Assembly: GCA_024628785.1 (NCBI GenBank) | Contig: CP102405.1 | Coordinates: 930,001-994,000 of the forward strand | DNA from: Fusobacteria bacterium ZRK30 | GTDB lineage: Bacteria; Fusobacteriota; Fusobacteriia; Fusobacteriales; Fusobacteriaceae | Direction: 5' to 3' | Length of the DNA stretch: 64,000 nucleotides | In this document: one piece after another, positions 1 to 64,000 of the stretch | Layout of the letters: every line of letters starts with the position of its first letter | Position numbering within the stretch: position 1 is the stretch's first letter | Translations under genes and position numbers: made by a program | The notes under the pieces: generated by a model | Seen by the model: the letters and a program-made list of their open reading frames with translations, nothing else | What the model was told of the DNA's origin: nothing | Database searches by the model: none

Positions 1-60
1 CAGAAACAAAATGGAATTTTTTGAAATTTAACAGGAAAACAGTTAAAATATAGGAAAGAT

Positions 61-92
61 AAAAAAGAGTAGCTTAAGCTACTCTTTTTTTA
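61..92. terminator. Intrinsic terminator upstream of uvrB
   Basis: A perfect 20-bp dyad (AGAGTAGCTT/AAGCTACTCT, 66-85) is flanked by A-runs and followed by seven T. It would end a gene lying left of the window, or act in both directions. Confidence 0.8.
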
Positions 93-131
93 TCTTTCTT
101 GATTAAAAAAAATGAAACAGGGAGGGCTAAG

Positions 132-2108
132 ATGTTTAAATTAGTGTCAAATTACACCCCTACAGGAGATCAGCCAAGTGCTATAAAAACTCTGGTAGAG
201 GGGTTAAATAATAATTATAGGGATCAGACATTATTAGGAGTAACGGGATCAGGGAAAACATTTACCATAGCCAATATAATTAAGGAAACCAATAGACCGG
301 CTCTTATTATGGCTCCCAATAAAACTCTGGCAGCACAACTATATTCGGAGTATAAAAAGTTTTTCCCTGAGAATGCAGTAGAATATTTTGTATCCTACTA
401 TGATTACTACCAGCCAGAGGCTTATATTCCCTCTACAGACACGTTTATAGAAAAAGACTCATCTATCAACGATGAGATCGATAAAATGCGACATTCGGCT
501 ACTGCGGCCCTCTTAACCAGGAAAGATGTTATAATAGTAGCTTCTGTATCGGCCATCTATGGATTAGGATCACCTGAAACATATAAGAAGATGACCCTGG
601 CTATCGATCTTAAGAGCGGTATGAGCCGAGATGAAGTTATGAAAAAATTAATATATTTAAGGTATGAAAGAAATGATATAGCCTTTGAGAGGGGAAAATT
701 CAGAGTCAAGGGAGACATTATAGATATCTATCCTGTTTATCAGGAAAGTGGGTACAGGCTGGAATACTGGGGGGATGAACTGGAAAGTATCTCTGAAATA
801 AACACCCTTACAGGTCAGAGTATAAAAAGAAATATTCAGAGGATAATGATCATGCCAGCTACCCACTACCTGACAGAAGGGGAGAAATTGGAGCAGATCA
901 TGGAGGAGATAAAAAATGATCTGGAGATCCAGGTGGAAAAATTTGAAAACAAAGGAAAACTTCTGGAAGCCCAGAGGATAAAACAGAGAACTGAGTATGA
1001 CCTGGAGATGATAAAGGAGATCGGTTACTGTAAGGGGATAGAAAACTATTCCAGATATCTGTCGGGTAAAAAAGAGGGAGAGAAACCCCATACACTACTG
1101 GAATACTTTCCCGATAATTTTTTAATCTTTATAGATGAATCCCACATAGGACTGGCCCAGATTGGCGGGATGTACAAGGGAGACAGGTCCAGAAAAACAA
1201 CTTTAGTGGAAAATGGATTTAGGTTACCATCTGCTTTAGACAACAGACCCCTAAAATTTGAAGAATTCAGAGAGGTAGGAGGGCAGATGGTATTTGTTTC
1301 GGCCACCCCTGGAGACTTTGAATTGGAAAATAGTGAGTCTGTAGCAGAACAACTGGTTCGTCCTACAGGGATTGTAGAGCCTAAGATAATAATAAAACCG
1401 ACTAAAAACCAGGTGGATGATCTTCTGGAGGAGATAAGGTTGAGGGTAGAGAAAAAACAATGTGTTTTAGTGACTACCCTGACAAAAAAAATGGCAGAGG
1501 AGCTGACAGAATATTACCTTGATTTAGGAGTGAGGGTGAAATATATGCATTCCGGGGTAGATACTTTGGAAAGAATCGAGATAATTCGGGGATTAAGAAA
1601 AAAGGAATTTGATGTATTAGTAGGAATAAATCTATTGAGGGAAGGATTAGATATTCCAGAGGTATCCTTGGTGGCTATATTAGAGGCAGATAAGGAAGGG
1701 TTTTTAAGGAGCAGGAGATCACTGATACAGACCATGGGAAGAGCAGCCAGAAATATAGAGGGAGAAGCTATCCTGTATGCAGATGTTATTACAAAATCTA
1801 TGGCAGAAGCTATCTCAGAAACAGACAGAAGAAGGGAAAAACAGCTAGAATATAATATAAATAATAATATAGATCCAAGATCCACTATAAATGAGATATC
1901 GGAAGATCTTTTAAATCTCGATTATGGTTTAGATATAGATGAGATAAATGAAGAGGTAATGGTATATAGTTCTAAAAAGGATATAGTAGAGCAGATAGAA
2001 AGATTAAAGGCTGAAATAAGTCAGTTAGCTGGAGAATTGGATTTTGAAGGAGCTATAAAAAAGAGAGATGAGATGTTAAAATTAGACAAATTATTGTTGG
2101 AAATATAG
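132..2108 (+). CDS. uvrB: Excinuclease ABC subunit UvrB
   Basis: UvrB is the damage-verifying helicase-like subunit of nucleotide excision repair; it is loaded by UvrA and recruits UvrC. The 658-aa protein has the usual length. Walker A (GVTGSGKT) lies near residue 36. The beta-hairpin region [12 protein letters not shown] follows, then DESH (Walker B), the helicase motifs VSATPGDFE and QTMGRAARN, and a C-terminal UVR motif around [14 protein letters not shown], which contacts UvrC. The ATG at 132 is chosen because GGAGG sits 7 nt before it; an upstream in-frame TTG at 99 has no ribosome binding site. It opens a co-directional DNA-metabolism cluster. Confidence 0.97.
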
Positions 2109-2125
2109 GTGATTAGGAGGAAATC

Positions 2126-3265
2126 ATGAAAAATATAAAAGTAGACAGATTTCTAAAGAAATACGATAAGATGCTGCCTGTCTATAATGAGATGGTAGAG
2201 GTTATACAAGAGATCTTTGAAAATGAGATTGAAAACAGGGATTATAGACTTCAAAGTATAGATTTTCGAATAAAAACCAAGGGAAGTTTGAGCAAAAAAA
2301 TTCATGATAAGGGGAGAAAATACCAGAGGTTATCCGATATTACCGATGTTGTAGGAGTCAGAGTAGTTACTTTTATGGAGGATCAGGTAGACATAGCTGC
2401 TGAAAAAATAAAAGAATTTTTTGTGATAGATGAAAAAAATACTATCGATAAGAGAAAAGCATTGGATCCTAGATCTTTTGGATATCTGTCTCTGCATTAT
2501 GTAGTTTCATTTCCATTGGAAGAGAAATATAAAAAATTTAAAGGGATAAGGTTTGAGATTCAGATAAGGAGTCTTCTACAGCATACTTGGGCTACCATAG
2601 AACATGATTTGGGGTATAAAAGCAGGATAGGAATCCCAGATGAATTGATAAGAAGTTTCTCTAGAGTCGCAAGTTTACTGGAGTTAGCTGATAAGGAATT
2701 TGTAAATATAAAACAGGATCTGATAAAATATGAGGAAAAAGTACATGATTCTATGAAGATGGGGAAAAATATGCCTAGTGATAGCCCGTTAAATAATATA
2801 ACCATTAGGTATTTTATGGAAAATAATATTATCTTGAATAAACTTTTTAGAGAGACTCTGGCAGAACTTAACTTAGAGGAAGAGGCCAGGGAGGAAGCCC
2901 CAGTAGAGATAATAAAATTATTGAACTATTTTAAATTAAAGAGGATAGGAGACCTAGAAACTATACTCCAGACTAAAAAAAGAGAAATAATTTTTGTAAC
3001 CAATAAAATAGTCCAGGAAACAGGGGAAAATGTAATAGAGAAAAGAGGTATATTTTATTCCATGGCCTATGTGTTGCTCGGAGGAGAACCACTCAGTGAG
3101 AAGTTAAAATTTTTAGAGATGTTTAAGATATTAACCGATGACGAGAGAAAAGGGATGGCAGAGATGATGGAGAAATATCATCTGGAATATAAAAATAAAT
3201 CCAAAAAGCCCACTAAATATTCCTTAAAGAATATTATTTTCAGAAACAAAAAGGGGGCTAAATGA
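2126..3265 (+). CDS. RelA/SpoT-domain (p)ppGpp synthetase-like protein
   Basis: A small-alarmone-synthetase-type protein expected to transfer pyrophosphate from ATP to GDP/GTP. Residues about 45-170 carry the family motifs: KTKGSLSKKI, ITDVVGVRVV, GYLSLHYVV and EIQIRSLLQHTWATIEHD. The EIQIR glutamate and WATIEH segment are the synthetase signature. There is no HD hydrolase domain before it and no TGS or ACT domain after it, so it is not a long Rel. At 379 aa it is longer than RelQ/RelP-type enzymes (about 210 aa), with some 200 extra C-terminal residues of unrecognised, mostly helical character. The ribosome binding site is AGGAGG. Its stop overlaps the start of the next gene by 4 nt (ATGA), implying translational coupling. 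Product and direction of catalysis are inferred from family motifs. Confidence 0.85.
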   Translation: MKNIKVDRFLKKYDKMLPVYNEMVEVIQEIFENEIENRDYRLQSIDFRIKTKGSLSKKIHDKGRKYQRLSDITDVVGVRVVTFMEDQVDIAAEKIKEFFVIDEKNTIDKRKALDPRSFGYLSLHYVVSFPLEEKYKKFKGIRFEIQIRSLLQHTWATIEHDLGYKSRIGIPDELIRSFSRVASLLELADKEFVNIKQDLIKYEEKVHDSMKMGKNMPSDSPLNNITIRYFMENNIILNKLFRETLAELNLEEEAREEAPVEIIKLLNYFKLKRIGDLETILQTKKREIIFVTNKIVQETGENVIEKRGIFYSMAYVLLGGEPLSEKLKFLEMFKILTDDERKGMAEMMEKYHLEYKNKSKKPTKYSLKNIIFRNKKGAK

Positions 3266-4722
3266 AAAAAATAGAGTATTATGGGGAATTTTTAGAGAAG
3301 CTCAGTGAGTATTTAGGGGTACAATTAAAGCTAAAAGCTCATGGTAATCATGTGGAATTTATACCTGAATTTAATTCAAAATTTATTAAGAAAACTCTGG
3401 AACATATAGGTGAGATTTTTGAGATCTTGGATATAATCTTAGAGGAATACTATGAGGAAAATAATAATATCTACTTTACCGATCTGATAGAGGAATTTTC
3501 TCAAAAATTAATAGGGCACATGGTAAAGGAAAAGTTGGTAGTCACAAGTGAACAGATGAACTTTATGGATACCATAAAAAGGATATGTAATGAAACTTAT
3601 GAAAGTGAAAATTCAAGTTTAAATATATTACTTTTTAAAAACAGGGAAATTATCCCAGAGGAATTGAAAAAAATGGGGTTAAATTTCCTTCCCTTTGATA
3701 CTCCTAAAAAAATAGAGGAGATATTTAAAGAGAAACTATCCCTGAAGATGTTAAATGGGGATAATTTGGTGTTGATCATTGATAGTGACTTCAGAGGTTA
3801 TGGATTAGGAGTAAATGATGAGAAAAATAAGGTGTTCAAGGAGAGGATGCTGGTTAAACTAAGGAGTCAAAATAACGGATATTTAATCTCATTTATATCC
3901 ATGTTATCTAAAAACATTTTAAGCTATATAGATAAAGACAGTATAAGTGTAGAAGTTAAGGCTGGATTTAAGATGAGTGAGGAAAAGATAGAAAAATTGG
4001 TTAAATATTCTAACGAAGAGATGATCTCATCTAAAGTTCTTTTTAACACTTATAATAAGGAAAAGAGAGAGAGATTCCCTTATATCTATATGGAAATTAA
4101 AAATAAAGAGTTAAAATTATATTTACAGAATTCTATAGACAACTACCTTTCATACAGGGGAGGGAAATGGAAGTTAAAATCTTTTCATATATTAAAATTT
4201 TTGATTATAGAAAAATTTTACATGGATTCTTTTGTATTTCACCTTTTTAATGATAAAATAGAAAAAAAAGATATAATTGAAAATATTATAATGAATGTAG
4301 ATGTTTTGGTCTGCCTCATTAAAAACCTCCTGGAAGAAGGCAAGGGAGGACTTTTTATAATTCTAGAGAGAAGTATAAAAAAAATAGAGAGGGAAAAGAT
4401 ATTTGTAGGGGGAAATGAAGACAACAGCATATATAAAAGGACAGTTTTAAAGGATGGCAATAATACCAGAATAAAAAATCATAATTTTGAATATTTGAAG
4501 CTAATATCTAAAGTAGATGGTGCTGTGACCCTGGACAATGAATTTAACCTTTTATCATTCGGCAGATTGGTGAAACTGGATATGAATGGAAGTAAGGAGA
4601 AGGTCGAAGGGGCCAGAACTGCTGCTGCAATAAGCGGGTCTAAATATGGCTTAGCTATAAAGGTATCCGAAGATAAAAAAATAACTGTTTGGGAAGATGG
4701 GATAAAAATATTGGAGATATAA
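3262..4722 (+). CDS. Unknown protein with a C-terminal DAC (diadenylate cyclase)-like domain
   Basis: I do not recognise the first 350 or so residues of this 486-aa protein. They are charged and mixed alpha/beta, with no signal peptide or membrane segment. The last 125 residues follow the order of a DisA_N/DAC domain: GGLFIILER (362-370, compare GALIVIE), DGA (419-421), then GARTAAA (450-456) and KVSEDKKITVWEDG. In true diadenylate cyclases the second motif is GTRHRAA; here RHR reads RTA, so ATP handling is probably changed. A ligand-sensing or inactive DAC-like domain is more likely than a c-di-AMP synthase. The gene starts inside the stop of the alarmone-synthetase gene, which suggests a shared role. 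Function not established. Confidence 0.55.
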   Translation: MKKIEYYGEFLEKLSEYLGVQLKLKAHGNHVEFIPEFNSKFIKKTLEHIGEIFEILDIILEEYYEENNNIYFTDLIEEFSQKLIGHMVKEKLVVTSEQMNFMDTIKRICNETYESENSSLNILLFKNREIIPEELKKMGLNFLPFDTPKKIEEIFKEKLSLKMLNGDNLVLIIDSDFRGYGLGVNDEKNKVFKERMLVKLRSQNNGYLISFISMLSKNILSYIDKDSISVEVKAGFKMSEEKIEKLVKYSNEEMISSKVLFNTYNKEKRERFPYIYMEIKNKELKLYLQNSIDNYLSYRGGKWKLKSFHILKFLIIEKFYMDSFVFHLFNDKIEKKDIIENIIMNVDVLVCLIKNLLEEGKGGLFIILERSIKKIEREKIFVGGNEDNSIYKRTVLKDGNNTRIKNHNFEYLKLISKVDGAVTLDNEFNLLSFGRLVKLDMNGSKEKVEGARTAAAISGSKYGLAIKVSEDKKITVWEDGIKILEI

Positions 4723-4793
4723 TTCTTTCTCTTTACTTTTAATAACCATAAAACGGATATCTGTAGATGAGAGAGGGCAAAGAGGAGAAATAT

Positions 4794-5993
4794 ATGAAGG
4801 ATAGGATATTTACAGTAAGTCAGATGAATAAGATGGTAAAGGAATATTTGGAGGGAAACGACAGTTTTAATAATTTTTTCCTTAAAGGGGAGATTTCAGG
4901 GATAAATTACTATAAGAGCGGCCATCTGTATTTTACCCTTAAAGACAGTAGGGCAAGTGTAAAATGTGTATCTTTTGGATATAAATTTAAAAAGATACCG
5001 GAGGACTTGAAAGAGGGGGATAAGATAAAATTATTTGGAAAGGTGACTCTCTATGAAGCTAACGGGAACTATCAAATACTGGTAGCCCATGTGGAAAAAG
5101 AGGGAACTCTGGGGAAACTCTTTGAGGAACTGGAAAGGACTAAAAGAGAGTTGGCTAAAGAGGGTTATTTTGACGCAAAATATAAACTGCCTATTCCCAA
5201 ATTACCTCAAAATATAGGGGTAGTAACTTCTGGAACAGGAGCGGCAGTAAAAGATATAATAAATACAGCTAAACTCAGATATGAAAATATAAATATCTAT
5301 GTCTATTCTGCCAAGGTTCAGGGAATAGGCTCTGAAGATGAGATCATAAAGGGAATAAAAACTCTGGATAAGATGGAGGAGATTGATCTTATCATAGCAG
5401 GACGGGGAGGAGGAAGTGTAGAAGACCTGTGGTCATTCAATAAAAAAGAGGTGGCTCTGGCATACTTTAACACTAAAACGCCCATTGTTTCAGCTGTGGG
5501 CCATGAGATAGACAACCTTTTGACAGATCTTACAGCAGATATGCGAGCTTCTACTCCGACCCATGCAGCGGAGTTAGTCGTTCCCAGAAAAGACCAGTTG
5601 ATGGAAATGTTGGAAGATAGGAGGAGAAAGCTAAATAACAGCCTGCTGGCCAATTTACAGAAGAAAAAGGAAAAATTAGAAACTTTAAAAAGAAGTTATA
5701 TCTTGAGGAGTTATTTAGAGACAGTTGTAGACAGGAATAACCTGTTAATGGACAGGGAAGACAGGTTAAAAAAAGCTATTAACAATAGCTTAATGCAAAA
5801 AAAACACCTTTTAGAAGTGAGGATGGAAAAACTCCGTTCATTGAACCCAGAAGGGATATTAAAGAGGGGATATACTATAACTAAAGCAGGAAATAAGATT
5901 ATAAGAGGGGCAGGAGAACTAAAAATAGATGAAAAAATAGAGATTATATATCACGATGGTAGTGTAATCAGTAGAGTAGAGGAGATAAAATAG
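4794..5993 (+). CDS. xseA: Exodeoxyribonuclease VII large subunit
   Basis: Catalytic subunit of exonuclease VII, which degrades single-stranded DNA from either end to short oligonucleotides. The N-terminal OB-fold (about residues 1-100, with FFLKGEISGINYYKSGHLYF) is followed by the nuclease core with GVVTSGTGAAVKDI, GRGGGSVEDLWSFN and VGHEIDNLLTDLTADMRAS, then a helical region and a conserved C-terminal ending (LKRGYTITKAG). The ATG at 4794 is preferred over 4767 because AGAGGAGA lies just before it and the protein then begins at the family position (399 aa). No xseB follows; the next gene encodes a TPR protein and starts on the base after the stop codon. Confidence 0.95.
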   Translation: MKDRIFTVSQMNKMVKEYLEGNDSFNNFFLKGEISGINYYKSGHLYFTLKDSRASVKCVSFGYKFKKIPEDLKEGDKIKLFGKVTLYEANGNYQILVAHVEKEGTLGKLFEELERTKRELAKEGYFDAKYKLPIPKLPQNIGVVTSGTGAAVKDIINTAKLRYENINIYVYSAKVQGIGSEDEIIKGIKTLDKMEEIDLIIAGRGGGSVEDLWSFNKKEVALAYFNTKTPIVSAVGHEIDNLLTDLTADMRASTPTHAAELVVPRKDQLMEMLEDRRRKLNNSLLANLQKKKEKLETLKRSYILRSYLETVVDRNNLLMDREDRLKKAINNSLMQKKHLLEVRMEKLRSLNPEGILKRGYTITKAGNKIIRGAGELKIDEKIEIIYHDGSVISRVEEIK

Positions 5994-6887
5994 ATGAAAA
6001 AATTATTGATAGTGTTATTTATTGGGATAGTCTCAATAGGGTATGCAGAAGTTCAGGATGGTTTTATTACAGAAAATACTTATAAAATGACAGAGAACAC
6101 ACTTGGAACCTATGAAAAATATATGGAGGCAGGAGAGGACTCTTATTTAGAGGGAAATTACAGTGATTCGTTGGATTTTTATTTGAATGCCTTTAAGGTG
6201 AAAAAAGATGATATAGAATCTCTTCGTGGGGTGGCTAGATCATATGAGGGACTGAACCAGCCGGAGAAAGCTTTGGGAGTATATAGAAAAATTTTAAAAG
6301 TAAACCCTGAAGATATAAAAGCGTTGCAAAAAAAACTTATTTTAGATAAAAAAAATGTTTCTAAGTGGGGATACGATAAAAAAGAGGAATATTTTGAGGA
6401 GTTTGAAAACTATCTGAAGAAAACTAATTATGTAAACAGCGAGGATATTTATACCTTGGGAAGTATATATATGAATGATAAATCTTTTGAAAGAGCTTAT
6501 ACTGTATTTAAGAGGGATAAGGCTGGCGATTACAGAAATTATTTCGGTACAGCTACAACTGCCAGATTTTTAGGAAAATATGATACTGCTATTACATTCT
6601 ATAACAAACTTTTATCTGTAAAACCAGATTTTTATAGAGGGTATCTCGGACTGGGAACTTCTTACCAGATGAAAGGAAATTATGATAAGGCAATAGAAAA
6701 TATGGAGAAATATCTGATCTACCAGGAGGACGAAAACGTCTATATAGCCATGGCGAATATCTATATGGCAGAGGATAGATACAGCAGTGCTAAAGATATT
6801 TTGGAGAGGGCACAGGTTAAATTTCCTGACTCGAAGAAAATAAGAAAAAATTTAGGGTATATATATAGTAAGTTAGGGAGAAATTAA
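5994..6887 (+). CDS. Exported TPR-repeat protein
   Basis: A 297-aa protein with a Sec signal peptide (KKLLIVLFIGIVSIGYA, cleavage likely after residue 18) and several tetratricopeptide repeats. These include SYLEGNYSDSLDFYLNAFKV, KALGVYRKILKVNPED, YDTAITFYNKLLSVKPD and YDKAIENMEKYL. TPR arrays are protein-binding scaffolds. The location is probably periplasm or outer membrane, but there is no lipobox. The start codon abuts the xseA stop without a gap, so the two are probably co-transcribed and translationally coupled although no shared role is evident. No specific function can be assigned. Confidence 0.75.
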   Translation: MKKLLIVLFIGIVSIGYAEVQDGFITENTYKMTENTLGTYEKYMEAGEDSYLEGNYSDSLDFYLNAFKVKKDDIESLRGVARSYEGLNQPEKALGVYRKILKVNPEDIKALQKKLILDKKNVSKWGYDKKEEYFEEFENYLKKTNYVNSEDIYTLGSIYMNDKSFERAYTVFKRDKAGDYRNYFGTATTARFLGKYDTAITFYNKLLSVKPDFYRGYLGLGTSYQMKGNYDKAIENMEKYLIYQEDENVYIAMANIYMAEDRYSSAKDILERAQVKFPDSKKIRKNLGYIYSKLGRN

Positions 6888-6957
6888 GTGGTGAAAAATT
6901 AAATAAAAAAGGTTTTTAAATTATATTTTGATTAAAACTGTCGTGGAGGTGAAAGCT

Positions 6958-8013
6958 TTGGATTCTTGGTATAAATTGAGAGTGGCAGGAGTAAGAGACA
7001 GTATAATAATTAAACTGATGAATTTGTGTGAAGAATTTGAAGAAATTTTCCTCCATGACAGGGTATTTTATAATAAAATTATGAGGTTTAAATATGAGGA
7101 TATTGATAAAATTTTAAATTCTTATAAAATTAATCTTGATTTTTATAGGGAAAAGATGCTAGATTTAAATATTGAAACAATTTCTATAAAGGAAAGAGAG
7201 TATCCATTATATTTAAAAAATATCTCACATCCACCGGTATTTCTATACATAAAGGGAAAGATGACCTTTTATGATAAAAATATAGGAGTAGTCGGAACAC
7301 GGAAGATGAGTAGTTATGGGGAATCTGCGTGCAGGGAATTAGTAGGAGATTTAGTAGGGGCAGGAGTTACTATAACTAGTGGACTAGCAATTGGAGTAGA
7401 TGTAACTGCTCATAAGAGGGCCTTGAACCTAGGTGGAAATACCATAGCTGTTGTAGGAAGCGGATTAGATGTAATCTATCCTCCTCAAAACAAATATGAA
7501 TGGGAAAGGATAGCCAGAGAAGGGACCCTTATAAGTGAATATCCATTGGGCACTCCTCCAGAGAGGTATAATTTTCCCAGGAGAAATAGGATAATAGTGG
7601 GATTGACCAGGGGAGTTACAGTAGTAGAGAGTTATAAAAAAGGCGGAAGTTTAATAACTGCTAAACTGGCTTTAGAGGAAGGCAGAGATGTGTTTGTTAT
7701 TCCGGGATTTCCAGGCTATATCTCCTTTGAGGGTAATAATAATCTCATCAAAGACTCCTATGGTAAGTTAATTACCTGTGGAAAAGATATATTAGAGGAG
7801 TATGGCTGGGATGGTAAAAACCAAATTAATGTAAAAATAGATATAGATCCGGAAGAGGAAAAAGTATATAGTGCATTGGTTGTAGAAAAAAGTTTGGATG
7901 AACTGATGACAGAAACACATATCCCTATAGGGAAACTTTTAGGATTATTGACAAATTTAGAATTAAAAAAACTTGTGAGAGCTATTGCAGGTGGTAAATA
8001 TAGAAGAGTGTAG
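6958..8013 (+). CDS. dprA: DNA-processing protein DprA
   Basis: DprA/Smf loads RecA on incoming single-stranded DNA during natural transformation. The Rossmann-fold core is clear: YIKGKMTFYDKNIGVVGTRK, then SSYGESACRELVGDL, SGLAIGVDVTAHKRAL, AVVGSGLDVIYPPQN, SEYPLGTPPERYNFPRRNRII and SYKKGGSLITAKLALEEGRDV. The last 60 residues look like the DML1-type winged helix (SLDELMTETHIPIGKLLGLLTNLEL). I start at TTG 6958 because GGAGGT ends 8 nt upstream; the upstream TTG at 6928 has no ribosome binding site and would add only ten residues. It lies 27 nt before topA, as in many bacteria. Confidence 0.95.
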   Translation: MDSWYKLRVAGVRDSIIIKLMNLCEEFEEIFLHDRVFYNKIMRFKYEDIDKILNSYKINLDFYREKMLDLNIETISIKEREYPLYLKNISHPPVFLYIKGKMTFYDKNIGVVGTRKMSSYGESACRELVGDLVGAGVTITSGLAIGVDVTAHKRALNLGGNTIAVVGSGLDVIYPPQNKYEWERIAREGTLISEYPLGTPPERYNFPRRNRIIVGLTRGVTVVESYKKGGSLITAKLALEEGRDVFVIPGFPGYISFEGNNNLIKDSYGKLITCGKDILEEYGWDGKNQINVKIDIDPEEEKVYSALVVEKSLDELMTETHIPIGKLLGLLTNLELKKLVRAIAGGKYRRV

Positions 8014-8040
8014 TAAAGACAAAATATTGGAGTGATAGAA

Positions 8041-10677
8041 GTGGCTAAAAAAAATCTAGTTATAGTGGAGTCGCCGGCAAAGGCAAATACTATAAAGAAA
8101 ATATTAGGACGTAACTATGAGGTTACAGCCTCATATGGACATATAAGGGATCTTCCCAAGACAAAGATGGGGATAGATATAGAGAATGATTTTACACCCT
8201 CTTATTCGACAATAAAGGGTAAGGGAGAAATAACCAAAAACTTGAGAGCATTGGCAAAAAAATCAGATAAAATTTATCTGGCAGCCGACCCGGATAGGGA
8301 AGGGGAAGCTATAGCCTGGCATATAGCTCATATATTAAAATTAGATCCAAAGGAAAAAAACAGGATAGAATTCAATGAGATAACTAAAACTGCAATAAGA
8401 GAAGCAGTAAAAAACCCTAGAACTATAGACCAGGACAGGGTCGATGCACAACAGGCAAGAAGATTATTAGACAGGATAGTAGGGTATTCTATCAGTCCAT
8501 ACCTGTGGCAGTTAATATCTTCTAACACCAGTGCAGGAAGGGTCCAGTCGGTATCATTAAAATTAATCTGTGATTTAGAAGATGAGATAAAGGCATTTAT
8601 TCCTCAAAAATATTGGGAAGTAAGCGGAAATTTCAGTGACAATATAGATCTGAATCTCTATAAATCAGGGGATGACAGGGGAATTAAAATCTGGGATGAG
8701 GAAAAGATGGAGGAATTAAAGAAAACTCTGGAAATGCATCCTACTTTTGAAGTGACCAGCACTGAGATATCCAAGAAAACTAAGAAGCCTCCACTACCAT
8801 TAAAGACAAGTACATTACAACAATTAGCTTCATCATATTTAGGTTTTTCAGCTTCTAAAACCATGAGGGTAGCTCAGAGTTTATATGAAGGGTTGAAGAT
8901 AGATGGAACTCAAAAAGGTCTGATTACCTATATGAGAACTGACTCTACCAGAATATCAGAGGAAGCTCAAGGGCAGGCTAAGGAGTTTATTTTAGAAAAA
9001 TATGGTGAAAAGTATATAGGAAAAGAGAAGAAGAAAAAAACAGATGATAAAAAGAAAATACAGGACGCCCATGAGGCGGTAAGACCTACCTATATAGATT
9101 TAGAACCGGATAATATTGAGGAATACCTGAATTCTGACCAATACAGGTTGTATAAATTGATTTGGGAAAGGTTTATAATCTCCCAGTTGGCTCCTATGGA
9201 ATATGACCAATTTACACTGATAAGTGGATATGATAAATATCAATTCAGAGGGATAGTAAATAAGGTAACCTTTGACGGATACTATAAGGTATTCAAAGAG
9301 GAAGATGAAATAAAAACAGCTAGTTTCCCTAGTATTGAAAAGGGGGATAAGTTAAATTTAGAAAAATTAAATATAAAGGCAGACGAAACTAAACCTCCTA
9401 AAAGATTTACAGAATCTTCACTGGTAAGAAAATTAGAAGCTGATGGAATTGGAAGACCTTCTACCTATGCATCTATCATAGAAACTTTGAAGAAGAGGGA
9501 ATATGTAGAATTTATGGGGAAATCATTTGTACCTACTAAGTTAGGTTATGATGTAGAAAAGATATTGAATAAATATTTCCCAAGAATATTGGGAGTAGAA
9601 TTTACATCTAGTATGGAAGACGCTCTGGACTCAATTGAAGAAGGAGAAATAAAGTGGACCAATGTTTTAGATGACTTTTATATAGATTTTAAAAAGGCAC
9701 TGGATAACTTTGATAAAGAAGTAGAAAAAATTACCAATAGAAGGATTGAATCTGATGTACCATGTCCAGTGGATGGCTGTCCAGGGAAGATGCTCCTAAA
9801 AACAGGTAGATTTGGAAAATATTTAGAGTGTGAACACTTTGAAACCTGTAGTGGAAGGATTCCATTAAAAACAGTGGAGATCGATGAACAGGAATTAGAG
9901 GATGGGCATATCTTTATCAATGAGGTCGTACAGAAGAGAGAAAGAATTAAAAAGGGAATACCTACTGATATAGTGATCAAAGGTGTGAGATATAACCTGA
10001 AAAAAGGAAGATTTGGAGAATACCTAGAGAGTGAAGATTATGAAACAGATAATAAAAGACTGCCATTATCCAGTGCTGTTATAGGTGTTTTGAGAGATGG
10101 AAGTATAGAGATCGATGTGGAAATGATAGCTCTAAAAGAAAGATTGTTAGAGATGAATGAGTATTTTGAAGAAAAAGATACCGACATGAAAACAGAAGAT
10201 GGAACTATGATGATCTTAAAAAAGGGAAGATATGGAGAGTATTTGGAAAGTGAAAACTTTGCTACTGATGAGATCAGAATCCCGCTCCCGGCCAGTATAA
10301 AAAAGATAGTAAAGGAAGGGCAGTTAGAGGAAAAAGATGGAGTTATAATAATTAAATACCTATTGGATGAGATCAAAGCTGTAGAAGACAAACTCATAGC
10401 TGAAGCCGGGGTATGTGAAAAGTGCGGCAGTAAATTTGAGATAAAGGCAAGCAGAAGGGGGAAATTCCTGGCTTGTAGTAACTATCCAACCTGTAAAAAT
10501 ACAAGAAAAATATTAAAAGATAAGGAAACAGGGGAACTTTCGGTAGCTCCTCCTGCAAAGAAAAAAGAACCGGTAAAAAAAGCAGCGGTAAAAAAAGCAG
10601 CAGCAAAAAAAGCACCTGCAAAGAAGACGGCAGCTAAGAAGAAAACAACAACTAAAAAAGTAAAAGAAGAAAAATAA
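8041..10677 (+). CDS. topA: DNA topoisomerase I
   Basis: Type IA topoisomerase that relaxes negative supercoils. TOPRIM motifs are present (VIVESPAKANTI at the start, AADPDREGEAIAWH). The catalytic tyrosine is Y297 in LITYMRTDSTR. The C-terminal half holds Topo_C repeats (GRFGKYLE, GRFGEYLE, GRYGEYLE) with zinc-ribbon cysteines (CPVDGCPG...CEHFETC and CEKCGSKFE...CSNYPTC). The last 40 or so residues are a lysine/alanine-rich tail with repeated AKK/VKK units, resembling histone H1 tails and probably a DNA tether. GTG 8041 is the likely start: TTGGAGTG precedes it and the protein then opens with the family's N terminus. Length 878 aa. Confidence 0.97.
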   Translation: MAKKNLVIVESPAKANTIKKILGRNYEVTASYGHIRDLPKTKMGIDIENDFTPSYSTIKGKGEITKNLRALAKKSDKIYLAADPDREGEAIAWHIAHILKLDPKEKNRIEFNEITKTAIREAVKNPRTIDQDRVDAQQARRLLDRIVGYSISPYLWQLISSNTSAGRVQSVSLKLICDLEDEIKAFIPQKYWEVSGNFSDNIDLNLYKSGDDRGIKIWDEEKMEELKKTLEMHPTFEVTSTEISKKTKKPPLPLKTSTLQQLASSYLGFSASKTMRVAQSLYEGLKIDGTQKGLITYMRTDSTRISEEAQGQAKEFILEKYGEKYIGKEKKKKTDDKKKIQDAHEAVRPTYIDLEPDNIEEYLNSDQYRLYKLIWERFIISQLAPMEYDQFTLISGYDKYQFRGIVNKVTFDGYYKVFKEEDEIKTASFPSIEKGDKLNLEKLNIKADETKPPKRFTESSLVRKLEADGIGRPSTYASIIETLKKREYVEFMGKSFVPTKLGYDVEKILNKYFPRILGVEFTSSMEDALDSIEEGEIKWTNVLDDFYIDFKKALDNFDKEVEKITNRRIESDVPCPVDGCPGKMLLKTGRFGKYLECEHFETCSGRIPLKTVEIDEQELEDGHIFINEVVQKRERIKKGIPTDIVIKGVRYNLKKGRFGEYLESEDYETDNKRLPLSSAVIGVLRDGSIEIDVEMIALKERLLEMNEYFEEKDTDMKTEDGTMMILKKGRYGEYLESENFATDEIRIPLPASIKKIVKEGQLEEKDGVIIIKYLLDEIKAVEDKLIAEAGVCEKCGSKFEIKASRRGKFLACSNYPTCKNTRKILKDKETGELSVAPPAKKKEPVKKAAVKKAAAKKAPAKKTAAKKKTTTKKVKEEK

Positions 10678-10687
10678 GAAAATTGCT

Positions 10688-10720
10688 AGATCTCCCATTA
10701 TTTCAATGGGAGATCTTTTT
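10688..10720 (+). terminator. Terminator of the uvrB-topA cluster
   Basis: A perfect 12-bp stem (AGATCTCCCATT / AATGGGAGATCT) with a 5-nt loop is followed by TTTT, 11 nt after the topA stop. Confidence 0.88.
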
Positions 10721-10826
10721 GCCTTCACATAATTTTCATATTTAAGGAGTAGAGTTAAGTATAAAAGGAAATTAAATTGATAAAGGGAAAATTTATAAAT
10801 TATTCTACTAAAGGAGGTCGGGGAAG

Positions 10827-11312
10827 ATGAAAATAAAATTTATAGGGATCGTAATGATATTGGTGTTGAGTAGTTTAACCTTTGCTGGTTATGGTAATAA
10901 AGGAGCTGAAAAGGATAGTAATATAACGGTACAGGAGATGATTAAATATTCAATAGAGGATGAAATCTTTGCAAAAACAGAATATGAGAAGATAATGAAA
11001 ACTTTTAATATCGACAGACCATTTTCAAATATAAAAAGAGCAGAGGAAACTCACATGGAACTATTGCAGCCCCTTATTGAAAAATACAATGTCCGTTATG
11101 AAAAATTAGAGGAAAAGGACCTTGTAGTTCCAAAAACTTTAAAAGAAACTTTTGAAATAGGAGTGCAGGCAGAGATAGATAATATAGCCATGTACGAAAA
11201 GTTTCTAAAAGATGAAAATTTACCTGATGATGTAAGGGAAGTGTTTACCTATCTCAGAGATGGATCAAAGAACCATCTGAGAGCATTTGAAAGACAGTTG
11301 AGTAAATACTAA
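10827..11312 (+). CDS. Exported ferritin-like protein (DUF2202 type)
   Basis: A 161-aa protein with a cleavable signal peptide (MKIKFIGIVMILVLSSLTFA) and a four-helix ferritin-like fold. It has regularly spaced Glu/His metal-ligand candidates: SIEDEIFAKTEYE, RAEETHMELL, EAEIDN-like QAEIDNIAMYEKF and KNHLRAFERQL. This matches the DUF2202 group, whose members are usually periplasmic and of undemonstrated function; rubrerythrin-like peroxide or iron handling is a guess from the fold. AAAGGAGGT precedes the ATG. It is a single gene between two terminators. Confidence 0.7.
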   Translation: MKIKFIGIVMILVLSSLTFAGYGNKGAEKDSNITVQEMIKYSIEDEIFAKTEYEKIMKTFNIDRPFSNIKRAEETHMELLQPLIEKYNVRYEKLEEKDLVVPKTLKETFEIGVQAEIDNIAMYEKFLKDENLPDDVREVFTYLRDGSKNHLRAFERQLSKY

Positions 11313-11398
11313 CTGATTACGAATATTAGGGAATTCCTGTATTAAAAAAAATTCTAAATGTGAAATTAGAGAAAACCAGGTGGAATTTAATAAGTTCA

Positions 11399-11438
11399 AA
11401 AGCTTATGCTTTCGTTAGAAGGTATAGGCTTTTTTTAA
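11399..11438 (+). terminator. Terminator after the ferritin-like gene
   Basis: AAGCTTATGC pairs with GTATAGGCTT (two G-T wobbles) across an 18-nt loop and is followed by T7. Confidence 0.6.
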
Positions 11439-11540
11439 CAAAGAGGAAATGAGTAATGTTTTTAAAAGGAAATTTAATAGAGTTAAATAATAACATTAAT
11501 GTATATTATTTTATTTGGTAACGAAGAAGGGAGGTTTAAT

Positions 11541-11756
11541 ATGGTTCGATTTATTGATTTTCACGGAGAAATAAAAAGTTTTTATGGAGAACACTATCAT
11601 ACTTTTGAAGAAGTAGAAGTAATAGGCTTAGAAGAAAAAGTATATATGTTAAAAGTTGGAGAAGTAATTCATTACATTAGGAAAGACGTTTATGAAAAAT
11701 TACAAAGGATAAAAGCTTATAAAGAAAGTGAGGGAGAATCATGTGAACAGTTATAG
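11541..11756 (+). CDS. Small unknown protein
   Basis: A 71-aa acidic and aromatic protein (FIDFHGEIKSFYGEHYHTF..., EVIHYIRKDVYEKL) with no signal peptide or recognised domain. The ATG at 11541 has a good ribosome binding site (GGGAGGT, 8 nt upstream); upstream in-frame sequence to 11499 has none. It stands alone between two terminators, is in-frame with good codon use, and is probably real. Function unknown. Confidence 0.6.
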   Translation: MVRFIDFHGEIKSFYGEHYHTFEEVEVIGLEEKVYMLKVGEVIHYIRKDVYEKLQRIKAYKESEGESCEQL

Positions 11757-11775
11757 ATAAATTTTAATAAAAAAA

Positions 11776-11815
11776 AGAGATGTATTCCCACAACAGTGGA
11801 AATATATCTCTTTTT
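11776..11815. terminator. Bidirectional terminator between convergent genes
   Basis: AGAGATGTATTCCCAC and GTGGAAATATATCTCT form a long, slightly mismatched stem with loop AACA. A-run and T-run flanks let it serve both the small + strand gene and rpsI on the minus strand. Confidence 0.8.
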
Positions 11816-11824
11816 GAAATAACC

Positions 11825-12214
11825 TTATCTCTTTGAGAATTGAGGTGATTTTCTTGCTTTTTTCTTTCCGAATTTCTTTCTTTCAACCATTCTTGAGTCT
11901 CTAGTTAAGAATCCAGCTTCTCTTAAAGCACCTTTTAAAGTTTCATCAGCCATTAATAATGCTCTAGCAACACCATGTCTGATAGCTCCTGCTTGACCAG
12001 TAGTTCCTCCACCGTTTACGTTTACTTTAACTCCAAATTTCTCAGCAGTTTCAGTTAAAACTAAAGGTTGGTTTACGATATCTCCTAAGATTCCTCTTCC
12101 GAAATACTCGCTCATTTCTTTTCCATTTATAGTAACACCTGTTTCACCAGGCACTAAGATTACTCTTGCTACTGAAGTTTTTCTTCTTCCAGTTCCTCTA
12201 AATTGTACAGCCAT
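11825..12214 (-). CDS. rpsI: 30S ribosomal protein S9
   Basis: S9 of the small-subunit head, whose C-terminal tail reaches the P-site tRNA. The 129-aa protein starts [18 protein letters not shown] and contains [19 protein letters not shown] and the basic ending [18 protein letters not shown], all typical. It is second in the rplM-rpsI pair, 21 nt downstream, with an AGGAGG ribosome binding site in the gap. Confidence 0.98.
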
Positions 12215-12235
12215 TTTAAATTTACCTCCTATTTA

Positions 12236-12673
12236 TTATAATGATTTAGTTTCAGGGTTTTGAGCAGCATGCTCATGTTCAGATCCAACAAATACTCTTA
12301 ATCTAGTTAATTGTTGTGCACCTAATCTGTTCTTAGGTAACATTCTCTTAACTGCTAAAAATAAAGCTTCTGCAGGGTTCTTCGCTAAAACTTCTTCTAA
12401 TCTTCTCTCTCTTAATCCACCTGGGAATCCTGAGTGATTGTAATAAATTTTGTCAGTTAATTTTTTTCCTGTAACTGCGATTTTTTCCATGTTAGTGATT
12501 ACTACGTAATCTCCACCATCGATATGAGGAGTGTAAGTTACCTTATCTTTTCCCATTAATTTCTTTGCGATTTCTGCAGCTAGTCTACCTAATACTACAC
12601 CATCAGCGTCATAATGTAACCATTCTCTAACTACATCTTCTTTTCTTAACATAAAACTATATTTGTTTTTCAC
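12236..12673 (-). CDS. rplM: 50S ribosomal protein L13
   Basis: L13 is an early-assembly protein of the large subunit. The 145-aa sequence has DADGVVLGRLAAEIAKKLMG, KVTYTPHIDGGDYVVITN and LAVKRMLPKNRLGAQQLTRL, as expected. The start is GTG at 12673, with AGGAGG 8 nt upstream; the internal ATG at residue 8 lacks a ribosome binding site. It is transcribed with rpsI from the strong promoter at 12752-12780. Confidence 0.98.
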   Translation of the reverse strand: MKNKYSFMLRKEDVVREWLHYDADGVVLGRLAAEIAKKLMGKDKVTYTPHIDGGDYVVITNMEKIAVTGKKLTDKIYYNHSGFPGGLRERRLEEVLAKNPAEALFLAVKRMLPKNRLGAQQLTRLRVFVGSEHEHAAQNPETKSL

Positions 12674-13053
12674 GTTTTGTTCCTCCTTGAAATAAATGTT
12701 ATAAAATACTATTTATAACGGCTCCTCGTGGGAAAGGGCTTTATCTTTGATATTATATAACAGTTAGCTCATTGTGTCAATGATTTTTTGTTGACAAATG
12801 GTATTATTCGGGAGGAAGAATTTAATTTTTTTAAAAAATGAGATTAATTGATCTTATCTGTTATTTTTATAAAGTAAAAGAGTTAGAGATAAGGCTTTAA
12901 TTTTTAAATATTGAAAGGGTTCAATGAAGAGATTTTTTTACTTTGATATGTTAAAACTTTTATTCCGAAAAAAGTGAAAAAAATACAGAATTGAAAGTGA
13001 AGGGAGATGAAAGTATAATTTTAGTATATTTGAGTTTTAAGGGGGAAGGTTTT
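12674..13053. other. 380-nt gene-free region between rplM and malX
   Basis: The left part is the rplM promoter and its transcribed leader of about 70 nt. The leader contains a GC-rich patch (AAAGCCCTTTCCCACGAGG on the minus strand) and a GTTATAAA...TTTTATAAC dyad that could fold and serve L13 autoregulation; this is a guess. The right part is the malX upstream region, with a dyad TTGAA-N4-TTCAA at 12911-12924 and a CTTATCT...AGATAAG pair. I see no convincing coding sequence. Confidence 0.5.
12752..12780 (-). promoter_or_regulatory. Sigma-70-type promoter of rplM-rpsI
   Basis: Reading the minus strand, TTGACA (12780-12775) and TATAAT (12757-12752) are separated by exactly 17 nt. This is a consensus housekeeping promoter, about 80 nt before the rplM start. 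Confidence 0.9.
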
Positions 13054-14622
13054 ATGAGTACAGGTACAATTAAAATGAAGAGTGCAAAAAAATCAAATGG
13101 TGTCAGTGGATGGGAATTTTTTCAGAACTTAGGAAAAACTTTTATGTTACCGGTGGCATTGCTGGCAGCTATGGGGATCTTGCTGGGATTAGGAGCAGCA
13201 TTTACAGGGGCTACAACTATTGAAATGTTTCCCTTCCTGGGAATACCGGCATTACAATTTATATTTAATTTTATGATAAAGATCAGTTTGGTTGCATTTA
13301 TATTTTTACCATTGATGTTTGCCGTTTCCATACCTCTGGGTTTAGCCAGGGAAAATAAGGAGATAGCAGCATTTGCAGGATTAGTAGGATATATATCGCT
13401 GCAGCTGGGAACAAATTTTTATCTGACATCTAGAGGGATATTGGAGTCTACCGATACAAGGATGATAATGGGAATAGAGAGTATAGATACAGGGGCACTG
13501 GGTGGACTCATATGTGGTATCTTGGTTTATATGATCCATTCAAAATATCAAAATATTGAACTTCCAGATGCCTTTTCTTTCTTTGGGGGGACAAGATTTG
13601 TAGCCATAGCTACCGTACTTATCATGTCGATAGTAGGAATTTTGGTGCCTATTATCTGGCCATTCTTTGAGACAGGAATATTAGCAGTTGGAAGGGGGAT
13701 TCAAAAAGCAGGAATCTTTGGGCTGTTTTTGTTTGGAGCAGGGGAAAGATTGTTATTACCATTTGGGTTACACCATATATTAGTGGCAACAATAAGGTTT
13801 ACCGAAGCTGGGGGACAGATTGTGACTGCTGGCGGGGAAACTATATCAGGTGCACTAAATATATTTTATCATCAATTTACTCAGGGACCAGAATTTGTAT
13901 CTCCTGAATATACTAGATTTTTATCACAAGGGAAGATGCCGTCATTTATATTTGGATTGACAGGAGCAGCTTTTGCTATGTACAAATCATCTTTTTTAAA
14001 AAACAGAACCAAGGTAAAAGGATTACTTATATCGGCAGTTGTAGCAGCAGCAGTAGGAGGGATCACAGAACCTATTGAATTTATATTTTTATTTATAGCA
14101 CCGGTTCTTTATCTTTTTCATACTGTTATGACAGGACTTGGATTTATGGTGATGGGGATCTTAGGTGTGGTTATCGGAAATACAGATGGGAACATAATAG
14201 ACTTTTTCGTATTCGGAGTATTACAGGGATTATGGACTAAATGGTATTTAGTACTGCCGGTAGGAGTTATATGGTTTGGATTATACTATGTAGTATTCAA
14301 ATGGTATATAGAAAAATACAACATATTGACCCCAGGAAGGGATGACTCTGAAGAAGCTGTAAGTGCTATGGACAGCGGGAATATGGCAGGATATAATGCC
14401 AAAATAATGTTGGAAGCAATAGGCGGAAAAGAAAATATAGTGAGTTTAGATAATTGTATAACAAGATTGAGACTTGTGTTAAAAGATGCATCTATTATCG
14501 ATGTGGAAGCTATAAAAAAAGCCGGTGCTGTAAATGTGGTAAAACTAAACGACACAAATGTTCAAATAATAGTTGGGACAAAAGTACAGGTATTAAAAAA
14601 ACAGATGCAAAAACTTATTTAG
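13054..14622 (+). CDS. malX: PTS glucose/maltose-family permease EIICB (MalX-like)
   Basis: Membrane EIIC plus EIIB of a phosphotransferase system of the Glc superfamily. About ten hydrophobic segments fill residues 15-420, including GRGIQKAGIFGLFLFGAGERLLLPFGLHH (split across two segments) and GGITEPIEFIFLFIAPVLY, the EIIC substrate motif. The C-terminal EIIB has its phospho-cysteine at C468 (SLDNCITRLRLVLKD). No EIIA is fused, so it needs a separate EIIA-Glc. The ATG at 13054 follows GGGGGAAGG. The next gene is malY, the same pairing as Escherichia coli malX-malY. The substrate is a guess: glucose, maltose or another glucoside. Confidence 0.85.
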   Translation: MSTGTIKMKSAKKSNGVSGWEFFQNLGKTFMLPVALLAAMGILLGLGAAFTGATTIEMFPFLGIPALQFIFNFMIKISLVAFIFLPLMFAVSIPLGLARENKEIAAFAGLVGYISLQLGTNFYLTSRGILESTDTRMIMGIESIDTGALGGLICGILVYMIHSKYQNIELPDAFSFFGGTRFVAIATVLIMSIVGILVPIIWPFFETGILAVGRGIQKAGIFGLFLFGAGERLLLPFGLHHILVATIRFTEAGGQIVTAGGETISGALNIFYHQFTQGPEFVSPEYTRFLSQGKMPSFIFGLTGAAFAMYKSSFLKNRTKVKGLLISAVVAAAVGGITEPIEFIFLFIAPVLYLFHTVMTGLGFMVMGILGVVIGNTDGNIIDFFVFGVLQGLWTKWYLVLPVGVIWFGLYYVVFKWYIEKYNILTPGRDDSEEAVSAMDSGNMAGYNAKIMLEAIGGKENIVSLDNCITRLRLVLKDASIIDVEAIKKAGAVNVVKLNDTNVQIIVGTKVQVLKKQMQKLI

Positions 14623-14675
14623 ATAAAAAGTATTTTAGGGGGCTGTCAGACTGCCTCCTATTCTTGGAGGAAAAG

Positions 14676-15824
14676 ATGAATTTTGATAATGTAATTGATA
14701 GAAGAGGAACCTATTGTACCCAATGGGATTATATAGAGGATAGATTTGGAGAAGGGACGAAAAATTTAACGCCATTTACAATTTCAGATATGGATTTTCG
14801 TTCTCCTAAAGAGATAGTTGAAAAAATAGTTTCCAGAGCAGAACATGGTGTTTTTGGATATTCTCGTTGGAATCACGCAGACTATAAGGGAGCGATAAAA
14901 AACTGGTTTTTAAAAAGGTGTGACACGGTAATAAAAGAGGAATGGATCTCCTATTCACCATCGGTACTTTATTCTATTACATTACTTTTAGAAAAAATAT
15001 TAGAAAATGGGGGTAAAGTAATGACTCATACCCCAAAATATGATGGATTTACAAAATTACTAAAACCATATGATTTTTTTGAAATCCAATTGACAGAAGA
15101 TGAGGAAGGAAAATATTACACAGATTTTATAAAGATAGAGGAGGGCTTTAAGAAGGGAGTTAAGGTTTTTTTACTTTGCAGTCCCCAAAATCCAACGGGG
15201 AAGGTATGGAGTATAGAGGAACTGACAACCTTAATAAATTTATGCATCAAATATGATGTATATTTGATTTCAGATGAGATCCATATGGATGTTGTAAGAA
15301 AAAAGCATACTCCGGTTTTGAAGTTAGATACTCTGAGGTCGATCATTGTTTCATCGCCTTCCAAGACTTTTAATACTCCTACCCTTGGGGGATCGTATGT
15401 TATAATTCCTCAAAAAAATATCAGAGAAAAATTTATTGATCATATAAAAAATATAGACGGAGTATCCACAGCAGCAATATTTGGAGTTTTATCAACTATT
15501 TCTGCTTACAATCAGTGCGATTACTGGGTGGATGAATTAAACAGGTATATTGATGAAAGTTTTAAACTGGTAAAGAGGGAGTTGGACGGGTATATGGGAT
15601 TAAAAGTAAATATACCAGAGGCAACCTACCTTATGTGGATAGACTTTAAAGGAACAGGATTAAAAGCTGAGGAATTTCAAGAGCGTCTGATAAAAAAAGG
15701 TAAAGTTGCTATAATGTCGGGAGATCTTTATGGGGATCCCTATAAGATACGTTTAAATGTTGGATGTTCCAGAGCAAAACTAAAAAAAGGGATAGATGGG
15801 ATAAAACTGGCATTAAATAAATAG
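14676..15824 (+). CDS. malY: MalY/PatB-type PLP-dependent C-S lyase
   Basis: A fold-type I aminotransferase-like enzyme of the MalY/PatB branch, which has cystathionine beta-lyase activity and in E. coli represses the mal regulon. Motifs: RRGTYCTQWDYIE and DMDFRSPKEI at the start, SPSVLYSI, CSPQNPTGKVW, ISDEIHMDV, and the PLP lysine K230 in SSPSKTFNTP. The ATG at 14676 follows TTGGAGGAAAAG; upstream in-frame sequence overlaps malX in another frame and is not coding. Length 382 aa. Being paired with malX suggests either sugar-linked regulation or use of cystathionine/cysteine; the sequence does not decide. Confidence 0.88.
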   Translation: MNFDNVIDRRGTYCTQWDYIEDRFGEGTKNLTPFTISDMDFRSPKEIVEKIVSRAEHGVFGYSRWNHADYKGAIKNWFLKRCDTVIKEEWISYSPSVLYSITLLLEKILENGGKVMTHTPKYDGFTKLLKPYDFFEIQLTEDEEGKYYTDFIKIEEGFKKGVKVFLLCSPQNPTGKVWSIEELTTLINLCIKYDVYLISDEIHMDVVRKKHTPVLKLDTLRSIIVSSPSKTFNTPTLGGSYVIIPQKNIREKFIDHIKNIDGVSTAAIFGVLSTISAYNQCDYWVDELNRYIDESFKLVKRELDGYMGLKVNIPEATYLMWIDFKGTGLKAEEFQERLIKKGKVAIMSGDLYGDPYKIRLNVGCSRAKLKKGIDGIKLALNK

Positions 15825-15872
15825 GTAAAATCTATCATCATATTATATAATTTATATAGGCAGGTGATGACG

Positions 15873-17234
15873 ATGAGTTTAAAACAAAAAGAATTAACTA
15901 TTTTGATGTTGATAAATAAAAATCCCATTACAATAAAAAAACTTTCCCAGGAGATCAATCTCAGTGAAAGAAATCTTCGATATAGCTTGGAAAATTTGGA
16001 ATACTATTTAAAACAATTTTTTTCAGAAAGCAGTTTGATAAGAGCTCAAAAAAAGATATCTACAGAGTTCACAGAGGAAGAAGTAGGAAATTTTTTTAAT
16101 TATATATATGATGATTACTATATATACACCAGTAAAGAGAGGCAGGAGTATATATTAAACTTTTTCTTATTTGAGGATAAGCCGACTTTAAAAAAATTAG
16201 AAGAAATTTTAGATGTGAGCAGAACTACATTAAAAAAAGATATACAGGGATTAAAGGGGGAATTGGAGGAGTACAGCTTATATTTTAAATACGATGTAAC
16301 CAGAATCTATATAGGTGGAAATGAAAAAAAAATCAGACATTTGATGATGTTAAAGGTGATAGATAGTTTGGAAAAACCAGAAGAAAAATATGTGAAACCT
16401 ATTAAAACAATGATAAAAAAATTAATTTTAACTCATCGAAAGGAGATCGATAATAGAAAAATCGAAGAGGTTATTCAGAGGATTGAAGGAGAATTTATGT
16501 ATGGATTCTCAACAGAGTTTAACAGAATAATCAGGCACTATCTTTGGGTGACTTTATTTAGAATATCTAGGGGATATTATATATTAAAAAAGCATAATGC
16601 AGAATTTCTAAAAAATACATCACAGCATAAAGTTATAAAAAAAGCATTGGAGAAGATAATCCCTCCAAAATTAACCTTTGAATTTATCCATTTGACAGAA
16701 TATTTTTTGAGCAGTTCTTTAAACGGTAAATTTAATGATGAACTATTGAATATTCAGCTGTTTACATTTTATCTTTTAAAAGAAATGGAGAAGAAAGTTG
16801 ATTATGATCTGTTAAAAGAGGATTTATTTCAAAAAATATGCAGTTACTTAACCTCGGCTTTCTACAGAATGAAAAATAATTTTATCTTGGGAGCAGTTAA
16901 CAAGGAGAGGTTAGAAGGCAATGAGATAATCTTCATTCTAAATAAAATATCTAATAGAGATAAATATTTAAATGAAAAATTAAGAGATGAGGAGATCTAT
17001 TTTATAGGAAAGCTGATAGAGGAAGAGATTAGAAATCAGAAAAAAAAAGTTATAAAACTTAGTAAGCTAATAGAAATTTCTAAAAAACACAGCACCGCTT
17101 TCAATGAAAAGTTATTTATAAAAGAGATATTAGAAGTTTATGGAGAGTGTGTCTTAGATGATAAGGAAAAAGGATCATCAATTACCTCTCCTTTTAAAAA
17201 ATTAATAGAAGCAGATAAAGGTTTGAAATTATAG
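15873..17234 (+). CDS. Truncated PRD/Mga-type transcriptional regulator
   Basis: A 453-aa regulator with two N-terminal helix-turn-helix regions (TIKKLSQEINLSERNLRYSL and LKKLEEILDVSRTTLKKDI). A helical region follows that resembles the PRD modules of the 694-aa regulator at 19522: FNRIIRHYLWVTLFRISRGYYI, then CSYLTSAFYRMKNNF where PRDs usually read LxxHIxPAxxRxxN. The expected PRD histidines are replaced by Tyr and Lys, and there is no EIIB or EIIA tail. It may therefore not be PTS-phosphorylated. Start ATG 15873 (GCAGGTGA upstream); 15867 is possible. It follows malY by 48 nt and probably controls malXY. Confidence 0.7.
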   Translation: MSLKQKELTILMLINKNPITIKKLSQEINLSERNLRYSLENLEYYLKQFFSESSLIRAQKKISTEFTEEEVGNFFNYIYDDYYIYTSKERQEYILNFFLFEDKPTLKKLEEILDVSRTTLKKDIQGLKGELEEYSLYFKYDVTRIYIGGNEKKIRHLMMLKVIDSLEKPEEKYVKPIKTMIKKLILTHRKEIDNRKIEEVIQRIEGEFMYGFSTEFNRIIRHYLWVTLFRISRGYYILKKHNAEFLKNTSQHKVIKKALEKIIPPKLTFEFIHLTEYFLSSSLNGKFNDELLNIQLFTFYLLKEMEKKVDYDLLKEDLFQKICSYLTSAFYRMKNNFILGAVNKERLEGNEIIFILNKISNRDKYLNEKLRDEEIYFIGKLIEEEIRNQKKKVIKLSKLIEISKKHSTAFNEKLFIKEILEVYGECVLDDKEKGSSITSPFKKLIEADKGLKL

Positions 17235-17286
17235 TAAATAAAGATAAAATTAAATAATATTTTAAATGAAGCAATAGAGAAAAAAG

Positions 17287-17334
17287 AAAGACAGGAATAT
17301 TACCATTGTAAGTGTAAAGTTCCTGTCTTTTATA
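17287..17334. terminator. Bidirectional terminator between convergent genes
   Basis: An 11-bp perfect stem, AAAGACAGGAA / TTCCTGTCTTT, with a 22-nt loop and A/T flanks. It serves the regulator on the + strand and fruA on the minus strand. Confidence 0.8.
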
Positions 17335-17346
17335 AATATACTCAGT

Positions 17347-19188
17347 TTATTGTTTTTTAGGTTTTAATAGAGTAGTGATCGTTGCAGTTAGGATAGATCC
17401 AGTAATTATAGCGATTAAAAACATGATCTTGTTATCTACAACCGGGAGAACTATCAGACCTCCGTGGGGAGCATGATCTGCTACACTACCTATAGCAGCT
17501 ATAATAGCTCCTACACCAGCACCAATCATATTAGCCGGAATTACTCTAAGTGGATCCGCAGCAGCAAATGGAATAGCTCCTTCAGTGATACCAATACAAC
17601 CCATAGCTAAAGCAGCTTTACCGGCTTCCCTTTCTTCAGTTTCAAATTTCTTAGGTGCCATAAGAGTAGCCAATCCCATACCGATAGGCGGAACGCAAAT
17701 AGCAACTGCAATAGGACCCATAACTGTAGATACGCCCTGACTGATCATACTTGCACCAAACAAAAATGCAACTTTATTAACAGGGCCACCCATATCAAAA
17801 GAGATCATAAGTCCTAAAATAAGAGCTAAGAGGATAGAACCTTGTTCCATACTTTTAAGTCCGTTAGTCATAAACTCCATAAATCCACTAATAGGAGCAC
17901 CGACGATATGCATAATTAATCCAACTAAACATGTAGCAACTAAAGGAATAATGAAAATAGGCATTATAGGCTGCATACTTTGTGGAACTTTCCAGCCTTT
18001 TACCCATTTAGCTATGTATCCAGCTGCAAAACCTGCGATGATTCCTCCCAAAAATCCTGCTCCTATATTATTAGCAATAACTCCTCCAACAAGTCCGGGA
18101 GCTAAACCAGGTCTATCAGCAATACTCGAAGCGATAAATCCTGCTAAGATAGGAACCATAAGACCAAATGCAACTACCCCTAAATCCAACATTTGTTTAA
18201 AAAATGGATTGGTAACAGCAGCACCTTCTCCAGCTTTTACTCCAGAAAGAGCAATGGAAAGAGCGATTAAAACCCCACCACAAACAACTAAAGGAAGCAT
18301 GTGAGAAACACCATTCATAAGATGTTTATATATTCCATTTTTTTCTTTACTTTTTAAGCTTTTATTTTTAGAACTATTTCCTCTGTGTATAGGAGCTGTT
18401 GTAAGAGCCTGGGTTATTAGTTCATCAGGTTTTTTTAAAGCATCTTGAACACCTACTTGAACTAGAGGTTTACCATGGAATCTATCCGTATCTATATTTT
18501 TATCGGCAGCAACGATAATTCCTTTGGCATTTTTAATATCTTCTTCTGTAAGTGGATTCTTAATACCAATAGATCCATTTGTCTCGACCTTGATAGCAAC
18601 ACCCATCTCTTTTGCTTTTTTTCTAAGAGAGTCAGCGGCTAAATAGGTATGAGCTACTCCAACTGGACAAGCTGTTACTGCAAGTATTAAATCAGAAGAT
18701 TTAGTAGATTCATCAATATCTTCTTCAATAATTTCTGTTCCTAAAATATTAATTATTTCATCTTCTGTTTTGGCTTTTTGTAATTTATCAATAAATCCAT
18801 CTTGAATGAATAGAGAGGTAAGTTTTGTCAACACCTCTATATGTGTGTCTCCCTGTTCTGATTTTGGGATAGCCAGTAAGAATACCAAAGTTACTTCATT
18901 ATCTTCGTCTATTGATTCCCAATCTTCTATAGGGGTTTTAAGTCTTGCGATTGCAAAAGTAGCTTTCTTTACAGCTGTGGATTTCCCGTGTGGAATTGCA
19001 AGTCCCTCCTCTAGGCCTGTAGGAGAAAGTTTCTCTCTGTCTAATACTGCTTTGAGAAACTCCTCTTTAGATTCTAATACTCCTTGATGATCTAATTGTT
19101 TTACTAATTTTTCAATGACTTCTGCTTTAGATTTAGCTTCCAAATCTAAAGTAACTAAATTTTTGTTTGTTAAAGTGCTTAAATTCAT
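17347..19188 (-). CDS. fruA: PTS fructose-type transporter EIIABC
   Basis: A complete fructose-family PTS permease that phosphorylates its sugar during import. Order EIIA-EIIB-EIIC in 613 aa: EIIA with phospho-His H67 (GLAIPHGKS), EIIB with phospho-Cys C174 (VTACPVGVAHTYLAA), and a hydrophobic EIIC from about residue 285 with GGVIANNIGAGFLGGII and FDMGGPVNKVAFLFGA. The start ATG has GGAGGAATATT before it. It is divergent from a PRD regulator with its own Fru-type EIIB/EIIA modules, and manA lies downstream of that regulator, so the substrate could be fructose or mannose. No fruK or fruB is in the window. Confidence 0.92.
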   Translation of the reverse strand: MNLSTLTNKNLVTLDLEAKSKAEVIEKLVKQLDHQGVLESKEEFLKAVLDREKLSPTGLEEGLAIPHGKSTAVKKATFAIARLKTPIEDWESIDEDNEVTLVFLLAIPKSEQGDTHIEVLTKLTSLFIQDGFIDKLQKAKTEDEIINILGTEIIEEDIDESTKSSDLILAVTACPVGVAHTYLAADSLRKKAKEMGVAIKVETNGSIGIKNPLTEEDIKNAKGIIVAADKNIDTDRFHGKPLVQVGVQDALKKPDELITQALTTAPIHRGNSSKNKSLKSKEKNGIYKHLMNGVSHMLPLVVCGGVLIALSIALSGVKAGEGAAVTNPFFKQMLDLGVVAFGLMVPILAGFIASSIADRPGLAPGLVGGVIANNIGAGFLGGIIAGFAAGYIAKWVKGWKVPQSMQPIMPIFIIPLVATCLVGLIMHIVGAPISGFMEFMTNGLKSMEQGSILLALILGLMISFDMGGPVNKVAFLFGASMISQGVSTVMGPIAVAICVPPIGMGLATLMAPKKFETEEREAGKAALAMGCIGITEGAIPFAAADPLRVIPANMIGAGVGAIIAAIGSVADHAPHGGLIVLPVVDNKIMFLIAIITGSILTATITTLLKPKKQ

Positions 19189-19521
19189 AATATTCCTCCC
19201 TTTTCTTTATGTTAAAATGATACCACTTAAAATTCTCTTTTTAAATTATATATATTTTTCAATCTTTTATGAAAAATTTATGGAATAAAATTAAAGGTAT
19301 AGTTGTTTTTATTTTGAAAATATGGATTATAATATTATTATAGATGTGGGAAACCCTTATAATTGCTTGATTTAAAAAAAAATTAATATTTTAATTTAGA
19401 ATGTGCACAATGAAAAATTTTACTATTAAATTTTTTTCTTTTTTTTTTGAATAAAATTTTGAAATGTATTTTTTTAATAATTTTTGTATAATTATAGTAA
19501 TAAAACCGGAGGAGGAGGACG
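19189..19521. other. 333-nt divergent control region between fruA and its probable regulator
   Basis: Very AT-rich, with no ORF of note. It contains an 8-bp palindrome TGTGCACA (19402-19409) and a near-palindromic TATAATATTATTATA stretch around 19328-19343. GTTAAAATGATACCACTT lies close to the fruA start. TATAAT occurs about 30 nt before the regulator's ribosome binding site, but a good -35 at the right distance is lacking. Any of the dyads could be the regulator's operator. Confidence 0.4.
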
Positions 19522-21606
19522 ATGCTTAATAAAAGAATGCTTAATATTATTGAGTATTTAATCAATAATGAGGGGAAGGGAGTTCTAAAAGAGATGCTTG
19601 GTTCAATCGAAGTAAGCGAAAGAACTCTAAGGTACGATATAGACAAAATAAATGAATTTCTTTTAGAGAATCAGAGTGGAGAAATTATTAAAAGGTCTAA
19701 GGGGAAGATAGAACTATTAAATCCTCATGAAGTGAGAGAATATCTTATTATAAACTTTCATAGGATATTTTTTTTAGAATATAGAGACATATCCATATTA
19801 ATATCAATAATTTTTTGTGGAAAGGTAAACATATCTCATATCTGTGAAAAATTTGATCTGAGCCGTCCTACGATAAACAATGATATGAAAGAAATAAAAA
19901 AAATGTTATCTAGATATAATTTACAGCTTATTATGAATAATAAGGAAGGATTTCTTCTCATAGGGAAGGAAGAGGACATTAGGAGGATACAATTAAAGGT
20001 GTTGAATAAGTACTTTAATGTAAATGGTTCAAACTCATTGGAAATTATTTATACGACTAGTTTAATTAAAGAAAATCTAAAGGATATTCAGGTAAATATT
20101 GCCAATAATTTTATTGATTACATCACTAAATCTATGAATAAAGTTATATCTGATGAAGCATACACTATTATCAGAAATTATATAATTATAATGGTAGTTC
20201 GGGTAAGGAATGGTTTTCTTCTAAAGAGTTCTTTAAATCAAAAGTTTTTATCTACAACAGATGAATTTTTAACAATTTCAAAAGCAATACCAGTATTAGA
20301 AGCTGGATATCAGATAAAATTAAATGAGTTTGAAATTTATAAAATTACAGATTATTTTTTAGGGAGCCATAGTTATAATCCCAAGATGTCTTTTTACGAA
20401 AATTGGATCGAAGTTGAAACCAATATAAAGAAGATAATAGGTGAAGTTAGTGATGAACTACAGTTAGATCTATCCAAAGATAAACTTTTAATGGACGGGC
20501 TTTTAAATCATATTAAACCTGCAATACACAGGGTAAAAAATAAAATAGAACTTAAAAATTCAATTTATTTTGAGGTTGTTGAGGAGTATCCGGAACTTTT
20601 TAGAAAAGTAAAAAAATCTATGATACTTTTAGAAAAATTTATTGGACTTCCATTTTCAGAAGATGAAATAGCTTACATAGTTTTGCATTTTAAAGGAGCG
20701 GTAGACAGAAATTTATATCAAAAAAAAGAAACTAAAGATATTTTATTGGTCTGTGGTGAAGGGTTGGGAACCTCTAAATTAGTAGAGCAGCAGTTGAAAG
20801 AAAATTATAATATAGATGTGGTTGAGAGTATCCCTCTAAATCAATTGAAAAACTTTATATCCAGTGGGAAGAAAAAGGTTGATCTTATAATTACCACGGT
20901 AAAAATTAATCAATTTGAGAGTGAGATACCGGTAATACATGTAAGAACTATCTTAAATACAGAGGAATTAAAAAAAATAGATAAGTATAATCTGCCTAAA
21001 TACAATAAAAAAATTCTTTTATCTAATATATTAAACAGCTTAAAAAAAGGCGCTGTTATTGAAAATCAAAAAATTATTATAGAGGAACTTAAAGCTCATT
21101 TAGGAAATAAACTTATAGATGATATCAAAATAAAGGAATTATCAATATTGGATCTTCTTCCATTGAATAATATTAAATTAAACGTTAGAGCAGATTCATG
21201 GGAAGGAGCTATAAAAAAAGCAGCAGATATACTTTTTGAGGGAGGGTATACACATTACGGCCACGGAGAAGAAATGATAAGGCTGATAAAAAAACACGGT
21301 TCATATATTGTAGTTGTACCTAATTTGGCTATTCCCCATACAAATAAAAAATTTGTTAAAAAAACTGGAATGAGTCTGATAACTCTCAGTGAACCTGTTT
21401 ATTTTCCGGGGAAAGTTCCTGTGAATACAATTTTGGCATTTTCTTCAGTAGATAATAAGGACCATTTTTCCGCTCTTTCTAATTTTTTAGAAATAGTTAA
21501 AAATTATGACTTTATAAAGAAAGCCCATAGGGCTTCTACACCTAAAAAAATAATAAAGATCTTTGAAAAATATGAATTTTTTATAAATTTAGGTAAGAAT
21601 AAATAG
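19522..21606 (+). CDS. BglG/MtlR-type PTS-controlled transcriptional activator
   Basis: A 694-aa regulator with the modular order HTH (SERTLRYDIDKINEFL), second HTH (LSRPTINNDMKEIKKML), PRD1 (about 170-280), PRD2 (LLNHIKPAIHRVKNKI and YIVLHFKGAVDR, with conserved histidines), EIIB-like (LLVCGEGLGTSKLVEQQL) and EIIA-Fru-like (PNLAIPHTNKKF). Such proteins are DNA-binding activators whose activity is set by PTS phosphorylation of the PRD, EIIB and EIIA residues. Divergent orientation to fruA makes fruA the likely target. GGAGGAGGA precedes the ATG. manA follows by 20 nt and is probably in the same operon. Confidence 0.9.
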   Translation: MLNKRMLNIIEYLINNEGKGVLKEMLGSIEVSERTLRYDIDKINEFLLENQSGEIIKRSKGKIELLNPHEVREYLIINFHRIFFLEYRDISILISIIFCGKVNISHICEKFDLSRPTINNDMKEIKKMLSRYNLQLIMNNKEGFLLIGKEEDIRRIQLKVLNKYFNVNGSNSLEIIYTTSLIKENLKDIQVNIANNFIDYITKSMNKVISDEAYTIIRNYIIIMVVRVRNGFLLKSSLNQKFLSTTDEFLTISKAIPVLEAGYQIKLNEFEIYKITDYFLGSHSYNPKMSFYENWIEVETNIKKIIGEVSDELQLDLSKDKLLMDGLLNHIKPAIHRVKNKIELKNSIYFEVVEEYPELFRKVKKSMILLEKFIGLPFSEDEIAYIVLHFKGAVDRNLYQKKETKDILLVCGEGLGTSKLVEQQLKENYNIDVVESIPLNQLKNFISSGKKKVDLIITTVKINQFESEIPVIHVRTILNTEELKKIDKYNLPKYNKKILLSNILNSLKKGAVIENQKIIIEELKAHLGNKLIDDIKIKELSILDLLPLNNIKLNVRADSWEGAIKKAADILFEGGYTHYGHGEEMIRLIKKHGSYIVVVPNLAIPHTNKKFVKKTGMSLITLSEPVYFPGKVPVNTILAFSSVDNKDHFSALSNFLEIVKNYDFIKKAHRASTPKKIIKIFEKYEFFINLGKNK

Positions 21607-21626
21607 AATTAAAAAAAGGAGAACTT

Positions 21627-22604
21627 ATGGAAAAATTATATCCATTAAAATTTAAAAAAGTATTTAAAGAGAAAGTTTGGGGAGGGCGAAATTTTAGTGA
21701 AAAACTAAATATGGATCTGCCCCCAGAGAAGTTATACGGTGAATCCTGGGAGGTTAGTCCACATAAAAATGGGATGAGTGTTGTTGAAAACGGAAGGTTG
21801 GAAGGAAAGACTCTGGAGGAATTATTTTTAGATTATAAAGGTGAGTTGGTAGGAGAAAATATCTATTCTAAATATGGGAAAAAATTCCCGTTACTAATAA
21901 AATATCTGGATATAAACGACAGATTGTCTGTGCAGGTACATCCCGGTGATGAATATGCCATGAGGGTAGAGGGAGAATTTGGAAAATCTGAATCATGGTA
22001 TATATTGGAAGCCAGTTTTGATGCTAAGTTGATCATGGGATTAAAAAGCGGGATAACTCCGGATATTTTTGCACGAAAAACCAAAAATAAAGATTTTGAA
22101 AATTTATTCAATGTTATTTCGGTAAAAAAAGGTGATTTTATAAATGTAACCCCCGGAATTATCCATGCAAGTCTGGAAGGAAGTATAGTAATATGTGAGG
22201 TACAGCAAAACTCAGATATGACCTATAGAATATATGATTTTGACAGATTAGTTGACGGGAAATTTCGTGAGCTTCATTTAGAAAAAGCTATGGAAGTGAT
22301 AGATTATGGAAATACTCCTCAGATTTCTACTAATGAAACGAGAAAGAGTGTAAAGTTTGACGGAGGGTCAAAGCAGGAAATTGTCAGAGATAGATATTTT
22401 AATATAGATAAATTGTTAGTAGAGGATAGTCATAAAGATTTAGATGAGAATTCCTTTATGATCTACTCTATCTTAGAGGGAGAGGGAAACCTCAATTGTG
22501 ATGGAGAAATCTATCCTATAAAAAAAGGCGATACATGGTATATTCCTCCTAAATTAGGAGTAACATTAGAGGGGAAATTAGAAATTTTGAAAACTTTTTT
22601 ATAA
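21627..22604 (+). CDS. manA: Mannose-6-phosphate isomerase, class I
   Basis: A zinc cupin enzyme interconverting mannose-6-P and fructose-6-P. Motifs: VWGGRNFSEKL, LSVQVHPGDEYAM (zinc ligands Q/H), ESWYILEA, GIIHASLEGSIVICEVQQNSDMTY (split), and YDFDR. At 325 aa it is the short Firmicutes-like class I form. It follows the PRD regulator by 20 nt with an AAAGGAGA ribosome binding site. Placed beside a fructose-family PTS, it suggests that the system imports mannose, or that mannose-6-P is made from fructose-6-P for polysaccharide. Confidence 0.95.
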   Translation: MEKLYPLKFKKVFKEKVWGGRNFSEKLNMDLPPEKLYGESWEVSPHKNGMSVVENGRLEGKTLEELFLDYKGELVGENIYSKYGKKFPLLIKYLDINDRLSVQVHPGDEYAMRVEGEFGKSESWYILEASFDAKLIMGLKSGITPDIFARKTKNKDFENLFNVISVKKGDFINVTPGIIHASLEGSIVICEVQQNSDMTYRIYDFDRLVDGKFRELHLEKAMEVIDYGNTPQISTNETRKSVKFDGGSKQEIVRDRYFNIDKLLVEDSHKDLDENSFMIYSILEGEGNLNCDGEIYPIKKGDTWYIPPKLGVTLEGKLEILKTFL

Positions 22605-22631
22605 AGTTAGTTTATATATAGATAAAAAAAT

Positions 22632-22658
22632 GGCTTCCCATAGGGAAGCCTTAATTTT
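22632..22658 (+). terminator. Terminator after manA
   Basis: GGCTTCCC-ATA-GGGAAGCC perfect 8-bp stem followed by TTAATTTT. It lies between manA and the oppositely oriented tRNA. Confidence 0.75.
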
Positions 22659-22665
22659 ATATAAA

Positions 22666-22753
22666 TGGCGATGAGAGAGGGATTCGAACCCTCGGTAGAT
22701 TGCTCTACACATACGTTCCAGGCATGCGCCTTCGACCACTCGACCATCTCACC
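22666..22753 (-). tRNA. tRNA-Ser (anticodon GGA)
   Basis: Read on the minus strand, the acceptor stem GGTGAGA pairs with TCTCATC; CCA is encoded (22668-22666). The anticodon stem CATGC/GTATG encloses loop CTGGAAC with GGA at 22719-22717, reading UCC and UCU. A long variable arm and T-loop GGTTCGAATCC are present, as in class II serine tRNAs. Length 88 nt with CCA. Confidence 0.97.
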
Positions 22754-22929
22754 ACTGCTCAACTATAATACTATATTCTATAGGATAAAGCAAGGGGAAA
22801 TATTAATCAAAAATTATACTGAAAATATTACAATGTAATATTTTTTTGAAAAGATATCATGTATTTAATGAAAGACCTCCTATAAAATAGTGATCTCACA
22901 GAAGAATTTGTGATAAAAAATAATTTCTT

Positions 22930-25500
22930 TTAAAGAACTCTAAAAATATCATCGGTAGAATAGATCATCTCAAATTTATCTAAATTATCGATAATATGTA
23001 CTTTTTTCTTAGTTGGCAGTTTTTTAGTGTAGTAGGTCTTGGTTTTATCATAACCTTTAACCAGCTCAAATTCCTCTAAAATACTTATATTTTTAGGTGA
23101 AGTTAAATCATCAACGATTTTAACAGCTCCGTCTACATGAACATCTTCTTTTGTGACAACCATAAAATCTCCTTGAACTTTGGTAACAGGGAGTTCATTG
23201 TAGAAGATATAGTAGTCATAGCCATCACAGTATCTATCTGAAATATTTAAAAATTCAGAAAAATAGTGGGGAAGGGAGTCCTTGGTTATAACTAAAGTTT
23301 TTTTATTGTGTAACTTATTCCAAAGTCCCATGGTATAAATTATAGTTTTCATCCCCCGGTTTCCTGAATAGATGACTGTAGGGTTTTCTTTTTTTCTAAA
23401 AACTGTCGATAAAACTTCTTTTTGCAGGGTGTTATAGTCCAAGTCTCCTAAGATAAAGGTTTTAATATCCTTTAATATCCCTCCAGCTTTAAAATGATTG
23501 GTTTTAAAATTATGATCATGATCTATGGTAATATGGATATTATAATTTTCCTCTTTTTTTATAATATCTGTAATTTTTACATTAAATTTAAAGTCGTAGT
23601 CATATGTTAAACTTTTTAATATACTTTCAGTCTGCTGGGGAAGGTATCCGACAATAGATCTTCCTGAATTTATAGTGATCCCGTTGGAATACTCAAGATA
23701 TGTAGGAGAGTTGATATCTATATCTCTCTTGGTATAGATAACTTCTTTCATGGGAAATATGGTATCATACAGGTCGATACTTTCCTTCAATAGATTTTTT
23801 TCTGAGTTTCCTTCCCTGATATCTTCTACAAACATCTTCACATTAAACCTATCCATATATGTATCCACCTTTAATTTAAAGGCCACATCTACAGATTTCA
23901 TCTCCATCAACCTTTCAAAGTGGTGGGAACTGCCGAACCAGACGCAGTTTTTTAAAGCAGTACCGTTGGCGGACACTGCATCAAACATGATGTGAGTTTT
24001 ATCCTTCCCTATCAGTCTGACCCTGTCTAAGATAACATTTTTTACCTCAAAGAGAGGTGTTGCATTGCCAAAACCATAGGGCTCAGCTTTTTCCAATTCA
24101 TTGTTAAAATCATATGTGAGTTTTGTAAAACTGATTTCCTTGTCGATCTTTATGGGTTTTTTATAATCTTCATCGGATAGTTTAGAACCTGCTTCTTTGT
24201 TTATCTTATCCCTGAATTCATCGACTCTGTCAGCATCTATGGAAAAACCTGCTGCTCCTGCGTGACCCCCATATTTAATAAATATCTCTCTCATAGAATT
24301 TAATCCCTCGATAATTGAATATCCCTCGATACTCCTGCATGAGGCTTTGGAAATACCGTCTTTTTCCTCCATGATTATAGTGGGCTTATAATATTTATCC
24401 ACAATTTTAGAGGCTACAATCCCAACTACACCGTGATGAAATCCTACTCCAGAGACAACGATAACATTATCTTCATAGTATCTGTTTTTTTCAATATCAG
24501 CTTCTACTTTTTCTAAAATATCAGCCTGAACTTCTTTTCTTTCAGAGTTTTGTCCGATTAACTTTTTGGAGATCTCACGAGCTTCTACCATAGAATCACT
24601 GATGAGAAGTTTAACAGCCATCTTGGCATCCTCTAATCTGCCGGCAGCGTTAAAGATAGGTGCTATGATAAATCCTACATCATAGGTATTAAATTTTTTC
24701 TCCTCTAAATCGTCAAAGATAGTCTGGAGCAAGATCTGCAAACCTGAGTGATTGGTATGTTTTAACTGTTCTAATCCCAGTTTAGTAAAGATTCTGTTCT
24801 CTGCCTTTAGAGGGACTATATCGGCAATGGTACCGATGGCAACTATATCCAAATACTGGTAGATCTCCTCCTTCCTGCCTAAAGTTTCGTAGAGTCCCAT
24901 CATCAGCATAAATGCAGTTCCTACACCGGCAAGATATTCAAATTTGTAGGAGTTATCCTCCCTTTTAGGGTTTACCACAGCATATGCAGGAGGTAAAATA
25001 TTATTTATGTCGTGGTGATCGGTGATAATAACTTCTAATCCGATGGAGTTGGCATACTCTACCTCTTCTACAGACGAAACACCACAGTCTACAGTAATAA
25101 CCAGGTCTCCTCCCTGTTCCCTGATGTGAGATAGAGATCCCTTGTTTAATCCGTATCCTTCATCCCTTAGGGGAATATAGTAATCCACCTTATAACCTAA
25201 TTCTTTTAAGGCTAAATAACAAAGGGATGTAGAGGTTATTCCGTCTACATCGTAGTCACCATAGATAAATATTGTTTTTTCTGCTTTTCCTACTTCTATA
25301 ATTTTATCTACAGATTTTTTCACATCGGAAAATTCAAAGGGTGAAACTATATTTTCTATCTTTGGGTGGATAAATTTTTCTATCTTTTCATGGGTATCTA
25401 TCCCACGGTTAATCATGATATTAAGAAAATCTTTACTGAGTCCCAGGGACTCAAATTGTTTTGTATTATGTATATCTTTATGTAACCATCTTGTTTCCAT
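22930..25500 (-). CDS. recJ: Single-stranded-DNA-specific exonuclease RecJ with C-terminal extension
   Basis: A 5'-to-3' ssDNA exonuclease of the DHH family used in recombination and repair. The first 570 or so residues hold the DHH/DHHA1 core: YGDYDVDGITSTSLCYLAL, VITVDCGVSS, VIITDHHDIN, GRLEDAKMAVKLL and KYGGHAGAAGFSI. The protein is 856 aa, nearly 300 longer than E. coli RecJ. The extra C-terminal part (about 570-856) contains TLQKEVLSTVFRKKENP, VIYSGNRGMKTIIYTMGLW (near residue 712) and VVTKEDV, reminiscent of a decayed helicase domain. The start ATG has GGAGGAATATAT. It stands alone on the minus strand. Confidence 0.93.
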   Translation of the reverse strand: METRWLHKDIHNTKQFESLGLSKDFLNIMINRGIDTHEKIEKFIHPKIENIVSPFEFSDVKKSVDKIIEVGKAEKTIFIYGDYDVDGITSTSLCYLALKELGYKVDYYIPLRDEGYGLNKGSLSHIREQGGDLVITVDCGVSSVEEVEYANSIGLEVIITDHHDINNILPPAYAVVNPKREDNSYKFEYLAGVGTAFMLMMGLYETLGRKEEIYQYLDIVAIGTIADIVPLKAENRIFTKLGLEQLKHTNHSGLQILLQTIFDDLEEKKFNTYDVGFIIAPIFNAAGRLEDAKMAVKLLISDSMVEAREISKKLIGQNSERKEVQADILEKVEADIEKNRYYEDNVIVVSGVGFHHGVVGIVASKIVDKYYKPTIIMEEKDGISKASCRSIEGYSIIEGLNSMREIFIKYGGHAGAAGFSIDADRVDEFRDKINKEAGSKLSDEDYKKPIKIDKEISFTKLTYDFNNELEKAEPYGFGNATPLFEVKNVILDRVRLIGKDKTHIMFDAVSANGTALKNCVWFGSSHHFERLMEMKSVDVAFKLKVDTYMDRFNVKMFVEDIREGNSEKNLLKESIDLYDTIFPMKEVIYTKRDIDINSPTYLEYSNGITINSGRSIVGYLPQQTESILKSLTYDYDFKFNVKITDIIKKEENYNIHITIDHDHNFKTNHFKAGGILKDIKTFILGDLDYNTLQKEVLSTVFRKKENPTVIYSGNRGMKTIIYTMGLWNKLHNKKTLVITKDSLPHYFSEFLNISDRYCDGYDYYIFYNELPVTKVQGDFMVVTKEDVHVDGAVKIVDDLTSPKNISILEEFELVKGYDKTKTYYTKKLPTKKKVHIIDNLDKFEMIYSTDDIFRVL

Positions 25501-25706
25501 ATATATTCCTCCAAACTCTCTCTAAATTCAAAATATTCGGCACAGATTATGCGGATTTAAAGTTTTTTTTTATAACTGAAAATACCGGGGAAAGAACTGT
25601 AACCATGAATTATTATTTTATAACTATATATTACCATAATTATTTTTTTTTGTTATGAGAATAAAAAGTCGTAAACTTATAATAGAATAAAAAATGGAGG
25701 TAAGAT

Positions 25707-26456
25707 ATGAATGAAACTTTGAAAACTATAAATAACAGAGTATCCCTGAGATGGTATGACAAGAAAAAGATATCAACCGAACATATGGACAAAATAATAG
25801 AATCGGCAATCAATGCTCCCACAGCTGGAAATATGGTCATGTATTCAATTATTCATATCCAAAATAAGGAAACTATGGCTAAATTAGCAGTATCCTGTGA
25901 TGATCAGCCTTTTATAAAAGCAGCTTCCGATATACTTATCTTTGTAGCTGACTTTAAAAAATGGAATGATTATTTCAAAGATGAAGGTATGTATAAAGAG
26001 GGGAATAGAAAGATTGGTAAAGCAGAGATGATATTAGCATTTGAGGATGCAATGATTGCCTCTGAGAATGCAGTAATTGCAGGAGAAAGCTTAAATATAG
26101 GAAGTTGCTATATAGGTGATATATTAGAAAATTGTGAGTATCACAAGGAATTATTAAATCTACCTGAATATACTATCCCAATTGGAATGCTAACCTTTGG
26201 GTATTATCCGGAAGATTATAAAAGAATAAAAAGAAGAAGATTTGATAAAGAGTTTGTGGTGTTCAAAGAGAAGTATAAAGAATTTGATAAAGAAGAAATA
26301 AAAGCTATGTTTAAATTAAAAGAAGATGAATTTAATTCAAAAGAATCAAATAAAGGTAAGAGGTTTGTAGAGGCTTTTTATAATAGAAAAACAAATTCAG
26401 ATTTTATGAAAAACTTTGAAAGTTCAGTAGATAAATGGTTTAAAAATTGGAAATAA
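25707..26456 (+). CDS. Nitroreductase-family FMN oxidoreductase
   Basis: A 249-aa flavoprotein of the nitroreductase/NfsA-FRP superfamily, likely reducing an unidentified substrate with NAD(P)H. The N terminus has the FMN-binding pattern NNRVSLRWYDKKKIS and INAPTAGNMVMYSI. ASENAVIAGESLNIGSCYIGDI and PIGMLTFGYYPEDYK complete the fold. The ribosome binding site is GGAGGTAAGAT. It is monocistronic and ended by a strong terminator. The physiological substrate is unknown. Confidence 0.85.
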   Translation: MNETLKTINNRVSLRWYDKKKISTEHMDKIIESAINAPTAGNMVMYSIIHIQNKETMAKLAVSCDDQPFIKAASDILIFVADFKKWNDYFKDEGMYKEGNRKIGKAEMILAFEDAMIASENAVIAGESLNIGSCYIGDILENCEYHKELLNLPEYTIPIGMLTFGYYPEDYKRIKRRRFDKEFVVFKEKYKEFDKEEIKAMFKLKEDEFNSKESNKGKRFVEAFYNRKTNSDFMKNFESSVDKWFKNWK

Positions 26457-26460
26457 AAAA

Positions 26461-26503
26461 AAGATTACTTCTATGTATTAATACATAGAAGTAATCTTTT
26501 TTA
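26461..26503. terminator. Strong bidirectional terminator
   Basis: An 18-bp perfect inverted repeat (AAGATTACTTCTATGTAT, loop TA) with flanking A and T runs lies between the nitroreductase and the convergent rhodanese gene. Confidence 0.92.
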
Positions 26504-26543
26504 CTAAACGCATAGGTCTCCTACCAGGAGATGATTTCTATCC

Positions 26544-26894
26544 TCATGTAGAGCAACTATTAAAAGCTTTGAGGCCACCCTTAAGACTTTTCATAGATTT
26601 AAATCCATTTTTTTCCATAGTAATGCAAGCACCCCTAGCGTAATTTCCACGGGTACATACAACTACATAAGTTTTATTTTTATCCAATTTTTTTATTTCA
26701 CTTTCAAAGTTTTTATCTTCATAATCTATCATGATAGCATCTTCAACTAACGAAGGAACGGCGATTATCTCCTTTGGAGTTCTGACATCTAAGACTATTG
26801 TGTTGTCACTTTCTAATAATTTCAAAGCTTCGTCTTTTGAGATGTCGAATGCTTTCCCTTTTTTTCCGAATCTTAAACCTAAGATTTTTAACAT
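26544..26894 (-). CDS. Rhodanese-domain sulfurtransferase
   Basis: A single-domain rhodanese, 116 aa, expected to carry a persulfide on the active-site cysteine in VVVCTRGNYARG. The fold is otherwise standard: DEALKLLESDNTIVLDVRTPKE and MEKNGFKSMKSLKGGLKAFNS. The annotated ATG at 26894 has no clear ribosome binding site. A better-placed ATG at 26933 (GGGAG 8 nt upstream) is in the same frame but is separated from it by one TGA (26900-26898), so this is either a short coupled leader ORF or a readthrough/selenocysteine codon; see findings. It lies downstream of an ArsR regulator on the same strand, consistent with persulfide or sulfide control. Confidence 0.88.
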   Translation of the reverse strand: MLKILGLRFGKKGKAFDISKDEALKLLESDNTIVLDVRTPKEIIAVPSLVEDAIMIDYEDKNFESEIKKLDKNKTYVVVCTRGNYARGACITMEKNGFKSMKSLKGGLKAFNSCST

Positions 26895-26897
26895 AGG

Positions 26898-26933
26898 TCA
26901 ATTACCAGTTTTAATTTTATCTATAATATTCAT
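26898..26933 (-). CDS. Short ORF immediately upstream of and in frame with the rhodanese
   Basis: ATG at 26933 with GGGAG 8 nt upstream encodes MNIIDKIKTGN and then TGA. After one more codon the rhodanese ATG follows, all in one frame. It may be an 11-aa leader whose termination lets ribosomes restart at the rhodanese, or the true N terminus if the TGA is decoded. Only the sequence arrangement is seen; translation is inferred. Confidence 0.45.
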   Translation of the reverse strand: MNIIDKIKTGN

Positions 26934-26972
26934 GACTTCCACTCCCTTTATCTATAGTTTTTATTTATTTTT

Positions 26973-27260
26973 TTACAAAAAAAGAACTTCGATGATTTTT
27001 ATTATCTTTTCATTGGAGATGGAATAATAAACTTCTAATCCCTTTCTTTCCCCTTTTATAATTTTTTCAGCCTTTAATTTAGATAAGTGCTGCGATATGG
27101 TAGATTGTGGTGCCTCTAGACAATGTTGCATTTGAGTTACATTGGCTTTTTTTGCTGCAATTAAATTTTTTACTATGCATAACCTTATAGGATGAGATAG
27201 AGCTTTTAAGACACTAGCTTTATTTTCAAATAATTCTGGATCATCTTTGTAATATAACAA
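26973..27260 (-). CDS. ArsR-family transcriptional repressor
   Basis: A 95-aa winged-helix repressor: LKALSHPIRLCIVKNLIAA, the recognition region CLEAPQSTISQHLSKLKAEK, and the wing GERKGLEVYYSI. It has two cysteines (in RLCIV and QHCLEA). No classic metal-site CVC is present. The two cysteines and the following rhodanese suggest reactive-sulfur sensing like BigR/SqrR-type ArsR proteins, but the cysteine positions do not clearly match and this is inference. The start is TTG at 27260 with GGAGGT just upstream. A consensus promoter lies 42 nt further up. Confidence 0.88.
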   Translation of the reverse strand: MLYYKDDPELFENKASVLKALSHPIRLCIVKNLIAAKKANVTQMQHCLEAPQSTISQHLSKLKAEKIIKGERKGLEVYYSISNEKIIKIIEVLFL

Positions 27261-27301
27261 ATTGTACCTCCTGTATAAAATTCATTTATTTGTATATTCG
27301 A

Positions 27302-27330
27302 ATAATACGATTTAATTGACTATATGTCAA
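27302..27330 (-). promoter_or_regulatory. Promoter of the arsR-rhodanese unit
   Basis: On the minus strand TTGACA (27330-27325) and TATTAT (27307-27302) are 17 nt apart. Just downstream lies ATTCGAAT within TATTCGAATATACAAATA, a plausible ArsR operator overlapping the transcription start. Confidence 0.85.
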
Positions 27331-27348
27331 GTAATTATTAAAAAAACA

Positions 27349-27382
27349 CAAAATATATACTTGACCTCAAGTATATATTTTG
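27349..27382 (-). terminator. Long palindrome ending the padR-fetAB operon
   Basis: Perfect 16-bp arms (CAAAATATATACTTGA and its complement) around a 2-nt centre; on the minus strand the repeat is followed by TGTTTTTTT. It sits 30 nt after the fetB stop and just upstream of the arsR promoter, so it is read as a terminator, although the dsDNA palindrome could also bind protein. Confidence 0.75.
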
Positions 27383-27412
27383 CGTCTGAATAGATAATCT
27401 TAAGTTTGATGT

Positions 27413-28189
27413 TCATCTAAACACATCTTTCTTTAACCTGCTAAATCGGTCAAAGGCAATTTTATTTATAGCAAAGGTTGTGAATAACAGAGATAAACCC
27501 CTGATACAAAAGATTGCAAGCATGATACTTATCTGGTATTTAATAGCTGTAAAGGGAGAAGCTCCTGCTAAAATTTGCCCTGTCATCATCCCTGGCAGAG
27601 CCACCAACCCGATGGTAGCCATATTTGCAAGACTAGGCTGGAGGGATGAGATGATAGATCTCCTGTAAAACTCCCGAAGTGCCTCAAACTTTGTGGCTCC
27701 CATGGAAAGAAGGTAAAAATATGAATCTTCTCCGTCCTTTATTTGGGTGAAAAAGTTATTTAAAAATATAATCTGTCCCTGCAATAAATTCCCCAATAGC
27801 ATTCCGCTGACAGGGATGATATATCTGGATTCAAAAAAATTAATGTCGTGTAAAATTATAAATTGATATAGGGTATAGATTATAACCCACGATAAAAATA
27901 TAGACCCAAACAGAGGTAAGATAAACTTCTTATAGTTTAATTTAACTACATCTATTGTGGAGATAGATGCAACTAAAACCATAATAAGGATATAGATGAA
28001 GTTTACAGCCCAGTTATTAAATTTAAAGATATATTCCAGGTAGACACCTACTAAAAATAACTGGAGAATCATTCTCCCAATGGAGGTGAAAGCCCTTTTT
28101 AGAAGGTTTACTCTGAAAAATCTCAAACCTAAAATCAATAAAAAAAGCGGTATCAAAAGTAAGAAAATATTCAAAAAAGATATATTCAT
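27413..28189 (-). CDS. fetB: FetB-type ABC permease (UPF0014)
   Basis: A 258-aa inner-membrane protein with about seven hydrophobic segments and the family signature ISTIDVVKLNYKKF, PVSGMLLGNLLQGQ, EDSYFYLLSMGATKFEALRE, and LVALPGMMTGQILAGASP. In E. coli FetAB is an iron exporter that eases oxidative stress. It is last in padR-fetA-fetB, 4 nt after fetA. Substrate assigned by family only. Confidence 0.9.
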   Translation of the reverse strand: MNISFLNIFLLLIPLFLLILGLRFFRVNLLKRAFTSIGRMILQLFLVGVYLEYIFKFNNWAVNFIYILIMVLVASISTIDVVKLNYKKFILPLFGSIFLSWVIIYTLYQFIILHDINFFESRYIIPVSGMLLGNLLQGQIIFLNNFFTQIKDGEDSYFYLLSMGATKFEALREFYRRSIISSLQPSLANMATIGLVALPGMMTGQILAGASPFTAIKYQISIMLAIFCIRGLSLLFTTFAINKIAFDRFSRLKKDVFR

Positions 28190-28193
28190 AAGA

Positions 28194-28808
28194 TCACCAT
28201 CCCACTACTTCAAACTCGTCATAATCCAGCCATTGGTTGTCATGGGAGGAAATTATAACTGTTTTATTTAAATCTTTTATGATTTCGATAACTTTTATTT
28301 TTAAATCATGATCTAGTCCGGAAGTAACCTCATCTAGGAGGAGAATCTCCCTATCTAAAAGTAAAACTAATATAAGTGCAATTCTCTGTTTTTCTCCTCC
28401 AGATAAAAGTGAAGGGGATTTTTTTAATATACTTTTATCCAGATCAAAATTTTCAAGGAGTTTATAGAGAGCAGAATTAGATAACTGAATGCCCTTGTTT
28501 TTCTGAAATGAAAATACAAGCTCTATGTATTTTTCTACACTTTCTTCGGTAAAGAAGATATTCTGTCCGATGTAGGCAAATTTTTGACGAAGGGTGTCTA
28601 TATTATTCTGTCCTAAAATTTCTCCATCTATAAGAATTCTGCCGCTGTTCACAGGGATATATCCCATAATTACTTTTAGGAGAGTACTTTTCCCGGCTCC
28701 AGAAGGCATCTTAAGGAGAATTTTTTTATTTTTCTCAATGTTTAAATTTAAATTTATAAAGATTGACTGCTGTTTTAATTTTAAATTTATCTGCTCTAAC
28801 TTTATCAT
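28194..28808 (-). CDS. fetA: FetA-type ABC ATPase
   Basis: A 204-aa ATP-binding subunit: Walker A PSGAGKSTLLK, Q-loop region YIGQNIFF, signature LLSGGEKQRIALILVL, Walker B ILLLDEVTSGLD, and a switch histidine in VIISSHDNQW. It pairs with FetB for probable metal export. The gene follows padR by 12 nt. Confidence 0.9.
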   Translation of the reverse strand: MIKLEQINLKLKQQSIFINLNLNIEKNKKILLKMPSGAGKSTLLKVIMGYIPVNSGRILIDGEILGQNNIDTLRQKFAYIGQNIFFTEESVEKYIELVFSFQKNKGIQLSNSALYKLLENFDLDKSILKKSPSLLSGGEKQRIALILVLLLDREILLLDEVTSGLDHDLKIKVIEIIKDLNKTVIISSHDNQWLDYDEFEVVGW

Positions 28809-28820
28809 AAAATAACCTCC

Positions 28821-29123
28821 CTACATATTTTTGCTCAATTCACGGACTTTTTCTTCACCCTTCTTCAGAACTATCTTACCCAGATCTGTAGTAGTGTAAT
28901 ATTTCCTGATCTTTCCTTCTACTTTTTTTTCCTCTAAAAAGAGAAGACCGTCTCTGCACATATTTTTTAAAAGGGGATAGATGGTTCCCGAGCTCATATT
29001 GTAACCATGCTCTTTCAGATGATCCATAAGCCATACCCCGTAGATGGGTTTTTTACTGCCATGCCTGAGGATATGCAGCTGGATAAACCCTAAAAATAAC
29101 TTTCTTAATACTTTTTCTTCCAT
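28821..29123 (-). CDS. PadR-family transcriptional regulator
   Basis: A 100-aa PadR winged helix: FLGFIQLHILRHGSKKPIYG, the family motif SSGTIYPLLKNMCRDGLL, and a short C-terminal helix. It lacks the long PadR dimerisation tail (subfamily 2-like size). First gene of padR-fetA-fetB; it probably represses this operon through the repeats 10-43 nt upstream. The inducer is unknown; iron, oxidant or drug are all possible. Confidence 0.9.
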   Translation of the reverse strand: MEEKVLRKLFLGFIQLHILRHGSKKPIYGVWLMDHLKEHGYNMSSGTIYPLLKNMCRDGLLFLEEKKVEGKIRKYYTTTDLGKIVLKKGEEKVRELSKNM

Positions 29124-29132
29124 AATCCCTCC

Positions 29133-29166
29133 TAATATCGATGATTGATATCGAATACCGATATTA
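29133..29166. promoter_or_regulatory. Candidate PadR operator (three half-sites)
   Basis: TAATATCG (29133-29140) and CGATATTA (29159-29166) form an 8-bp inverted repeat. An inner GATATCG (29147-29153) forms a second dyad, ATATCG-N5-CGATAT, with the right arm. Position directly before padR supports autoregulation. Confidence 0.6.
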
Positions 29167-29245
29167 GAGTTTAACCCGGGAATTTTACTTTGTCAAGGGG
29201 AGTGGAATAAAAAAAATCCTCCCCTTTCAGGAAAGATTTTTTTCT

Positions 29246-31111
29246 TTAGTCTTTATAGAGACTTTTATATTTATAATAGTTGGTAATAACTCTTTTTATG
29301 AATCTTTGTGAATCTGAATATGGTATCTGCTCCACATCTATATCTCCGTTTTTATCTAATTTCCAATTGGAGATCAGTTCTTCTCCATCATGAAAACCAG
29401 CGATGGTCAGGCTGATATTATCATCGGAATTAGATAGAAGGTATTCTAGATGCCTGACTCCAATACTGATGTTTACTTCAGGGTCTAAAAGTTTTTTAGT
29501 GGTTATATCAGGGTCATATAGTTTAGCTGTTTTAAGATCTAACTGCATAAGTCCGAAATAAGTACTTTTAAAAATCAGGTTTGAATCAAACTTACTTCCC
29601 TCCTTAATAAGACTGAAGATAAGTGCTTCCTCTACATCATATTTTTTACTGTATTTTTTTACCAGATCACCATAATATCTGGGATATAGGTAGGGATAAA
29701 GATTTGAATATTTAGAAAACTCTTCCTCCGCAGAGAGGGAAGATTTCATAGCCAGATCATACAGTTTAATTTTTTCTAAATAAGATGTTTTGATAAAAGT
29801 TTCAAAGATCTTATCTTTAGAAAAATTAAGGGTATCGGATTCAATAATTAACAGCTGTGGATCACCTAAGACAGCTAGCTGATCTAAGACAGCTAAGGAA
29901 TCTTTGTAGAAACGTTTCTTATAATCTACAGGGTATTCCTCCAACACTCTGGTGGTTTTGGTGATATTGAAAGCTACTTGATAGTAGTAGGAGTTCAGGT
30001 TGTGTTTGATTATCCAGTTTAAATAATTAGGGTTTTTACTTTCATTATAGAGCATATTCCTGTAATAACCGGCCAAGTTGGAATTTGGATAGGCCTGTAT
30101 ATACTTGATTGCAGATTCCTTAAATAGATCCATCTGAGATGAGTTAAAATAAGATCTGGTCAATAGTTCATGAGCCTTGTCATTATTTAATTTTTTACTC
30201 CATAGGATAGATTCCTGGTAATTTTCCAAAATAAAATAAATTCTCCCGATGGAATAGATGGATCTTTCCAGATATGGAGATTTATCCACTAATTTATATT
30301 TTTCTATAGCCTCCAATGGTTTATTGGATTTTTTTAAGGCATTTCCCCAGAAATAATAGTAATCTGAATCTGTATTCCCCGAACTGAATTGATTTTTTAT
30401 GAGCTCTATCATAAGATCATATTGGTCTGCTTCTTCTAAGATATTAAGGGTGCCAATAACGATATCTTTATTGTTAGAGGAATAATTAATTGATTTTTTA
30501 TAAGCTTTATAAAACTCTAAAAAGAGTCCCTTTGAATATAGGTAGTGTCCTATCATCTTGAGATCATCGCTTTTTAGTTTGTCTATATTTTTATAGTTAT
30601 TTTTGTATTTTATCTCCAAAATATAGTTGTAATAAGAATCTTTGGAGGCCAGGATATTAAGCGCTTTTTTTTCAAAGGGCTCTAAATCAGGGGAATAATA
30701 ATCCTTTATAAGGGTCAGATACTGGTAGTGTGCATTGGTAAAATATCCTAAACGAGAATAGATCTCACCCAGATAAAATCCACGTTTGAATTCAAAATAA
30801 TTGGATTTTTTAAATCCTAAAAAATTTAAATATTTAGGGGTATAGATAGATGACTCTAAATATTTAAGGGCATTTTTCATCTCCCCGATCTCGTAGTAGT
30901 TCATGGCGATATAGTAATCAGGGTAGTGAGAGTTAACTAGTTTAGAGTCTTTATAGATCTCTACAAAATTTTCAAATTCTATTTTTGCCTGATCAAAATT
31001 TCCGTTGAGATAATGATTCTTTGCCTGGATAAAGGCTCTATACCCTCCTATATCATCTGAGGGGAATAGAGTGGTAAAAATAAATATATATAGTAAGATA
31101 ATTTTTTTCAT
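29246..31111 (-). CDS. Slt-type soluble lytic transglycosylase with TPR-like superhelix
   Basis: A periplasmic peptidoglycan lyase of 621 aa with signal peptide KKIILLYIFIFTTLFP. A long alpha-superhelical region with TPR-like units (NGNFDQAKIEFENFVEIY, GEMKNALKYLESSIY) leads into a C-terminal SLT domain. That domain has the catalytic Glu in FSLIKEGSKFDS, then TYFGLMQLDLKTAK and SIGVRHLEYLL. The ATG at 31111 is used because AAAAGGAGATTTTC precedes it and the signal peptide starts there; the upstream ATG at 31171 would add 20 odd residues. Like E. coli Slt70 it probably releases anhydromuropeptides during wall turnover. Confidence 0.85.
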   Translation of the reverse strand: MKKIILLYIFIFTTLFPSDDIGGYRAFIQAKNHYLNGNFDQAKIEFENFVEIYKDSKLVNSHYPDYYIAMNYYEIGEMKNALKYLESSIYTPKYLNFLGFKKSNYFEFKRGFYLGEIYSRLGYFTNAHYQYLTLIKDYYSPDLEPFEKKALNILASKDSYYNYILEIKYKNNYKNIDKLKSDDLKMIGHYLYSKGLFLEFYKAYKKSINYSSNNKDIVIGTLNILEEADQYDLMIELIKNQFSSGNTDSDYYYFWGNALKKSNKPLEAIEKYKLVDKSPYLERSIYSIGRIYFILENYQESILWSKKLNNDKAHELLTRSYFNSSQMDLFKESAIKYIQAYPNSNLAGYYRNMLYNESKNPNYLNWIIKHNLNSYYYQVAFNITKTTRVLEEYPVDYKKRFYKDSLAVLDQLAVLGDPQLLIIESDTLNFSKDKIFETFIKTSYLEKIKLYDLAMKSSLSAEEEFSKYSNLYPYLYPRYYGDLVKKYSKKYDVEEALIFSLIKEGSKFDSNLIFKSTYFGLMQLDLKTAKLYDPDITTKKLLDPEVNISIGVRHLEYLLSNSDDNISLTIAGFHDGEELISNWKLDKNGDIDVEQIPYSDSQRFIKRVITNYYKYKSLYKD

Positions 31112-31414
31112 GAAAATCTCCTTTTTAATTAATATTTGAATTTTTAAGTTATTCATTCTTTTATTTGGCATTTCCGAACCTTCAATGGCCGGAAAATATC
31201 ACTAAACATATTGAATATCAATTAGAGTATACCATAAAAGTAGTTGATATAGAGTAGGCAATAAAAAGTAGTCGATTTTTTTAGTTTTAAGGGTCAAAAA
31301 TAGGGTATAATAAGTTAAATAAAAAAATGAAATCATTAAACTAAAAAAGAAATAGTCAGAATTTTATAATTTTGCTATAATATTAAGGCTATTTTTTAGA
31401 AGGGGTAATATTAT
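31112..31414. promoter_or_regulatory. Divergent region between slt gene and mutL, with mutL promoter candidate
   Basis: No gene seen. An extended -10 (TGCTATAAT, 31373-31381) lies 33 nt before the mutL ATG. A second TATAAT is near 31306. No good -35 is visible for either. Confidence 0.45.
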
Positions 31415-33340
31415 ATGAGTAGGATAAGAATACTAGATGAAAGTGTATCTAATATAATCGCAGCAGGAGAAGTAGTTGAGAATCCAGCCAGCATGATAAA
31501 GGAACTGATAGAAAACTCCTTAGATGCATCGGCAGGATCTATTAGAATAGAGGTAAAAAATAATGGTCGAGATGTAAGGCTTGTTGATACAGGGATGGGA
31601 ATGGGAAAGGAAGACCTGTTTTTATGTGTGGAGAGACATGCTACTAGTAAGATTAAAGATAAAAGGGATATCTTTAATCTTACTAGCTATGGATTCAGAG
31701 GTGAAGCCCTGGCTTCTATCGGGTCTATATCCAAGATGATTATTTCAAGTAAAACCGATGATTCTAAAGTCGGGCATAAGATAAATTTAAATGCCGGTAA
31801 GATTACTAAATATGAAGAAATATCTAGAGCAGGAGGGACAGAGATAGTTATTAAAGATCTGTTTTTTAATACTCCAGCAAGACTTAAATTTTTGAGAAAA
31901 AAATCTACTGAATATGCACGGATAAGGGAGATTGTTTTAAAGGAAGCTCTATACAACACCGAGGTTTCATTTTCTTTACTTTTAGATGGAAGGGAAGTGG
32001 TGAAGACCAGCGGTCGTGGGATAGAAAATACAATCGTAGAACTGTTCGGCAGAAATACATTAAAAAATTCAACAAAATTTTCTTTGGGATATTGGGGAAA
32101 TATGAACCTCCTAAAATCTAATAAAGATTCTATATATACCTATGTAAATGGCAGATATGTCAAATCTAAAACTATTGAAAAAGCAGTTTTAGACGCTTAT
32201 TATACTAAATTGGTTAAGGGAAAATATCCCTTTACAATAATATTTTTTAATGTTTCACCTGACTTAGTTGATGTCAATGTTCACCCATCTAAAAAGATCA
32301 TTAAATTTGTGGATGAAGATGGTGTATACAAGGAAATATTAGATCAGTTGACCGATGCTATCTATAGGGATGACAGGAAGAATTCGATCTCTTTAAAGAT
32401 TGAGGAGGATGTAGATGAAAGTCCGGAAAAGAATAACCTTTTGGATTTTCAGGAGTTGGAAAACTTAATAACTCCTACAGTCAATAAAGTTATAAAAACA
32501 GAACAGCCTGTCCTTATCAAAGAGGAAAAATTAGAGAATAAGGTAACTGAGAGGATTGCTAAAGCTAATAGGTATAGCCAAAAATATGAGGAAACTCTTC
32601 CTTCAGATCTTTCTCCTTTGGAAATAAAGGAGAGTAAGATTGAAGGTGAAGATAAGAAAATTGAGAGTAGAGAAGATGAAGTTGTTCCAGAGAGAGGGAA
32701 TAAATCCATTGAGATTGAAAAGATCCTTAAGGCTGAAATACAGGATGATGAAGACTATAAAGATCTAGAGAAAGAAAAAGAGATCAAAATTGACTACAGG
32801 GTTTTAGCCCAGCTTCATGATATGTATATCCTGGTTGAAACAGAGGAAGAATTAGAGATCTATGATCAACATATTGTCCATGAAAGGATCCTATATGAAA
32901 GGTTGAAAGAGAAGCATTATAACAAAAAAATATCTGTACAAAACTTATTAGTTCCTATAAAATTAGAGTTAAATGGTTATGAAACTGAGATTGTAAGGGG
33001 AAATTTAGAGTTATTTAGTGAATTTGGATTCGAAGTAGAGGAATTTTGTGACAACGAAATTTTAATCAGAGGAGTCCCTATATTTAACTTTAGAGTCAGT
33101 GTAGAAGATACATTCAGACACCTTTTAGAAAATTTAGGAGGCAATGACCCAAGGGAAAAAGTTATTATATCCATGTCTTGTAGAAATGCTATAAAGGCAG
33201 GTGAAAAGCTGACTTTAGAGGAGATGGAAACCTTGATATCAGATCTTCACAAGGTAGGAAAATATACTTGTCCCCACGGAAGACCTATAATATTAAAGAT
33301 GACTTTTGATGAGATGAATAAAAAGTTTAATAGAAAATAA
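31415..33340 (+). CDS. mutL: DNA mismatch repair protein MutL
   Basis: A GHL ATPase that links mismatch recognition by MutS to strand incision. N-terminal motifs: AAGEVVENPASMIKELIENSLDA, split across motif I, DTGMGM, and YGFRGEALASIGS. A charged linker runs over about residues 330-460. The C-terminal domain has the metal endonuclease motif DQHIVHERILYE (matching DQHA-x2-E-x4-E with Ile for Ala), SCRNAIKAGE and CPHGRP. It is therefore a nicking MutL, as in organisms without MutH. Length 641 aa. mutS is not in the window. Confidence 0.97.
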   Translation: MSRIRILDESVSNIIAAGEVVENPASMIKELIENSLDASAGSIRIEVKNNGRDVRLVDTGMGMGKEDLFLCVERHATSKIKDKRDIFNLTSYGFRGEALASIGSISKMIISSKTDDSKVGHKINLNAGKITKYEEISRAGGTEIVIKDLFFNTPARLKFLRKKSTEYARIREIVLKEALYNTEVSFSLLLDGREVVKTSGRGIENTIVELFGRNTLKNSTKFSLGYWGNMNLLKSNKDSIYTYVNGRYVKSKTIEKAVLDAYYTKLVKGKYPFTIIFFNVSPDLVDVNVHPSKKIIKFVDEDGVYKEILDQLTDAIYRDDRKNSISLKIEEDVDESPEKNNLLDFQELENLITPTVNKVIKTEQPVLIKEEKLENKVTERIAKANRYSQKYEETLPSDLSPLEIKESKIEGEDKKIESREDEVVPERGNKSIEIEKILKAEIQDDEDYKDLEKEKEIKIDYRVLAQLHDMYILVETEEELEIYDQHIVHERILYERLKEKHYNKKISVQNLLVPIKLELNGYETEIVRGNLELFSEFGFEVEEFCDNEILIRGVPIFNFRVSVEDTFRHLLENLGGNDPREKVIISMSCRNAIKAGEKLTLEEMETLISDLHKVGKYTCPHGRPIILKMTFDEMNKKFNRK

Positions 33341-33473
33341 TATTTTTGGAAAAAAAAGAGCTGTTTGACGTCTAAAGAATAGTGAAAGATAAAAAAGAAA
33401 AATTAAGATAGGAAAATTTACATTTTTTGTGTAGAATTAATTAGGGACAAAGATCTTGAGTAAGGAGATAAAG

Positions 33474-33944
33474 ATGGTAAATGTAAACATTGTTTGCGTA
33501 GGAAAGGTAAAAGAAAAGTATATCAATATGGGAATAGATGAATTTACTAAAAGGTTGTCTGCCTATGCAAGATTAAAAGTTATTGAATTAAAGGAAGATG
33601 GAAACGATAAAAATAGAAATCAATCTATGGAGAAGGAAGCCAAACAAATAATAGAGACGATCTCTAAAAATAAAGGGTATTCTATCCTTATGGATATTGG
33701 TGGAAAAAAGTTTTCATCAGAAGAGATGGCTAAAAAAATAGAACAAATAACAGTCAACGGGAACAGTACAATTAACTTTATTATTGGAGGATCTTACGGA
33801 GTTACAAAGGAAGTCAGAAATGCCGTAGATCTAAGGATGAGTTTTTCAGACCTGACATTTCCTCATCAATTGATGAGACTTATATTGTTTGAGCAGGTTT
33901 ATCGTTGGTTTAGTATATTAGGAAATAGTAAATATCATAAGTGA
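33474..33944 (+). CDS. rlmH: 23S rRNA (pseudouridine1915-N3)-methyltransferase RlmH
   Basis: A SPOUT methyltransferase acting on helix 69 of 23S rRNA in assembled ribosomes. At 156 aa it has the expected length, with FIIGGSYGVTKEVRNAVDLRMS and the C-terminal FPHQLMRLILFEQVYRWFSI...YHK. The ATG at 33474 follows AAGGAGATAAAG. Downstream genes begin within a few bases, so it probably heads a small operon. Confidence 0.96.
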   Translation: MVNVNIVCVGKVKEKYINMGIDEFTKRLSAYARLKVIELKEDGNDKNRNQSMEKEAKQIIETISKNKGYSILMDIGGKKFSSEEMAKKIEQITVNGNSTINFIIGGSYGVTKEVRNAVDLRMSFSDLTFPHQLMRLILFEQVYRWFSILGNSKYHK

Positions 33945-33954
33945 GGTGGGAAAA

Positions 33955-34344
33955 ATGTATGCTGTTGGAGAAAATTTTGAATATATGATAGAGGATGAAG
34001 AATATGACATATCTGTAGTAGGAGATATAATGATGTTCGGAGATGAATATTTAATCGGAGAAGACCTAGATGGGAAAAGGTATGTTTTTATATATAGAGA
34101 AGACGAAGAAATGGTAGAATTAGTGGATGAAGAGGATGAAGCATCAGATATCTTAGATAACTGGGAAGATGAGTATTATGCCGGTGGAACAAATATCGGT
34201 GACTGGGATGATGATTCTTATTACGAGAGAGAAGACAAAATAACTACAGGTTCAGAGGATACAGTAGAGTATTTTGAAGATGAAGATTATTCTGAAATTG
34301 AAGAAGATGTAGATTCATTTATATCCGGCTTAATGGGAGACTAG
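33955..34344 (+). CDS. Acidic DUF1292-like protein
   Basis: A 129-aa, very acidic protein. The first 65 residues (NFEYMIEDEEYDISVVGDI, KRYVFIYREDEEMVELV) resemble the DUF1292/YrzB group of small conserved proteins of unknown role. The second half is an Asp/Glu-rich tail. The ATG at 33955 has AGGTGGG close upstream. It lies between rlmH (10 nt) and the next gene (3 nt), implying one transcript. Confidence 0.6.
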   Translation: MYAVGENFEYMIEDEEYDISVVGDIMMFGDEYLIGEDLDGKRYVFIYREDEEMVELVDEEDEASDILDNWEDEYYAGGTNIGDWDDDSYYEREDKITTGSEDTVEYFEDEDYSEIEEDVDSFISGLMGD

Positions 34345-34347
34345 AAG

Positions 34348-34710
34348 ATGAAATTAAGGATAAGAACAACAGATAGTTTTGGAGAAAATTATGATGCTAC
34401 CTTTGATGCGACTAAAGAAGAGAATAAACTAGGTATTAAATACACATATGCCGATGAATATGCAAAGGTAAAAATATTTATCTTAAAGGACAAGATGCAG
34501 ATAGTAAGAGATGGAGATATAAAGAGTAATAAACTCTTGAAAAAAAATCAAAAGACAAGTTTCTCTTACAGGGCGTCATATATGAATAGAAATTTTGAAA
34601 TTTTTACGAAGTCTCTAATCATAGAAGAAAAAAAGATCAGTGCTGTATATTCTATAATTGAAGAAAATTCAGTTGTGAATGAATTGACACTAAAGATAGA
34701 TGAACTATAA
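34348..34710 (+). CDS. Small conserved protein, possibly DUF1934 (calycin-like)
   Basis: A 120-aa, beta-rich sequence (KLGIKYTYADEYAKVKIFIL, KMQIVRDGDI, FEIFTKSLIIEEKKISAVYSI) whose pattern resembles the DUF1934/YwiB beta-barrel proteins; the match is by eye and weak. It starts 3 nt after the DUF1292-like gene and is followed by a terminator, closing the rlmH operon. Function unknown. Confidence 0.5.
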   Translation: MKLRIRTTDSFGENYDATFDATKEENKLGIKYTYADEYAKVKIFILKDKMQIVRDGDIKSNKLLKKNQKTSFSYRASYMNRNFEIFTKSLIIEEKKISAVYSIIEENSVVNELTLKIDEL

Positions 34711-34741
34711 TTTATGGTAAAAATATAAAAAATTTGATATA

Positions 34742-34768
34742 ATAGAGCAAGAGATTGCTCTATTTTTA
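34742..34768 (+). terminator. Terminator of the rlmH operon
   Basis: ATAGAGCAA-GAGA-TTGCTCTAT perfect stem followed by TTTTATTT. Confidence 0.85.
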
Positions 34769-34794
34769 TTTAAAATTAACCTTTGGAGGATGAG

Positions 34795-36339
34795 ATGAAA
34801 AAATTAATATTATTTATGACCATCTTATTGGGGGTTAATATAGGATCTTATAGTGCTGTAAACAGTTCAGAGGAGATCGATGAAGTTAATAAAAAAATAA
34901 TTAAAGAACTATCTTTATTCTATGGAGGATATGAAAAAATATATTCCCTTGGGATAGATAAACAAAATATTAATTTCCTTTTAGGAGAAGTAGAACCTAA
35001 GGGAGCTAAAAAGATTGAATATGACTTTCAGAGCATTCCAAATGGAAAGGAAATAAATCTGGCTTTAGATGAAAAAATTGAACTTAAAAATATATCTGAG
35101 ATAAAAAAACTAAAAGTAGTGGGAAAGACCTATAAAAATTCCCTTGTAGACCTAAAAAAAGAGGGGGGGAATCTGAGCATTACCTTTTCTAGTATAGGAG
35201 AATATAAGATATCTTTTACAGAAAAAAATCAAGAGACTAAAGAGATAATTTTTAAGAAAGTGTCAAAATATCAGCCATATCCTGAAGACATAGAGAATAA
35301 TATAGAGGACTCCTACAACGACGGGGATTTTAAATTCTTAAATAAAAACTTATTGCTTTTAGAAACTTTTTTCCCGGATTCAGAGGAGATAGAAAAGGGC
35401 CTTTTCTATGCTTTGGAATTAAATGAGAAGAATAAAAACTACCATATGGTGAGAAATATCTCAAAAGTATTGGTAAGTAAATATAGATTAGATGATGAGA
35501 AGAAGGCAGAGATAATAAAGATATACCTGAATGCCCTGAAAGAATTAGGCGAAACAGAGGAATATCTTAAGTTTTTAGAAAAATTATCTACATACGATAA
35601 AAAATATGAATTGGAGTACTTAGATGCTTCTATAAATTATAAAAATTATAGTTCAGGAGCTGTTAAACTAGCTGAGACTAAAATCTTAACTGAACCTGCT
35701 CCAAAGGTATTGGATTATTTAGGAGATTACCACTACCAGTTAAAAGATTACAATAAAGCGATAACCTATTATAAAACGAGTAAAAATTTAGAAAAATTAG
35801 CTCTCATATATCTGGAAACAGATGATAAGAATAGCTACGAAATTCTAAAATCAGAGGTAACTTCTGAACAACTGGATAAAATTAAAGAAATAGAAATAAA
35901 ATATTTAGACAGGAAAAAACTTGAAAAATATATTGGAACTGCTGAAAAATATACCCAGGAGGGAAGACTTCAGGAAGCTGAACTTTACTATAAGCGGTCT
36001 CTAAAAAAAGATATATCACCTGAATTAAAAAATAATATCTACTATAAATTGGCAGATCTGTATTATAATTTAAATGAATTGGAATTGGCAGAAAAAAACT
36101 TGAAATTAATAGATATTAAAGTTTTAGATGACGAGTTTTTCGGAGATTATTATTATTTAGGCGGGATGATCTATTATAACTTAGAAAACTACGATGAAAG
36201 TTCTAAATATTTTAAAACATTGATTAAGAAATTTCCAAACACTACCCTTAGTAATAGGGGAAGGATATATATATTAAAAATAGAAAAATTAAATAAAAAT
36301 AAATTAGAGAAAGAGGTAGAGAATGAATCAAACAGTTGA
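34795..36339 (+). CDS. Exported TPR-repeat protein
   Basis: A 514-aa protein with signal peptide [20 protein letters not shown] and an N-terminal domain of about 150 residues rich in beta strands ([14 protein letters not shown]). TPR-like repeats run from about residue 165 to the end ([55 protein letters not shown]), resembling BamD/YbgF-type outer membrane scaffolds. The ATG at 34795 follows TTTGGAGGATGAG; TTG 34783 is rejected. Its 3' end overlaps lysS by 17 nt. A role in envelope assembly is only a guess. Confidence 0.75.
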
Positions 36340-37816
36340 AAACAATGACCACATTGTCCAAGACAAGTGGAACAAGGTAGAAGAGATCAAAGCAATGGGA
36401 ATCGAACCATTCGGTAGAAAGTACAGTAAGTTAAATATGGTAGAAGATATTATAAATTCAGAGGTTGAATTTGATAAAGATCCTGAAAATTATAATGAAA
36501 TATTCCAAACTGCAGGAAGAATAATGGCATTTAGACCAGCAGGGAAAAAAGCAGTATTTGGTCATATTGAAGACCAAACTGGAAGAATCCAATTTTATAT
36601 CAGAAAAGATGTAGTTGGAGATGAAGCATTTGAAGTAATCAGTAAAATTGGAACTGGAGATTTTATTGGAATCAAAGGTGGAGTATTTAAAACAGGTAAG
36701 GGAGAATTCACTCTAAGAGCAGTTGAATTTGAATTTTTATCTAAAAATATCAAACCATTACCAGATAAATTCCACGGTTTAACAGACGTAGAAACTAGAT
36801 ACAGACAAAGATATGTAGACCTTATCATGAACAGAGATGTAAAGGAAACATTTATAACTAGAACAAAAATAGTTAGTTTTATAAGATCATTCCTAACTAA
36901 GAAAGATTTCTTAGAAGTAGAAACTCCTATCATGCATCCAATCGTTGGTGGAGCTTCGGCAAAACCATTCGTAACACACCATAACGCTTTAGATATGGAA
37001 TTATACTTAAGAATAGCTCCGGAATTATACCTAAAAAGGTTAATTGTTGGTGGATTTGACAAGGTATTTGAAATCAATAGAAGTTTTAGAAATGAAGGAA
37101 TATCTACTAGACATAACCCTGAATTTACAATGATGGAATTATACCAGGCATATGCTGACTTTGAAGATATAATGGATCTTACAGAAGAGATCATCACAAA
37201 CACTGCAAAAGAAGTACTTGGAACAACTGATGTTGTATATAATGGTAAGGAAATAAAATTAGAAGGGTTTAAAAGAATACACATGGTTGACATAATTAAA
37301 GATGTTACAGGTGTAGACTTCTGGCCTGAGATGAGTGTAGAAGCTGCCAAGGAATTAGCTGAAGCAAATGAAGTACACTTAGCTCCTCATATGGATACAG
37401 TAGGACATATCATCAATGAATTCTTCGAGCAAAAATGTGAGGATACAATAGTACAACCTACATTTGTAATGGGGCATCCAGTAGAGATCTCTCCATTAGC
37501 TAAGAGAACAAAAGATGATGGTAGATTTACAGATAGATTTGAGTTATTTATCGATGCAAGGGAATATGGAAACGCATTCTCTGAGTTAAATGACCCAGCT
37601 GATCAAAAATCAAGATTTATGGACCAGGTAGCAGAAGCTACAAAGGGTAATGAAGAAGCTAATGCAGTGGTAGATGAAGATTATATCAACGCATTGGAAT
37701 ACGGTCTTCCACCAACAGGAGGATTAGGAATAGGTATCGATAGATTGGTAATGTTATTAACAGGAGCTGAATCTATTAGAGACGTATTATTATTCCCACA
37801 CATGAGAAAAAAATAG
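36323..37816 (+). CDS. lysS: Lysyl-tRNA synthetase, class II
   Basis: Charges tRNA-Lys. The 497-aa protein has an N-terminal OB anticodon-binding domain ([34 protein letters not shown], split) and the class II core: motif 2 [20 protein letters not shown] and motif 3 [14 protein letters not shown]. The ATG at 36323 lies inside the end of the preceding TPR gene after GAAAGAGGTAGAG, so translation may be coupled. Confidence 0.98.
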
Positions 37817-37876
37817 ACTCCTACTTCTATGGTTTTTATAACCTGGGCAGGAATCAAAATTATAAATTATAATATG

Positions 37877-37908
37877 AAAGGGCATAGAGAGATCTATGTC
37901 CTTTTTGT
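37877..37908 (+). terminator. Terminator after lysS
   Basis: AAAGGGCATAGA-GAGA-TCTATGTCCTTT stem with one G-T pair, then T5. Confidence 0.82.
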
Positions 37909-37982
37909 TTGAAAAAATCTTAATTTTATAGGGCTAATTGAGGTTGTTTGAAAAACTTTATCAAATAGGTAAGAAATAATTG

Positions 37983-38011
37983 TTGACAGGGCTAGTAACC
38001 TATGGTATTAT
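37983..38011 (+). promoter_or_regulatory. Consensus promoter of the Rrf2 regulator
   Basis: TTGACA (37983-37988), 17-nt spacer, TATTAT (38006-38011). The transcription start would fall near 38018, just before the candidate operator. Confidence 0.88.
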
Positions 38012-38027
38012 CATTTTATAGATAATT

Positions 38028-38049
38028 ACTTAATTCCTATGTATTAAGT
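38028..38049. promoter_or_regulatory. Candidate Rrf2 operator
   Basis: Perfect inverted repeat ACTTAAT-N8-ATTAAGT placed just downstream of the predicted transcription start and 20 nt before the gene, suited to autorepression. Confidence 0.6.
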
Positions 38050-38068
38050 GTATTTTAGGAGGGGAAAG

Positions 38069-38494
38069 ATGACAACAACTAAAAAAAGTAAATATGGATT
38101 GAGAGCTTTGGTATATATGGCATGTAATCCAGAAAGAAAATTTAGTGTTAAGGAGATATCTGAAAAAGAGGATATTTCTAAGAGGTACTTAGAGCAAATA
38201 TTTTTAACTTTAAAAAAAGCAGGACTAATAATAAGCAGTAAGGGAGCTCAGGGAGGGTATGTTTTGGCCAGGTCTCCAAAGGAAATAAATGTTGGAGATA
38301 TCTTAAATATATTGGAAGATACTCAGGAATCACCCTGTTGTAGCAGCTATGATTTAGAAGCTTTAGAATCTGTCTTGGAAAAAGAAGTATGGGAAAAGAT
38401 AGATGATAAAATAAAAGAATTAACCAAAAATATAAGTTTAGAAAGCTTAAAAGATAAATACAATGACGGCCGTACAGATATTTATTATATATGA
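38069..38494 (+). CDS. Rrf2-family regulator (CymR-like)
   Basis: A 141-aa Rrf2 winged-helix repressor: KSKYGLRALVYMACNPERKF, SVKEISEKEDISKRYLEQIF and GLIISSKGAQGGYVLARSPKEI. Only one Cys pair (SPCCSS) lies where IscR-like members have three cluster ligands, so an Fe-S cluster is doubtful. It more resembles CymR, the cysteine-metabolism repressor that senses via CysK. The ATG at 38069 follows AGGAGGGG. Seventeen nt downstream begins a cystine-type ABC transporter, which fits a CymR-like role. Confidence 0.88.
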   Translation: MTTTKKSKYGLRALVYMACNPERKFSVKEISEKEDISKRYLEQIFLTLKKAGLIISSKGAQGGYVLARSPKEINVGDILNILEDTQESPCCSSYDLEALESVLEKEVWEKIDDKIKELTKNISLESLKDKYNDGRTDIYYI

Positions 38495-38511
38495 TTAAAT
38501 AGGAGGAAATT

Positions 38512-39282
38512 ATGAACAGATTTAAAATTTTATTATTGGGAATATTATTAGGAACTTTATTTATAGCATGTGGAAAGGAAGAGTCTAAAAAAGAGGTTAT
38601 CAGAGTAGGAACTTCTGGGGGATACTATCCATTTACTTATACAGAAAATGATGAACTTAAGGGTTTTGATATAGATGTCTGGAATGAAATAGGGAAGAGA
38701 CTGGGGAAAGATATAGAGTTTAAACAGGCTAAATTTAGTGGTTTATTTGGAATGCTGGATACAGGAAAGATAGATACAATATCTAATCAAATTACCATTA
38801 CAGATAAAAGACTGGAAAAATATAACTTCTCAGTTCCATATGTTTATTCTGGAGCGCAATTCTTTGTGGCTAAAGGAAATCCAAAAGGAATAACAGGAAT
38901 AGAAGATCTGGCAGGTAGAAGAGTTGCCACTGAAGTAGGAACAAACTATGAAGAGATAGTCAGAGAACTATCTAAAAAAATAGATTTTGAAACTGTTGTT
39001 TATAATTCAGGAAGTTTAGTTAAAGATGTAGAGTTAGGAAGAGTTGATACATTTATGATGGATAAGGTGTCTATCATAGAGCTGATCAAGAAAAATGATC
39101 TTCAAATTGAACTATTAGATAAACCGGCTAAATATATAGCTAATGCTTTTCCTTTTGTAAAGAGAGAAAAAAGTGAAACTATGATGAAAGAGGTCAATGA
39201 TACTTTAGATGAGATGAGAGCCGACGGAACTCTTGTAGAGATCTCTAATAAGTATTTTGGGATGGATATAACTTCAAATTAA
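38512..39282 (+). CDS. Cystine-type ABC transporter substrate-binding lipoprotein
   Basis: A 256-aa periplasmic-binding-protein family 3 lipoprotein with lipobox LFIACGKEE (Cys about residue 20). Motifs KGFDIDVWNEIGKRLG, DTISNQITITDKRLEKYNFSVPYVYSGAQFFV, VGTNYEEIV and ADGTLVEISNKYFGMD closely follow the FliY/TcyA cystine-binding group. The ribosome binding site is AGGAGGAAATT. Position after the CymR-like regulator supports cystine or cysteine uptake. Confidence 0.82.
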   Translation: MNRFKILLLGILLGTLFIACGKEESKKEVIRVGTSGGYYPFTYTENDELKGFDIDVWNEIGKRLGKDIEFKQAKFSGLFGMLDTGKIDTISNQITITDKRLEKYNFSVPYVYSGAQFFVAKGNPKGITGIEDLAGRRVATEVGTNYEEIVRELSKKIDFETVVYNSGSLVKDVELGRVDTFMMDKVSIIELIKKNDLQIELLDKPAKYIANAFPFVKREKSETMMKEVNDTLDEMRADGTLVEISNKYFGMDITSN

Positions 39283-39321
39283 TTTAAAATTAATTTGAAA
39301 AGATCGAAACAAATAATTAAT

Positions 39322-39380
39322 AGGCATTTTAATTCTGAAGAGAGAAAACTTTCTAAAAGTTAAAATGCCTGTTTTTTTTT
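39322..39380 (+). terminator. Intra-operon terminator or attenuator
   Basis: An 11-bp perfect stem AGGCATTTTAA / TTAAAATGCCT encloses a 27-nt loop with an inner AGAAAACTTTCT hairpin and is followed by GT9. It lies between the binding-protein gene and the permease gene, so it should let the binding protein be made in excess of the membrane parts. Confidence 0.85.
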
Positions 39381-39407
39381 AAAAATAAAATTAAAGAGAG
39401 GGAAAAA

Positions 39408-40073
39408 ATGGATTTTAAAATAGAAGCAATGATAGGGTTGTTCCCAATTTTATTAAAAGCTTTGGGACTGACATTAAAAATAACATTTATATCAACACTT
39501 ATATCGGTTTTATTGGGGATATTAGTAGCAGTTATTAGGTTTTTTAAAGTGAAAGTTTTATATGAAATAACAGGATTATTTGTATCTTTCTTCAGAGGAA
39601 CCCCATTATTGGTACAATTATTTTTAATTTACTATGGATTGCCTCAGGTATTTCCTGTCTTTACAAATATGAGTGCCTTTGTGGCAACAGTATTAGGGCT
39701 TAGTCTGCATTTTTCTGCTTATATGGCTGAAACTATAAGGGGAGCCCTGTCATCGGTAGATAAAGGACAATTAGAAGCCGGTTACTCAGTTGGGATGAAT
39801 ACTATTCAAGTGATGGTAAGGATAGTCATACCTCAGGGGATAAGGGTTGCAATTCCTTCAATTGTAAATATTTCTATAGACCTGTTGAAATCTTCATCTT
39901 TAGCATTTACTCTGGGGTTAGCCGATATCATGGCAAAGACACAACTAGAAGCAGCCAGTTCATATAGATTTTTAGAGAGTTATCTGGCCGTGGCTTTAGT
40001 TTATTGGGCATTAGTAATTTTACTTGAAAGGGTTCAAAAAATACTGGAAATTAAATTGAATAGAGGTTATTAG
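39408..40073 (+). CDS. Amino acid ABC transporter permease (cystine type)
   Basis: A 221-aa HisMQ-family inner-membrane permease with about five membrane segments and the ABC-coupling EAA loop EAGYSVGMNTIQVMVRIVIPQ-type sequence near residue 125. FFRGTPLLVQLFLIYYGLPQ is the family signature. It follows the intra-operon terminator with its own ribosome binding site (AGAGAGGG), and is 10 nt before its ATPase. Confidence 0.88.
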   Translation: MDFKIEAMIGLFPILLKALGLTLKITFISTLISVLLGILVAVIRFFKVKVLYEITGLFVSFFRGTPLLVQLFLIYYGLPQVFPVFTNMSAFVATVLGLSLHFSAYMAETIRGALSSVDKGQLEAGYSVGMNTIQVMVRIVIPQGIRVAIPSIVNISIDLLKSSSLAFTLGLADIMAKTQLEAASSYRFLESYLAVALVYWALVILLERVQKILEIKLNRGY

Positions 40074-40083
40074 GAGGGGAACT

Positions 40084-40830
40084 GTGAATAGAACTAATAT
40101 ATTAGAGGTAAAAGAATTACATAAAAGTTTTGGAGAATTAGAAGTTTTAAAAGGAATAGATTTTTCTCTGGAAAAAGGAGAGATAGTATCTATTGTAGGA
40201 CCCTCTGGAAGTGGAAAATCAACTTTTTTAAGGTGTTTAAATTATTTGGAAGAACCGACAAATGGTTCTATAACAATAGATAGTTTAAGGCAGGAAGCCA
40301 ACAATCATAAGAAGAAAGACATAGTTGCTTTTAGACAGAAGACATCTATGGTATTTCAAAACTATAATCTATTTAAGAATAAAACAGCTTTGGAAAATAT
40401 AACAGAAGCTCTTATAATAGTAAAAAAAATAGATAAGAAATCAGCTGATAAAAAAGGCAGAGAGATAATAAAAAAAATAGGATTAGAGGGAAAAGAAGAT
40501 TTTTATCCCAGTGAACTCAGTGGAGGACAGCAGCAAAGGATAGGGATAGGAAGGGCTATGGCTCTTGAAAATAAATTGATATTGTTGGATGAACCTACAT
40601 CGGCCTTAGATCCTGAATTAGTAGGAGAGGTTTTAGATCTCATAAGACTATTGGTTTCTGAGCATATAAGTATGATAATAGTGACTCATGAGATGAAATT
40701 TGCGAAAGAGGTATCTGACAGGGTGATCTTTATGGAAGATGGAGTAATTGTAGATCAGGGAACTCCTGATGAAATTTTAGTATCTCCTAAAAATAAGAGG
40801 ATAGAGTCGTTTTTGGGAAAAACCTCATAG
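40084..40830 (+). CDS. Amino acid ABC transporter ATP-binding protein (cystine type)
   Basis: A 248-aa GlnQ-family ATPase: Walker [11 protein letters not shown]-loop MVFQNYNLF, signature LSGGQQQRIGIGRAMA, Walker [15 protein letters not shown], and switch His in VTHEMKFAKEV. GTG start with AGGAGGGGAACT upstream. Last gene of the cystine-type transporter, followed by a strong terminator. Confidence 0.92.
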   Translation: MNRTNILEVKELHKSFGELEVLKGIDFSLEKGEIVSIVGPSGSGKSTFLRCLNYLEEPTNGSITIDSLRQEANNHKKKDIVAFRQKTSMVFQNYNLFKNKTALENITEALIIVKKIDKKSADKKGREIIKKIGLEGKEDFYPSELSGGQQQRIGIGRAMALENKLILLDEPTSALDPELVGEVLDLIRLLVSEHISMIIVTHEMKFAKEVSDRVIFMEDGVIVDQGTPDEILVSPKNKRIESFLGKTS

Positions 40831-40911
40831 AGCGAAGTGACATCTGTTTAAAAATAACTATAATAGTTAGCGTTAAAGTATTATTTAAAAGTAAATAGAT
40901 TTATTTATATT

Positions 40912-40947
40912 AAAAATAGGCAGTCCTTTGGACTGTCTATTTTTGTT
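40912..40947 (+). terminator. Terminator of the cystine transporter operon
   Basis: AAAAATAGGCAGTCC-TTT-GGACTGTCTATTTTT long stem with one G-T pair, then TG and T4. Confidence 0.88.
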
Positions 40948-41028
40948 TTGCTTCAACGTTTCTTCACACAATCTTCACAAAGAGATAATAATATCCCTAT
41001 ATAAAGAAAAATAAGGGGGAAGATTTTA

Positions 41029-42195
41029 ATGAAAGTGAAAAAAATTAGACTAGGGATTCAGTTGGGGATATTATTTCTTGTAACAATGGCTGGAATTTTA
41101 CATCAAAAAATAGGTGGAGGACCAAATGGTGTGGCTTCAATTCATGCTCTTTGTCCATTTGGTGGAATAGAGAGTTTCTATTCCCTTGTGACGAGGGGTA
41201 CTTTTATCAAAAAGACATTTTATTCCAATATAATCCTTGTGGGAGGATCTACGTTTTTGGTGATTACTCTGGGAAGGATCTTTTGTGGCTGGATCTGTGC
41301 TCTGGGAACTTTGCAGGATATCTTTGGGAAAATAGGAATGCGATTCTTTAAAAAGAGGTATCATCTGCCTAAATCATTGGATAGTGTTCTTCGATACCTA
41401 AAATATATAGTTCTCGTTGGTATTATTTATTTTACCTGGAAAACAGGTCAGTTGGTGATCAGTTCTATCGATCCTTTTGTAGCTTATAGCCACCTTACGG
41501 CAGGCTGGGAAGAGCTGTTAAATGAATATCTTATTGGATTTGGAATATTGCTGGCAATGCTGCTCTTTTCCCTTTTTTATGAAAGGTTATTCTGCCGGTA
41601 TCTCTGTCCCCTGGGAGCTTATTACGCAATCATGGGAAGGTTTTCATTGTTAAAAATAAAAAGGAATAAAAATGTCTGTGTGAACTGTAAGAAGTGCGAC
41701 AGAGAATGTCCTGCAGCACTGGAGATTTCATCTGTAAATAAAATTAACAAGAGTGAATGTATAAGCTGTATGAACTGTGTGGAGGTTTGTCCCACTGCTA
41801 AGAAGTCTTTGGAAATAGATATTATGAAGAAAAAATTCAGTGGAGGTAAATTAGGAATAATCGGTGTGACTATCTTCTTTGGGATAATCCTAATAACCAA
41901 AGGTCTGGGAATATACCAAACTACGCCAGAGAGTCTGTCTGGAATTTTCAAAGGAGATCCTGGCAATATCAGGGGATGGATGAGTATAGAGGAGGTGGCT
42001 CAAGGGTTTGATATTCCGTTGAAGAAATTTTATAAAGAGTTAGGAGTGAATATAGAAGATCTTCCACCTGAAACAACTATAAAAAGCAGTGAAGAGGTAC
42101 TGAAATCAGTGGGAATTGATTTTGATCATGACAAGATATATGAAATAATAATACCACTTCTCAAAGAAAGGGAGAATAAAGAATCGTCGGAATAA
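41029..42195 (+). CDS. Membrane polyferredoxin (NapH/YccM-like 4Fe-4S protein)
   Basis: A 388-aa inner-membrane iron-sulfur protein. About five hydrophobic segments carry the CPFGGIES, FCGWICALGTLQDIFG and RLFCRYLCPLGAYYAI motifs typical of NapH/NosR/YccM. They are followed by two 4Fe-4S clusters (CVNCKKCDRECP and CISCMNCVEVCP), another membrane span, and a C-terminal domain of about 85 residues (IRGWMSIEEVAQGFDIPLKKF, LPPETTIKSSEEV) that looks like a small helical binding module. Expected role: electron transfer between quinone or flavin and a partner not seen here. Single gene; the ribosome binding site is GGGGG. Confidence 0.82.
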   Translation: MKVKKIRLGIQLGILFLVTMAGILHQKIGGGPNGVASIHALCPFGGIESFYSLVTRGTFIKKTFYSNIILVGGSTFLVITLGRIFCGWICALGTLQDIFGKIGMRFFKKRYHLPKSLDSVLRYLKYIVLVGIIYFTWKTGQLVISSIDPFVAYSHLTAGWEELLNEYLIGFGILLAMLLFSLFYERLFCRYLCPLGAYYAIMGRFSLLKIKRNKNVCVNCKKCDRECPAALEISSVNKINKSECISCMNCVEVCPTAKKSLEIDIMKKKFSGGKLGIIGVTIFFGIILITKGLGIYQTTPESLSGIFKGDPGNIRGWMSIEEVAQGFDIPLKKFYKELGVNIEDLPPETTIKSSEEVLKSVGIDFDHDKIYEIIIPLLKERENKESSE

Positions 42196-42341
42196 AATGT
42201 TAACCTTAATGAGAGAATTTATTAAAAAAAACTGCCAAAATTTATCAAGTGCACACTAATTCCATACCTATATAGTTATAAAAAAAAGCAATTAATAGCT
42301 TTTCCCTATAAATAACCAACGAAATTCATATATGGTATATA

Positions 42342-42370
42342 TTGACAAAGAAAGATATATATACTATACT
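42342..42370 (+). promoter_or_regulatory. Promoter of the alanine symporter
   Basis: TTGACA (42342-42347), 17-nt spacer, TATACT (42365-42370), 44 nt before the start codon. Confidence 0.85.
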
Positions 42371-42413
42371 GATGGAATAAATAAATAATAAAGCATTAGG
42401 GAGGAATTAAAGT

Positions 42414-43847
42414 ATGGTAGATTTTTTAAATAACATTTTATGGTCATATGTATTGATAGTAGGTTTGATAGGTGTGGGGATCTATTTCTCTATAAAAACA
42501 AAGTTTGCTCAGTTTAGAATGATAAAGGAGATGGTAAGACTTTTAACTGAAGGAGCAGCAGATGGAGTAAAGGGGAATAAAGAGGAAAAAGGAATATCAT
42601 CATTTCAGGCTTTTTGTATAAGTACAGCTTCTAGAGTAGGAACCGGGAATATGGCAGGAGTGGCACTGGCTATCGCAGCAGGAGGACCAGGAGCAGTATT
42701 CTGGATGTGGATGTTAGCACTTATTGGTTCAGCATCTGCTTTTGTAGAATCTACTCTGGCACAATTATATAAGGTAAAGGATGGAGACGCATTTAGAGGC
42801 GGACCTGCATATTATATGGAGAAAGCTCTAAAAAACAGAACATTAGGGATTGCGTTTTCAATATTAATCACAGTATGTTTTGGACTGATCTTCAACTCAG
42901 TTCAATCAAATACAATCGCTATGGCGTTTAACGGATCATTTGGAATAAGTAAAACTGTAGTTGCTGTTGTATTATCAGTATTGACTGCTGTTATAATCTT
43001 TGGTGGTGTAAAGAGAATAGCAAGTTTCGTAGAGAAGGTAGTTCCTGTAATGGCAGTATGCTATGTAGTTGTTGCAACGGTTGTTATAGTGATGAATATT
43101 ACTCATATACCGGCAGTATTCGGGATGATTATTGATGGAGCGTTTAACTTTAAATCAGCAGCAGGAGGAGCACTAGGTGCAGCTCTTATGCAGGGAATTA
43201 AAAGAGGATTATTTTCTAACGAGGCAGGAATGGGTAGTGCTCCTAATGCGGCAGCTACGGCTACAGTAACTCATCCGGTAAAGCAGGGACTTATCCAGGC
43301 ATTGGGTGTATTTACAGATACAATATTAATCTGTAGTGCAACAGCATTTATAATCTTATTATCAGGATATCAGTCACTTAGCGGAGACGGGATCCAAATG
43401 ACTCAGTCAGCACTTAGCATGCATTTAGGAAACTTCGGTGGAATATTTATCGCTGTATGTATCTTCTTATTCGCATTCTCTTCAGTAATTGGGAACTATT
43501 ATTATGGGGAAGCAAATATCGAGTTTATGACTGAAAATAAATTATGGTTACAAGGATATAGAGCAGCAGTTGTTATGATGGTGTTATTAGGAGGAATTGC
43601 AGGGTTAAAAGTAGTATGGGGATTAGCGGATCTATTCATGGGATTCATGGCTTTATTAAACCTATATGCGATCTTAAAGTTAGGTCCTATTGCATTCAGA
43701 TTATTAGCTGATTACTCAGATCAAAGAAAGCAAGGGTTGGATCCAGTTTTAAAAGCTGAAACAGTGGCAGACTTAGATGGTGTAGAGTGCTGGACTGGTT
43801 CTGAAACAGCTACTCAAAAAACAGGACAAAAATTAAAGACTATATAA
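42414..43847 (+). CDS. Sodium:alanine (AGCS family) symporter
   Basis: A 477-aa inner-membrane Na+/amino acid symporter with ten or more hydrophobic segments. The family signature SRVGTGNMAGVALAIAAGGPG is near residue 75, with FSNEAGMGSAPNAAATA and FRGGPAYYMEKALKN. It imports alanine and/or glycine with Na+, fitting a sodium-based energy economy. Monocistronic between a promoter and terminator. Confidence 0.93.
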   Translation: MVDFLNNILWSYVLIVGLIGVGIYFSIKTKFAQFRMIKEMVRLLTEGAADGVKGNKEEKGISSFQAFCISTASRVGTGNMAGVALAIAAGGPGAVFWMWMLALIGSASAFVESTLAQLYKVKDGDAFRGGPAYYMEKALKNRTLGIAFSILITVCFGLIFNSVQSNTIAMAFNGSFGISKTVVAVVLSVLTAVIIFGGVKRIASFVEKVVPVMAVCYVVVATVVIVMNITHIPAVFGMIIDGAFNFKSAAGGALGAALMQGIKRGLFSNEAGMGSAPNAAATATVTHPVKQGLIQALGVFTDTILICSATAFIILLSGYQSLSGDGIQMTQSALSMHLGNFGGIFIAVCIFLFAFSSVIGNYYYGEANIEFMTENKLWLQGYRAAVVMMVLLGGIAGLKVVWGLADLFMGFMALLNLYAILKLGPIAFRLLADYSDQRKQGLDPVLKAETVADLDGVECWTGSETATQKTGQKLKTI

Positions 43848-43856
43848 AAAATATGA

Positions 43857-43890
43857 AATGCCTCCTAATAATAGGAGGTATTTTTTTTGT
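43857..43890 (+). terminator. Terminator after the alanine symporter
   Basis: ATGCCTCCTA-ATAA-TAGGAGGTAT stem with one G-T wobble, followed by T7. Confidence 0.87.
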
Positions 43891-43957
43891 CTAGGAAATT
43901 ATAAAATTTATTGAATAAATAAAAGATTATAAAAATCTAGATTGTGCCCGTTTGGAT

Positions 43958-43998
43958 GCAATGTCACGTTGCTTTTATTATTATTAAAGAATAATAAC
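43958..43998. repeat. Two adjacent dyads upstream of the methyltransferase
   Basis: GCAATGT-C-ACGTTGC (43958-43972) is a near-perfect 15-bp palindrome with one mismatch. About 5 nt on, TTATTATT-AAAG-AATAATAA is a perfect 8-bp repeat. They are possible operators or a weak terminator. Confidence 0.4.
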
Positions 43999-44030
43999 TA
44001 TGTAAAACTTTAATATAATGGAGGGATGAA

Positions 44031-44768
44031 ATGGATAAGGAGATGATGGAATTCTTTTTTAAGATTCATAATGGAGACTTCAGAGGAGGACCGGGAAGTA
44101 ATCTATCCACTGAAAGAGCCTATAATATTGCAAAGGAATTTTTAGGAAAGAATATAAGTATACTGGATATAGGAGCCGGATCTGGGTTTCAAACCAAGGT
44201 ACTAAAGAGTTTGGTGGATGGAAATATTACGGCTATAGATAGATCGGAAATTTATTTGGAGAAGATAAAAAAAGAAGTAGGAGTCAAGACCGTCAATTGT
44301 TCCATGGATAGTTTAGACAGCTCTTTATCCCATAATACCTTTGATCTCATATGGAGTGAGGGAGCCATCTATATAATGGGGTTAGAAAATGGGTTGAAAC
44401 ACTGGAAACATTTTTTAAAACAGGGGGGGATTATAGGCTTTTCTCATATCTCATGGATTAAGGATAATCCTCCTAAGGAGATCTTAGAATATTGGGAGGC
44501 AGAGTATCCCCAGATAGCGACACTGGATGAAAATAAGAAAATTATAGACGAAGCCGGATATGAGATAAAGGATTATTTTATCCTGCCGTCAACCGACTGG
44601 ATGGCAAATTTTTATGATAGTATGATTGACAGGCTGAAAGAATTAGAGAAAGAGGAATTATCTGAAAAAGAAAAGATGGTAATGGATATTCACTGGGAGG
44701 AGGTAGAGATGTATAAGAGATATGGGGACTACTATGGATATGTATTCTTTATAATCTCTCCTAAATAA
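44031..44768 (+). CDS. SAM-dependent methyltransferase (class I)
   Basis: A 245-aa Rossmann-fold methyltransferase: motif I ISILDIGAGSGFQTKVLK, acidic residue after strand 2 (ITAIDRSEIYL), and LIWSEGAIYIMG (motif IV region), then HWKHFLKQGGIIGFSHISW. It belongs to the broad UbiE/small-molecule group; the substrate cannot be told. The ribosome binding site is TGGAGGGATGAA. Monocistronic. Confidence 0.85.
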   Translation: MDKEMMEFFFKIHNGDFRGGPGSNLSTERAYNIAKEFLGKNISILDIGAGSGFQTKVLKSLVDGNITAIDRSEIYLEKIKKEVGVKTVNCSMDSLDSSLSHNTFDLIWSEGAIYIMGLENGLKHWKHFLKQGGIIGFSHISWIKDNPPKEILEYWEAEYPQIATLDENKKIIDEAGYEIKDYFILPSTDWMANFYDSMIDRLKELEKEELSEKEKMVMDIHWEEVEMYKRYGDYYGYVFFIISPK

Positions 44769-44797
44769 AAAAACTCCTTCGTTGAAGGAGTTTTTAA
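44769..44797. terminator. Bidirectional terminator
   Basis: AAAAACTCCTTC-GTT-GAAGGAGTTTTT perfect stem between the methyltransferase and the convergent outer membrane protein gene. Confidence 0.88.
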
Positions 44798-44804
44798 ATA
44801 AATT

Positions 44805-45455
44805 TTATAAATCGAATCTGTAACCAGCTGAAAGAACAACTCTTCCATAGTCGTTATCTTCTTTTCCATAAAAGTCATTAGCTGTAGCTTCTGCTTTAGT
44901 AACAGCATACATTAGGTCTACAGTGAAGTTTTTATATTCTACTCCTCCACCTACAGCCCAATATAGACCATTCTCTACATCTATACTTGTTTTCTCATTG
45001 TCACCTGCGCTTACTCCAGTTTCTTTTGCTTCTAAATCAGATTCACCAAAGTTAAATGAATAACCTAAATTAGCTTTTAAATATGGCTTGATCTCTGAAT
45101 TAAGATTAAAGTTATATTTAGCAGTTAAATATATAGGTAATGAATTATACTCTGCTCCTGAAATTTCTCCTGTGTTCCCTGCTTCAGAAACTTCTTGAGT
45201 TTTTCTGTCTGCATGGAATTGATATGCCAGACCTAAACCTAGATCAAAATTATCAGTTATACTTTTATAACCTTCTAATGCTAATTCTCCACCAAATCCG
45301 TCTGTGTCCTCATTCAAGAGATCCACTCCATTTAACTCGTGCCCAGTATATGAAGCACCTAAATCTCCACCAAATCTTGCATTTAAATATGTGTCCCCTT
45401 GTGCAGCAAACGATACTGCTGATAATGCTACTAATCCTAATAATACTTTTTTCAT
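44805..45455 (-). CDS. Outer membrane beta-barrel protein
   Basis: A 216-aa protein with signal peptide KKVLLGLVALSAVSFA and alternating amphipathic strands (NFDLGLGLAYQFH, PIYLTAKYNFNL, KPYLKANLGYSFNFG, YWAVGGGVEYKNFTVDLMY). It ends in an aromatic-containing terminal strand, GRVVLSAGYRFDL. About eight strands are expected, an OmpA/OmpW-sized barrel. No plug or OmpA peptidoglycan-binding domain. The ribosome binding site is AGGGAGGAACAAA. Function unknown. Confidence 0.82.
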   Translation of the reverse strand: MKKVLLGLVALSAVSFAAQGDTYLNARFGGDLGASYTGHELNGVDLLNEDTDGFGGELALEGYKSITDNFDLGLGLAYQFHADRKTQEVSEAGNTGEISGAEYNSLPIYLTAKYNFNLNSEIKPYLKANLGYSFNFGESDLEAKETGVSAGDNEKTSIDVENGLYWAVGGGVEYKNFTVDLMYAVTKAEATANDFYGKEDNDYGRVVLSAGYRFDL

Positions 45456-45647
45456 ATTTTGTTCCTCCCTAGTAATTATATTAATAATGTCTTCCTATAA
45501 CTTTATTTATCCAGCTATTAGCTTTTCTTTGTTTAGGAGTATTATTGTTTAAAAATTCACTTCCCCTGATTCCTTAAGTGTCTAAGCTTTTGATATTTAT
45601 CTTGATTTTTTACTCGATAAATAATATCATTTAATAAAAACAAAAGT

Positions 45648-45667
45648 GTCCAATGGGTGGACTTTTT
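45648..45667. promoter_or_regulatory. Inverted repeat in the omp/crp-like divergent region
   Basis: GTCCA-N5-TGGAC perfect 5-bp arms followed by T5 on the + strand, lying in the 270-nt space between the divergent outer membrane protein and Crp-like genes. Operator or small hairpin; undecided. Confidence 0.35.
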
Positions 45668-45725
45668 ATGTTTTTTTTAAGTTTATCAATCAAAAAAATC
45701 AAATAACGAGTCGGAGGTCAATAAT

Positions 45726-46364
45726 ATGGAAGGGAAATTTGGGGTTTTGGAAAAAATATTGTCTAAAGATTTGATTAAAAACTTAAGTATCAGGGAATAT
45801 AATAGGGGAGAATTCTTACTGGCTATAGATGAACATAAAATCTTATATCTCCTTGAGGGAACGGTATACGCTGTGAGATATCATGATGGGGAAAAGATAA
45901 TTCACCCTTATTTTTTTAAGCCGAATCAATTTATAGGGATAAATATGTACCTGCAAAAAGATATAAGAGATTGGGAGATGGTGGCTGCCACCAAAAAAGT
46001 AAGGGCAGTAATATTAGAAGAGAAATTTTTGGAAGAGCATATGTTCAATGATGCCAAGATCCTCAGGTTTATTTTAGAAGGAGGTTCCGGAGTAATAAGA
46101 AGAGGGGGAAGGGGATACTTTATGCGCTCCCATGGGGGAGCCAAGGTATTCTTTGCCTTTATACTTATGAGTAATTCGGTAGAGGGGAAGATGCATTTTT
46201 TAAAGTATAATGACATTGCCCATGTTCTTAATGTGGGAAGGAGTATGCTCTATAAATTAACCGGTGAGTTAACAGAGGAAGGGTGTATAAAAAAAGAAAA
46301 AAATTTTATAACTATATTGGATGAAGAGAAGTTGAAGAAGTATTATGAGGAATATATGTATTAG
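45726..46364 (+). CDS. Crp/Fnr-superfamily regulator (YeiL-like)
   Basis: A 212-aa protein with an N-terminal cyclic-nucleotide-binding-like beta barrel (YNRGEFLLAIDEHKILYLLEG, HPYFFKPNQFIGINMYLQKD) and a C-terminal helix-turn-helix (KYNDIAHVLNVGRSMLYKLTGELTEEG). There is no Fnr-type N-terminal Cys cluster and the cAMP-contact arginine is not evident, so the ligand is unknown. The order resembles YeiL-type regulators. It lies 205 nt before an MFS transporter it may control. The start has TCGGAGGTCAATA. Confidence 0.75.
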   Translation: MEGKFGVLEKILSKDLIKNLSIREYNRGEFLLAIDEHKILYLLEGTVYAVRYHDGEKIIHPYFFKPNQFIGINMYLQKDIRDWEMVAATKKVRAVILEEKFLEEHMFNDAKILRFILEGGSGVIRRGGRGYFMRSHGGAKVFFAFILMSNSVEGKMHFLKYNDIAHVLNVGRSMLYKLTGELTEEGCIKKEKNFITILDEEKLKKYYEEYMY

Positions 46365-46569
46365 ATAAAAAAACATATTTTATGATATAATTAGAGTTGA
46401 AAATAATAAAAAATAAGATTTTTATCTCAAAAAAACAGAAAACTCCGCCAGAGGTGAAAAAAAGTCTCTAATAATGATAAAAAACTATACAATAAACCAG
46501 GTAAAATAACAATCATTTAATGGTAAAATAAGACAAAACGCGCAATAAAAGAAACCAAGGAGGAAATCA

Positions 46570-47682
46570 GTGTCGATCTACATATTATTTTACTTTACAT
46601 TCTACTTTACTTTAGGAGCTAGTATGCTCTATTTCTCCCAATTTTTTGAAACTGTCAATATATCAGGGGGCCAGTCAGGGATGATTTTTGCTATAGGATC
46701 ATTTTTAGCCATGGCTTTTCAGCCGGTTTTAGGGTATATAAACGATAAGACAAAAAAATCGAAAGAAATTCTGATCACAATTACGGGAATTATTTTTATT
46801 ACTTTATTCCTGATGAACTATATAAATTCATTTGTAGGGATATTGATTTTATATTCCTTCTATGCAATAGCGGTTTTTTGTGAGATGCCCCTTATGGATA
46901 CAGTGTCTCTATCTACCCATTATGCCTTTGGAAAGATAAGGTTGTGGGGTTCGATTGGGTTTGCTGTGGGAGCTTTGGTTTCAGGAAAAGTTATAGAGTT
47001 ATTCGGGTCTTCGTCATTTTTATATTTAGCAGCAGTTACTTCAATTATAACAGGAATAATTATCTTGAAGATCCCTGTGAAAATTAATAGTTTACATGAA
47101 GACGATGAAAAGGTAGATTTAAAGAAACTTTTAACCAATAAAAAATATATTGTTTTTGTAATGGTTTCCATGTTATTTTTAGGAACTAACAATGGACACA
47201 ACAGTTATTTTGCAGTTTATTTTAAAGAGATCGGTGGGTCCATGGCATTATTGGGAACAACGATTTTCCTGATGACCCTCAGTGAAGTACCTTTTATTGG
47301 GGTTTCTACAAAATTAATAAGTAAAAAAGGGGTAGAATTTGTAGTTACTTTAGCGGTACTGTGTATGACTGTCAGATGGGGAGTATACTTTTTATTCTCT
47401 AAACCATCTGTGATTGCAGGAACTTTTTTATCTCAGGGAGCATCTGTAGGGTTGTTCTTTGCAGGAGCAAATCTATTTATTCGAAATATTGTAGAAAAAA
47501 ATACCCTGGGGACGGCAATAACGGTATTTATGGCAGCAGGTTCATTAGGAGGGATGTTTGTTCAATATATTTCAGGAGTGATCATAGAGCAATATGGAGC
47601 AGTTTATATCTATGGATTTTTTACTATCCTGGCATTTGCAGCCTTGATATTGATGTTTTTAGGAAAAAAATTAAAGAACTAA
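46570..47682 (+). CDS. MFS transporter (sugar/nucleoside proton symporter-like)
   Basis: A 370-aa major facilitator with about 11-12 hydrophobic segments. The loop 2-3 motif is GYINDKTKKSKE, followed by FGKIRLWGSIGFAVGALVSG; this arrangement resembles the LacY/NupG-related MFS_1_like group. The substrate is unknown; a sugar or nucleoside is most likely. Start is GTG with AAGGAGGAAATCA upstream. The 205-nt region before it holds no gene. Confidence 0.82.
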   Translation: MSIYILFYFTFYFTLGASMLYFSQFFETVNISGGQSGMIFAIGSFLAMAFQPVLGYINDKTKKSKEILITITGIIFITLFLMNYINSFVGILILYSFYAIAVFCEMPLMDTVSLSTHYAFGKIRLWGSIGFAVGALVSGKVIELFGSSSFLYLAAVTSIITGIIILKIPVKINSLHEDDEKVDLKKLLTNKKYIVFVMVSMLFLGTNNGHNSYFAVYFKEIGGSMALLGTTIFLMTLSEVPFIGVSTKLISKKGVEFVVTLAVLCMTVRWGVYFLFSKPSVIAGTFLSQGASVGLFFAGANLFIRNIVEKNTLGTAITVFMAAGSLGGMFVQYISGVIIEQYGAVYIYGFFTILAFAALILMFLGKKLKN

Positions 47683-47710
47683 AAAAATGGAATAAAAGGA
47701 GATTGTAGTT

Positions 47711-48115
47711 ATGGCAAGAGGATATGATGAGGCAAAGGACAGAAAAAATAAGGTATCATTATTTGGAAAAACATTGGTAAGAAGATCTAAATCAACATGT
47801 GAGTTATGTGGTGAAACAGGTCAGAAATTAAATATATTTGAAGTTGGAAAGATAGAGGTAGAACCGGACTATGATAGATGTATCCATATCTGTGATACAT
47901 GTATGGACACAATAGACAGGTTACAAAAAGCCGATGAAAACGATCTGAGATTTTTAAATCACGCCATTTGGAGTGAGGTAAATATAGTAAAGGCTACAGC
48001 AATAGATCTTATAAAACAGATTGAAGGAAAATATTCGTGGATAGATGACCTATTAGACATGGTCTATATGGATGAGGAGTTAGAAGAGATAGTTGAAAAG
48101 ATAAGCAAGAAGTAA
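47711..48115 (+). CDS. PhnA-like zinc-ribbon protein, copy 1
   Basis: A 134-aa protein matching the PhnA/YjdM-like conserved pattern: SLFGKTLVRRSKSTCELCGETG, then DRCIHICDTCMDTI, and LRFLNHAIWSEVNIVKATAIDL. Two CxxC pairs can bind one zinc. Despite the name, no phosphonate role is shown for this form. It is about 60% identical by eye to the second copy at 51135, with the NhaC-type transporter and methionine gamma-lyase between them. It follows the MFS gene by 28 nt and ends at a terminator. Confidence 0.78.
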   Translation: MARGYDEAKDRKNKVSLFGKTLVRRSKSTCELCGETGQKLNIFEVGKIEVEPDYDRCIHICDTCMDTIDRLQKADENDLRFLNHAIWSEVNIVKATAIDLIKQIEGKYSWIDDLLDMVYMDEELEEIVEKISKK

Positions 48116-48143
48116 AAATAAAAAAAGTTTCTTTATAAAAATG

Positions 48144-48178
48144 AGGTGCTTATCCATTTTTGGATAGCACCTTTTTTC
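48144..48178 (+). terminator. Terminator after PhnA-like copy 1
   Basis: AGGTGCTTATCCA and TGGATAGCACCT pair with one bulged T; T6 follows. Confidence 0.83.
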
Positions 48179-48259
48179 TTATAAAGTATTGAAAAAATCA
48201 TACAAAATGTTGATTTAGTTCTAAAATAGTTCTTTTGGTTCGGAAATGAGAATAAACAT

Positions 48260-48288
48260 TTGGTTATATAGAAAAAGTGTTGTATAAA
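48260..48288 (+). promoter_or_regulatory. Promoter of the NhaC-family transporter
   Basis: TTGGTT (48260-48265), 17-nt spacer, TATAAA (48283-48288). The spacer's TAGAAAAA...TGTT is shared with the promoter of the lyase gene at 49766. Confidence 0.6.
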
Positions 48289-48304
48289 CATAAGGTGTAG
48301 AAAT

Positions 48305-48330
48305 AGTATAAAAACTATATAAGTTATACT
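48305..48330. promoter_or_regulatory. Inverted repeat after the transporter promoter
   Basis: AGTATAA-N12-TTATACT perfect 7-bp arms in the 5' untranslated region, 43 nt before the start codon. Candidate operator or mRNA hairpin. Confidence 0.45.
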
Positions 48331-48372
48331 GGGTTTATTGTATATTAAAAAATAAAAAATTGGAGGAAGAAA

Positions 48373-49728
48373 ATGAAACAAGAAAACATTAAAGCAAGTT
48401 TTAAGGGATTGGTACCATTTTTTGTTTTTATTGGAATTTATTTGGGAAGCGGATTGATCTTGCAGTCTCAGGGGGTAGAACTAGCATTTTATCAACTGCC
48501 TGCTCCTATAGCGGCCTTTGCCGGAATTGTAACTGCTTTTATTCTTTTTAAAGGCACGATCAATGAAAAATTTAGTACTTTTGTCAAGGGATGTGGTCAT
48601 CAGGATATAATAATCATGTGTATAATATATCTTCTTGCCGGGGCATTTGCCGGAGTATCCAAGGCCATGGGAGGAGTAGATTCTACTGTTAATTTAGGGC
48701 TTACTTATATACCGGCACAATATATTGCAGCTGGATTATTTATCATCGCCGGATTTATCTCTACAGCTACAGGGACTTCTGTGGGTGCTATTGTTGCCAT
48801 TGCTCCAATTGCTGTAGGATTAGCTGAAAAAGGGGGACTTTCCCTTCCACTAGTACTTTCTGCTGTTATGGGAGGGGCTATGTTTGGAGATAACCTTTCA
48901 ATAATCTCAGATACGACAATTGCAGCTACGAGAACTCAAGGTGTAGAGATGAAGGATAAGTTTAGGGTAAATATTTTAATTACTGCTCCTGCAGCTATTA
49001 TTACAATTATCCTTCTAATTATTTTCGGAAGACCTGAAATTCTGCCTGAGGTTCAAAACTATGACTTTAGTCTGATTAAAATTTTGCCATACCTCTTTGT
49101 ATTGGGATTTTCTCTGATTGGAATGAATGTTTTTATCGTTTTAACTGGAGGGATTGCTCTTTCTGGAGTAATCGGGCTTATTTATGGAAACTTTACTATC
49201 CTTACTTTTTCAAAGGAAGTTTACAATGGATTTGTAGGTATGAACGAGATCTTCCTCCTTTCATTTCTTACAGGCGGTTTAGCCGCTATGGTAACTAAAG
49301 CCGGCGGAATTCAGTGGCTCCTTGAAAAAATACAGAAGAGTATCAGAGGACCGAAAACAGCTCAATTAGGAATTGGGGCCTTGGTGGGACTTACAGATAT
49401 GGCTGTAGCAAATAATACTGTTGCAATAATTATAAATGGTTCCATAGCTAAAAAACTCTGCAGGAAATATGAAGTTGACCCGAGAAAAAGTGCCGCTATA
49501 TTGGATATTTTTTCTTGTATAGCTCAGGGTTTTATCCCCTATGGAGCTCAGATGTTAATTTTAGTAGGTTTTGCAGGGGGAAAAGTAACACCTCTAGAAG
49601 TTATGCCTCTATTGTGGTATCAGCAGTTATTGTTATTAGCTGTTATAGTTTCAGTTCATATACCATTTGCTGATGGTCTTATGAGGAAAGAACCATGGGT
49701 ATGGGAAGTTGATGCAGAAAACCTATAG
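48373..49728 (+). CDS. NhaC-family antiporter-like transporter, candidate methionine transporter
   Basis: A 451-aa inner-membrane protein with about eleven hydrophobic segments and NhaC-family features: TGTSVGAIVAIAPIAVGLAE, GGAMFGDNLSIISDTTIAATRTQG, GLTDMAVANNTVAIIING. NhaC members exchange Na+/H+ or organic acids; some are predicted methionine transporters (MetT). Since the next gene is methionine gamma-lyase and shares promoter features, methionine uptake is an attractive inference. The ribosome binding site is TTGGAGGAAGAAA. Confidence 0.78.
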   Translation: MKQENIKASFKGLVPFFVFIGIYLGSGLILQSQGVELAFYQLPAPIAAFAGIVTAFILFKGTINEKFSTFVKGCGHQDIIIMCIIYLLAGAFAGVSKAMGGVDSTVNLGLTYIPAQYIAAGLFIIAGFISTATGTSVGAIVAIAPIAVGLAEKGGLSLPLVLSAVMGGAMFGDNLSIISDTTIAATRTQGVEMKDKFRVNILITAPAAIITIILLIIFGRPEILPEVQNYDFSLIKILPYLFVLGFSLIGMNVFIVLTGGIALSGVIGLIYGNFTILTFSKEVYNGFVGMNEIFLLSFLTGGLAAMVTKAGGIQWLLEKIQKSIRGPKTAQLGIGALVGLTDMAVANNTVAIIINGSIAKKLCRKYEVDPRKSAAILDIFSCIAQGFIPYGAQMLILVGFAGGKVTPLEVMPLLWYQQLLLLAVIVSVHIPFADGLMRKEPWVWEVDAENL

Positions 49729-49765
49729 GTGTGTTCTTTAAAATAATATTTTTTTAGAAAAAATG

Positions 49766-49794
49766 TTGTGTTTTAGAAAAAAATGTTATATACA
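49766..49794 (+). promoter_or_regulatory. Promoter of methionine gamma-lyase gene
   Basis: TTGTGT (49766-49771), 17-nt spacer containing TAGAAAAAAATGTTA, TATACA (49789-49794). ATGTTATATACAT over the -10 is nearly palindromic. Confidence 0.6.
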
Positions 49795-49829
49795 TGAAGT
49801 GAAAAGATTAAAATTTAAGGGGGCTTAAA

Positions 49830-51020
49830 ATGAAAGGGATTCAAGAAAAAGGATTTGGAACAAAGGCGATACATGGAGGAGCAGAAAAAAATCCATTTGG
49901 AACATTAACTACACCAATATACCAAAGTTCTACATTTGTATTTGACAGTGCAGAACAAGGTGGTAAAAGGTTTGCTTTAGAAGAAGCAGGATATATTTAT
50001 TCAAGATTAGGAAACCCTACATCAAGTGTTGTAGAGGGGAAATTAGCATTATTAGAGGGAGCAGAAGCGGCGTTAGCGACTAGTTCAGGAATGGGAGCTA
50101 TCTCATCTACTATGTGGACATTACTTAAAGCCGGAGATCATTTATTAGCTGACAAAACTTTATACGGGTGTACATATGCTTTTTTGTGTCATGGATTAAC
50201 TAAATTTGGAATCGATGTAGAATTTGTTGATACTTCTGATTTAGAAGCAGTAAAAAAAGCTATGAAACCTAATACCAGAATAGTTTATTTAGAAACACCA
50301 GCAAATCCTAACTTAAAAGTTGTAGATGTAACAGCTGTTTGTGAGATAGCTCATAAAAATGAAGGAACTAAGGTAGTGGTAGACAACACATTTGCAACAC
50401 CATACCTTCAAAATCCTATAAAATTAGGAGCTGACTTAGTAGTTCATTCAGCAACTAAATATTTAAACGGTCATGGAGACGTAGTAGCAGGATTTGTAGC
50501 AGGAGATTTAGAAACAGTAACTCAAATAAGATTAATAGGTGTAAAGGATATGACGGGTTCAGTTCTTAGCCCCCAAGATGCTTTCCTTATGATAAGAGGA
50601 ATGAAGACTTTAGAACTAAGAATGGAAAGACACTGCAGTAATGCATATGAGATAGCTAGATTCTTAGATGATCATCCTATGATAGAAAAGGTATACTATC
50701 CAGGACTTGAATCTCATGAAGGACATGAAATTGCAAAGGAGCAAATGAACGGATTCGGTGGAATAATGGCCTTTGAGGTAAAGGGTGGAATAGAAGCAGG
50801 AAAGAAATTATTGAACAGTTTAGAGTTATGTACTTTGGCAGTAAGTTTAGGAGATACAGAAACATTGATCCAGCATCCGGCATCTATGACTCATTCTCCA
50901 TATACTAGAGAAGAGAGATTGGCATCAGGAATCACAGATGGATTAGTTAGAATATCTGTAGGTTTAGAAGGTGTAAATGATATTATAGATGATTTAAAGC
51001 AGGGATTGGAAAAATTATAG
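49830..51020 (+). CDS. megL: Methionine gamma-lyase
   Basis: A PLP enzyme splitting L-methionine to methanethiol, ammonia and 2-oxobutyrate, and usually homocysteine or cysteine to H2S. The 396-aa Cys/Met-metabolism family protein has the PLP lysine K210 (SATKYLNGHGD), YSRLGNPTSSVVE, VVDNTFATPYLQ, and SLGDTETLIQHPASMTHS. The lyase-diagnostic cysteine C114 with Tyr112 (TLYGCTYAF) argues for methionine gamma-lyase over cystathionine gamma-synthase or beta-lyase. It lies downstream of the NhaC-type transporter, with its own promoter and terminator. Confidence 0.92.
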   Translation: MKGIQEKGFGTKAIHGGAEKNPFGTLTTPIYQSSTFVFDSAEQGGKRFALEEAGYIYSRLGNPTSSVVEGKLALLEGAEAALATSSGMGAISSTMWTLLKAGDHLLADKTLYGCTYAFLCHGLTKFGIDVEFVDTSDLEAVKKAMKPNTRIVYLETPANPNLKVVDVTAVCEIAHKNEGTKVVVDNTFATPYLQNPIKLGADLVVHSATKYLNGHGDVVAGFVAGDLETVTQIRLIGVKDMTGSVLSPQDAFLMIRGMKTLELRMERHCSNAYEIARFLDDHPMIEKVYYPGLESHEGHEIAKEQMNGFGGIMAFEVKGGIEAGKKLLNSLELCTLAVSLGDTETLIQHPASMTHSPYTREERLASGITDGLVRISVGLEGVNDIIDDLKQGLEKL

Positions 51021-51027
51021 AAGATAT

Positions 51028-51061
51028 AAAATAGCGGAGATCTTTCTTCGCTATTTTTTTA
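51028..51061 (+). terminator. Terminator after megL
   Basis: AAATAGCG (51029-51036) pairs with CGCTATTT (51049-51056) across a 12-nt loop; T-run to 51060. Confidence 0.8.
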
Positions 51062-51134
51062 TTATCACTAAATTTTTTATGTTGTTTATGATATAATAAC
51101 AGGTGGAAATAAAAAATAAAAAGGAGATAGGAAC

Positions 51135-51542
51135 ATGGCTAAATGGACAGGGAGAAGCAAGGGAAGAAAAAATAATGTAGTGGAATTCGGAAAAGAATTG
51201 GTAAGAAGATCTAAATCAACCTGTGAACTATGTGGGGAATCTGGGAGAAGTCTCAGTGTATATGAAGTTGGAAAAACAGAGGAAGATGCTGACTTAGAAA
51301 GATGTATCCATGTATGTGATGAATGTAAAAATACAATAAAAAAATTAAATAAAGCCAGTGAAAATGACCTGAGATTTTTAAATCATGCAATCTGGAGTGA
51401 AGAAAATACAGTAAAAGCCACAGCACTTCATATCATTTCTGAGATAGAGAACAGGAATAGATATTCATGGATCGGTGATCTGGTGGATATGGTTTATATA
51501 GACAATGAATTAAAAGAGATATGTGAAAGGATGAAACATTAA
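51135..51542 (+). CDS. PhnA-like zinc-ribbon protein, copy 2
   Basis: A 135-aa paralogue of the gene at 47711, sharing LVRRSKSTCELCGE, YEVGKTEEDADLERCIHVCDEC and LRFLNHAIWSEENTVKATALHI. All four CxxC cysteines are kept. It begins with a more basic stretch (KWTGRSKGRKNNVVEFG). The ribosome binding site is AAAAGGAGATAGGAAC. It lies 12 nt before the PHP phosphoesterase and is probably co-transcribed with it. Role unknown; nucleic-acid or stress-related binding is possible. Confidence 0.78.
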   Translation: MAKWTGRSKGRKNNVVEFGKELVRRSKSTCELCGESGRSLSVYEVGKTEEDADLERCIHVCDECKNTIKKLNKASENDLRFLNHAIWSEENTVKATALHIISEIENRNRYSWIGDLVDMVYIDNELKEICERMKH

Positions 51543-51554
51543 AAAGGAGGGTTC

Positions 51555-52406
51555 ATGATAGATTTACATATGCATTCTACATTTTCAGATGGGACACTGA
51601 CTCCTGCACAGCTGGTAGAACGAGCTAAACAAAATAATATAGAGGTCATGGCTATTACTGATCATGACAATGTGGATGGTCTGAAAGAGGGAAGGATAGA
51701 GGCAGAAAAAAAGGGGATAACTTTTGTAAATGGAATAGAGGTTTCAGCTAATTTTATGGATAAAGACGTCCATATACTGGGATATTTTTTAGATTTAGAG
51801 GATAAAGAATTTTTGGGATGGCTGAAAAATTTACAGGAGAAAAGGCACAATAGAACTTTGAAGATACTGAAAAAATTAAGCAGCTTAGGGATAGACATAA
51901 GTTTATCCGAAGTAGAAGGTGAAGTTCTTGGGAATGTAATAGGGCGGCCTCATATAGCTAAGATGATAATAAAAAAAGGTTTTGCAGTTACCATGGATGA
52001 AGTATTTGACAGATATTTGGGAGACGGAAAACCTGCATACGTTCCCAAGGTAGGAGTAGATATGGTGGAGGTAGTGAAAAAATTAAAAGCCAATGGAGCT
52101 GTAGTTATCTTAGCTCATCCCCATCTGATATCTCATCCAGATGATACAGTGATAAATATAATAGATAATTTGGTAAAAAATGGATTGGACGGGCTGGAAT
52201 TGTATTATCCGAATATAGCTCCAAGAAAAAAAAATAAACTTATGAAAACCGCTAAAAAAAGGGATCTTATCTTAACTGGAGGTTCTGATTTTCATGGGCT
52301 TCATAGGGCAGGGATAGATATAGGACTGGGAAATATTTCTACAGAAGTGTTTCAAAAAATGGTAGAAAAAAAAGAAAAGATTGACAAAAATAGAAAATAT
52401 ATATAA
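51555..52406 (+). CDS. PHP-domain phosphoesterase (RNase AM / nucleoside bisphosphatase type)
   Basis: A 283-aa PHP protein of the YciV/TrpH group, enzymes that hydrolyse 3',5'-nucleoside bisphosphates and trim RNA 5' ends. Metal-ligand motifs are complete: DLHMHSTFSDG, AITDHDNVDGL, NGIEVSA, VILAHPHLIS, and TGGSDFHGLHR. The ribosome binding site is AAAGGAGGGTTC. Its stop overlaps the region where the thi operon's promoter probably lies. Confidence 0.88.
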   Translation: MIDLHMHSTFSDGTLTPAQLVERAKQNNIEVMAITDHDNVDGLKEGRIEAEKKGITFVNGIEVSANFMDKDVHILGYFLDLEDKEFLGWLKNLQEKRHNRTLKILKKLSSLGIDISLSEVEGEVLGNVIGRPHIAKMIIKKGFAVTMDEVFDRYLGDGKPAYVPKVGVDMVEVVKKLKANGAVVILAHPHLISHPDDTVINIIDNLVKNGLDGLELYYPNIAPRKKNKLMKTAKKRDLILTGGSDFHGLHRAGIDIGLGNISTEVFQKMVEKKEKIDKNRKYI

Positions 52407-52445
52407 ACTGAAATTGAGTTAAGATAAGAGACAATCGAATAGACA

Positions 52446-52524
52446 GCTAGGGGAGCCATATGGCTGAGAAGTATAATTACTGACCCTTTGAACCTGAATC
52501 TAGTTAGCACTAGCGTAGGAAAGC
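52446..52524 (+). ncRNA. TPP riboswitch (THI element)
   Basis: The conserved THI-box core is present: GGGGAGCC...GGCTGAGAA, then TGACCCTTTGAACCTGA and TTAGCACTAGCGTAGGAAA. These match the pyrimidine- and pyrophosphate-sensing arms (CUGAGA and ACCUGAUC...GCGUAGGGAA classes). It is followed 55 nt later by a terminator and then thiS, so thiamine pyrophosphate should favour termination. A weak promoter candidate (TTGACA at 52381, TATAAA at 52402, 15-nt spacer) precedes it. Confidence 0.95.
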
Positions 52525-52578
52525 GGAGTTTTTTTATAAAATTTATAGTAAGTTATATTTTTTTAGAGAACGATTATA

Positions 52579-52608
52579 ACCGTATACCTGTGGGTATGCG
52601 GTTTTTTT
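52579..52608 (+). terminator. Riboswitch expression-platform terminator
   Basis: ACCGTATACC-TGT-GGGTATGCGGT stem with wobbles followed by T7, directly upstream of thiS. Confidence 0.9.
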
Positions 52609-52634
52609 ATTACATAAAGACTAAAGGGGGATAG

Positions 52635-52832
52635 ATGGAGATAACTTTAAATGGTGAAGTAAAAAAAGTGGAAGCAGAAAATATCTATGATCTGATAAAA
52701 AGTTTGGGTCTGGATAGTGATGGTGTGGTAATTTTACACAACGATGAGGTCATAAAAAAGGACCTTTGGTCGGAAAGTAATTTGAATCTAAAAGATAGCG
52801 TAGAAGTATTATATTTTGTATCAGGGGGATAG
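52635..52832 (+). CDS. thiS: Sulfur carrier protein ThiS
   Basis: A 65-aa ubiquitin-like protein ending in the essential Gly-Gly (VLYFVSGG) that carries the thiocarboxylate for thiazole synthesis. Starts [20 protein letters not shown]. The ribosome binding site is AAAGGGGGATAG. First gene of the riboswitch-controlled operon, 2 nt before thiG. Confidence 0.95.
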
Positions 52833-52834
52833 AG

Positions 52835-53605
52835 ATGGATAAATTAATATTAGGCGGAGTGGAATTTAAAAGCAGATTATTGACAGGAACAGGTAAGTTT
52901 TCTTCTAAAGATGAGATACCAAAGATGCTAAAAGCCAGTGAATCACAGATAATAACCATGGCCCTTAGAAGGGTAAATCTAAATAATAGTGATGAAAATA
53001 TATTGAACTATATTCCTAAAGACATTACTCTGCTGCCCAATACATCTGGAGCTAGAAATGCTGAAGAAGCTATAAAGATCGCAAGAATAGCAAGAGCTGC
53101 AGGATGCGGAGATTTTATTAAGATCGAGGTAATAAACGATATGAAATACCTGATGCCAGACAATGCAGAAACTATAAAGGCAACTAAGGTCCTGGCAAGT
53201 GAGGGGTTTATAGTATTGCCGTATATGACTCCGGATCTAATAGCGGGACAGAGATTAAAGGAAGCTGGAGCAGCAGCAGTAATGCCTTTGGGGTCACCTA
53301 TAGGATCAAATCGTGGGATAGAAACCAAGGCAATGATAGAGATAATGATAGAAAATATAGACCTGCCAATCATAGTGGATGCAGGGATCGGTAAACCATC
53401 CCAGGCAGCAGAAGCTATGGAAATGGGAGCAGCAGCAGTACTTGTGAACACTGCAATAGCCTGCTCTCCTAACCCGGCTGAGATGGGGGAAGCCTTTTCA
53501 TTGGCAGTAAAAGCAGGAAGGATGGCATATAAAGCCAGAATGGCTGAGGAAAGCAGATATGCCAATGCATCGTCACCGCTGACAGGTTTTTTACATAATA
53601 ATTAG
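52835..53605 (+). CDS. thiG: Thiazole synthase ThiG
   Basis: A TIM-barrel enzyme that joins 1-deoxyxylulose-5-P, dehydroglycine and ThiS-thiocarboxylate to make the thiazole phosphate. 256 aa with [55 protein letters not shown], and VNTAIA near the end. Between thiS and thiH as usual. Confidence 0.97.
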
Positions 53606-53613
53606 GAGGAAAG

Positions 53614-54720
53614 ATGTCATTTTATAATGAAATAGAAAAATTCAAAGATTTTGATATGGAAAAATATATGGATGAACTGACCCATGAAGAGATAAAAAGA
53701 TCTATAAAAAAAGATAAACTAACTAAGTTTGATTTTTTAAATCTTTTATCTCCTAAGGCCAAGGATCACCTGGAGGAGATGGCAAAAATAGCTCAAAGGA
53801 GGAGTATACAGCAGTTTGGGAAGATAATTAGTCTGTATATCCCCATGTATATTTCGAATTACTGTACCAATGAATGTACCTATTGCGGGTTTAATAAAAA
53901 TAATAAGATAGACAGAAAACACCTTAAACTAAACGAGATAGAAGCTGAAGCTGTGGAGATAGCTAAAACAGGGATAAGGCATATCCTCCTTTTAACAGGG
54001 GAAGCCGAAGGGTTAGTAGGAGTAGGTTATATAGAGGACGCAGTTAAAATATTGAAAAAGCATTTTGATTCTGTAGTGGTAGAGATATATCCATTGGAGA
54101 CAGAAGAATATAGAAGGCTAGGAAAGATAGGAGTAGACGGGCTGACTATATATCAGGAAGTTTACGATGAAAAAATTTATAAAAGTGTACATTTGGGAGG
54201 TAAAAAATCAGACTATATGTGGAGGCTGGAAACTCCTGAAAGGGGGGCTAAAGCAGGGCTTAGAAGTATAAATATAGGGACGTTATTTGGATTGGGAAAT
54301 CTGGTAGAGGAAGCTTATTTATCGGGGCTTCATGCTAAATATCTTACAGATAAATATTTAAACAGTGAGTTTTCCATCTCCCTGCCCAGGATAAATGATG
54401 CAGAGGGGGGCTATAAGAGTAAATATATCTTAGATGACGCAAGTTTTGTCCAGTTTGTTCTGGCCTATCGACTATTTCTTCCTAAAGCAGGGATAAATAT
54501 CTCTACCAGAGAGGTGGCTGAGTTCAGGGATAATCTGATTGGACTGGGAGTTACAAAATTTTCAGCAGGATCCAAAACCAATGTAGGGGCATATAGTGAT
54601 TTAGAAAAATCAACCCCTCAATTTGAAATTTCAGATAACAGAAGTGTAGAAGAAACGGAAAAAGCCATAAAGGCAAGGGGTTATCAGGTAGTCCATAAAG
54701 ACTGGGAGCTGATTGTATGA
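53614..54720 (+). CDS. thiH: 2-iminoacetate synthase ThiH (radical SAM)
   Basis: A tyrosine lyase producing dehydroglycine for thiazole synthesis, used in place of the oxygen-dependent ThiO in anaerobes. 368 aa with the radical SAM cluster motif CTNECTYCGF (CxxxCxxC), LLTGEAEGLVGVGYI, and the C-terminal BATS-type domain ending RGYQVVHKDWE. AGGAGG precedes the ATG. Its end overlaps thiF by 4 nt. Confidence 0.96.
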   Translation: MSFYNEIEKFKDFDMEKYMDELTHEEIKRSIKKDKLTKFDFLNLLSPKAKDHLEEMAKIAQRRSIQQFGKIISLYIPMYISNYCTNECTYCGFNKNNKIDRKHLKLNEIEAEAVEIAKTGIRHILLLTGEAEGLVGVGYIEDAVKILKKHFDSVVVEIYPLETEEYRRLGKIGVDGLTIYQEVYDEKIYKSVHLGGKKSDYMWRLETPERGAKAGLRSINIGTLFGLGNLVEEAYLSGLHAKYLTDKYLNSEFSISLPRINDAEGGYKSKYILDDASFVQFVLAYRLFLPKAGINISTREVAEFRDNLIGLGVTKFSAGSKTNVGAYSDLEKSTPQFEISDNRSVEETEKAIKARGYQVVHKDWELIV

Positions 54721-55262
54721 AGATAGGTATTTTAGGAGCTGGGGGGATAGGATCAAATGTAGCTGTAAATTTAGTGAGAAGCGGAGTATCTAACCTTAAG
54801 ATAGCTGATTTTGACAGGATAGACCTTTCTAATCTCAACAGACAGTTTTATTTTCATGACCAGATAGGAAGACCTAAGGTAGAGGTGTTGAGGGAAAACT
54901 TAGTGAGAATATTACCTGACTTAGAGATCGAGGTCATAGATAAAAAAATTGAAAAAAACAATATAAAAGATCTTTTTTCCGACTGCGATATCTTAGTGGA
55001 AGCCTTTGATAAGAAGGAATATAAGAGGTTATTGGTAGAGGAATTTTATGGTTCTAACAAACTCATTGTTTCAGCCTCAGGTATAGCTCATCATGATCTA
55101 GATGATATACAGACTAAAAAAATTGGTGAAAATCTATATGTGGTTGGAGATTTTAAGAAGGGAATTGAGGAGTATAAAACTTACTCTCCCAAGGTTTTGA
55201 TAGTAGCTTCTATAATGGCTAATCTTGTTATGAGTAAGGGAGGATATTATGAAAAAAACTAA
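54717..55262 (+). CDS. thiF: ThiS adenylyltransferase ThiF, short form
   Basis: An E1-like enzyme that adenylates the ThiS C terminus. The nucleotide-binding start (KIGILGAGGIGSNVAVNLVRSG), FDRIDLSNLNRQFYF and D/E-rich core are present. At 181 aa it lacks the zinc CxxC pairs and crossover loop of the ~250-aa E. coli enzyme; only one cysteine is visible (SDCDILVEAF). This short form is common in anaerobic Gram-positive-like thi operons. It overlaps thiH by 4 nt and thiE by 14 nt. Confidence 0.88.
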   Translation: MKIGILGAGGIGSNVAVNLVRSGVSNLKIADFDRIDLSNLNRQFYFHDQIGRPKVEVLRENLVRILPDLEIEVIDKKIEKNNIKDLFSDCDILVEAFDKKEYKRLLVEEFYGSNKLIVSASGIAHHDLDDIQTKKIGENLYVVGDFKKGIEEYKTYSPKVLIVASIMANLVMSKGGYYEKN

Positions 55263-55878
55263 AAGAACTATACCTCATGGGATATATGGGATCACAGGAG
55301 AGAAGTTTGCCAATGGAAGATCTAATATAGAGTGTGTGAAATCTATGATTGATGGCGGGATAAAGATAATTCAGTACAGGGAAAAGGAAAAATCCATAAG
55401 GGAAAAGGTAGAAGAGATTATAGAGATAAGAAGGTTGTGCCTTGAAAATAATGTTATTTTTATAGTCAATGATCATGTGGATATAGCTATTTTAGTGGAT
55501 GCAGACGGTGTTCATGTTGGGCAGGATGATATGGAGATATCCCATGTTAGAAAGCTGATAGGAGAAGATAAGATAATAGGAAGATCTACCCATTGTCTTG
55601 AACATGCCAGGAAAGCTGTGTCAGACGGGGCTGATTATATCGGTGTAGGACCTATATTTAAGACCACTACAAAAGAGAAAGATCCTGTAGGACTGGGATA
55701 TTTAGAAGAGGTAGTTAAGAATATAGAGCTTCCCTTTGTAGCTATTGGGGGGATAAAAGAAAGTAATATAGATAAGGTGAAAAAATTGGGAGCTAGTAGT
55801 ATATGTCTGGTCAGTGAGATAGTAGGAGCAGAAAATATTGTAGAAAAGATTAAAAAATTAAATGAAATAATAGATTAA
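55249..55878 (+). CDS. thiE: Thiamine-phosphate synthase ThiE
   Basis: Condenses HMP pyrophosphate with thiazole phosphate. The 209-aa TIM barrel has GIKIIQYREKEKS, IVNDHVDIAILVDADGVHVGQDD (split), IIGRSTHCLEHARKAV, DYIGVGPIFKTTTKEKD and VAIGGIKESNI. The start has GGGAGGATATT. Coordinates overlap thiF by 14 nt, so translation is coupled. Confidence 0.96.
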   Translation: MKKTKRTIPHGIYGITGEKFANGRSNIECVKSMIDGGIKIIQYREKEKSIREKVEEIIEIRRLCLENNVIFIVNDHVDIAILVDADGVHVGQDDMEISHVRKLIGEDKIIGRSTHCLEHARKAVSDGADYIGVGPIFKTTTKEKDPVGLGYLEEVVKNIELPFVAIGGIKESNIDKVKKLGASSICLVSEIVGAENIVEKIKKLNEIID

Positions 55879-55891
55879 ATAGGGGGACAGG

Positions 55892-57172
55892 ATGAATAAT
55901 TACACAACACAGATGAATGCAGCTAAAAAGGGGATAATAACAAAGGAAATGAGGGACGTACTGGCATCTGAAGCTATAGATGAAAAGACATTGCTTAAAA
56001 AAATGAGTGAGGGAAAGATCGTAATACCTGCAAATAAAAATCATAGATCTCTCAGGGGAATAGCTGTTGGAGAGGGTGTGAAAACTAAGGTAAATGTAAA
56101 TTTAGGGGTGTCAGAAGATTCCTATGATTTAGATTTAGAGTTTGAAAAGGTAAAAAAAGCATTGGAGTATAAGGCTGATGCGATTATGGACCTAAGCATC
56201 TTTGGAGCTACCAATGAATTTAGAACTAAGTTAGTAGAATATTCAGACGTTATGCTGGGGACCGTGCCTATGTATGATGCAGTAGCAAAATATGGGAAAA
56301 ATATAAAGGATATGACAGTGGATGATCTCTTTGAGGTAGTGGAGGAGCATGCAAAAAATGGGATAGATTTTTTGACTATCCATGCAGGATTAAACCAGGT
56401 ATGTGCAGAAAGAGTAGACAACAACCCTAGATTAACTAAGGTTGTAAGTCGTGGAGGAGCTATCTTATATGAGTGGATGAAATTAAATAATAAGGAAAAT
56501 CCATTCTATGAACACTATGACAGACTGTTAGATATATGTGTAGAGCACGATGTAACCCTTAGTTTGGGAGATGGTCTTAGACCAGGAAGTATAAAGGATG
56601 CAACAGATGCTCCTCAAATTCAAGAATTATTATTTTTAGGAGAGTTGACAAAAAAAGCATGGGCAAGGGATGTACAGGTAATGATAGAGGGACCTGGACA
56701 TGTTCCACTACATGAGATAGCTGCTAATATGCAGTTGGAAAAAAAATTATGTCATGGAGCACCATTTTATGTGTTGGGACCCCTTGTTACTGATATTGCT
56801 CCAGGATATGATCATATAACTTCAGCTATTGGAGGAGCATTGGCAGCTGCCAGTGGAGCAGACTTTCTCTGTTATGTAACACCGGCAGAACACCTTAGAT
56901 TACCGGATTTAGATGACATGAAAGAGGGAATAATAGCTTCAAGGATTGCAGCACATGCAGGGGACATAGCTAAGCAGATTCCCGGAGCTATAGAGTGGGA
57001 CAATGCCATGAGTAAAGCTCGTGGGGAATTAAACTGGGATAAGATGTTTGAACTATGTATCGACCCTGTAAAGGCAAAGGAGTATAGAAAATCATCTCAA
57101 CCGATAGATGGGGAAACTTGTACTATGTGCGGGGACCTGTGCCCCATAAAAAGAACTAAAGACCTTGCATAA
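55892..57172 (+). CDS. thiC: Phosphomethylpyrimidine synthase ThiC
   Basis: A radical SAM enzyme rearranging aminoimidazole ribotide to HMP phosphate. At 426 aa it is the short form (E. coli 631). Motifs: [93 protein letters not shown], and the C-terminal cluster ligands CTMCGDLC. The ribosome binding site is AGGGGGAC. Its TAA shares a base with the next ATG (TAATG). Confidence 0.97.
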
Positions 57173-57543
57173 TGAAAGTTTTGGACGAAGATGATTTTAA
57201 ACGAGATGAGTTTAAAATAAAATTTGTTGGGAAGATAGATAATTTTTTTATTTTAAATTCCATGCTGGAAGACCTAAAGATTAGTTCGAAGGATGAAGAA
57301 GAACTTATTTTAAATGTTTTTTTTAGGAGATCTAAAAAATTGCTGGATAGATTGGTGGATATAATAGATCTTTTAAAGGGCAATTATTCCTTTGAGATAT
57401 ATTCTTCTGATTATAGATTTAGATTCATAGATTTTTATGGAAAAGCTGTATTTAACTCTGAAGACAGGAAAAAAACAGGGAAATTTATAATAGATGATGG
57501 GTATAGAATCCAGGAAATTTCTAAGTTTGAGAAAGTATTATAA
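57172..57543 (+). CDS. Unknown gene coupled to thiC
   Basis: A 123-aa protein of unrecognised family, rich in Phe, Lys, Asp and Glu (FKIKFVGKIDNFFILNSMLEDL, NVFFRRSKKLLDRLVDII, YRFRFIDFYGKAVF). No cysteine, signal peptide or membrane segment. The start overlaps the thiC stop by one base, so it is certainly in the thi transcript and probably translated by coupling. An accessory thiamine function or regulator is possible but unsupported. Confidence 0.6.
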   Translation: MKVLDEDDFKRDEFKIKFVGKIDNFFILNSMLEDLKISSKDEEELILNVFFRRSKKLLDRLVDIIDLLKGNYSFEIYSSDYRFRFIDFYGKAVFNSEDRKKTGKFIIDDGYRIQEISKFEKVL

Positions 57544-57573
57544 AAAAAACAGGAAAATATTTTAAAATAAAAG

Positions 57574-57603
57574 TTGACCAAATGAAATAAATTGTGATAG
57601 TAT
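57574..57603 (+). promoter_or_regulatory. Promoter of the leader-peptide transcript
   Basis: TTGACC (57574-57579), 18-nt spacer, TAGTAT (57598-57603), about 47 nt before the leader ATG. Only 31 nt after the preceding gene. Confidence 0.55.
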
Positions 57604-57649
57604 TTCTTTAAATAAATTAGAGTAAAAAATTCAAAGAGGAGGTTTAGCC

Positions 57650-57724
57650 ATGTTAATAAACAGCAGGATAAGGGGAAGAAAATTACACCCAACTAAATTT
57701 ATAAACAGGCTGATCTTCGGATAG
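57650..57724 (+). CDS. Arginine-rich leader peptide (24 aa) of the amino acid ABC operon
   Basis: ATG preceded by AAAGAGGAGGTTTAGCC, a strong ribosome binding site, begins a 24-aa peptide: MLINSRIRGRKLHPTKFINR then LIFG and TAG. It has four Arg (codons AGG, AGG, AGA, AGG), two Lys and one His. Behind it follow a small hairpin and two terminators, the layout of an attenuator. Starvation or abundance of arginine (or a basic amino acid/ornithine) could stall the ribosome and change terminator formation. Inferred from layout; not a recognised published leader. Confidence 0.55.
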   Translation: MLINSRIRGRKLHPTKFINRLIFG

Positions 57725-57739
57725 ACTTTTTGCAAAGAT

Positions 57740-57764
57740 TAGAGATAGTAACATTATGTCTCTA
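57740..57764 (+). promoter_or_regulatory. Hairpin between leader peptide and terminators
   Basis: TAGAGATA pairs with TGTCTCTA (one G-T) across a 9-nt loop. It lacks a T-run and is placed as a possible anti-terminator or pause element. Confidence 0.45.
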
Positions 57765-57789
57765 TGAGTATATTAAGTATTGAAATTTT

Positions 57790-57817
57790 AGCCGTCAACT
57801 ATGACGGCTTTTTTTAT
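57790..57817 (+). terminator. First tandem terminator of the ABC operon leader
   Basis: AGCCGTCA-ACTA-TGACGGCT perfect 8-bp GC-rich stem followed by T7. Confidence 0.93.
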
Positions 57818-57860
57818 CCCAGGAGATGTAGTCTAACTACGTGTTTTGGGATTTTTTTTA
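57816..57860 (+). terminator. Second tandem terminator
   Basis: ATCCCA pairs with TGGGAT and GTAGT with ACTAC around loop CTA (an interior bulge lies between), then T8. It ends 26 nt before the permease gene. Two terminators in a row before a start codon indicate tight premature-termination control. Confidence 0.85.
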
Positions 57861-57885
57861 TGAATAAATAAGGAGGAAAGGAAAA

Positions 57886-58575
57886 ATGGCATATTTAGAA
57901 ACACTTAAGGAAATATTTATAGATGGGGACAGATATATGTATATCCTGAAAGGGTTATTGTTTTCCATCAATGTAACGATATTAGCAGCAATAATTGGAA
58001 TAGTATTAGGAGTAGTTTTGGCCCTCTGCAGACTGAGTCACTTCTACCCATTTAAAAATAAATTTAATCCATTGTCTCAGGGAGCATTGATCTATGTTGA
58101 CCTGATTCGTGGAACACCAGCTGTGGTGCAACTGATGGTTTTAGCCAATGTAATCTTTGTAGGAGCCTTAAGAGATGTACCGATCTTAGTGGTAGCGGGA
58201 TTAGCTTTTGGATTAAACAGTGCAGCATATGTAGCAGAGATCATAAGAGCAGGAATAGAAGGATTGGATAAGGGCCAGAGTGAAGCAGCCAGAGCATTGG
58301 GGATGAACTATATAACTACCATGAAGGAAGTTATCGTACCTCAGGCAGTGAGAAAGATACTACCGACACTGGTAAGTGAATTCATATCTCTTTTGAAGGA
58401 AACATCTATAGTGGGATTTATCGGTGGGGTGGACCTGCTCCGTTCGGCAAATATAATAACCAGTCAGACATATAGAGGTGTAGAACCACTCCTGGCAGTT
58501 GGAATTATCTACCTGATATTGACAAGTTTATTTACTAAGTTTATGAGAAAAATTGAGGAGAAGGTGAAAAACTGA
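57886..58575 (+). CDS. Polar amino acid ABC transporter permease
   Basis: A 229-aa HisMQ-family membrane subunit with about five spans. [19 protein letters not shown] is the family signature, and [21 protein letters not shown] contains the EAA coupling loop. First structural gene after the attenuated leader. The last base of its TGA is the first base of the ATPase ATG. Substrate likely a basic amino acid, judging by the Arg-rich leader and argH downstream; this is inference. Confidence 0.9.
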
Positions 58576-59303
58576 TGATTAAAATAGAGAACTTATATAA
58601 AAGTTATGGTGACCTGGAGGTATTAAAGGGAATAAGTAAAAATATCGATAAGGGAGAAGTTGTAGCAGTGATAGGACCTTCCGGATCTGGAAAATCTACA
58701 TTTTTAAGATGTATCAACATGATGGAAGAGATAACTTCAGGAAAGGTAGTTGTACAGGGAAAAGATCTTACCGATCCCAAGGTAAATATAAATAAGGTCA
58801 GACAGAATGTAGGGATGGTATTTCAGCACTTTAACTTATTCCCTCACAAGACAGTATTAGAAAATCTTATGCTGGCTCCCATGAAGGTAAAAAAGATGAA
58901 AAAAATAGAGGTTATGGAAAAATCAAAAACTCTGTTAAAAAAAGTAGGATTGGAAGATAAGGCAGATGTATATCCTGATTCTCTTTCAGGAGGGCAGAAA
59001 CAAAGAATAGCAATAGCCAGAGCATTAGCTATGGAGCCAGATGTACTTTTATTCGATGAACCGACATCGGCACTGGATCCAGAGATGGTAAGAGAGGTGC
59101 TAGATGTAATGAGAGATTTAGCGAAATCCGGTATGACAATGATAGTTGTAACTCATGAGATGGGCTTTGCCAAGAGTGTAGCCAACAGAGTGTTCTTTAT
59201 GGATTACGGAGTTGTTCTTGAGGATGCCGCTCCCAAGGAGTTATTTGAAGCTCCTACCCATGAAAGAACGAAGGAATTTTTAGACAAGGTATTAAACCAT
59301 TAA
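58575..59303 (+). CDS. Polar amino acid ABC transporter ATP-binding protein
   Basis: A 242-aa GlnQ/ArtP-type ATPase: [66 protein letters not shown]. It overlaps the permease gene by one base. Partner lipoproteins are encoded at 60693 and 62744. Confidence 0.94.
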
Positions 59304-59357
59304 AAATTTACTTTTAAACAGTAAAACACAATAAAAAAAGAAGAAAGAGGAGAAGAA

Positions 59358-60674
59358 ATGAAAAAAAGTTTAAAATTTATATTACCATCGCTATTAGGGA
59401 TAGGACTATTTATCCTGCCGATAACATTCAACGGAACTACAACTGTATTTTTAGGGCATGCCAATGGTTTTGTAAAGAATAATATTAAGGATCAGGTATT
59501 ATTTTACGGGATGTTGATCTCAGTCATAACGATTATCCTTAGTATATTGGGAAGTTTAGTAAAACCTAAGTTTATTGAAGACAACGAGATGTTAAAATCT
59601 ATGTTTAATATGAGTTTAGGAGGGTTAGTGGTAAGGATCGTAGGTGCTTTATTCTATATCATGGTTTATTTTAAGATAGGACCTGAGATGGTTATTGGAA
59701 AATATACAGGAGGACTGGTAGTAAATGATTTTATCGGGTCATTGTTAGTAACATTTACAGTTGGAAACTTAATACTGCCATTTCTTTTAGACTTTGGATT
59801 ACTGGAGTTTCTGGGAAATTTATCTAAACCAATTATGAGAACTCTATTTAAGGTGCCGGGAAGAAGTGCTGTAGATGCTATCACTTCATTTGTAGGAGAT
59901 GGAACCCTGGGAATATTAGTTACCGATGAACAGCATGCCAAAGGATATTATACCAAGAGGGAAGCTATTATAATCTCAACATGTTTTTCAGTGGTAGGGA
60001 TATCATTTACTTCCTTTGTAGCAGAGGAGCTGGGATTTTCAGAAAGATTTCCGTTATTTTATGGGACGATAATTATGACCTGTATTCTGGTAGCAATGAT
60101 AATAGCAAGGTTACCAATAATGAAAAAATACCCGGATGAATATATGAAGGGTGTAGGGAAACAAATCTCAGAAGAGGAATCTCAGGTGAATCTGAAGGTA
60201 GCGTATGCCACAGCAGTAAAAAAAGCTGAAAGTGGAAATGTATCTTCATTTAGTAAGATGGTTCCTGCAATAGTAAATATTCATATGACATTTATTCCCA
60301 CAATAGTTTTTGTAGGAACTCTGGGATTGATCACAGCAGAACACACAGAAATATTTAATTATATAGCGATGCCTGTAACACCGATATTTAAAATTTTAAA
60401 TATTCCAGATGCAGCTCTGGTAGCCAAGGCATCTTTAGTAGGGTTTACAGATATGTATCTGCCGACAATTTTTATAAAGGGTTCGGAACATGAGATATCT
60501 AAATTTATAGTTGGGACTCTATCATTTACACAGTTGATCTTTATGGCAGAGACCGGATCAATCTTGTTGAAAACAAAGATGAAATTTAATATATTGGAAG
60601 TAGCTGGATTTTTCTTACTGAGAACAGCTCTTAGTTTACCGATAATAATAATAGTAGCGAAATTATTTGTTTAA
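59358..60674 (+). CDS. YjiH-type membrane protein with nucleoside-recognition (gate) domains
   Basis: A 438-aa protein with about eleven hydrophobic segments. LFIDMG-like GVNILPITFNGTT starts, then DFGLLEFLGNLSKPIMRTLFKVPGRSAVDAITSF, split over two segments, and VGISFTSFVAEELGF and VGFTDMYLPTIFIKG follow. These are the features of YjiH/nucleoside-recognition-gate proteins, whose transport role is suspected but unproven. It lies between ABC genes, with AGAGGAGAAGAA before the ATG, and YjiH-type genes often sit next to M20 amidohydrolases. Perhaps an exporter or importer of the M20 substrate. Confidence 0.78.
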   Translation: MKKSLKFILPSLLGIGLFILPITFNGTTTVFLGHANGFVKNNIKDQVLFYGMLISVITIILSILGSLVKPKFIEDNEMLKSMFNMSLGGLVVRIVGALFYIMVYFKIGPEMVIGKYTGGLVVNDFIGSLLVTFTVGNLILPFLLDFGLLEFLGNLSKPIMRTLFKVPGRSAVDAITSFVGDGTLGILVTDEQHAKGYYTKREAIIISTCFSVVGISFTSFVAEELGFSERFPLFYGTIIMTCILVAMIIARLPIMKKYPDEYMKGVGKQISEEESQVNLKVAYATAVKKAESGNVSSFSKMVPAIVNIHMTFIPTIVFVGTLGLITAEHTEIFNYIAMPVTPIFKILNIPDAALVAKASLVGFTDMYLPTIFIKGSEHEISKFIVGTLSFTQLIFMAETGSILLKTKMKFNILEVAGFFLLRTALSLPIIIIVAKLFV

Positions 60675-60692
60675 AATTAAAGGAGGAACAAA

Positions 60693-61427
60693 ATGAAAAA
60701 AACGATGAAATTAATAATGACAGTAATAGTGGGAATATTTATGGTAGCTTGTGGAAATAAGAGTGAGGAAAAAATATCTAAGATATACGTGGGAACCAAT
60801 GCCGAGTTTGCACCATTTGAATATTTAGAAGATGGAAAAACAGTGGGATTTGATATGGATCTGATGGCCGCGATATCAAAGGAGATAGGGGTAGAGATAG
60901 AGATTAAAGATATGGCTTTTGATGGTCTGTTACCGGCATTACAGGCTAAAAAAGTGGATATGATAATTGCAGGGATGACAGCTACAGAGGAAAGAAAGAA
61001 AGCTGTAAACTTCAGTGAAACATACTATAAAGCAAATCAAGTGATCATAACAGCTGAAGACGCAGAGGATATCTCAAATTTTAAAATGTTAAAAGGAAAG
61101 AAAGTAGGAGTAATATTAGGATTTACAGGAGATGTAGTAGTCAGTGAGATAGATGGTGTAGAAGTAAAAAAATATAATGCAGGGTATGCAGCTATAATGG
61201 ACTTAAAGGAAGGAAAGATAGACGCAGTAGTATTAGATGGTGAACCAGCTAAGAACTTTGTAAAAAACAATGAGGGGATAAAAGTTACATCGGCAGAGGG
61301 AGAAAAGGAAGAGTATGCAATGGCAGTATCTAAAGATAATGCAGAGTTATTGAAAGATATAAATACAGCTTTAACAACATTAAAGGGAAATGGAACGTAC
61401 GATAAATTATTAAAAAAATGGTTTTAG
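60693..61427 (+). CDS. Amino acid ABC transporter substrate-binding lipoprotein 1
   Basis: A 244-aa family-3 binding protein with lipobox FMVACGNK (Cys at about 20). GTNAEFAPFEYLEDGKTVGFDMDLMAAIS is the N-lobe signature (quoted in parts), with DMAFDGLLPALQAKKVDMIIAGMTATEERKKAVNFS-type sequence. Related to the second binding protein at 62744. Follows the YjiH gene by 18 nt (ribosome binding site AAAGGAGGAAC). Ligand: a polar or basic amino acid. Confidence 0.9.
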   Translation: MKKTMKLIMTVIVGIFMVACGNKSEEKISKIYVGTNAEFAPFEYLEDGKTVGFDMDLMAAISKEIGVEIEIKDMAFDGLLPALQAKKVDMIIAGMTATEERKKAVNFSETYYKANQVIITAEDAEDISNFKMLKGKKVGVILGFTGDVVVSEIDGVEVKKYNAGYAAIMDLKEGKIDAVVLDGEPAKNFVKNNEGIKVTSAEGEKEEYAMAVSKDNAELLKDINTALTTLKGNGTYDKLLKKWF

Positions 61428-61495
61428 AAAGAGAGATTAATATGGGAAGCAGGTATATTGAAAATTAAATAGGAAATAAATCATGCTAATCTAAC

Positions 61496-61531
61496 AGGGA
61501 TTCTGTTGAAAACGGCAGGGTCCCTTTTTTA
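61496..61531 (+). terminator. Intra-operon terminator before the M20 gene
   Basis: AGGGATTCTGTT-GAAA-ACGGCAGGGTCCCT imperfect stem with T6. It separates the binding-protein gene from the amidohydrolase, probably allowing partial read-through. Confidence 0.7.
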
Positions 61532-61562
61532 TACAAAAAAATAAGGAAATTTGGAGGAAAAG

Positions 61563-62729
61563 ATGATATTAAATGCGAAAAAAATTTATTCAGATTATGC
61601 AGATGAACTAATAAAATTAAATCATTATATCTATAAAAATCCAGAATTAGGAAATCGTGAAATAAAAGCAAGGGATGCTCATACTGTCCTTTTAGAAAAA
61701 AATGGATTTCAGATAGAAAAAGAATTTATAGGGATAAAAACAGCATTTAAAGCCACCTATAAATCCAAAAAAAATGGACCTAAAATAGCTTTTTTAGCTG
61801 AGTATGATGCTCTTCCAGAGATAGGACATGGGTGCGGGCATAATATATTGGGAACTTCCAGTACAGGAGCAGGATTAATATTAAAGGAATTTGCAGAAGA
61901 TTTAGGTGGAGAAGTAATAGTTCTTGGGACACCGGCAGAGGAAACTGACGGAGCCAAGGTGGATATGGCTAAAGAAGGGGTCTTTGAAGATATAGATGTA
62001 GTGATGTCAGTTCACCCTACAGGGGAATTTCATATTGAAAGCGGAACCTCTCAGGCTATGGAAGCTATAAGGTTTAAGTATTTTGGTAAGACAGCTCATG
62101 CGGCAGGATCTCCTCACTTAGGGATAAATGCTCTGGATGGAGTTATAACTCTTTTTAACGGGGTAAATGCCATGAGACAGCAAACTTATGAAACCGACAG
62201 GATCCACGGAATAATTACAAATGGAGGAGAAGCTGCCAATATAATCCCGGATTTTTGTTCGGCAGATTTTTATATAAGGAGCAGTAGCGATAAAGAGTTG
62301 AAAAAATTGTCAGAAAGGGTAAAAAAATGTGCCGAAGGAGCAGCCCTTGCTACAGGAACCAGACTGGAGATGGAAAATTATGAATACAGTTTTAAAGATC
62401 TTATAACCAACAAAAAATTATCTGAAACTTATATAAAAAATCTGAAACTTTTAGGTGTTAAAGAGATAAAAAAAGGAGAAAAATCAGGTTCTACAGATAT
62501 GGGAGATGTCAGTTACTGCTGCCCGGTTATTCATCCATATTTTCCCATAAGCGATGAAGAGTTACCAGGTCATAGTGTAGAGTTTGCCAGAGCAAGTATA
62601 ACAGAAAAAGCTTACGAAGGAATGAAGGAAGCAGTTCTATCTATGGTAATGACTGCAGTAGACATAATAATGGATAAAGAATTATTAAAAGAAATTAAAG
62701 AGGAATTTCTTTTAACCCATAAAAAATAA
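61563..62729 (+). CDS. M20-family amidohydrolase (AbgB-like)
   Basis: A 388-aa two-metal amidase. Catalytic-domain motifs: LAEYDALPEIGHGCGHNILG (metal ligands D, H), GTPAEETDGAK (catalytic Glu pair) and VMSVHPTGEFHIESG. Between them a dimerisation insert (AIRFKYFGKTAHAAGSPHLG) is present. Near the end LPGHSVEFARAS supplies the last histidine. Such enzymes release amino acids from N-acyl or p-aminobenzoyl-glutamate type amides, or from dipeptides. The ATG at 61563 follows TTTGGAGGAAAAG. Its location between two binding proteins suggests the imported compound is a conjugated amino acid. Confidence 0.87.
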   Translation: MILNAKKIYSDYADELIKLNHYIYKNPELGNREIKARDAHTVLLEKNGFQIEKEFIGIKTAFKATYKSKKNGPKIAFLAEYDALPEIGHGCGHNILGTSSTGAGLILKEFAEDLGGEVIVLGTPAEETDGAKVDMAKEGVFEDIDVVMSVHPTGEFHIESGTSQAMEAIRFKYFGKTAHAAGSPHLGINALDGVITLFNGVNAMRQQTYETDRIHGIITNGGEAANIIPDFCSADFYIRSSSDKELKKLSERVKKCAEGAALATGTRLEMENYEYSFKDLITNKKLSETYIKNLKLLGVKEIKKGEKSGSTDMGDVSYCCPVIHPYFPISDEELPGHSVEFARASITEKAYEGMKEAVLSMVMTAVDIIMDKELLKEIKEEFLLTHKK

Positions 62730-62743
62730 AGGAGATAAAACTT

Positions 62744-63490
62744 ATGAAAAAATTAATAAATTTAGTTGGAATTTTAATGATGGTTGTATTGGCTGGATGC
62801 GGTAAAGAAGAGGTGCAGACTAAAAAAATATACATAGGAACAAACGCCGAATATAAACCCTATGAATATATTGAAAATGGAGAAATAACAGGGTTTGACA
62901 TCGAGTTTATGGAAGCTTTGGCTGAAAATTTAGAGTATGAAATAGAGTGGAAAAACTTAAGTTTTGACGGATTATTACCGGCTCTTCAGACCCATAAGAT
63001 AGATATGGTGATAGCCGGTATGTCACCTACAGAGGAAAGAAAAAAAGCTGTAGATTTTACCGATATCTATCATAGCAGTGGACAGGCTGTTTTAGTTAAC
63101 AAAGAAAATAAGGAGATTCAATCAGCAGAAAATTTAAAGGGAAAAGTTATAGGGGTCCAGTTGGGAAGTCTTCAGGAAGGTATCGCTTCTAAAATAGAAG
63201 GTACAGAGGTAAAAAATTATAATTCTTTTACGGGAGCAGTCTTAGAACTTAATGCACAAAAGATAGATGCTGTTATAGTTGGGGATATTGTAGCAGATAA
63301 TTATTTGGAAAATAATAAGAATTTAAAGAAAATAAGTTTATCGGAAGAGCAGCAGAAAGGGACAGACGGAACAGCTATAGCCCTGGAAAAAGGCCAGACT
63401 GAGTTACTTAAAAATCTCAATAAAGGGATAAAAGAGTTAAAAACTAATGGGAAATACCAGGAACTATTAAATAAATATTTTGGTGACTAG
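62744..63490 (+). CDS. Amino acid ABC transporter substrate-binding lipoprotein 2
   Basis: A 248-aa family-3 binding protein: lipobox VVLAGCGKEE, then GTNAEYKPYEYIENGEITGFDIEFM in parts, FDGLLPALQTHKIDMVIAGMS and EERKKAVDFTDIY. It is clearly a paralogue of the protein at 60693 but diverged in the ligand-contact loops, so it may widen the range of the shared permease. The ribosome binding site is AAAGGAGATAAAA. Fourteen nt after the M20 gene. Confidence 0.9.
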   Translation: MKKLINLVGILMMVVLAGCGKEEVQTKKIYIGTNAEYKPYEYIENGEITGFDIEFMEALAENLEYEIEWKNLSFDGLLPALQTHKIDMVIAGMSPTEERKKAVDFTDIYHSSGQAVLVNKENKEIQSAENLKGKVIGVQLGSLQEGIASKIEGTEVKNYNSFTGAVLELNAQKIDAVIVGDIVADNYLENNKNLKKISLSEEQQKGTDGTAIALEKGQTELLKNLNKGIKELKTNGKYQELLNKYFGD

Positions 63491-63535
63491 TATATAAATA
63501 AAAACTAATGAAATCAATATATTCAAGGAGGAGCA

Positions 63536-64000
63536 ATGAAACTTTGGGGTGGACGATTTAATAAGGAAACAGCAAAAATATTAGAGGAATTCAATGGATC
63601 TATAAATTTTGATAAAAGAATGTATGAAGAGGACATAGTGGGGAGTATAGCCCACTCTAAGATGCTGGCTAAACAGGAGATTATTGGAATAGATGAACAA
63701 AAAAAAATAGAAAACGGACTGAAACAGATACTCGAAGAGATAAAGGCTGGGAAGTTTACATTTGATCTAAAAGATGAAGATATCCATATGGCTATTGAGA
63801 AAAGATTGATAGAGATCGTAGGAGAAGTAGGGGGGAAACTCCATACAGCTAGAAGCAGAAATGATCAGGTAGCTTTGGATATCAGAATGTATCTAAAAAA
63901 AGAAAGTATGGCAATTGAGGAATTATTAGGAGAACTATTGGATGGGTTGGTAGAAACAGCTGATAAAAATAAAGATGTTATTATGCCTGGATACACCCAT
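63536..64000 (+). CDS. argH: Argininosuccinate lyase (partial, runs off the window)
   Basis: The first 155 codons of a fumarase/aspartase-superfamily enzyme: MKLWGGRFNKETAKILEEFN start, DEDIHMAIEKRLIEIVG, and the signature-region lead HTARSRNDQVALDIRMYL, then DVIMPGYTH at the cut. It cleaves argininosuccinate to arginine and fumarate. ATG with AAGGAGGAGCA upstream. The preceding basic-amino-acid-like transporter and Arg-rich leader make an arginine theme plausible. Confidence 0.95.
   Translation, partial: MKLWGGRFNKETAKILEEFNGSINFDKRMYEEDIVGSIAHSKMLAKQEIIGIDEQKKIENGLKQILEEIKAGKFTFDLKDEDIHMAIEKRLIEIVGEVGGKLHTARSRNDQVALDIRMYLKKESMAIEELLGELLDGLVETADKNKDVIMPGYTH

Follow-up and report, generated by a model that had tools for sequence, protein, structure and literature searches.

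A small alarmone synthetase gene (SAS) that runs into a gene for a degenerate diadenylate cyclase (DAC)-like protein (DACL) raises the question of whether the second product controls the first. The two genes lie in a 64,000-nucleotide stretch (the window) of a Psychrilyobacter genome (Fusobacteriota; G000, contig C2), in the order uvrB, SAS, DACL, xseA, TPR protein, dprA, and topA, the flanking genes being named by reading the sequence. The open reading frames given by the initial annotation proved exact (Table 1), and so did its report that an ATGA couples the end of SAS to the start of DACL. This junction is kept among orthologues: the eight Psychrilyobacter copies show an ATGA overlap (5/8), a 14-base overlap (1/8), a one-base overlap (1/8), or abutment (1/8). 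An Rfam scan of window positions 1 to 12000 gave no match, and a promoter and terminator scan of positions 1900 to 5000 gave nothing above shuffled sequence.

Table 1. Features of the SAS-DACL locus (window coordinates)
Feature	Position	Strand	Basis
SAS, small alarmone synthetase, 379 aa	2126..3265	+	Pfam RelA_SpoT, RelQ/YjbM PDB relatives, motif columns
ATGA shared by SAS (stop) and DACL (start), translational coupling	3262..3265	+	Overlap or abutment at all eight orthologous junctions
DACL, degenerate DAC-domain protein, 486 aa	3262..4722	+	Pfam DAC, canonical DAC profile, family relatives
DACL N-terminal segment, residues 41-124, with NETYES	3382..3633	+	Weak colinear alignment to the wider family's TYEG segment
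DACL DAC-like domain, residues 361-480	4342..4701	+	Pfam DAC match
GGLF (DAC motif GALI), residues 362-365	4345..4356	+	Motif definition PMC7288161
DGA motif, residues 419-421, kept	4516..4524	+	Sequence comparison
GARTAAA, residues 450-456, where DACs have GxRHRxA	4609..4629	+	Sequence comparison
VSED, residues 468-471, corresponding to DAC motif (V/I)SEE	4663..4674	+	Sequence comparison

SAS retains the motifs of an alarmone synthetase

SAS matched Pfam RelA_SpoT (PF04607; E = 4.8e-19; 69.2 bits, above the curated cut-off of 27), and a PDB search matched it to RelQ/YjbM structures at 9e-17. The synthetase domain spans approximately residues 36 to 203, and its motifs (RxKxxxS, DxxGxR, GYxSxH, and ExQxR) are all intact. 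When SAS was aligned with nine relatives of diverse origin, R48, K50, S54, D74, G77, R79, Y120, S122, H124, E144, Q146, and R148 were invariant in all ten proteins. Judged from its sequence, SAS is very likely an active alarmone synthetase. Among PHROGs it matched phrog_9640, of unknown function (2e-68).

The C-terminal half of SAS had been proposed as a dedicated surface for its partner. This proposal fails, since the same half is carried by SAS relatives with no DACL neighbor, which align with it at 28 to 30% identity to about residue 344; a special partner surface there is thereby ruled out.

The same genome also encodes a long Rel and two other SASs. At L030:4263-4771 (G000:C2, about 1585274-1585771) lies a broken second SAS copy, in pieces 71 to 79% identical and with an internal stop, with no adjoining DACL. 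A paralogous SAS of 355 aa, sharing 28% identity with the one in the window (L029:5061-6128 in G000; L028:4689-5756 in G055), adjoins genes that read as a putative acylphosphatase and a Ppx/GppA-type phosphatase.

DACL ends in a divergent DAC domain that has lost catalytic residues

The initial annotation likened the C terminus of DACL to DACs. Pfam DAC (PF02457) matched residues 361 to 480 below its cut-off of 27 (20.6 bits; E = 3.4e-4), and it matched six of the eight orthologues, at best with E = 2.3e-5. Despite this subthreshold score, a canonical profile built from 12 DAC domains placed DACL first of the 204 open reading frames in the window (E = 3.8e-8; runner-up, 0.83), with 26.8 bits compared to a best of 7.2 bits among 2,000 shuffled sequences. 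Residues 362 to 477 were also matched, in several orthologues, by a family profile made without Psychrilyobacter, and a homologue from another genus of the same family (G045; 400 aa, with GARSTAALS) that is alignable with DACL clears the Pfam cut-off at 31.3 bits. These profile comparisons support reading the DACL C-terminal region as a divergent DAC domain, with a likeness beyond chance.

The DAC motifs and ATP-contacting residues described in PMC7288161 served as the reference for DACL. The motif order is as first described (GGLFIILE from residue 362, DGA at 419, GARTAAA at 450), to which we add a fourth motif, VSED at 468 to 471. In the first motif, GALI has become GGLF with Leu364 retained; Asp419 of DGA is retained, and DGA is present in all copies covering that region. 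In VSEE, Ser469 is retained and the last Glu has become Asp471. In GTRHR, the first Arg persists as Arg452, with Thr replaced by Ala451, His by Thr453, and the second Arg by Ala454. The break in the RHR motif holds for every Psychrilyobacter copy covering the region, each of which has GARTAAA or GSRTAAA and lacks the Thr, the His, and the second Arg. In CdaA, the Thr and His contact ATP (PMC7288161). DACL is very likely to be DAC-derived and unable to make c-di-AMP in the usual way. Some recognized DACs also deviate from RHR (GARHWAAA, GARFNSA), so that loss of RHR is no proof that all catalysis is lost.

Apart from DAC, Pfam found no domain in DACL at E values up to 10. DACL shares with the DACNG/DACNH and DacZ_P cyclases (PF21752, PF21750, PF21755) an N-terminal module followed by a C-terminal DAC domain, and some recognized members of those families depart from RHR as it does; it differs in having none of their N-terminal Pfam sensor domains, which L092 and L051 do match, and in its subthreshold DAC. 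DisA of the same genome (L001) likewise has a DAC domain, but its GTRHRTA motif is canonical and it carries a DisA-linker domain. A DACNG-DACNH-DAC protein at L092:262-2058 has GARFNSA at the GxRHRxA position, an RHR-less member within recognized DAC families.

Searches of the PDB with the DACL profile and of PHROGs with DACL gave no match. The wider-family profile had as its best PDB match a transcriptional regulator (E = 0.3), with DisA at E = 2. AlphaFold models were too poor for a fold search, both for whole DACL (eight orthologues in the alignment; pLDDT 31.5) and for its C-terminal 152 residues (five orthologues, leaving out G045, G351, and the plasmid relatives; pLDDT 42.5). Alignment of the N-terminal segment with the wider family (hhalign E 0.003 at 10% probability; domain i-E 3.5e-4 when 8 sequences were searched) is weak and suggestive only, and we do not claim kinship there.

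The pair is conserved throughout Psychrilyobacter at a single insertion site

SAS and DACL occur together in all eight Psychrilyobacter genomes searched, DACL being split by a contig end in one. Beyond these eight, protein and orthologue-profile searches found no DACL among 98 Fusobacteriota genomes; the distant G045 relative was detected later, with the wider-family profile. Both genes are under purifying selection, with dN/dS values of 0.03 to 0.07, in line with uvrB and xseA. Conservation within DACL peaks in the DAC motif columns (81 to 86% invariant, compared to 33 to 56% in residues 1 to 272), as a working pocket would predict. At the uvrB-xseA site, neither gene was ever found without the other in the eight genomes, and overlap or abutment holds down to 63% identity. 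That the two are so consistently linked in this genus speaks for a shared function.

The pair is inserted between uvrB and xseA. We compared this junction in 45 other Fusobacteriaceae genomes in which both genes were resolved, and none (0/45) had SAS or DACL there. In 39, uvrB and xseA lie within 132 bases with no intervening open reading frame of at least 60 aa, and one has a 592-base gap. The remaining five hold other genes, named here by sequence reading: a NUDIX-like gene in three, and otherwise a DUF559-like gene with a KAP-like NTPase or a REP-transposase-like gene with another gene. Inserts at this junction vary among several Fusobacteriaceae (L052-L054, L057, L107), as if it were a small insertion hot spot.

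Outside the genus, each family stands alone

In a sample of 389 genomes that included part of Fusobacteriota, the DACL profile detected a protein in G351. With this protein as the query, we found plasmid relatives in Agrobacterium vitis, Paracoccus albus, and Vescimonas, plus one phage scaffold; the plasmid relatives surfaced only in this way, a plasmid search with DACL itself giving no match. Viral contig scans found no relative. Conversely, the wider-family profile, made without Psychrilyobacter members, recovered the copy in every Psychrilyobacter genome, at E values no higher than 3e-9. In place of GxRHRxA the relatives have G[AG]R[TSLG][AT]A, and the pocket Asp, Arg, and Ser and an acidic residue are kept across distant members.

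No SAS lies beside the DACL relatives in G045, G351, the three plasmids, or the phage scaffold, and no fetched locus outside Psychrilyobacter held both genes. Beyond Fusobacteriota these searches covered the 389-genome sample and plasmid, phage, and viral collections, and pairs elsewhere may exist. SAS relatives also stand alone, on a Bacteroides phage-like plasmid, on a 3.5-kb Klebsiella plasmid, and in phages and prophages. The expected linkage of the two genes is thus strict within the genus (8/8) and missing at the loci fetched outside it; the pairing is real but genus specific. Because relatives of each gene stand alone elsewhere, the pair appears to have been put together from two independent families.

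A nucleotide-gated synthetase as the best-fitting reading

With a conserved pocket that lacks catalytic residues next to a synthetase, the best-fitting explanation is that DACL controls SAS by way of a bound nucleotide, and we put it forward tentatively, giving it slightly less than an even chance: a two-gene regulatory module in which a catalytically dead, DAC-derived nucleotide sensor gates a small alarmone synthetase. The first gene would encode a catalytically competent synthetase. DACL, having kept part of the ATP/c-di-AMP pocket and lost the cyclization residues, would probably bind an adenine nucleotide without making c-di-AMP. Bound to SAS, DACL would adjust synthetase activity to whichever nucleotide it holds, most likely by restraint until the ligand changes upon stress (an osmotic or c-di-AMP shift, DNA damage, or phage). 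Released SAS would then make (p)ppGpp or a related alarmone, slowing growth. Since the genome encodes a canonical DisA (L001), c-di-AMP is presumably available. The solitary occurrence of DACL and SAS relatives elsewhere counts against gating, as it indicates that neither family needs the other, and so does the lack of binding between DarB and small synthetases (PMC7900238).

Gating has precedents in DarB-Rel and in Phrann gp29/gp30. In Bacillus subtilis, the c-di-AMP receptor DarB controls Rel, without binding to small synthetases (PMC7900238). As in the mode proposed for SAS-DACL, a (p)ppGpp synthetase is governed through direct contact with a c-di-AMP-linked nucleotide-binding protein; however, DarB is a c-di-AMP receptor domain acting on a long Rel, whereas DACL derives from a DAC and has its gene paired with that of an SAS. 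In Phrann gp29/gp30, the proposed role of the partner is to restrain the SAS (PMC9262239), and toxSASs are kept in check by adjacent antitoxins (PMC11782079). Both resemble SAS-DACL in having, next to the SAS, a gene whose product restrains it or is proposed to, but the described antitoxins have pZFD, Tis1-like, or PanA domains, none of them DAC homologous (PMC9262239, PMC11782079). Pfam detects no pZFD, Tis1-like, or Panacea domain in DACL, although a divergent fold could escape it.

These antitoxin precedents, FaRel2/ATfaRel2 and Phrann gp29/gp30, also lend themselves to a different explanation, a toxin-antitoxin or abortive-infection pair. SAS would then be a growth-arresting effector and DACL a direct-binding antitoxin free of nucleotide control, its DAC domain serving just as a scaffold or as a sensor of phage triggers. 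Such a pair would accord with the bicistronic overlap, with the carriage of SAS relatives as cargo by prophages and small plasmids, and with a partial match of the PADLOC candidate-defense model PDC-S33 over the synthetase domain. We nevertheless regard it as unlikely, given that the closest SAS relatives sit alone on plasmids with no adjoining antitoxin and are of a type not obviously toxic, that Pfam finds nothing but DAC in DACL, and that the DAC pocket columns are strongly conserved.

Co-transcription might also be all that joins the genes, two mobile genes caught in the uvrB-xseA operon with each product working alone. The persistence of overlap or abutment among orthologues to 63% identity and the absence of a single gene of the pair at this site in eight genomes make this quite improbable, even though both families stand alone outside the genus and a few relatives have other inserts at the junction. 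That DACL is instead an enzyme of altered chemistry, whose different nucleotide product activates or feeds SAS, is very doubtful: distant relatives keep the pocket Asp, Arg, Ser, and acidic residue, and the stand-alone, mobile ones suggest an activity of their own, but DACL lacks the second Arg as well as the Thr and His with which CdaA contacts ATP, and no recognizable receptor gene adjoins the stand-alone relatives.

The initial annotation knew of no SAS-DAC-like two-gene system, and we likewise found none described in the open-licence papers searched. Known cross-talk between c-di-AMP and (p)ppGpp runs via DarB and via c-di-AMP phosphodiesterases (PMC7900238). If nucleotide gating is correct, an SAS coupled to a cyclase-derived partner of its own would join the two directly and in genetically encoded form, and would be a small system testable with two proteins and one assay. 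A broader and rather unlikely extension is that a previously undescribed pseudo-diadenylate cyclase family, carried by mobile elements as well as chromosomes in several phyla, consists of nucleotide sensors, one of which was captured in Psychrilyobacter as a dedicated SAS switch, turning c-di-AMP-type sensing into (p)ppGpp-type output within one operon. The wider degenerate DAC family, some of whose members are on mobile elements, would add putative nucleotide-binding proteins of a new class.

Other loci

On Agrobacterium vitis plasmid pRvVAT039d (L069:5971-11771), the DACL relative adjoins a four-gene CBASS-like set on the opposite strand that reads as patatin, DncV-like, ThiF, and Mov34. The Paracoccus plasmid relative (L070:6001-7119) ends just past the DGA segment and has transposases on both sides. 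A protein at L099:5901-7259 appears, by sequence reading, to join a PTS EIIA-like N terminus to a DAC-like C terminus. The lone SAS relative at L103:436-1569 (42% over 198 residues) is among the four annotated genes of a ColRNAI plasmid of 3.5 kb from Klebsiella pneumoniae.
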